IMG/VR virus record: IMGVR_UViG_3300025949_000096
Location: 1-22,983 of that record
Source of the DNA: a virus
Reading direction: 5' to 3' (one strand)
DNA length: 22,983 bases
Shown here: one piece after another, positions 1-22,983 of the stretch
How the letters are laid out: each line of letters starts with the position of its first letter
Numbering within the stretch: position 1 is the first letter of the stretch
The notes under the pieces: generated by a model
What the model was told of the DNA's origin: nothing
Database searches by the model: none
What the model saw: only the letters and a program-made list of their open reading frames with translations
Position numbers and translations under genes: made by a program

Positions 1-125
1 GCGCGTCGTTTCGGTTGGTTCGGGTCGTCCGTGGCGTTCGGGTCGGTTCCGGTGGCGTTCGGGTCGGGGCCGGTGCCGGGGCTGCCGCCGAGCGGCGTCA
101 GTCCTTGGAGTTGGGCGAGCGGCAT
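1..125 (-). CDS. Truncated repeat-containing hypothetical protein (N-terminal 41 codons)
   Basis: The reading frame opens with ATG at 125 and runs off the left window edge without a stop. It starts 4 nt after the stop of the preceding gene, so it continues the same operon. The visible residues begin MPLAQLQGLTPLGGSPG and then become a Pro/Asp/Asn/Thr-rich repeat with DPNAT and DPN units. No family is recognisable from this N-terminus. Its position after the fibre genes suggests a further tail, fibre or lysis-region gene, but that is only inference. Confidence 0.55.
   Translation of the reverse strand, partial: MPLAQLQGLTPLGGSPGTGPDPNATGTDPNATDDPNQPKRR
17..67. repeat. Short in-frame tandem repeat
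   Basis: The 16-mer gtggcgttcgggtcgg occurs exactly at 31-46 and again at 52-67, a 21-nt period. A shorter copy of its core, ttcgggtcg, lies at 19-27. All copies are in frame with the truncated gene on the minus strand and encode DPNATGT, DPNATD and DPNQ. The spacing in whole codons means copy-number change would alter a protein linker length without breaking the frame. Confidence 0.7.
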
Positions 126-129
126 AGGA

Positions 130-405
130 CTATTCTGATCTGAAGGTCTGAATGTCTACCGTAGCACCGCTCGGCGCGGCGGTCCCGAAACTCAACGTGA
201 GCGAGGTTGTGGTCTTGGCGGTCACGGCGACGGTCGTTCCCCAGCTTGGCGTCGCCACCGCCGCATACGCTGCGTCAACCTCGGTGCGCGGGAAGGCCCA
301 CGTCACCGTCGTCGTGGTCGCAGTGACGGGCAGGGCAATCACGTTCCCGGCCGAGGTCAGGAACCGGCGGACGAGCCGGCGCCACTGGGCGAGGTTGACG
401 CTCAT
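130..405 (-). CDS. Small fibre-associated beta-sandwich protein
   Basis: This gene encodes 91 residues. ATG at 405 overlaps the TGA of the fibre gene (ATGA), so the two are probably translationally coupled. After a short helical N-terminus (residues 1-20) the protein is a Thr/Ala/Val-rich beta segment. It has the pattern VTWAFPRTEVDAAYAAV, TPSW and VTAKTTTSLTLSFGTAAP, then a C-terminal VDIQTF. The alternating pattern 'Y-x-V/A...TPSWGTTV..T.KTTTSLTLSF' is common in small phage proteins next to tail fibres and in lectin-like C-terminal fibre domains. A role as a fibre tip or accessory protein is likely; a chaperone is the alternative. Function is inferred from context. Confidence 0.7.
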   Translation of the reverse strand: MSVNLAQWRRLVRRFLTSAGNVIALPVTATTTTVTWAFPRTEVDAAYAAVATPSWGTTVAVTAKTTTSLTLSFGTAAPSGATVDIQTFRSE

Positions 406-1847
406 CAGATCGCGCCGAAGAAAGTGACAACGCCGGCCAGCGTCGATCCGCTCAAGTTCTCGACCGTGAGGGACCCGGAGGAGATGAACACGTTCAGTTT
501 TCCGGCGGTGCCTTGCGTGTTCGAGTAGGCCGTGCCCAGCGTGATCGTCGTGCCGTTCGTCACTGCGATGAGCGCGGCGTTGGTCCCAAGGCTGATGAGC
601 AGCAATCCCCGGCTGGTCGCAGAGAGGCCCGTGGCGATGACTTGTGTCGCCGTGTTGGTCAGCGTGAGCAACCCCTGATTCACGCGGCCGTTCGCGCTGC
701 CATCGTTCAAGGTGAGCGACGAAAGCGAGCCGACCCCGGCCGTCAACGGCTGCGTGCCGATGTTGATCGACCCGAAGCCCGACGCGATGGAGCCGCTATT
801 CAACGCTCCCACGGTCGTCAGGCTCGACGTGACAACCGTCGAGTGCAGCGTGGTCCCCGTCAAGCTGTTGGCGTCGAGCGAGGAGACGGCGATCGTGATG
901 TTGGCCGAGCCATCGAACGCCACCCCGTTGATCGTGCGCGGAGTTTGGAGGGTGGTTGCTGTGCTCGCGTTGCCGGTGACCGCGCCCGTGAGCGGACCGC
1001 TAAAGGCGGTTGCTGTTGCGGTGCCGGTCACGGCCAATCCACCGGAGTTCACGGCGATGCCGCCGGAACTGATCGTCAAGCCGCCCGTGATCGCGGTCGC
1101 GGCGGCGATCTGCATGATGTTCGCAGCGTCGAGCCCGATCAGCGCGATGTCGCCGGTATTGGCAGCGTTGCGCGCGACGATGGACGTTGCGTTCGGGATG
1201 CGGACGATGCCCGCCGAAGCAGGATTCGCCCCGAGCGAGATAAACGGGGTCGTCACGCTCACCTGCGCCGTCACCGCCGTGGCAAACGTCCACGCTCCAC
1301 TCGCGGCAATGGACCCCGCATTGACCGTCGCGCCGATCGTGTCCGCGACATTGAACTGGATCTGCCCCTTGGTGCTGCTGTTCGCCCCGATGGCGTAGAC
1401 GCGCGCGACACCCGCCAGCACATCCACGACGGCGCTATTCGCGGTCAGAGACGTAAGCGAGGCCGTAGCGACAACGCCCTGTGCGAACGACGCCACTCCC
1501 GTCACCGACAGCGCGCCGCCAACGGTGACCGAGGCCGAAAACGTCGTCGCTCCCGCGACCGTTCCGCCATCTGCCAACGACAGATAGGCGAGTTCATCCC
1601 ACCCGGTCCCTGAATCGATGTACGCCCGCTTCCCGTCCGTCGTCACCCACACCCGCTGTGCCGTCCCGGCTCCCGGTCGAGAGGCCAAGACCGAGCTTTG
1701 GACGTGGATCGTGGCGTCCGCGTCGTGGGAGTTGTGCTTGGACCGGACCGCGTTGTCGTTCCCGAGCACGACCGACGCATCCCCGGCCTGCCCGTTCGCG
1801 GGACTCGAAAACGCGCCCTGCTGCCAATTGGCGACGGTGCCGCTCAT
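405..1847 (-). CDS. Phage tail (or head) fibre protein
   Basis: This 480-residue protein is very rich in Ala, Thr, Ser, Gly and Val. The N-terminal domain (about residues 1-90) has SKHNSHDADATIHVQSS and later DGKRAYIDSGTGWDELAYL, a pattern that also recurs at the start of other phage fibres. The middle (100-300) is repetitive beta-rich sequence typical of trimeric fibre shafts. Residues 300-318 carry the classical tail-fibre motif QTPRTINGVAFDGSANITI. The C-terminus, ending TLAGVVTFFGAI, is also beta-rich. It likely forms a trimeric spike or fibre that binds the host surface. ATG at 1847 is preceded by CGAGAAATCTT, one of the start-associated sequences seen before several late genes. A gap of 32 nt separates it from the tail hub gene upstream. 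Confidence 0.85.
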   Translation of the reverse strand: MSGTVANWQQGAFSSPANGQAGDASVVLGNDNAVRSKHNSHDADATIHVQSSVLASRPGAGTAQRVWVTTDGKRAYIDSGTGWDELAYLSLADGGTVAGATTFSASVTVGGALSVTGVASFAQGVVATASLTSLTANSAVVDVLAGVARVYAIGANSSTKGQIQFNVADTIGATVNAGSIAASGAWTFATAVTAQVSVTTPFISLGANPASAGIVRIPNATSIVARNAANTGDIALIGLDAANIMQIAAATAITGGLTISSGGIAVNSGGLAVTGTATATAFSGPLTGAVTGNASTATTLQTPRTINGVAFDGSANITIAVSSLDANSLTGTTLHSTVVTSSLTTVGALNSGSIASGFGSINIGTQPLTAGVGSLSSLTLNDGSANGRVNQGLLTLTNTATQVIATGLSATSRGLLLISLGTNAALIAVTNGTTITLGTAYSNTQGTAGKLNVFISSGSLTVENLSGSTLAGVVTFFGAI

Positions 1848-1879
1848 AAGATTTCTCGCATGGTCAGATTAAGCGCGCG

Positions 1880-3451
1880 CTACGCTCTGGGCCCCATGTC
1901 GAAGGCTTGGAGCGTGATGCGCGAGATGATCGGCGCGCGGTCGGAGTCGTCGGTGATCGTCAGGTCGATGTACGGCCCGCGCCCCGAGATCGGGACCTTG
2001 TACCGCGTGGCCCCGTTCCCGCCCCAGGCGAACGAACCCCAGGTGAACGAGCCCCAGACGGGACCCGAGGAAATCGGCTGGATCGTCTGCACGCCTTGCC
2101 CCGTAGATGGGGACTGCCACGACAGCGAGCACGAGGTCGAGTTGTCCAAGTCCGCGAAGACGAATGCATTCCGGTAGCTCTTTTCCGACACGTCGTCCTG
2201 GCTGAACATCCGGTGGCACTGGGCCACCATCGAGAACGACGAGCCCGCGGTGCCGTCTGCCAACACGTCGTCCACGCGCATCACCGGCGCGTCGGCCCGT
2301 CTGACAAAGCCATCGGTCGAGCCGAACAACACGATGGGATCGCCGTTGTCATCGACGGCGCCCCACTGGACCGTCGTCGGTTCGTCCACGTAGATGCCAC
2401 TCGGGTAGGTGCTCCACGCGCGCAGCCGATAGTTGAAGACGGCGATCCCTAAGCCCGGGATGTACCAGCGGATTTCGTGATGCACCGGGTCATGCACGCC
2501 CGAGACTTGGCCGAAGTCGGACGACGCCAACGCAGTGATGAGCGGCACGGTCGGGTCAGGCGTGACGGGCGTATCGAGCGCGGAGATTCCGGCGTCGAGC
2601 ACCTGGTACGCCCCGCGATCCGAGAGGAAGTAGCCGACGCCATCGGCCACGACCCAACTATTCGGGAACTGGGAGCCCACGTCACTGGAGAACCCTTGGG
2701 CGCCTGCCGCAATCGCAATGTCGTCCTGTGTGATGCCGGTGAACCGCGAGACGCCGGTCACATGCGACATCGCGAGCGTGGCAACGATGGTCGCCAAGGT
2801 CGTCAACTTTTGGTTGCCGAACGTGCGCACGACGGCTGAACCCCCAGCGGAGCCCGAGATGCCGATTGTGTCACCGTTGTTGACCGCGCTCCACCACACC
2901 GTTTGATCGGTGCCCGTGATGCCGAACAAGCGCTGGTTGTAGACCGCGAGACGCGTGATGCCCGAAGGGGTCGAGGCGACGCGCGACAGCGTGGTGCCGT
3001 CCCACTTGGCGAGCGTGGACGCCCCGTCTGCGATGTAGAGGCATTCCCCGGTGCCGTCGCGGAAATGCACGATGCTGAGATAGTTCGTCGAGGAGAGCGC
3101 CGCCCCGCCGCCTGACATTGCTTTGGCGGTGTACGTCATCGGGAGCGCGATCGACGAGCCGCCCGAGTAGAGCGTGCCGTTCGCGACGGCCAGATGCTCG
3201 ACTGAGGAGGCCTTCCGCCAGCAGAATCCGGCGCGGATCGGATTGCCTGACCCCAACGCGGTCGTGTGCATCCGCTGCGTCCCGCCGCGTTTCGTGGCAC
3301 CCCCGATCGTGGTCAAGCGCACGTTGTCGGCGCGCGGCATCTGGTTGGGCTGGACTTCGAGCGCGTCGCCGATCTGGTTCGCACCGCCCGAAAAGCCCGC
3401 TTGCTGATCCGTCACCTGCGCGCGGCCCTGCATCAGCGATTGCAGCGTCAT
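1880..3451 (-). CDS. Tail hub / tail tube protein (P22 gp10- or T7 gp12-like)
   Basis: This protein has 523 residues from the chosen ATG at 3451; an in-frame ATG at 3499 would overlap the adaptor gene by 28 nt and lacks support. The N-terminus has FSGGANQIGDALEVQPNQMP followed by DNVRLTTIGGATKRGGTQRM. This is the 'gGvn...p..lp.n..R..n.....G...kRpGt' signature of phage stabilisation and tail-tube B proteins. The rest is beta-propeller-like: ADGASTLAKWDG, RLAVYNQRLFGITGTDQTVW, VADGVGYFLSDRGAYQVLD, FGSTDGFVRRAD. In podoviruses this class sits below the adaptor ring and extends the tail tube. Its place directly downstream of a connector gene agrees. The start region holds a four-codon minicistron at 3448-3462 (see findings). 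Confidence 0.7.
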   Translation of the reverse strand: MTLQSLMQGRAQVTDQQAGFSGGANQIGDALEVQPNQMPRADNVRLTTIGGATKRGGTQRMHTTALGSGNPIRAGFCWRKASSVEHLAVANGTLYSGGSSIALPMTYTAKAMSGGGAALSSTNYLSIVHFRDGTGECLYIADGASTLAKWDGTTLSRVASTPSGITRLAVYNQRLFGITGTDQTVWWSAVNNGDTIGISGSAGGSAVVRTFGNQKLTTLATIVATLAMSHVTGVSRFTGITQDDIAIAAGAQGFSSDVGSQFPNSWVVADGVGYFLSDRGAYQVLDAGISALDTPVTPDPTVPLITALASSDFGQVSGVHDPVHHEIRWYIPGLGIAVFNYRLRAWSTYPSGIYVDEPTTVQWGAVDDNGDPIVLFGSTDGFVRRADAPVMRVDDVLADGTAGSSFSMVAQCHRMFSQDDVSEKSYRNAFVFADLDNSTSCSLSWQSPSTGQGVQTIQPISSGPVWGSFTWGSFAWGGNGATRYKVPISGRGPYIDLTITDDSDRAPIISRITLQAFDMGPRA

Positions 3452-3471
3452 TGGAGCGCCATGCTGGTTCT

Positions 3472-4164
3472 CTAACTCCCCCAGCCTTCGGCGCCCCAAT
3501 CGGAGCGCAAGTCGGGATAACTCACCTGCGTCGGGTCCGTACTCGTCCGTGCGAGGTCACCCAGCATCTCGGCGCGGATCATGTCCGCCAGCTTGAGCAA
3601 GTCGCCGGTCGCTCCGGTTTCCCGACCGCCTTTCGCCAAGAGCCACGCCGCGGCCTCGTAGCACGGCAGCAACTCGTAGTCGCGCGGGAACTCGACCGCG
3701 ACCGCATCATCCGAGAGCTGGTCGATCGGCGTCGGCGTGTGATTCGTCACGATCGTGAGACTCGCTCCCGATTCGATCGGCAGGAGTTGGATCACGTCCC
3801 CGTTCCGATACCAACAGGGGCGGATGTCCAGCACCCCCGTAACCGTCGCCAACGGCAAGCGCTTCCGCTGGTCCTCGTCGTAGACCCGGAGGCCGTTCGT
3901 GACGTAGAGGATGCGGTAGAGTCGCTGCTGACTGTCGGCGCTTCCACTGTCGAGCAGCGACAGCGCGACTTGGCCCGACGCGTCTTGCGTGACCGCACGT
4001 TCCGCGACGCGCAAATACTGGTTCGCGTCGAGCAGGCGTTTCCATTCGCGGCTGTGCACCATGCCGAGCCCGGCGCGAATGTCGTCGTCGAGCCAGTCCT
4101 GGCTGGACCGCGCATCCATCAGCGCTCGGGTGCGGTCCATGTACTGCGCGCGGGTCCACGTCAT
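3472..4164 (-). CDS. Head-tail connector / tail adaptor protein
   Basis: This 230-residue protein begins MTWTRAQYMDRTRALMDA. The helical N-terminal third (WLDDDIRAGLGMVHSREWKRLL) suits an adaptor that docks onto the portal. The middle part (LYRILYVTNGLRVYDEDQR, VLDIRPCWYRNGDVIQLLP) is beta-rich. The C-terminal segment (YELLPCYEAAAWLLAKGGRETGATGDLLKLADMI, written here only as a landmark around residues 165-200) is the helical part typical of phage adaptor proteins of the P22 gp4/T7 gp11 size class. ATG at 4164 overlaps the TGA of the upstream gene (ATGA). Gene order capsid - small genes - adaptor - tail hub matches short-tailed phages. Assignment rests on size, position and fold-like pattern, not a catalytic motif. 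Confidence 0.65.
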   Translation of the reverse strand: MTWTRAQYMDRTRALMDARSSQDWLDDDIRAGLGMVHSREWKRLLDANQYLRVAERAVTQDASGQVALSLLDSGSADSQQRLYRILYVTNGLRVYDEDQRKRLPLATVTGVLDIRPCWYRNGDVIQLLPIESGASLTIVTNHTPTPIDQLSDDAVAVEFPRDYELLPCYEAAAWLLAKGGRETGATGDLLKLADMIRAEMLGDLARTSTDPTQVSYPDLRSDWGAEGWGS

Positions 4165-4688
4165 GCGCGCTTCCTCAGTCGTTCAGGCTTGGGAACAGCC
4201 TTGGGAAGCGGTTTTGCGGGCGCGTTGTGGATCTCGGCGCCAGCGACGGTGATGATGTCAGGACACACGAGGGTGGCGTGCCGGTCCATCAACTCCATCG
4301 CGTTGTCGATCACCGTATTCCACCGCTCGTCTGACGCTTTCTGGTTCTCGCTCCGAATCCGCGTCAGCATGTCGCCGATATGCCGGGCTGTCTCGTTGCC
4401 GGCAACCATCGCCGTCAGCCCATGCTCCAGGTAGCTCACGAATTCATCGGGCGAGCACGCGGGCGGCGCCCAGCACAGGATGTCGTAGGCGTCCGCCGGA
4501 TCGACCTTCCCGCTTTGCACCCACGCGCGTTTGGGGCTGTGCTCAGGCCACGCGTAGCGGGCGGCGAAGTTGATTTCGCGCTCGCCGAAGCGGTACGGCT
4601 TGATTTCGATATTGGGGTCGATCATCCGCGCTCGTGCCAGGATGTGCTCTGGCACGAGCGGGATGCCCCGTTCGTTGACGTGGATCAT
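4161..4688 (-). CDS. Hypothetical virion-region protein
   Basis: This gene encodes 175 residues, starting at ATG 4688, and is coupled to the downstream adaptor gene by an ATGA overlap. I do not recognise the family. Visible features are an N-terminal segment rich in charged residues (PEHILARARMIDPNIEIKPY), a conserved-looking aromatic stretch (FAARYAWPEHSPKRAWVQSG), a central PADAYDILCWAPPACSPDEF, a long helical region from about residue 85 to 145 (ETARHIGDMLTRIRSENQKA), and a basic Pro/Lys tail ending ERLRKRA. There is no signal peptide or membrane segment. Its position between capsid and connector suggests a small head protein such as a head completion or minor structural protein. Confidence 0.6.
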   Translation of the reverse strand: MIHVNERGIPLVPEHILARARMIDPNIEIKPYRFGEREINFAARYAWPEHSPKRAWVQSGKVDPADAYDILCWAPPACSPDEFVSYLEHGLTAMVAGNETARHIGDMLTRIRSENQKASDERWNTVIDNAMELMDRHATLVCPDIITVAGAEIHNAPAKPLPKAVPKPERLRKRA

Positions 4689-4702
4689 CGAATTCGCATC
4701 GA

Positions 4703-5173
4703 CTACTGCAACACCGCCATCTCGGCGGCGAGGCAGATTTGCGGGGCCGTGGTGACCGTGCCCGCGGCCACAATGTCGACGCGGAGTGATTCCCCGTTGG
4801 AGCCGTCGATCACGCGGCTCGCATTGCCGACACCGTCGAACAGGCTGGACGTGATCGCCAGCGCGATGTTCTTGGCGTTCCCAGTCAACACGTCGTTCTT
4901 GATCGAGGTCGCGGCGGTGAGCGCCGTCGAATTACCCGCGTTGTCGACCTTGAACACCTGCACGGTGATGCCGAGCGACCCAGCCGCGGCCGTCAGCCAG
5001 TTGAACGCGAGATTGAGCAGGCTGACTTTCGTGCGCGGGATCGCGATCTGGCAGGAGGTCGTGGCCGTGGCCGCGACGGTGATTCCGCCCGTGCCGATGG
5101 CGACGGACTCACAGGTGATGTTGTAGCCGGAGCGACTGACCGGCTTCGGTTTGAAGACATCTTGCCAGGCCAT
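4703..5173 (-). CDS. Probable capsid decoration/head protein
   Basis: This gene encodes 156 residues and lies immediately downstream of the major capsid gene, separated from it by an 18-bp hairpin. ATG at 5173 is preceded by GAGGAATCCTCCA, a good ribosome site. The sequence is rich in Ala, Thr, Val and Gly with alternating beta pattern (GGITVAATATTSCQIAIPRT, LGITVQVFKVDNAGNSTAL). It has no enzyme motif, signal peptide or membrane helix. Small beta-rich proteins in this position are often decoration or cement proteins on HK97-fold capsids. This is inference from position and composition; it could also be a head fibre base. Confidence 0.6.
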   Translation of the reverse strand: MAWQDVFKPKPVSRSGYNITCESVAIGTGGITVAATATTSCQIAIPRTKVSLLNLAFNWLTAAAGSLGITVQVFKVDNAGNSTALTAATSIKNDVLTGNAKNIALAITSSLFDGVGNASRVIDGSNGESLRVDIVAAGTVTTAPQICLAAEMAVLQ

Positions 5174-5195
5174 TGGAGGATTCCTCTATCTCGGA

Positions 5196-5238
5196 AACAC
5201 GACGGGCTCTCGGTCATTCGCCGAGAGCCCGTCGTGTT
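5196..5238 (-). terminator. Strong 18-bp hairpin after the major capsid gene
   Basis: Positions 5196-5213 (aacacgacgggctctcgg) and 5221-5238 form a perfect 18-bp inverted repeat with a 7-nt loop. It lies in the 110-bp gap after the capsid stop codon at 5284 and just before the ribosome site of the next gene. On the minus strand the right arm is followed by only a short T run (TTT), so it is not a textbook intrinsic terminator. It could be a partial, read-through terminator, a 3'-end stabiliser of the capsid mRNA or an RNase processing site. The stem also reads on the plus strand and could work in both directions. Confidence 0.75.
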
Positions 5239-5283
5239 CAGTACAGTTATCTGATGATTGTTCTCTGCGATGCTACTGCACGG

Positions 5284-6618
5284 CTACACGACGAAGCCGA
5301 AGTCGGCCGTATCGACGTATCCGGTGATGCTCCCGTGCGCGGCGCGGTTCGCCGTACCGAACTCGGTGTAGACACCGAACGAGGTCTCGAACGAGTCGCG
5401 GCCACTCATGAACCGCCACGCGCCCGAATCCTCGAACTGCACCTGGCCGAAGTCCTTGGCATCGACCCAGACCAAGCTCGGGAGATGCACGAGGTACACG
5501 GTTCCGCGCGGGCACCAGACATCCGAGACGCACGCGACGCCGCAGATGTTGACGCCCTCGAACCCGCCTTCGAGTTCAATCTTGTTCGCCATGTCCCAGC
5601 GCCGCTGGCCCAGGAACGACTCGGCCAGCTTTTTCTCGAGCCCCGGCGTGGTGAGGAGCAGGAATTCCTTCGGCGTGGTCCTGGCGTTCTTGCCCGACCG
5701 CCCTGCGACCTTCATGATGAGGTCGTAGATGTCCATCTCGGTCGGGTTGTTCGCGTCGCCCACGTCCGTACCGGCGACGAGGCGGATCGCGTCCCACCGC
5801 GCGTTCCCAGCGGTCGAGGCATCGAGCGAATGCAGCGACGTGTAGCTGTTGCCGCGATTCGTGATGTTGATCAACCCGTTGGTGTTGGCGTTGAGCGAGG
5901 TGTCCCCACCCGAGACCGGCGAGGCCGACACGACGACATCGTTCGCCGCCATCGAGGCGATGCCCGATCCGCCCAGCGTGACGGTGATGTTGTCGCCGGA
6001 GTTGCTGATCGCCGTGATGACCGCCGAACCGCGGAGCGTCGTGCGGTTCGAGGCATAGACGGCGACGTACATCCCGATGTCGAGCAGCAGGCCACCGCGG
6101 CCCAGCGTCGTGCCCGTGATGCCGTAGGGGTTCGACGCGACGAAATGGTTGGCGTCGGCCGAGGAGGCCAGGACCGCCTTCACGCCCGAGCCGTCGCCGT
6201 GCAGGTTCTCCTGCATGCCGAGCTCGAACGCCGCCTTGGCCTCGTTCAGGACCTTGCGGATGATCGAGAGGAACGCGGCCTGCTTGGACTGCGTGCCCGT
6301 GATCACGAGGCCGTCGATCTGCCGCGTGACGTAGAGGCGCTTGATGCCGAGAATGAAGTTCTTTTCCGTCGCGGCGGCGTCCTGCGAGAGGTAGCCGGCC
6401 GAGGAGGCGTTGAGGCCCACGGGACGCGACAGCACGGCGTCGCCGTTCACCCCGTTGCCGCCCCACTTGAGGTTCATCGGGCCGCCCGCCATCCCCTTCT
6501 TGACGTTGGCCAGGAGCGGCGTCGAGCGGGGGAAGATTTCCGTGCGAACGTCGCTGTAGACGTTCTTCAAGAGCCCGGCGATTTCCGTCGAGCTGATCGT
6601 GACTGGTGCGACTGACAT
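5284..6618 (-). CDS. Major capsid protein (HK97-fold type)
   Basis: This 444-residue protein begins with a helical N-arm (TEIAGLLKNVYSDVRTEIFP). Residues 137-145 are ENLHGDGSG, a pattern common in phage coat proteins. A beta-rich, Gly/Thr/Ser-rich stretch at about 175-250 (VITAISNSGDNITVTLGGSG) looks like an inserted subdomain. The C-terminal half includes DIYDLIMKVAGRSGKN, FLLLTTPGLEKKLAESFLGQ and VYLVHLPSLVWVDAKDFG. The gene follows portal and scaffold, the usual place. ATG at 6618 is preceded by GGAGAACTCTC. Hairpins lie on both sides (6671-6690 and 5196-5238), suggesting separate control of this highly expressed gene. The scaffold upstream argues for scaffold-assisted assembly. Confidence 0.88.
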   Translation of the reverse strand: MSVAPVTISSTEIAGLLKNVYSDVRTEIFPRSTPLLANVKKGMAGGPMNLKWGGNGVNGDAVLSRPVGLNASSAGYLSQDAAATEKNFILGIKRLYVTRQIDGLVITGTQSKQAAFLSIIRKVLNEAKAAFELGMQENLHGDGSGVKAVLASSADANHFVASNPYGITGTTLGRGGLLLDIGMYVAVYASNRTTLRGSAVITAISNSGDNITVTLGGSGIASMAANDVVVSASPVSGGDTSLNANTNGLINITNRGNSYTSLHSLDASTAGNARWDAIRLVAGTDVGDANNPTEMDIYDLIMKVAGRSGKNARTTPKEFLLLTTPGLEKKLAESFLGQRRWDMANKIELEGGFEGVNICGVACVSDVWCPRGTVYLVHLPSLVWVDAKDFGQVQFEDSGAWRFMSGRDSFETSFGVYTEFGTANRAAHGSITGYVDTADFGFVV

Positions 6619-6670
6619 GAGAGTTCTCCGAAGTCGGCGAACCCGGAGCGCAGATCCCTAGAAACGAGAA

Positions 6671-6690
6671 GGCCGCCCTCTTAGGCGGCC
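6671..6690 (-). terminator. Hairpin overlapping the scaffold stop codon
   Basis: The arms ggccgcc (6671-6677) and ggcggcc (6684-6690) form a 7-bp G+C stem around a 6-nt loop that contains the TAA stop of the scaffold gene. On the minus strand it is followed by TTCTCGTTTCTAGG, a weak T-rich tract. This is consistent with a partial terminator or a stop-codon hairpin that separates scaffold from capsid expression. It is less convincing than the 18-bp hairpin downstream of the capsid gene. Confidence 0.5.
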
Positions 6691-7889
6691 CCGGCGATCT
6701 GCTGTCGGATTCGTTCGAGCGACGCTTCAACGGCGTCACCCGTGGTTTTGATGGGTTTGGGCTTGGGCACGTCGGGGCTCGGCGCGTTCCCGATCGGGGT
6801 CAGCGGGCGCGCCGCACGTCGCGTCGCGGTCTGCGCATCCAACTGGGCCTTTCGAGTTTGCTCTTTCGCCTTGGCAGTTTCCTGCTGTGCCGTCGCGGTG
6901 CTCACCGCGGTGCGCTGGGCGATCTTCTGTGATCGCGCTTGCGCCCACTGAGTGAGCTGGGGGAGGACCGACGTTTCGAGATCCGGTAAGCGCTGTGGCG
7001 GCACCCACACCCCGCCGGCGGGACTCGGAGCTAAGAGTCCGGCCGTCAGTTCGTGGAACTTCGCCTGCACATCGGACGGATCGATGTCGGGGTACTGCGT
7101 GGTCAGGGCTTCGACGGACGGCGCGATGCGGGTTTCCACGAACTGCTTGGATGCCGCCACGGTCTGTTGAAACTCCATCCCACTCACGCGCTGCTGGAGC
7201 TGTTCACGTTCCCGCGCATGCTGTTGCTGGATGCGGGCGAGGCGCTGTTCAGGCGAGTTCATCGCCTGGAAGCGCGCCGCGGCCTCCTGGTACAGGGCGG
7301 GGTCGGCGAGCAAGGCTTCCGCGAGTGCGTTCTGTTCCTGCAACGACTGCTCGGCGGCTGCGATCCGAGCTTCCCGCTCGGAGAGCGCCGTGACGTGCTG
7401 CTGCTGCACGGTCGAGAGTTGGCGCTGCAATGCTGGTGCGGATTGCGCCATGCGGACCACGCGATCGAGTCGCAGGTCCTTGTACTCTTTCCCGTCCGAC
7501 TGGAACGACAGCTTGACGTTGGTCGGGATCTCGAGCTCGCCCTGATCGTCGTAGAGCGAGAACTTCGATTCGAGTGGCGGTGCGTCGCTCAGTGCGGCTG
7601 GAGTCTCCGGTGCTGCGGCCTGCGGTTCGACGGGTTCCGCCGCGGCTGGTTCCGTCGTCGGCGCGGGATCGGTTGGCTCGGCGGCCAGCGGTTCGTCGGT
7701 GAGGCCGTAGCGCTTGGCCAGGTCCTCCGGCTTGGCGCTCACCATCTCCTGCGCGCTCGCGAACGTCTGCGAGGTATCCGGGGGCGTCTGATCGCCAACC
7801 GCGACCGTTTCTCCGGTCGTCACTGGGGCGGTGGGCGTGACAGGCAATGCGGCGGCGGCCGCGCTGGGGAGCGAGGAGGTTTCTGGCAT
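6681..7889 (-). CDS. Capsid scaffolding protein
   Basis: This protein has 402 residues. The N-terminal 110 residues are low-complexity Ala/Pro/Thr/Glu. A compact segment SKFSLYDDQGELEIPTNVKL follows, and then a long Gln/Glu/Ala-rich coiled coil at about 145-240 (QRQLSTVQQQHVTALSEREA; QRLARIQQQHAREREQLQQR). The C-terminus is Lys/Arg/Gln-rich and ends with a helix (DAVEASLERIRQQIAGAA), the usual capsid-binding end of scaffolds. Composition and position between portal and capsid are typical of internal scaffolds in short-tailed phages. No protease motif is visible, so scaffold removal may occur by exit, as in P22. ATG at 7889 is preceded by AGAGACAACTCCA. A 69-nt gap separates it from the portal gene. 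Confidence 0.82.
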   Translation of the reverse strand: MPETSSLPSAAAAALPVTPTAPVTTGETVAVGDQTPPDTSQTFASAQEMVSAKPEDLAKRYGLTDEPLAAEPTDPAPTTEPAAAEPVEPQAAAPETPAALSDAPPLESKFSLYDDQGELEIPTNVKLSFQSDGKEYKDLRLDRVVRMAQSAPALQRQLSTVQQQHVTALSEREARIAAAEQSLQEQNALAEALLADPALYQEAAARFQAMNSPEQRLARIQQQHAREREQLQQRVSGMEFQQTVAASKQFVETRIAPSVEALTTQYPDIDPSDVQAKFHELTAGLLAPSPAGGVWVPPQRLPDLETSVLPQLTQWAQARSQKIAQRTAVSTATAQQETAKAKEQTRKAQLDAQTATRRAARPLTPIGNAPSPDVPKPKPIKTTGDAVEASLERIRQQIAGAA

Positions 7890-7958
7890 TGGAGTTGTCT
7901 CTGGTGAGGGTCGGTTAGCCCGTGCTCACATGGGAACGGGTCCAGCGGGTACGGCGGA

Positions 7959-10355
7959 TCACGCGGCGGCCTTGTTCATGGCGTCGTAGCCCGTGGCGGC
8001 CTGCTGCTGATCGGAGGGGTGCTGCATACTCAATGGCGCGGCGGCGATGCTCGGGTTGCTTCCGAACGTCGGCTGCTGGTTGCCCGGCAACGGCTGGCCC
8101 TGCGGCGGCGGGAACCCTTGACCGCCTGGTGCGCCGCCCATCGGGGCGCCGCCTTGCTTCTGTGCGCTCTGGTTGGCGTACTGGGTCCAGACCTGCTGCG
8201 CCATCGCGATCACCTGCGGGTCCACGTCGTCGCGGTCCAAGATTTCGCGCTCCAGCACGTCCTGCACGATCGCCTCGTTGTCGGTCCACCGCATCGGCGG
8301 TACCGGGAGACTCTGGATAATCGCGTCGGCGATCCGCTGCGCTCGGGCTTCCTTCCGATCGTCCGGCGTGTCGATCGAGTCCGTGAACGCGAACGGCAAC
8401 CGCTGGCGATATTCGCTCGCCGAAATGACTTGCTTCTCGTAGAGCTGATCGAGCAGGTAGAGCTTCAAACTCCGCGGCATCGGCATCAGCGTTTCCGGGT
8501 CGATCTCGACCTTGGAGACGCCATCGAAGTCCTCGGCGGTGATCTGCCGCGCCAAGTCTGACCGAGACGAGCCGACGATGCCGATCGCGCGCGGCATCTT
8601 GAGCATCTCGCGATAGATGGCGAGCTCGATTTCGCCCCACTGACTCATGCCGGTGGCAGCGGCTTGCACCACCGGCGCAAACACGCGCTCAACCTGTTCA
8701 CGCACGGCCAAGATCGCCCGGCCCGACTGATCGCTCGTGAAGCTCCCGCGGGTCGTGTCGTTCCAGCCGGACTTCTGCTCGAACAGCAACCGCTCGGCTT
8801 CGAGCAAGTCTTTCACGTCCGAGCCGATCGAGAAGCCCTGCACTGGCACGAGGGCTTGGCTCGGGTCGGTCATCGGCCCGTTCACTTCCCAGACCGTCGC
8901 GGAGCCGCCGACCAACGTCTCCGTCACCATCGTGCCTTTCCGGGTGACGAACTGGCGATCCGAGTTCCGTCGCACCGAGTCGATCCACTTCGATTTCGTG
9001 GCGTTGATCCGCATCTGGTGCGAGACCCAATCGCTCATGATCGGCGTCGGGTAGAACGCGGGATCGGTCGAGCCATCGGTGATCCGCACCAACGGCACCA
9101 CGCCGTACGGCAACGGTTGCGGCTGGACGACCAAGGCATTCCCCACGGCCACGAGCGTCAAGCCATGCGGCAAGAACTCCGAGCGGTCGCAATGGACGGT
9201 GAAGCGGTCTACCGTGTCTTGCTCGCGGAACAACTCATTGACCCCCGGTGTGCCCAGGGCCAGCCGGTCCATCGCCAACGTCGCCGCGATGTCCGGTCCA
9301 CCACCGCCAGCGGTCAACTGGCTCATCGTCGCTTTGTCCACGACCTTGGGGCCGTAGATCGCGACGGCTTCGGCGGTCGGCATTGTCTCGCGGATGATCC
9401 AGTAATTCGGTTTCCGCGTGGCTGTTGCGTTGGCGCTCACCCGCACCTGTTCGATCCTGAGCACACAGGTCCGCGTGTCGCCCAACGGGGTGTGGCGTCC
9501 GTCGTACTCGGCCCACGGGCCATTGTCTGGGTCCCAGTAGCAGTGAAGGAACGAGACGCCATCGGTGCCAGCCCAGTATTCCGCTTCGGCCAGGACGTCG
9601 GCCATCTGCTGCTCGGCGTAGCAGTATTCGAGCGTCTTCTGTTGCGCCTCGGCTTTCTTCTCGGCGTCGATGTCTTCCGAAGTCGGTCGGGTTCTGAAGC
9701 CCGGGATCTGCTCGCGCACGATCTGCACGCGGAGATCGAGGGCCGGCTTGATGACGTTCTCGACGGCGCGCGTCACATCGCGAGGCTTGGGCGGTTCGCG
9801 CCACGGAGCCAGCCCGACCGCGGTGACCCACTGACTGCCGGCGCGGAACAAGCGGTTGCGTTCGACGGTGTGCAGAACCTTCTGCATCCCGGCGCGGTGC
9901 CGGTCCCAGAGGCCGATCGCCCATTGCACCCAATCGTCCTCGTCGGGTGCGCTTTGTTTGAGGAGGGGAAAGTCGGTGCCATACAAGGCCGCGCCGGCCG
10001 CGCGAAGCTGCGCGATCGTCTGCGGGTCTAGGGGAGCCGGTGTCTGATCGGGGATCGTTGCGACGACGGTTCCGGGTTGGCCTTGTACGGCACCGGAGAG
10101 CGGGTCGAGCTGTGACGGGTGATTCCCCGGCGCCATCGGATCGTTGATCGACTGTCCGAGGTCCGCGCCGCCGAGTTCCTGCGTGACGGTCGACGGATCG
10201 CTCGGCAGGTCGTGCGGCTGCATCGGGTCTTGCGCGGACTGTTGGCCCGGCATCGGCTGATCGTCAGGCTGATCACTCTGACCCATAGCCGCCATCGCGC
10301 GCTGGATGATTGGATCGTCTTGCTCGTTCATCGCGGGGCGCGGAAGGGAAGCCAT
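7959..10355 (-). CDS. Portal protein (P22-type size)
   Basis: This 798-residue protein is expected to form the dodecameric ring through which DNA enters and leaves the head. The first about 130 residues are low-complexity Gln/Pro/Asp/Met. The portal core starts near residue 145 (WAIGLWDRHRAGMQKVLHTV) and continues with DVTRAVENVIKPALDLRVQI, AEYWAGTDGVSFLHCYWDPD, YPTPIMSDWVSHQMRINATK and RLLFEQKSGWNDTTRGSFTS. The C-terminal 60 residues are Gly/Gln/Pro-rich, then a short helix. P22 gp1 is 725 residues, a similar size. ATG at 10355 has AGGAC upstream and lies 11 nt from the previous stop; an internal Met at residue 9 is an alternative. The gene is followed by scaffold and capsid, as expected. 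Confidence 0.85.
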   Translation of the reverse strand: MASLPRPAMNEQDDPIIQRAMAAMGQSDQPDDQPMPGQQSAQDPMQPHDLPSDPSTVTQELGGADLGQSINDPMAPGNHPSQLDPLSGAVQGQPGTVVATIPDQTPAPLDPQTIAQLRAAGAALYGTDFPLLKQSAPDEDDWVQWAIGLWDRHRAGMQKVLHTVERNRLFRAGSQWVTAVGLAPWREPPKPRDVTRAVENVIKPALDLRVQIVREQIPGFRTRPTSEDIDAEKKAEAQQKTLEYCYAEQQMADVLAEAEYWAGTDGVSFLHCYWDPDNGPWAEYDGRHTPLGDTRTCVLRIEQVRVSANATATRKPNYWIIRETMPTAEAVAIYGPKVVDKATMSQLTAGGGGPDIAATLAMDRLALGTPGVNELFREQDTVDRFTVHCDRSEFLPHGLTLVAVGNALVVQPQPLPYGVVPLVRITDGSTDPAFYPTPIMSDWVSHQMRINATKSKWIDSVRRNSDRQFVTRKGTMVTETLVGGSATVWEVNGPMTDPSQALVPVQGFSIGSDVKDLLEAERLLFEQKSGWNDTTRGSFTSDQSGRAILAVREQVERVFAPVVQAAATGMSQWGEIELAIYREMLKMPRAIGIVGSSRSDLARQITAEDFDGVSKVEIDPETLMPMPRSLKLYLLDQLYEKQVISASEYRQRLPFAFTDSIDTPDDRKEARAQRIADAIIQSLPVPPMRWTDNEAIVQDVLEREILDRDDVDPQVIAMAQQVWTQYANQSAQKQGGAPMGGAPGGQGFPPPQGQPLPGNQQPTFGSNPSIAAAPLSMQHPSDQQQAATGYDAMNKAAA

Positions 10356-10366
10356 CGTCTATTGTC

Positions 10367-10705
10367 CTAGAGCGATTGCCAGCCGGTGTCGGGCATGTGC
10401 TGATCGGCCCACATGCGCACCTTGGCCCAGTCGTGGCCGTGCAGCTCGTACTGTTCGGCCAGGCTCGCCATCGTCTGCTCGCGCATCGTGTCGTCGCCGG
10501 TCGAGCCGTCTGTGGTCATCGCGTTCACCCGAGCAATGAGATCGGCGGGCATCGGGTCCGGCTTTTCCGTGAAGTCCGTCAGATGCGGCGCGTGGGCCAG
10601 GGCATCAGCGAACCGGCAGGCCACAGGCTTCCACTCGACGGAGAGGACGTGCACACAGCGGAGCAGCGTGGCGCAGAGGAGCGCCGTCACGACGATCGCG
10701 GTCAC
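10367..10705 (-). CDS. Small protein with N-terminal hydrophobic segment
   Basis: This gene encodes 112 residues from a GTG at 10705 that overlaps the upstream TGA (GTGA). Residues 2-21 (TAIVVTALLCATLLRCVHVL) are hydrophobic and could be a single membrane segment or signal anchor. The rest is soluble and acidic, with PMPADLIARVNAM and a C-terminal EQYELHGHDWAKVRMWADQH. I recognise no family. If translation began at the internal ATG of PADLIARVNAM the membrane segment would be lost, but the GTGA coupling favours the longer form. It sits directly upstream of the portal gene. A membrane role in lysis or infection is possible but unproven. Confidence 0.6.
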   Translation of the reverse strand: MTAIVVTALLCATLLRCVHVLSVEWKPVACRFADALAHAPHLTDFTEKPDPMPADLIARVNAMTTDGSTGDDTMREQTMASLAEQYELHGHDWAKVRMWADQHMPDTGWQSL

Positions 10706-10890
10706 GCGATGGACCTCAGCCGCTTGGCCGCTTTCCGTGCGCGCTTCGCATCGGCGCGAGGCTTCAGGATCGGGCCGCGGCGTTTCTGCTCGGCGGTCTT
10801 GGCGTAGAGCTTGGTGATCTTCGCCTGGAACCGCCGCTCGAACAGCGAGGGCGCGGCCTTCTGCTCGGTCGTCTCGATCGCTTCACTCAC
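10702..10890 (-). CDS. Small basic hypothetical protein
   Basis: This gene encodes 62 residues from a GTG at 10890 overlapping the upstream TGA (GTGA), and its own TGA overlaps the next GTG. The C-terminal half is strongly basic (KRRGPILKPRADAKRARKAA) and could bind nucleic acid. The N-terminal half is mixed (SEAIETTEQKAAPSLFERRF). There is no recognisable domain. Coupling on both sides supports that it is a real gene despite its size. Confidence 0.6.
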   Translation of the reverse strand: MSEAIETTEQKAAPSLFERRFQAKITKLYAKTAEQKRRGPILKPRADAKRARKAAKRLRSIA

Positions 10891-11195
10891 GCGGACTGCT
10901 CCGCGACCGTCTCGGGAGCATCGGGCACGAGCGCCAACGTCCGCTCGTCAGTGATGACCGGCGTTGCAGGTTCGGCGTCTGGCCAGGTGATCGTGCCCTT
11001 GCCGTCCGTGACGTTGAAGTTGGCTTGCACGCCTTCGGGGACCTGGTGATCCGCAATGAGCGGCGCAACGTGGCCCTGGAATTCCTGCTCGGCCTTCGCG
11101 TAGAGATCCCGCGCGATCTGCTGCTTCCGGTCCTTCTCCTGGGCTGCCAGGAGCACTAACTGCGATTCGGTGCGACTGAGCGTCACGACGGGCAT
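10887..11195 (-). CDS. Hypothetical protein
   Basis: This gene encodes 102 residues from ATG 11195. Upstream GGAG (in TTGGAGCATCC) gives a fair ribosome site. The N-terminal 45 residues are helical and charged (TESQLVLLAAQEKDRKQQIA, RDLYAKAEQEFQGHVAPLI), and the middle contains a short beta segment (NFNVTDGKGTITWPD). The C-terminus is an acidic Pro/Val/Glu tail. I do not recognise a family. A helix followed by a short beta strand in small phage proteins between terminase and portal is common in hypothetical genes; nothing more specific can be said. Confidence 0.65.
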   Translation of the reverse strand: MPVVTLSRTESQLVLLAAQEKDRKQQIARDLYAKAEQEFQGHVAPLIADHQVPEGVQANFNVTDGKGTITWPDAEPATPVITDERTLALVPDAPETVAEQSA

Positions 11196-11210
11196 GGATG
11201 CTCCAATGAG

Positions 11211-11582
11211 CTAGAGGGTTCCGATGTAGTAGTGCACGACCACATCACACACGACGCCTGCGCCCAACGCCGGCACGCTGACGACGAGATTGGCGCCCGC
11301 GGTGACGATGAGCGGGTGCGTGCCGTACGGCAACACGATGGGCGCGAAGGCGGCGGCCGGGAGATTGATCCCGAAGTTGGCGGCCTGCGGGCCCGTCACC
11401 GTCGCGCGCTGGGTCGCGGCTGGTGCGGCGCTCGCCGAGATCATGATGCCGGTCACGAAGATCGTGTTGGTGTTCTGGCCACCGACCTGTGACGGGGCGG
11501 TGATCGTGACGGTGGTCGTCGCGTTCGTCTGACTCGCCGCCGCCGTCTGGACCGGCTGGGCGAGTGCTTTCGTGGTGTCCAT
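11211..11582 (-). CDS. Small beta-rich probable virion protein
   Basis: This gene encodes 123 residues, mainly Ala/Thr/Val/Gly/Ile with few charges. A Thr/Asn-rich beginning (QTNATTTVTITAPSQVGGQN) is followed by regular alternating beta strands (TIFVTGIMISASAAPAATQR; LPYGTHPLIVTAGANLVVSV) and a final VVVHYYIGTL. There is no signal peptide, membrane helix or enzyme motif. This composition is typical of phage decoration or fibre-associated proteins. ATG at 11582 is preceded by AGAGAATCCTC, which matches the start-associated sequence before other late structural genes. It is separated from the 51-codon gene by 9 nt. Confidence 0.65.
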   Translation of the reverse strand: MDTTKALAQPVQTAAASQTNATTTVTITAPSQVGGQNTNTIFVTGIMISASAAPAATQRATVTGPQAANFGINLPAAAFAPIVLPYGTHPLIVTAGANLVVSVPALGAGVVCDVVVHYYIGTL

Positions 11583-11591
11583 GAGGATTCT

Positions 11592-11747
11592 CTAGCGAGA
11601 GAAGGGAAGCGAGAGGAGCGAAGCGAGCAGCACCAACGGCCAGCCGCCGATGCGCTGGAGCGCGGAGGTCATCTGCACAATGCCGGCAGGCGGCACGAAG
11701 CCCGAGCCGGTGAAGCGGCCCGAGTAGAATTGGAAGACTCTGAACAT
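11592..11747 (-). CDS. 51-residue membrane-type peptide
   Basis: A short reading frame runs from ATG 11747 to TAG 11592-11594, with the 123-residue virion-type gene starting 9 nt further on. The product begins MFRVFQFYSGRFTGSGFVPP and ends with a hydrophobic stretch (WPLVLLASLLSLPFSR) that could span a membrane once. An in-frame TAG two codons before the ATG fixes this as the first possible start. The ribosome site is weak. Contiguity with the next gene and a sensible amphipathic composition support it, but it could be a chance frame. A holin-like or other membrane role is conceivable; no family is recognised. Confidence 0.45.
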   Translation of the reverse strand: MFRVFQFYSGRFTGSGFVPPAGIVQMTSALQRIGGWPLVLLASLLSLPFSR

Positions 11748-11795
11748 CGGCTAGGCAAACTTGTTATCGGATTGCCGCGGCATTAGATTTCTGGC

Positions 11796-12320
11796 ATGAA
11801 ACCGATGCCATTTCGTGAGCGCTTGGCGATGCTCGCCGGTGCCCAACCGACTGCTTGCTGGTTGTGGGAGGGCGGGCGACGCGGACGCTACGGAAAGACG
11901 AAGTGCGACGGGGCCCAGTGGCTCACGCACCGTCTCGCATACACACTCGTCAAAGGCCCGATACCTGAAGGCCTGCAACTCGACCACCTGTGCCGCACTC
12001 CGCTGTGTTTCAACCCGCTCCACTTGGAGGCGGTGACAGCCAGAGTTAACTCGCTGCGTAGTTCTAGCGTCGCTGCGAAGAATGCTGTGAAGACCCACTG
12101 CAAACGGGGGCACAGTCTGAGCGGTAGAAACCTGTACGTGCATATGCGCGACGGGCACCCTGTCCGGTCGTGCCGCACATGCCGCAAAGACACCTGTCGC
12201 GAATACGACCGCGCCAAGCGCTCGGAACGGCACCTTGAGCCAGCCGTCATGGCCTACCGTCGCGAGTTTAAGCGACAGTGGCGAGCGAAGCGCCGAGCGG
12301 CTGGACTGCCGGTACTGTAG
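11796..12320 (+). CDS. HNH homing-type endonuclease
   Basis: This 174-residue protein is encoded by the only supported plus-strand gene. Residues 21-47 (CWLWEGGRRGRYG then THRLAY) lead into the HNH core LQLDHLCRTPLCFNPLHLEA at about residues 60-79: DH is the first His, the N of FNP is the Asn, and H of PLHLE is the second His. A Cys/His cluster, CKRGH and later CRTCRKDTCREYD, looks like a zinc-binding or DNA-recognition module. The C-terminus is basic. This is the domain order of free-standing phage HNH endonucleases. It faces the surrounding operon, ending 5 nt from the stop of the convergent gene at 12326. The ribosome site is weak. A TTGTTA (11761-11766) and TTAGAT (11783-11788) with 16-nt spacing could be its own promoter, but this is a poor match. 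Confidence 0.88.
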   Translation: MKPMPFRERLAMLAGAQPTACWLWEGGRRGRYGKTKCDGAQWLTHRLAYTLVKGPIPEGLQLDHLCRTPLCFNPLHLEAVTARVNSLRSSSVAAKNAVKTHCKRGHSLSGRNLYVHMRDGHPVRSCRTCRKDTCREYDRAKRSERHLEPAVMAYRREFKRQWRAKRRAAGLPVL

Positions 12321-12325
12321 GCGCA

Positions 12326-13528
12326 TCAGGCTGGGTCCACCGCAACAATCGGCGAGCCCGCCGCCGTCGTCACCGCGAAGGTGAACGCGGTCGTCGTGTC
12401 GTCCTCCTTGTACACGATGCCGGCGACGGTATCGACTTTGTTGCGGAGCACCCGGAATGCGTTCCGCACGGTGCGACCGCCCGAGTCCGTGCCCACGCTC
12501 ATGTCGCGATCGAGCATGGTATCGGCCAGCGATTGCTTCGCCGCCGTCGCGATACTCGCCGAGTCGATGACCCCCGCGTTCATCGTGCCCACCGTGACTG
12601 CGGCGGTCACACTCGCGACCGAGCCGCCGACGTTGCCGGTGACGGAGGCGACGGAGCCTGTCACCGCGCCTTGCACGCTGGCCACGCCCTGGCCGAACGA
12701 GCCCGCCGTCGTGTGACTCGCGCGGGCCGCATCCCACACCGCGGCCTCGACGCTCGTCTTCATCGTCGCGGACAGGTCACCGGCTAATGTCGCGCTCCCC
12801 ACCGTGGCGGGGAACGTCGCCGCCAAGAACCCCGTGGGCTGCGTGTACGTCGCCATGCGCGTGCTCACGGCGGCGTCCAGGTTGTCGAGATTGCCGGCGC
12901 GGGTCGCGGTCACGCGGGTCAGCAACGTCGTGACGCCGCTCGAATCGCTCGGCGCATTCGTCAGCGTCGTCGTGGTCGTCACCAGCGTGACGGTCGAGAT
13001 CGCGCCACCCGCGGAGATGCCGAGGCTCGAGAAATTCGCGGGGAAGGTCTGGGTGAGCGCATAGCCCGTCTTGTCGTTGTTCGTCGTCACCGTCACGCCG
13101 GCAGTCACCGATCCTACCGCTCCGACCACGGCCGGGACGCTCGATACGAAGCCGGTCGCACTGTCCGGGTTGACCGCCGTCAACTGCACTTCGATCGGCA
13201 GCGGCGCCATGTTCGTCGCGCCCTTGAGCAAGAACGCGCACGACTTCGCGCCCGACGCCAACGCCGCGTTCGGGGGACAGAACTGATACCAGCCCGGCAT
13301 GTTCGTGGCATCGATCTCTTTGAACCCGCTCGACGTGAACGTGCCCACGGTCATCGTCACAAGCGTGATCGCCGTGGCGGTGGTATCCGTGTCGCGGTGG
13401 TAGTAGGCGGTGAGGCCTGCCGAGGCGTTGGTCAGTCCCGTGAGTCCCGCGCCAGTCGCCGAACTCGCGTCGGCAATGAAGACTTGCCAGATCTCGGAGG
13501 TGGCGCCTGCGAGTTTCTGGAGCTTCAT
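12326..13528 (-). CDS. Probable tail/adhesion structural protein
   Basis: This 400-residue protein begins MKLQKLAGATSEIWQVFIAD and continues with SATGAGLTGLTNASAGLTAY and YHRDTDTTATAITLVTMTVG. Patterns of this type recur in fibre or tail-associated proteins of many phages. Residues 65-120 (GFKEIDATNMPGWYQFCPPN; GAKSCAFLLKGATNMAPLPI) form a likely globular beta domain. The middle is Thr/Ser/Val repeat, and a GSVASVT unit is repeated around 295-320, suggesting a fibrous or beta-helical stalk. A segment VEAAVWDAARASHTTAGSFG precedes it. The C-terminus is globular. ATG at 13528 overlaps the preceding gene TGA (ATGA). A virion surface or receptor-binding role is inferred. Confidence 0.7.
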   Translation of the reverse strand: MKLQKLAGATSEIWQVFIADASSATGAGLTGLTNASAGLTAYYHRDTDTTATAITLVTMTVGTFTSSGFKEIDATNMPGWYQFCPPNAALASGAKSCAFLLKGATNMAPLPIEVQLTAVNPDSATGFVSSVPAVVGAVGSVTAGVTVTTNNDKTGYALTQTFPANFSSLGISAGGAISTVTLVTTTTTLTNAPSDSSGVTTLLTRVTATRAGNLDNLDAAVSTRMATYTQPTGFLAATFPATVGSATLAGDLSATMKTSVEAAVWDAARASHTTAGSFGQGVASVQGAVTGSVASVTGNVGGSVASVTAAVTVGTMNAGVIDSASIATAAKQSLADTMLDRDMSVGTDSGGRTVRNAFRVLRNKVDTVAGIVYKEDDTTTAFTFAVTTAAGSPIVAVDPA

Positions 13529-14325
13529 GCGGCCATCCGTCTCGGCACATACAAGCCAATGTCAGGACGCCGAGTGAACTCTAGCGATGGATTGAACTGC
13601 TTCGGCCCCGCGATCGAGGCGCCGTTCAAGCTCGGGTTCTGGAAGAACGTCCGACCGCCGCCACCGCCGCCAGCCGCCGGCATCAGCGACCCCGCGATCT
13701 GGCCCCACGGATCGCCCGACGGCGTCGTGTTCCAGGACATCACTTGGGTCGCACCCGTGGCCGCTTCGTCCGAGCCCGCCCCGTTCAGCGTGCCGTTCCA
13801 CTGATGCCAGATCTTCGTCTGGCCCGCCGCCGGGGTCCGATCGTCCACGTTCGTGATCGCGACCATTGCATCGATCACCCGATCCCCCGACGCCGTATTG
13901 ACGGTGATCGAGGGAACCGTCGGGCCGGTGCTGTTCGCGGTCTGCGCGGCGTTCCGCCAGACGGTAGTTTGATCGACCCCGGCCAAGGCGATACTGCCGC
14001 CCATGCAGATCGCCATCGACCCCGAGAAGGTGACGGTGATGAGCTTGGAGGCGCCGGCCGCTGGGCTGACGAGATGCCACAACTCGGCTTGCTCGTTCGC
14101 GAAGGCGGCCGCCGGTTCGATGATGCCGAACAACGTCAGCGCTTGGTTCGCTCCGGCAACGTCCCACTTGACGCTCACCGAGTTGCCGCTGATCCCCGCG
14201 TGCACGACCTGCACGACGAGGATGCCATTCGTCATGGCGTCGACCGTGCGCGTCCACGTAAAGGACGTGACCGACGTGGCGACTGTGCCGCCCTCTCGAC
14301 AGTGCGTGGGCTCGGTGATCGCCAT
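13525..14325 (-). CDS. Beta-sandwich virion/adhesion-like protein
   Basis: This protein has 266 residues. Residues about 15-155 have the repeated pattern VTSFTWTRTVDAMTNGILVV, ELWHLVSPAAGASKLITVTF and ALAGVDQTTVWRNAAQTANS. The 'lW.L..P.aG...ItVtfsGs......l.GVDQtt' signature is seen in many secreted or surface beta-sandwich domains of bacteria. A Gly run (GGGGGG) near residue 220 links to a short C-terminal tail with RTFFQNPSLNGASIAGPKQF and DIGLYVPRRMAA. There is no signal peptide. ATG at 14325 has only a modest ribosome site. With its neighbours it forms a group of surface-type proteins between terminase and portal, probably part of the virion or host recognition. Confidence 0.65.
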   Translation of the reverse strand: MAITEPTHCREGGTVATSVTSFTWTRTVDAMTNGILVVQVVHAGISGNSVSVKWDVAGANQALTLFGIIEPAAAFANEQAELWHLVSPAAGASKLITVTFSGSMAICMGGSIALAGVDQTTVWRNAAQTANSTGPTVPSITVNTASGDRVIDAMVAITNVDDRTPAAGQTKIWHQWNGTLNGAGSDEAATGATQVMSWNTTPSGDPWGQIAGSLMPAAGGGGGGRTFFQNPSLNGASIAGPKQFNPSLEFTRRPDIGLYVPRRMAA

Positions 14326-14339
14326 CGGCCGCTACCGCC

Positions 14340-15494
14340 TCAGTCCCGCCAGAGGGCGAGATGGTCAATGTCAATCGCGAACGGCCAGAGCCGCGTCGCC
14401 GAGACATTGCCGAACGAGAGCGAGAACGTGTGCTGCCGCACGAACATCGCGTTCAAGTCCTGCGCGTTGCACCAGATCGCCGGGAAGTGCGCCTGCATCG
14501 TCATCGGCAGGGCGGATCGGCCCGTCGCCGCGTCGCCGACCGCGCCGGGCACGGGCACGCCGCAGTCGCTCGCGCGGACCGAGAGGATGAGCGTGCCGTC
14601 GACCCACATTTGCGCGACACCGTCGGTCGCCGTCGAACTCGAGCGCGTCACATAGCGATAGGTCGCGCGGTGCCACTGGCCTTGGCCCTGATAGGCGAAC
14701 GGCGGCCGCACCTGGCCCGCGTTGCACTGGGTCGTGCCGCCACCATTGCCGTAGAACGTCCAGATGGTCCCGCCATTCACCGGCGGCCCTTGAGGGACGT
14801 TGTCGTAGCAAGTTTGGTATTGCGTGTTGAACTGGGCGCGGTCGGTCTGATCCCAGAGCTCGAGCCACTTCACTTGGAGGATGTGCGTGCCGTCATCGAG
14901 CGTGAAGCCGCCGCCCGGCGTGATGCGGAAGTCGTAGCTCAGGTAGAGCGTGTGGCCTGGCAGCGAGTTGAGGGTGTCGGCGAGCCGGCGATTCCACGAG
15001 TGCCCTTCCTGGCCGGCGGCGTTCGCGATCCCGTCGTAGACGAGATGCAACGCGCGGCCGCTCCCGTCGGAGCCCGTCGTGAGTTGACAGGCGCCTTGCG
15101 GATTCGTGGAGACGTCCTGCGTCGTCGAGCTGTTGGTGCACCGCCAGCCCTGTGCTTCGGCGTCCGCGAACGAGGTGTAATTCATGTCGTCGCGCACGAG
15201 CAGCGTCTGGTGCGTCGCATCGAACACGGGCTCGGCGTGCGGATCGGTCGGGGCGAGCACCGGCGTTGGCGCCGGCGCGGTGGTCGCAATGCGCACCGTG
15301 TCGTGCACGATCTGGGTGACCGTGACCGTCTTCACCACCGTCACCGTATCGTGCACGGCGAGCGTATCGACGGGCAGCGTGCAGGTCACGACCCGGCCAC
15401 TCACCGTGCAGGTGGCCGTCTGGCCGGTGAGCGGGGTCGTGGCGGCGAGAACCAATCCGCCGAGGATACCGAGCAACGTCAGTGTCCGTTTCAT
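14340..15494 (-). CDS. Secreted concanavalin A-like lectin / polysaccharide-active protein
   Basis: This protein has 384 residues from ATG 15494; the frame extends upstream to 15620 but that part is a shadow of the neighbour. Residues 1-27 are a clear Sec-type signal peptide: MKRTLTL, hydrophobic LGILGGLVLAAT, then PLTGQTA. Next is a short beta or coiled repeat (DTLAVHDTVTVVKTVTVTQI, VHDTVRI) and a Pro/Thr linker (72-90). Residues 95-384 look like a jelly-roll domain: LYLSYDFRITPGGGFTLDDG (183-202), HILQVKWLELWD, QWHRATYRYV, DGVAQMWVDGTLILSV (291-306) and a terminal FAIDIDHLALWRD. This fits concanavalin A-like lectins and polysaccharide lyases of similar fold. Nine Cys after the signal could form disulphides, consistent with export. 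Catalytic residues cannot be assigned. It may be virion-bound or secreted to act on host glycans. Confidence 0.7.
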   Translation of the reverse strand: MKRTLTLLGILGGLVLAATTPLTGQTATCTVSGRVVTCTLPVDTLAVHDTVTVVKTVTVTQIVHDTVRIATTAPAPTPVLAPTDPHAEPVFDATHQTLLVRDDMNYTSFADAEAQGWRCTNSSTTQDVSTNPQGACQLTTGSDGSGRALHLVYDGIANAAGQEGHSWNRRLADTLNSLPGHTLYLSYDFRITPGGGFTLDDGTHILQVKWLELWDQTDRAQFNTQYQTCYDNVPQGPPVNGGTIWTFYGNGGGTTQCNAGQVRPPFAYQGQGQWHRATYRYVTRSSSTATDGVAQMWVDGTLILSVRASDCGVPVPGAVGDAATGRSALPMTMQAHFPAIWCNAQDLNAMFVRQHTFSLSFGNVSATRLWPFAIDIDHLALWRD

Positions 15495-15513
15495 TGGTCG
15501 TGGGATGAGTGCG

Positions 15514-15852
15514 CTAGCGGTGGAACTGCCCGCGGTGCGTGTGCGGGTGGTGGGCGTCGTGGAACGTGAAGGTCCCGGGATGCGTGCCGTCGCGGAGGCT
15601 TTCCCAGACCACCAAGGCATGATCGCCGTTCTCGCCGCGGTGGACCGTGGTTGTCTGGCCCTGGTGCTCTCGAGTGATCATGAACCGGTGCGGAGAAGCG
15701 TTGAGCGCATCGACGGCGCGACGGATCAACTCAGGCGAGATAGGCAACGTGTCGTCGGTCTTGGCCCACGCGCTCGGCGGCACATCCCACGGCTTCGTCT
15801 CGCCTCTCGTGAGACGGAATCGCGCCAGCAACGTCTTCACCTGCTTCAGCAC
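15514..15852 (-). CDS. Hypothetical protein with His-rich tail
   Basis: This gene encodes 112 residues starting at GTG 15852, overlapping the stop of the upstream gene by a few bases. The N-terminus is basic (MLKQVKTLLARFRLTRGET). The middle contains PISPELIRRAVDALNASPHR and FMITREHQGQTTTVHRGENG, followed by ALVVWESLRDG. The C-terminus is strikingly His-rich (FTFHDAHHPHTHRGQFHR), which could bind metal. I recognise no family. The spacing of 19 nt to the signal-peptide gene suggests joint transcription. Confidence 0.6.
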   Translation of the reverse strand: MLKQVKTLLARFRLTRGETKPWDVPPSAWAKTDDTLPISPELIRRAVDALNASPHRFMITREHQGQTTTVHRGENGDHALVVWESLRDGTHPGTFTFHDAHHPHTHRGQFHR

Positions 15853-16112
15853 GGCGCGCCGCCCTGCGAGCCCTTCGGCGTCGAGCCTGCACTACCCTTG
15901 CGCTGAAAGGGAACGCCCCGCTTCGCTGACTTCGCGGGCGGGGCGTTGGTGGTGCTGGTGGTGCTGGTCTGGTTCGATTGAGCGGGCTTGTTCGGCGCTT
16001 GGCTCGTGTCGGTGGCCTCAGGGAATCGTCGGCGGTGGTTGAACGCCTTGCTTTTCCCCTGCTGCATCCGCTGCGCGAAACTCTCGCCGGTCTCTGGCTT
16101 GTTCCCGTGCAT
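15846..16112 (-). CDS. Small Ser/Thr/Lys-rich hypothetical protein
   Basis: The 88-residue product starts at ATG 16112, which has the best ribosome site in the window, AGGAGG seven bases upstream. The frame stays open far upstream, but that part overlaps three better-supported genes and is not coding. The protein begins MHGNKPETGESFAQRMQQGK, has a basic stretch (KAFNHRRRFPEATD) and then a low-complexity Thr/Ser/Asn/Pro linker (NQTSTTSTTNAPPAKSAKRG). It ends in a basic Gly/Ser tail. It is probably intrinsically disordered and may bind nucleic acid. No function is recognised. Confidence 0.7.
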   Translation of the reverse strand: MHGNKPETGESFAQRMQQGKSKAFNHRRRFPEATDTSQAPNKPAQSNQTSTTSTTNAPPAKSAKRGVPFQRKGSAGSTPKGSQGGAPC

Positions 16113-16120
16113 AGTGCCTC

Positions 16121-16474
16121 CTAGTTCACCCTCCGCAAATGGCGCGGTGCGTTCACGACCGCGCGGTGCTCGGCGTCCACTCGCAGCCGCCCTTCGAGCT
16201 TGCCCGACTGCCGACTCTGGAGCGTCGCCTTGGCGTACTTCGGGAAGATCATCTGGACGTAGCTGTAGACCCGTTCCGCCAGCTCGTTGGCTTCGCTGTC
16301 CGGCATCCGCTCCATCTTGAGCGCCATCGCCACGAGCATCGTTGGATCGTCGAGCAAGTCGGGATCGCCGACGCTCGACAGGTGGTCCAGCGTCTCGCGC
16401 AACGCCTCTGGCGAGGAATAGGGCAGGGGCGCGTTGGCGTACTGCGCGACGCGATTCGTCATTCCTTTTTCCAT
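16121..16474 (-). CDS. Hypothetical protein downstream of terminase
   Basis: This gene encodes 117 residues from ATG 16474, which has AAAGG six bases upstream. A second in-frame ATG at 16462 overlaps the upstream TGA (ATGA) and is an alternative start. The sequence is mostly helical: SPEALRETLDHLSSVGDPDL, TMLVAMALKMERMPDSEANE and ERVYSYVQMIFPKYAKATLQ. The C-terminus is basic (GRLRVDAEHRAVVNAPRHLR). It is not a membrane protein. I do not recognise the family. Its place between terminase and the following small genes suggests a packaging or head accessory role, but this is only context. Confidence 0.65.
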   Translation of the reverse strand: MEKGMTNRVAQYANAPLPYSSPEALRETLDHLSSVGDPDLLDDPTMLVAMALKMERMPDSEANELAERVYSYVQMIFPKYAKATLQSRQSGKLEGRLRVDAEHRAVVNAPRHLRRVN

Positions 16475-16626
16475 GCCTCGCCTTTCTTATCCTCAACACG
16501 CTGCTCATTGAGGTAAGCGACCAACTCTTCGGCAGTCTCGATGCCGAGATAGTTGTAAATCGCGTAGGCGATCTTGATAGCTTCAGTCGGGTCGCTATCC
16601 CACGGGCGCTCATTACTAGAAGCCAT
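16459..16626 (-). CDS. 55-residue hypothetical protein
   Basis: A short gene runs from ATG 16626 to TGA 16459-16461. It overlaps the end of the large terminase gene by 11 nt and the start of the following gene by 16 nt. GGAGAAC lies eight bases before the ATG. The product begins MASSNERPWDSDPTEAIKIA, continues as helix (YAIYNYLGIETAEELVAYLN) and ends in a charged tail (EDKKGEAWKKE). Overlap on both sides, a good ribosome site and a sensible composition support it. No function is recognised. Confidence 0.65.
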   Translation of the reverse strand: MASSNERPWDSDPTEAIKIAYAIYNYLGIETAEELVAYLNEQRVEDKKGEAWKKE

Positions 16627-18061
16627 ACGACAGTTCTCCGATCGGCTCGGGGTTCGCGTCCGTGTTCTCGTCGTACGGCTCGAAGGTCCGCATATCCTGC
16701 CCGTGGTGCCACGGATCGACGTGCTTGGCCGGCTCCGTCGCCATCGGGACCTGTGTTGCCAGTCCGTAGCGCAGCATGTCTGCGCCGTCGTCCCCGCCGA
16801 GGCCGTCCGCGTTCGCGTCCACCTTGAGCGGCTTGTTCACGTCGTTCGGGTCCGGCAGGATCTCCGCGAGCTGCGACAGCACCCGGCGATTGCCCGGCGT
16901 GTCAACGAAGTAGACGCCGGCTTCCCCATCCCGAATGGCCAGCGCGCGCCTGACCGCTCGCCCGCCGTTCACCTTGTCGTTGTCGGCCAGGTCGAACCAG
17001 AGCCCGCACTGGCCATAGACATCCTGGGCCGAGATGCCGGGGGCGCCGTGGTGCGTCACGCGGTGCTTGATGTCATGCCCGCCAACCCCAGCGCGAACAC
17101 GGCCGGTGAGGCCGGTGTCGGTGATCAGCCGGTGCATGTCGCGGGCGATCTCGTCGTCCTGCGCGCGGCGAATCCACGTCGAGTCGAGCAGGTAGATCAC
17201 GCCCTGCGTGTCCTTGGCGAACAGCCCCGTGACGGCCCAGTGGGCATAGCCCCAGTCATGCGCCAGCCAGTACTCCCAATGCAGCGGGAGTTGATCCGGG
17301 AGTTTGGACCTGGGAATGCGGTGTACGTCGAGGTCGATCTGGTAGTACCGGCCGCCGAGCACGCCCAACGCGGCGTCAAGCTCCTGCGCCGCGATCGGGG
17401 AGTCTGCTGGATACTCCCGATAGAGCGCGTCGATCTCCGCTCGCGGAATGCGCGGGTTGTCTCTCGTCGTGTTGTGGAACGTCTGCCAGTCCGCCCCGAG
17501 CTCATGCCGGTCCGCACGTTCGCAGAGCAGGTTGAAGTAGCTCGGGATGCGCTTGGCCGGGTTGCCGTCGTGCCCCGAATTGGTCGTCGAGCCGAAGAAC
17601 GCCCAGCCCTCGCGATCAGCCAGCGCCGGCCGAATGACCGCGTTCCAGGCGTACTCCAGATCGAAGTAGGCGCCCTCGTCGAGCAGCGCGCCGTCCAGCT
17701 TCCGACCGCGGGCCGCGTCGATGTTCTCGGCCGAGAGCAACTGGAGCGAGCCCAAGCCGTCGATACTGACGATGCGCTCCGACTCGGAGACGTTCACCCG
17801 TTCGACGCCGGCAAACCTGGGTCGGATTTCCTCACGCCAGATCGCTTGGCTCTGCTTGTAGTCCGGGGCGAACCACACCACATCGCCGCCTTGCAGCACG
17901 CCCTTCCGTGCCCGTTTGGGGCCGTGCCCCGCGAATCCGGCCAGGAGCTCGGCGCGGCTCTTCCCGGTGCGTCTCCCGGCCCGCCAGAGCTTGAAGCGGG
18001 CGCCGTGGTTCAACACCTTGGCCTGGTGCGCCAAGGGCTTGGGGAGCTGGATTTCCGGCAT
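16616..18061 (-). CDS. terL: Terminase large subunit (ATPase-nuclease)
   Basis: This 481-residue protein is the motor and nuclease that packages DNA through the portal. Walker A is RAGRRTGKSR (27-36), and Walker B plus catalytic Glu is LDGALLDE (122-129). A motif III-like FFGSTTNSGHDG follows (155-166). The RNase H-like nuclease domain has HDWGYAH with D269 and a late acidic cluster DGLGGDDGADML (419-430); an intermediate VGGHDIKH lies at 326-333. Length and order are normal for the family. The start at 18061 follows the small subunit stop by one base, so the two are coupled. The fold class is that of P22-like or other headful terminases, but the packaging mode cannot be decided from this. 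Confidence 0.92.
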   Translation of the reverse strand: MPEIQLPKPLAHQAKVLNHGARFKLWRAGRRTGKSRAELLAGFAGHGPKRARKGVLQGGDVVWFAPDYKQSQAIWREEIRPRFAGVERVNVSESERIVSIDGLGSLQLLSAENIDAARGRKLDGALLDEGAYFDLEYAWNAVIRPALADREGWAFFGSTTNSGHDGNPAKRIPSYFNLLCERADRHELGADWQTFHNTTRDNPRIPRAEIDALYREYPADSPIAAQELDAALGVLGGRYYQIDLDVHRIPRSKLPDQLPLHWEYWLAHDWGYAHWAVTGLFAKDTQGVIYLLDSTWIRRAQDDEIARDMHRLITDTGLTGRVRAGVGGHDIKHRVTHHGAPGISAQDVYGQCGLWFDLADNDKVNGGRAVRRALAIRDGEAGVYFVDTPGNRRVLSQLAEILPDPNDVNKPLKVDANADGLGGDDGADMLRYGLATQVPMATEPAKHVDPWHHGQDMRTFEPYDENTDANPEPIGELSYGF

Positions 18062-18062
18062 G

Positions 18063-18515
18063 TTAGTGTGTCACGCCCTCGTCCACGAACCGCACCGACA
18101 GCGGCTCGCCGTTCGCCCCGGTCACCTCATGCCGATCGCGCCACACATCGCTCCGACGGTTCTTGAGCCAGAAGATCGCCGCCGTCGAATCGGGCGGATA
18201 CCGTTCGATGTACGGCACCTGCTCGACTTCCGAGCCCTGGTTGGCGCCCTTCGAGACCGTGAGGATCTTGACCGCCCGGTGCGAATAGCCAAGTGCACGG
18301 CGGTAGAGGCTGTGGGCCACATTGGCGTCAGCTTCCTGCTTGCCGCGCGTTAGGGCCCGAAGAAACTCAGGGTGCTTCTTCTTCCACGAGAGGATCGTGC
18401 GGTCTGTAACGTGAAAGAAATCAGCGAGTTGCACGTCAGTCGCGCCTAACAGGCAGAGCTTCTGGGCTTGTTCGGCGTACTCGGGCTTGTAGTTGCTCGG
18501 TCTGCCGCCAGCCAC
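18063..18515 (-). CDS. terS: Terminase small subunit
   Basis: This gene encodes 150 residues starting at GTG 18515, with GAAGGA upstream. The N-terminus MAGGRPSNYKPEYAEQAQKL leads into a helix-turn-helix (CLLGATDVQLADFFHVTDRT, ILSWKKKHPEFLRAL). A helical oligomerisation part (ADANVAHSLYRRALGYSH) follows, and the C-terminus (DSTAAIFWLKNRRSDVWRDR) is likely to contact the large subunit. This arrangement is typical of phage small terminases that recognise the packaging site and regulate the large subunit. It sits directly before terL with a one-base gap, as expected. Confidence 0.88.
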   Translation of the reverse strand: MAGGRPSNYKPEYAEQAQKLCLLGATDVQLADFFHVTDRTILSWKKKHPEFLRALTRGKQEADANVAHSLYRRALGYSHRAVKILTVSKGANQGSEVEQVPYIERYPPDSTAAIFWLKNRRSDVWRDRHEVTGANGEPLSVRFVDEGVTH

Positions 18516-18516
18516 G

Positions 18517-18891
18517 CTACTGCGCGTCCTTCAATGCGAGCATCCGATGGAGACCGAAGGCACCGCGCCGTTGTGAGCGAGCGATGGCACGGGCGCGCTT
18601 CCTATCCTTGGCGCGCGAGGCGCTGCGGGCGTGTTCCTTCCGCTTGCGCCACTCGACTTGCTCGACCGAGACCGGGAGTGTCCGGTCCACCTGTCGCGAC
18701 TTCTGCTCCACATGCACGTCACCCATGAGGTGGACGATCGGGGGGCGGGCGAGTTGTGGCAGGACGGCGCGGCGACAATGCTCCCGGTGGCAGAGCCCAA
18801 GGCTCAGCTCGCAATCCGGGCAAATGTCGGGCAGGAGAACGGCGGGGAGGGACAGGGCGCGGCGGGGTGAGGAGGGACGTGCGAGACCCAC
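18517..18891 (-). CDS. Small Cys-containing basic hypothetical protein
   Basis: This gene encodes up to 124 residues from a GTG at 18891; the exact start is uncertain because no strong ribosome site is seen. Residues 22-39 hold a possible zinc cluster, DICPDCELSLGLCHREHC (C24, C27, C34, C39). The C-terminal third is very basic (WRKRKEHARSASRAKDRKRA). It ends one base before the small terminase start. A plus-strand frame covers the same DNA, but the minus-strand direction and the Cys spacing favour this one. It may be a nucleic-acid-binding protein; no family is recognised. Confidence 0.5.
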   Translation of the reverse strand: MGLARPSSPRRALSLPAVLLPDICPDCELSLGLCHREHCRRAVLPQLARPPIVHLMGDVHVEQKSRQVDRTLPVSVEQVEWRKRKEHARSASRAKDRKRARAIARSQRRGAFGLHRMLALKDAQ

Positions 18892-18963
18892 GACGGCGAA
18901 TCTGAGCCCTAATCTGCGGTCCAGGTTGTCAAGCCCCTAGACGTGGATTCCCGCTACATCTGT
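18892..18963 (-). promoter_or_regulatory. Possible late promoter region
   Basis: This 72-bp gap is the longest non-coding stretch in the right half and separates the regulator/resolvase block from the packaging genes. On the minus strand it contains a perfect TTGACA (18932-18927). No convincing -10 box lies 16-18 nt downstream, which would fit an activator-dependent promoter. Two similar direct elements, CTAGGGGCT (18940-18932) and TTAGGGCTC (18912-18904), flank the expected core region and could be operator sites. The small LuxR-type protein encoded just upstream is an attractive regulator. Promoter activity is inferred, not shown. Confidence 0.3.
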
Positions 18964-19203
18964 TCATGCTGCTGTGGAGAGGACGCGACGGGTGATCTGC
19001 GATCGGATGTTCCGTGAGCGATCGAGCCGCCAGCGAGCGGCGATGCCGGCGATGTAGGTCTCGACCTGGCGGATGCTGATCCCCAACTCGGAGGCGATCT
19101 GCTTGTTGGTGTAGCAATCGGCGACGTACCGCGCGACTTGGCGTTGCCGAAAGGTGAGGGCGGCGAAGGCGGCCAGGGAGGGAGCAGGGGAGGCGTCGGT
19201 CAC
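18964..19203 (-). CDS. LuxR-type helix-turn-helix mini-regulator
   Basis: This 79-residue protein starts at GTG 19203, which overlaps the resolvase TGA (GTGA); the upstream extension of the frame is a shadow. After an Ala/Pro/Ser leader, residues 16-70 match a LuxR/GerE-type DNA-binding domain: LTFRQRQVARYVADCYTNKQ, IASELGISIRQVETYIAGIA and ARWRLDRSRNIRSQI. There is no receiver, autoinducer or sensor domain, so it is a stand-alone HTH. Similar small HTH proteins in phages often act as late-gene regulators. It is followed by the 72-bp gap with a TTGACA box before the packaging genes, consistent with control of late transcription. A sigma-70 region 4-like protein is a close alternative. Confidence 0.78.
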   Translation of the reverse strand: MTDASPAPSLAAFAALTFRQRQVARYVADCYTNKQIASELGISIRQVETYIAGIAARWRLDRSRNIRSQITRRVLSTAA

Positions 19204-19622
19204 GCCGCTAACTCGTGCAACGTCAACACGATACGATAATTCCCATCCCGCTTCACACGCTGCTCGGGGAACGAGACCCATTCGAGATGCTTCGGGCCGT
19301 CGTCCACGAGATAGCCGCGCGTTCGGAGCCAATCCAAGGGCCACTTGTGCCGGCGCATGGCGTTGTCGTGATCACTCATGTTTGCCAGGTGCATCACCGA
19401 GTCGATGCGCGCGCGGGCGAAGGGTTTGGGTGGCGGCGGCGGAATCATCCCAGCGCCTTGGAGCTGGTCGAGCGCCGAGAGGTACGCTTTCCGCTGCTTG
19501 TCGCGGACCGCCCAGTGGCCGTGGGAGCCGTTGCCGATGTTCCGCGGCATCGGGACCGTGATCACGAGTAGTTGCCCGGTCTGGCGGCCTCCGGGCGCGG
19601 CGTGGGGGGTCGAGGAGGTCAC
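19200..19622 (-). CDS. rusA: RusA-like Holliday junction resolvase
   Basis: This gene encodes 140 residues from GTG 19622, overlapping the upstream TGA (GTGA). The core has ITVPMPRNIGNGSHGHWAVR, then the acidic signature DHDNAMRRHKWPLDWLRTRG with D84, D86 and D97, then YLVDDGP with D107/D108. RusA enzymes use closely spaced Asp residues to cut Holliday junctions, and the D-x-DN...D...DD order is characteristic. The final beta hairpin is GNYRIVLTLHEL. The first 15 residues are Pro/Ser-rich and probably not part of the fold. It likely resolves recombination or replication intermediates before packaging. Confidence 0.82.
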   Translation of the reverse strand: MTSSTPHAAPGGRQTGQLLVITVPMPRNIGNGSHGHWAVRDKQRKAYLSALDQLQGAGMIPPPPPKPFARARIDSVMHLANMSDHDNAMRRHKWPLDWLRTRGYLVDDGPKHLEWVSFPEQRVKRDGNYRIVLTLHELAA

Positions 19623-20065
19623 TTGCGCTGAGATGCGTCGAGGGTTTGGTTGTAGAAGCGATGCAGGAAGCCAATCGGCGCCAGCCCGCCCTCAAGCCAG
19701 AGCCAAATCGCTCGGCCGGATCGCCCGTTGCCGTCCATGTATGGGTGCAGCGTCTCGTACTGGATATGCGCCGCGAAGGAGTCAATCGTTCGGGCGCTCA
19801 CCGAGACCAGCAACGCGGCGAGTTGGTCGGTGATGTGCGGACCGCCGCGCGGGGGAGCGTGATGCCCAACGCGAACGTCCATGCCTGGTCGGCATCGAAG
19901 GGGCGCGGCGGCGATCTCTCGAACGAACCGGCTCACGTCCTGCACGGTCAGCCTGTCGAGCGCAAGGAATGCCCGGTGCGCCGCGATTTCTTTCTCGGTC
20001 GGCGCGCGCTTGATGCCCTCGATGCGATTGGACTCGCGCACGAACGCCCGCAACCGGTCGCTCAC
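19619..20065 (-). CDS. Fic-domain protein (putative AMP transferase)
   Basis: This 148-residue protein starts at GTG 20065, with strong GGAGGAAGGA upstream and a GTGA overlap. The Fic motif HPYMDGNGRSGR spans residues 107-118 and matches HPFx(D/E)GNGRxxR, including the catalytic His. An N-terminal motif S-N-R-I-E-G (S12, E16, G17) matches the class II inhibitory helix (S/T)xxxE(G/N), whose Glu blocks ATP binding in known Fic proteins. Between them lie GHHAPPRGGPHI and helices including SFAAHIQYETL. Fic enzymes usually transfer AMP to target hydroxyls. It may modify a host or phage protein during infection, or belong to a defence or toxin-type pair; no separate antitoxin gene is visible. The C-terminus is short. 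Confidence 0.85.
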   Translation of the reverse strand: MSDRLRAFVRESNRIEGIKRAPTEKEIAAHRAFLALDRLTVQDVSRFVREIAAAPLRCRPGMDVRVGHHAPPRGGPHITDQLAALLVSVSARTIDSFAAHIQYETLHPYMDGNGRSGRAIWLWLEGGLAPIGFLHRFYNQTLDASQRK

Positions 20066-20538
20066 GGTCCTTCCTCCGGACGCGAGAGCGCGCGATCTGC
20101 GTACTCGTACGCCTTGAATCCTAGCGGCGTGACGCGATAGCAGGTCGCGGGGAAATCGTACTCGACGCACCGACAGTCCTCGCCGCACGATTCCGTCACG
20201 GGCGTCTCCGCGAGGATGCCGGCCTTGGTCAACGTGTCTTGAATCGCTCCGCCGTCCCAGTCGCCAATCTCTCGGATGCGAGAGTCTCGGAGACAGGCCG
20301 CGACCACAATCGCGTAGGCGTCGCGTTCTCCTCGCAGCGCCTCCACCGCCTGACGGGCCGCAAATACGTTTTCGCGGTATATGCTGCCAGCGAGGCGCGG
20401 GCATTTGCACGTCTCAGATCCCGTGCAGTAGAGCGAAAGCATCGGATGACACTCGGCGGCGTGTCCGCATTCCGAGCAGAGGATCGTCTCGTCGCTCATT
20501 CCGGGTGCCCCGGGGGCGCGGGAAGATTCGTCATTCAT
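20062..20538 (-). CDS. Cys-rich probable zinc-binding protein
   Basis: This gene encodes 158 residues from ATG 20538, with GGAG seven bases upstream; an internal ATG at 20499 (residue 14) is an alternative start. Two Cys clusters are seen: CSECGHAAECHP with C38, C44 and C46 nearby (CKCPRL), and CGEDCRC with C133. Between them is a helical part (ENVFAARQAVEALRGERDAY). The C-terminal part (VTPLGFKAYEYADRAL) looks like a small globular segment. It may bind two zinc ions. No enzyme family is recognised. It overlaps the preceding gene by 8 nt and the Fic gene by a GTGA. Confidence 0.65.
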   Translation of the reverse strand: MNDESSRAPGAPGMSDETILCSECGHAAECHPMLSLYCTGSETCKCPRLAGSIYRENVFAARQAVEALRGERDAYAIVVAACLRDSRIREIGDWDGGAIQDTLTKAGILAETPVTESCGEDCRCVEYDFPATCYRVTPLGFKAYEYADRALSRPEEGP

Positions 20539-20923
20539 CGTCGAACTCCACGTTCGGGTCGGTCGAGCCGTCGAGCGGCTTCGTGAAAATGTGATAGCCG
20601 CAGCGGCATGAATGCTTCACGCGCTCGGCGTAGAGCTTCGTCGCGCGCTGATAGTCGATGGTGCCGAGCTTCGTGTCGCCGCACTTCGGACAGGCCATGC
20701 GACTGTTCGGATAGCGGAAATACTCGGACATCGGCGGCGTGTCGTTGACCGGCACGCGATACGGGGAGCCGTTCGCGTTCACGACTTGGTTGATGATCGC
20801 CGCGATGTAGGTCAACGCCCGTTGCGCTTCATCCGCCGACAGATCGCCCGTCTCGCGCGCGCCGAGCAGCATATCCTTGAGCCGCAAGGCGTCGTCGTGA
20901 ATCGTGCGCAGGACAGTGCTCAT
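20531..20923 (-). CDS. Zinc-ribbon hypothetical protein
   Basis: This gene encodes 130 residues from ATG 20923, overlapping the upstream TGA (ATGA). The first 50 residues are helical (ALRLKDMLLGARETGDLSAD; RALTYIAAIINQVV). A zinc ribbon follows: CPKCGDTK at C78/C81 and CRCGYHIF at C106/C108, with a Tyr/Lys-rich linker. The C-terminus is acidic. Zinc ribbons of this form often bind nucleic acid or partner proteins, but no specific family is clear. Confidence 0.68.
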   Translation of the reverse strand: MSTVLRTIHDDALRLKDMLLGARETGDLSADEAQRALTYIAAIINQVVNANGSPYRVPVNDTPPMSEYFRYPNSRMACPKCGDTKLGTIDYQRATKLYAERVKHSCRCGYHIFTKPLDGSTDPNVEFDDE

Positions 20924-21162
20924 TCGGGCTGGCGCTCCGGCGCCGAGGAGGGAAGGGAGGACGTACGCACGACGGTTTCGATCTGCCCGGCCAACTCAGC
21001 CAGCGCGAACGCCTGGCCAGCGAGCGGGTGATCAGGGGGCAAGCGTTTGAACAGCGCGTTGGCGGCCTGCGCGATGCGCGTGGCGTCGTAGATGAGTTTG
21101 GGGTCGCGCACTCCGGGCTCCCCGGTGGGGACCGCGAGGGGCGGCGTCACGCTGCTTTCCAT
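20920..21162 (-). CDS. Small hypothetical protein
   Basis: This gene encodes 80 residues from ATG 21162, chosen because GGAGGG lies six bases upstream; a longer frame opens earlier but only overlaps its neighbour. The N-terminal part is Pro/Ser/Val-rich (MESSVTPPLAVPTGEPGVRD). A helical core follows (LIYDATRIAQAANALFKRLP; AGQAFALAELAGQIETVVRT), and the end is a Ser/Pro tail (SSLPSSAPERQPE). No family is recognised. It overlaps the previous gene by 16 nt and the next by ATGA. Confidence 0.62.
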   Translation of the reverse strand: MESSVTPPLAVPTGEPGVRDPKLIYDATRIAQAANALFKRLPPDHPLAGQAFALAELAGQIETVVRTSSLPSSAPERQPE

Positions 21163-21494
21163 GTCCAACCCTCCGCGCCCATGCGCTCCGAAATCCATTC
21201 CGGCACCCGACCGTACGGCGCCGAGCAGTAGTAGTTCATGTAGGTCATTCGCCCGGTGTCGCGGCGAATCGCGGCCAGCAAGTCGCCTGCGGCGCGGAAC
21301 GAATAGCCGATTTCTTCCTCGGCGGGACCGAACCAGTCGATGTTCGCGAGCGCGCCCCAGAACTGATCGGCCAATCCCTTGTCCGCGCGCAACTCCTCAC
21401 CGAACAGCAGTTCGACCGTCTGCTCGAAGACGCCATACGGTCCATCCTCGGCGCTGAGTAGTTCGCGTGAGCCTTCTGGAATGCCGCCTAGCAC
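21147..21494 (-). CDS. Hypothetical protein with Trp/Tyr-rich C-terminus
   Basis: This gene encodes 115 residues from GTG 21494, which overlaps the preceding TAG and has GGAGG six bases upstream; an upstream extension is less likely. The sequence is acidic and helical at first (AEDGPYGVFEQTVELLFGEE; LADQFWGALANIDWFGPAEE). The rest is aromatic (RMTYMNYYCSAPYGRVPEWI; GAEGWTWKAA). No motif or membrane segment is obvious. I do not recognise a family. Confidence 0.62.
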   Translation of the reverse strand: MLGGIPEGSRELLSAEDGPYGVFEQTVELLFGEELRADKGLADQFWGALANIDWFGPAEEEIGYSFRAAGDLLAAIRRDTGRMTYMNYYCSAPYGRVPEWISERMGAEGWTWKAA

Positions 21495-21724
21495 GGCTCG
21501 CCTCCCGCTCGGGGAGCGTCGGGAGCGGGCTGGAATCGCATACCGCATCCAGAGTCGCATTCCCACCAACCGCGCGTCATTGTCGAACCGGCGCGAATTG
21601 GCGGGTAGACGCTTCCCGCGTTCTCAGCGATGACGTTCATTCGCGCTGCCTCCTCCTCGCTTAGCTTGAAATCTTTCGTGCGCCATGAGACGCGAAGATG
21701 GGCGCAACACGCTTGCTCGTTCAT
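21488..21724 (-). CDS. Small Cys-rich hypothetical protein
   Basis: This gene encodes 78 residues from ATG 21724, which overlaps the upstream TGA (ATGA) and has AGGAGAGGAG just before it. The first ten residues contain CCAH and the later part contains WWECDSGCGMRF, giving a Cys pair (C56, C60) that could form a metal site with C6/C7/H9. The middle is helical (KLSEEEAARMNVIAENAG). The end is a Pro/Gly-rich tail. No family is recognised. Confidence 0.65.
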   Translation of the reverse strand: MNEQACCAHLRVSWRTKDFKLSEEEAARMNVIAENAGSVYPPIRAGSTMTRGWWECDSGCGMRFQPAPDAPRAGGEPC

Positions 21725-22227
21725 CTCCTCTCCTGGTCCGCCCCGTCGGTGCCCGCCGACACAGGCTCGTTCACGACGACCGCGTTCTTGAGCAGCGCGA
21801 CGGTGTTCTGAAATGCGCGGTCGAGTAACTCGGGCGACAGTTCGAGTGGGTAGACGCTGCCCGAGCGCGCCATGCCCGCCATGACGCAATCCGCCACGAA
21901 GTCGAGCACGTCGATCAGGTTCACGTCGGCGGGGATGCCGTCCTCGTGACCGAGATGGTGCCGGTTGAGCGAGCGGTGCCGCTCCCACCAGCCTTGGTGG
22001 TCGGCGTCGAAGCCCGTCGTGAAGTCGGCGTGGAAACCGTCCAAGTCGGTGAGCTTGTCCACGTCGTGCATCGCGGCCTGTCGGTGGAGCATCTGCGCGA
22101 AGAAGCCCAGCGCCACGCCCACGTCGGCGATGTGCTGCGCGCTGCTCGCCCGCAACGTCTCCTTCGTGACGGCGCGGAAGTCGCAGGTCCGCGTGTCGGC
22201 GGTCGCGCTCTTGTTGATGCGGATCAT
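21721..22227 (-). CDS. HD-like His/Asp-rich protein (DUF5662-type pattern)
   Basis: This gene encodes 168 residues from ATG 22227, coupled by ATGA, with AGGAG upstream; the in-frame upstream extension is excluded. Helix-rich sequence carries ordered His/Asp positions: QHIADVGVALGFFAQML (H32), AAMHDVDKLTDLD (H54, D55, D57, K58), RHRSLNRHHLGHEDG (H90, H91, H94) and LIDVLDFVADCVMAGMARSG (D106, D109, D113). This spacing resembles HD-superfamily phosphohydrolases and small phage proteins of the DUF5662 kind, which have H..HD.DK and HH motifs. It may be a metal-dependent nucleotide hydrolase, but the assignment is only by motif pattern. The C-terminus is a polar tail. Confidence 0.62.
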   Translation of the reverse strand: MIRINKSATADTRTCDFRAVTKETLRASSAQHIADVGVALGFFAQMLHRQAAMHDVDKLTDLDGFHADFTTGFDADHQGWWERHRSLNRHHLGHEDGIPADVNLIDVLDFVADCVMAGMARSGSVYPLELSPELLDRAFQNTVALLKNAVVVNEPVSAGTDGADQERR

Positions 22228-22673
22228 TGTGGCTCCTGGTCGGTGCCCGCGCGCCCTGGGGATGCGGCCGGCGTGAGGTCGTAGAGCGGGACGACGGCGC
22301 ATGGCGCGAGGCTCGGATACAAGCGATCCATCTCGCTCGCCTCACCACGTGCTTGCGCCTCAAAGTTGAACGGCCGCAGGATCCGATGCCCGGTATTGTC
22401 GACCACCATCCATGCGCTCGGTTCGACCGCTCCGGCGTCCCGCGTGTCCCGCGAGGCGACGAGCGCATCACACGCCTGGTCGATCAACTTCGCGACCTCA
22501 CGCAGGTAGCCGGGACGGAACCACTCGGCCAGTTCGCCGTTCGTGTCGTCTAACTCGCCCGCCGCGCGGAACGTCGTCGCCGAGAAGCGAAGCTGGGTCA
22601 CGAGATCATTGCTCGGTTCCCGGCCCTCGCCGCGGGGGAGCGCGGGAGACGAGGAGGTGTCAGGGTTCGTCAT
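22224..22673 (-). CDS. Hypothetical early-region protein
   Basis: This gene encodes 149 residues from ATG 22673, overlapping the previous TGA (ATGA). After a Ser/Pro/Gly leader (TSSSPALPRGEGREPSN), the middle is helical (ELAEWFRPGYLREVAKLIDQ; ACDALVASRD). Later comes WMVVDNTGHRILRPFNFEAQ and a C-terminal CAVVPLYDLTPAASPGRAG. The VVPLYDL end is seen in small phage proteins of unknown function. No enzyme motif is visible. It shares its end sequence with the next gene (see findings). Confidence 0.62.
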   Translation of the reverse strand: MTNPDTSSSPALPRGEGREPSNDLVTQLRFSATTFRAAGELDDTNGELAEWFRPGYLREVAKLIDQACDALVASRDTRDAGAVEPSAWMVVDNTGHRILRPFNFEAQARGEASEMDRLYPSLAPCAVVPLYDLTPAASPGRAGTDQEPQ

Positions 22674-22930
22674 AGGTAGAACTCCAATAACTCGCGTTGG
22701 GCGGCGGCGATGATGTTGGCGACCTTCTCCGGCGTGTCGCACAATGAGCCGGACCAGCCGAGCGCGATCAGTCGTTGACGCTTGGCTTCGATGGCGCGGC
22801 GCACCGCGTCCATGTCGAAACGCACGATGGTGCTGCCGAGGCGATCCAGCCCGAGCACGATTTCGGCATCTCTCGCCGCGTCCAGCGTCGGCGCCTGGGC
22901 GGGGGTGGAGTCGGCGGGGCTACTCGGCAT
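22670..22930 (-). CDS. Small hypothetical protein
   Basis: This gene encodes 86 residues from ATG 22930. It overlaps the truncated gene at the window edge by 11 nt and the following gene by ATGA. The N-terminus is low-complexity (PSSPADSTPAQAPTLD). A helical core follows (VRRAIEAKRQRLIALGWSGS), with a C-terminal helix (PEKVANIIAAAQRELLEFYL). The mix of polar and hydrophobic residues suggests a soluble small protein. No family is recognised. Confidence 0.62.
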   Translation of the reverse strand: MPSSPADSTPAQAPTLDAARDAEIVLGLDRLGSTIVRFDMDAVRRAIEAKRQRLIALGWSGSLCDTPEKVANIIAAAQRELLEFYL

Positions 22931-22983
22931 GGTCGGGTCCGCGTTGCACGATTGTGAATGAGGGGAAGCTGGTGTCGGGCCCG
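22920..22983 (-). CDS. C-terminal end of a truncated gene
   Basis: An open frame enters at the right window edge and ends at TAG 22920-22922, overlapping the start of the next gene by 11 nt. The visible 20 residues read GPDTSFPSFTIVQRGPDHAE. The frame has no stop and the composition and overlap fit a real operon member, but no function can be assigned from so little sequence. Confidence 0.45.
   Translation of the reverse strand, partial: GPDTSFPSFTIVQRGPDHAE

Follow-up and report, generated by a model that had tools for sequence, protein, structure and literature searches.

The minus strand of the viral DNA analysed here carries a gene whose product, P0002, combines an export signal with a carbohydrate-type domain. 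A Sec signal at its start is supported by sequence comparisons, and the predicted model supports the view that its last 300 residues form a concanavalin-A-like jelly roll of the polysaccharide-active type. From the distribution of its relatives, P0002 looks like the product of a mobile accessory gene of tailed phages and not like a part of the particle. Below, the window refers to the whole of the DNA considered, a 22,983-base virus record of IMG/VR that is classed as linear.

The gene and its place in the virion block

The gene of P0002 (14340..15494, minus strand) is an open frame of 384 aa with a relative, P0003, in another viral contig. Comparison of the two genes over 380 codons gave pS 0.54 and pN 0.27, indicating purifying selection, and these values support the coding nature of P0002. 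The open frame given in the initial annotation, which omitted the strand, is therefore real. The plus strand over 14340-15494 is also open, with an Arg-rich shadow frame that was discarded because the minus frame has both a relative and the mark of selection. No clear Shine-Dalgarno sequence was seen upstream of the P0002 ATG.

The neighbouring genes lie on the same strand. The upstream gene, in the same presumed operon (15514..15852, minus strand), ends 19 bases before the start of P0002 and gave only weak family matches in Pfam and PHROG, the best being phrog_9443 at 0.016. The downstream gene (13525..14325, minus strand) starts 14 bases past the P0002 stop; it had no family match at E 1 and is of a beta-rich structural type by reading. 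The second downstream gene (12326..13528, minus strand), with no family match below E 0.1, reads as fibre-like. Farther away are the terminase large subunit (16616..18061, minus strand; phrog_2, 5e-27) and a P22-like portal (7959..10355, minus strand; PF16510, 2.8e-8; phrog_156, 6.8e-24), so that the location first proposed, between terminase and portal, was confirmed. From the tight packing on one strand, we infer that P0002 is transcribed together with virion genes. A scan of 12300-18600 for promoter-like sites found none, with 0.5 expected by chance in shuffles, and for this reason its empty result tells nothing. Among the window genes, none was identified as a lysis gene.

Concerning the phage itself, the window terminase had no match in IMG/VR, and the window capsid matched one 5.9-kb contig there, with 77% identity in the best segment. 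Against GenBank phages, terminase and capsid matched 825 and 8 records, respectively, all below 60% identity. Two other genes of the window resemble genes of a 94-kb phage contig (G002) that is considered below. One of them (11796-12320, plus strand) lies within the virion block on the opposite strand and shares 38% identity over 123 aa with L138:8825-9349; its product is an HNH-type endonuclease by reading of the sequence. The other (19200-19622, minus strand), 35% identical over 125 aa to L139:11549-11920, reads as a RusA-type resolvase.

Signal, cysteines and jelly-roll domain

P0002 begins with MKRTLTLLGILGGLVLAATTPLTG/QTATC, that is, MKR followed by a hydrophobic stretch. Residues 1-24 (15423..15494, minus strand) are assigned as a Sec-type signal peptide by a home-made rule and by homologues. 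The rule considers a charged n-region, a hydrophobic core and small residues at the cleavage site, and among the 27 window gene models of at least 80 aa, some of them doubtful, P0002 was the sole one to pass it. Cleavage was placed by the rule after residue 18; a cut after residue 24 (PLTG/Q) is preferred because P0003 and a further relative, L133, have the same words there (PLTA/Q and PLHA/Q, respectively). The claim of a Sec start in the initial annotation thus agrees with the rule and with these homologues. P0002 does not look like a lipoprotein, as no Cys follows the cleavage site directly and the first one is residue 29. The PLxAQ style of signal may resemble that of Gemmatimonadota, which is an assumption of ours.

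Past the signal there are eight Cys (residues 29, 38, 119, 136, 229, 257, 311 and 342), and not nine as initially counted, all of them kept in P0003. Cys29 and Cys38 (15381..15410, minus strand) are presumed to close a hairpin right past the signal, and strands 27-31 and 34-38 fall in a low-confidence part of the predicted model. This Cys pair is found in the three signal-bearing members P0002, P0003 and L133, and not in the relatives L021 and L115. Since L133 has the two hairpin Cys only and none elsewhere, the argument for disulfides rests on P0002 and P0003. Then comes a linker (residues 47-67; 15294..15356, minus strand) with the two copies of VHDTV noted initially (47-51 and 63-67). The repeat is weak evidence by itself, because a repeated 5-mer of some kind occurred in 557 of 20,000 shuffles of the linker; the linker of P0003 has three copies of HDT. 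Signal, N-terminal Cys pair and linker occur together in P0002, P0003 and L133.

The rest of the protein (residues 88-384; 14343..15233, minus strand) is assigned by profile and predicted fold to a concanavalin-A-like domain of the PL14/PL20/Cip1-like kind. Direct searches of Pfam, PHROGs, NCBIfam and PDB sequences with P0002 gave nothing above chance, and matches to LRRCT_2 (0.058) and to a ribosomal S2 model (0.18) were dismissed as such. The alignment revealed a core motif, WH...DGVAQMWVDG (residues 274-300; 14596..14675, minus strand), in which W274, H275, G292, W297, D299 and G300 are invariant in 24 of 24 sequences, 22 of them found by patterns for this same core. P0002 had no match at E 1 to PF14099 (Polysacc_lyase, cut-off 29.9 bits) or to PF21294 (Polysacc_lyase_14, PL14, cut-off 27 bits). 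L115 and L021 matched PF14099 below its cut-off (24.7 bits, 2.5e-5, and 20.8 bits, 3.9e-4, respectively), and the cut-off of PF21294 was passed only by L109 (38.5) and L097 (27.8) among the 10 motif-sharing proteins scanned. When profile A4, built from the 24 sequences, was compared with the PDB, it matched the PL20 glucuronan lyase 2zzj (1.5e-6) and Cip1 (1.2e-4). Profile A3, built from five close members, did not find 2zzj, its best match being 2jd4 at 0.051; the link to PL20 and Cip1 thus rests partly on distant members.

Structure prediction with a 2-sequence alignment yielded a pLDDT of 30. AlphaFold2 with A4 yielded a mean pLDDT of 60.5 and a pTM of 0.60, with some strands of the domain confident, and the predicted model has the concanavalin-A-like jelly roll of the PL20/PL14-type lyase clan. 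In Foldseek the best match was X122 of Teredinibacter (8q2a, 3.7e-7; TM by query 0.35). The best fold matches in VIA-align, spanning residues about 96-384, were tied: GH131 (Z 12.8), Cip1 (3zyp, 12.7), PL20 (2zzj, 12.4), PL14 (5gmt, 12.2), X122 (8q28, 12.2; 8q2a, 11.9) and the alginate lyase Aly36B (11.8). The 15 BFVD matches at E 0.001 or better were mostly uncharacterized or concanavalin-A-like. So, the concanavalin-A-like domain proposed in the initial annotation is supported by profile matches, predicted model and fold searches. Clostridial neurotoxin binding domains and calreticulin were also in the fold list (Z about 11.3-12.0); they were read as a shared lectin fold only. As lectins and toxin binding domains come so close behind, the fold cannot separate an enzyme from a binder. 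A catalytic set was sought in the 24-sequence alignment and no residue could be assigned to it; in these sequences K209, R190 and R219 are either variable or out of register. D377 is Asp in 19 of the 24 and, as read from alignments, would occupy the place of the calcium-binding Asp206 of Cip1.

Relatives and signal-like starts around them

A search of IMG/VR gave one relative of P0002, namely P0003 on the 34-kb contig G001, with about 60-64% identity over the full length. Its start is signal-like, and both the Cys pair and a linker with HDT are present. P0002 had no match in GenBank phage records, nor had the motif-sharing proteins L115, L127 and L109, and P0003 had none in plasmid records. 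When the gene models of the window (28) and of G001 (34, with two genes counted twice and 1.3 of 34.3 kb not covered) were compared by blastp at 1e-3, P0002 and P0003 were the only matching pair, which points to a mobile gene. About 1.7 kb downstream of P0003, G001 encodes a 936-aa protein, tail-spike-like by reading (L002:10912-13722), with a GDSL-type esterase domain that scored just below the cut-off (PF13472, 4.2e-7; 31.1 bits against 32.9).

More relatives were sought with a degenerate DNA pattern for the WH...DG[VI]...W.DG core, which was tried first on the window and the loci. The scan returned at least 119 stretches; among the matches listed, 84 were without the core in frame and 4 more had short frames only. 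Among 33 sequences selected for having the core, L115 (E 1.5e-12) and L021 (1.7e-7) scored best, and their alignment extends past the motif. A narrower scan led to L133, a second copy in the contig of L021 (G002). The layout of L133 is that of P0002, with signal, Cys pair, proline-rich linker and domain, while in L021 and L115 signal, Cys pair and linker are all absent. The two paralogues of G002 (L138:6632-7612, without signal, and L139:1508-2620, with signal) are 48.7% identical over 275 aa. L021 sits in what reads as the structural block of this contig, and the pair suggests, as far as sequences can tell, a ligand shared by exported and virion forms. In the census described below, loci L021, L115 and L133 were replaced by L138, L140 and L139, respectively. 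L140:683-5460 (G003) contains, near genes of portal and terminase type by reading, a run of sugar-nucleotide enzyme genes, likewise by reading (epimerase/dehydratase, aminotransferase, PIG-L-like deacetylase and cytidylyltransferase).

As to the genes next to these relatives, L133 is preceded by a protein of 183 aa that contains three hydrophobic segments and by a 95-aa protein without any segment above the hydrophobicity threshold used. The latter is 90% identical over 78 aa to a neighbour of L115, from another contig of the same metagenome. P0003 is preceded by a 267-aa protein with a hydrophobic N-terminus and a second segment near the C-terminus. None of these three neighbours matched a lysis family. 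PADLOC defence models had no match at E 0.1 to P0002, P0003 or L133, and an anti-phage defence role for P0002 was dismissed.

The initial annotation had also suggested a captured host gene. A pattern scan that detects close relatives only, run on one genome per species of 84,980 species, gave 19 stretches, none of them a relative, and the relatives found are in IMG/VR; so, a host origin was not supported.

Signal-like starts were then counted in and around the core-bearing genes. Among the matches listed, Sec-like starts were present in 10 of 26 such genes by a strict home-made rule and in 13 of 26 once P0003, L133 and L109, which pass a looser home-made rule, are added. Confined to ATG starts, the looser rule accepted 8 of 25, among them L087, which is more like a membrane segment and was left out of the count. 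Dropped before the count were L081, L098, L106 and L128 (cut at the locus end), the copies L001, L025 and L077, L112 (another kind of protein), L037, L068, L089 and L117 (frames too short) and three cellular contigs (L135-L137). L047 and its copy L134, both complete, were also dropped; L047 is without signal by the looser rule, and its inclusion would give 13 of 27. Same-strand neighbours within 5 kb were signal-like in 22 of 71 cases for the strict-rule genes and in 8 of 114 for the remaining core-bearing genes, the latter including the neighbours of P0003, L133 and L109 because the strict rule missed these three (in P0003 the start lies too far inside the open frame). In a control formed by the genes of 98 loci from the same scans, 10 of 996 were signal-like, a rate lowered by false genes among models made with a simple GC-position score. 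The near-copies L092 and L108, which are not independent, carry 11 of the 22 signal-like neighbours, and some of the IMG/VR contigs may not be viral. In view of these copies, false control models and possibly non-viral contigs, the apparent enrichment near jelly-roll genes is likely in direction and not trusted in size.

L092 is a phage, with a P22-like portal (5.8e-120), a capsid (1.6e-77) and a lysozyme. Between its capsid and lysozyme (L092:5830-13077, and in the near-copy L108) there are five Sec-like genes besides the jelly-roll gene, and one of the signal-like genes encodes a glycine-rich domain (PF21722, 2.8e-11). Jelly-roll genes are also surrounded by runs of signal-like genes in L127:373-4834, L111:4010-7774 and L118:617-6909; within the first, L127:3152-4834 reads as a tail fibre with a signal peptide and has no tail family match. 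L071:8545-11143 contains, beside genes of phage structural type, radical SAM and glycosyltransferase genes by reading. The premise that virion proteins normally lack Sec signals is fair in general and has to be qualified, as signal-like starts are common, within the phage contigs examined here, in or beside genes of this kind. The available part of a study of 5 lytic rumen phages gives 0-2 signal peptides per genome (PMC5723332). Should SignalP uphold the enrichment, annotation may have overlooked an exported side of virion operons.

Proposed role and comparison with known systems

Tailed-virion proteins are made and assembled in the cytoplasm, so that an exported glycan-type protein encoded in a virion operon should act elsewhere. 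If P0002 is exported, it could act in the periplasm, at the cell surface or at the moment of burst. Sec export in a Gram-negative host leaves a protein in the periplasm until lysis, and an action at lysis hence fits better than a change of the capsule or a block to superinfection. The reading that we favour, with confidence somewhat short of even, is that a mobile accessory gene is co-expressed with virion genes, that its product is exported by Sec and acquires disulfides once periplasmic, and that lysis then frees it to bind or cut glycan of the host envelope. The signal would take the product to the periplasm, where disulfides, presumed from the eight Cys kept in P0003, would form and the protein would be stored until lysis frees it. 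The freed protein may then bind or cleave polysaccharide on the surface of the host and of cells nearby, and in this way progeny might not remain stuck to debris, or the matrix around the burst might be opened.

A broader reading, which we consider rather doubtful, is that some tailed phages make one glycan domain in two versions, of which one stays in the cytoplasm for use in the virion and the other is exported by Sec and disulfide-bonded. The exported version would strip or block the same receptor glycan at lysis, shielding progeny from debris and rivals. More widely, some phages, L092 for example, would keep runs of exported fibre-like genes in the head-tail block, their products possibly joining virions after lysis. 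If exported and virion forms do share a ligand, such phages would carry a matched set for receptor binding and receptor clearing. What could matter most here is that one phage contig has both copies and that signal-like genes form runs next to head genes.

Other explanations have to be weighed against release at lysis. P0002 might act at the surface or in superinfection exclusion: exported while infection or lysogeny lasts, it would mask or trim the receptor glycan against further phages. Its signal-like start and glycan-type domain are consistent with this, the presence of a signal-free paralogue in the G002 structural block hints at a common ligand, and lambda Lom is a precedent according to the available text of PMC12309495. 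However, apart from the signal nothing in P0002 looks like a membrane or lipid anchor (the cleavage site lacks a Cys) and, without an outer-membrane route, the protein would stay periplasmic, which makes such a role rather unlikely. It is unlikely that P0002 is a virion adsorption protein, with the hydrophobic N-terminus as an anchor or assembly segment instead of a functional signal and the jelly roll bound to host glycan. Its location among virion genes, the structural or portal neighbourhoods (by reading) of the signal-free L021 and L115 and several BFVD matches annotated as tail or minor tail proteins (E 2.6e-3 and above) agree with that assignment. Nevertheless, signal, cleavage-type site and Cys pair go together in three divergent members, and the versions in virion blocks have none of the three.

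An auxiliary metabolic gene, i.e., a secreted lyase or hydrolase feeding the host from environmental polysaccharide, seems improbable. The best fold matches include several carbohydrate-active enzymes, and the same core with signal-like starts, judged by eye, was found in three bacterial or archaeal genome contigs; against this, the close family turned up no host copy in the scan of 84,980 species, one would hardly expect a feeding gene in a virion operon, and catalysis by P0002 is putative. Finally, a periplasmic lysis helper acting on periplasmic or cell-wall glycan alongside holin and spanins would fit the proteins preceding L133 and P0003, but it is very improbable, as the 95-aa protein has no segment above the hydrophobicity threshold used, the second segment of the 267-aa protein would not be expected in a simple inner-membrane spanin, no lysis family was matched by any of these proteins, nothing comparable lies next to the window copy, and the fold of P0002 is not a known cell-wall lytic fold.

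Among the literature matches listed, there was no report of a protein of the P0002 type, of runs of signal-bearing genes in tailed-phage virion blocks, or of a phage contig with both a signal-bearing and a signal-free copy. To our knowledge, tail-spike and tail-fibre depolymerases and lectin domains, polysaccharide-directed and encoded in virion blocks as presumed for P0002, are virion parts without Sec signals; P0002 differs from such depolymerases in its signal-like start. Cip1 and X122 (3zyp, 8q28, 8q2a) share with P0002 the fold and the C-terminal Asp (by the reading of D377 as Asp206). Cip1 is fungal, X122 belongs to large redox proteins that a bacterium places outside the cell, and the available parts of the corresponding papers report no convincing activity for either (PMC3764139, PMC10916295). 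This is why a cutting activity of P0002 remains a candidate one.

The jelly-roll fold is also common to P0002 and the lyases PL20 (2zzj), PL14 (5gmt, an Aplysia alginate lyase) and vAL-1 (3gne, 3a0n). In the profile match, the Trichoderma glucuronan lyase 2zzj has the WHR...G...W.DG strand pair, as P0002 has, and vAL-1 of Chlorella virus, matched by Foldseek at 9.1e-5, is like P0002 virus-encoded. However, identity to the PL20/PL14 lyases is 11-14% in fold alignments, with no direct sequence match, and signal, Cys pair and VHDTV linker set P0002 apart from them. Lambda Lom, described in the available part of its source as an outer-membrane protein that has a signal and whose gene lies between tail genes (PMC12309495), resembles P0002 in the signal and in the location between virion genes, the export of P0002 being predicted; Lom is an outer-membrane beta barrel, whereas P0002 is a predicted soluble jelly roll. 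So, both an exported phage protein encoded among tail genes (Lom) and a virus-encoded lyase of the same fold (vAL-1) are already known.
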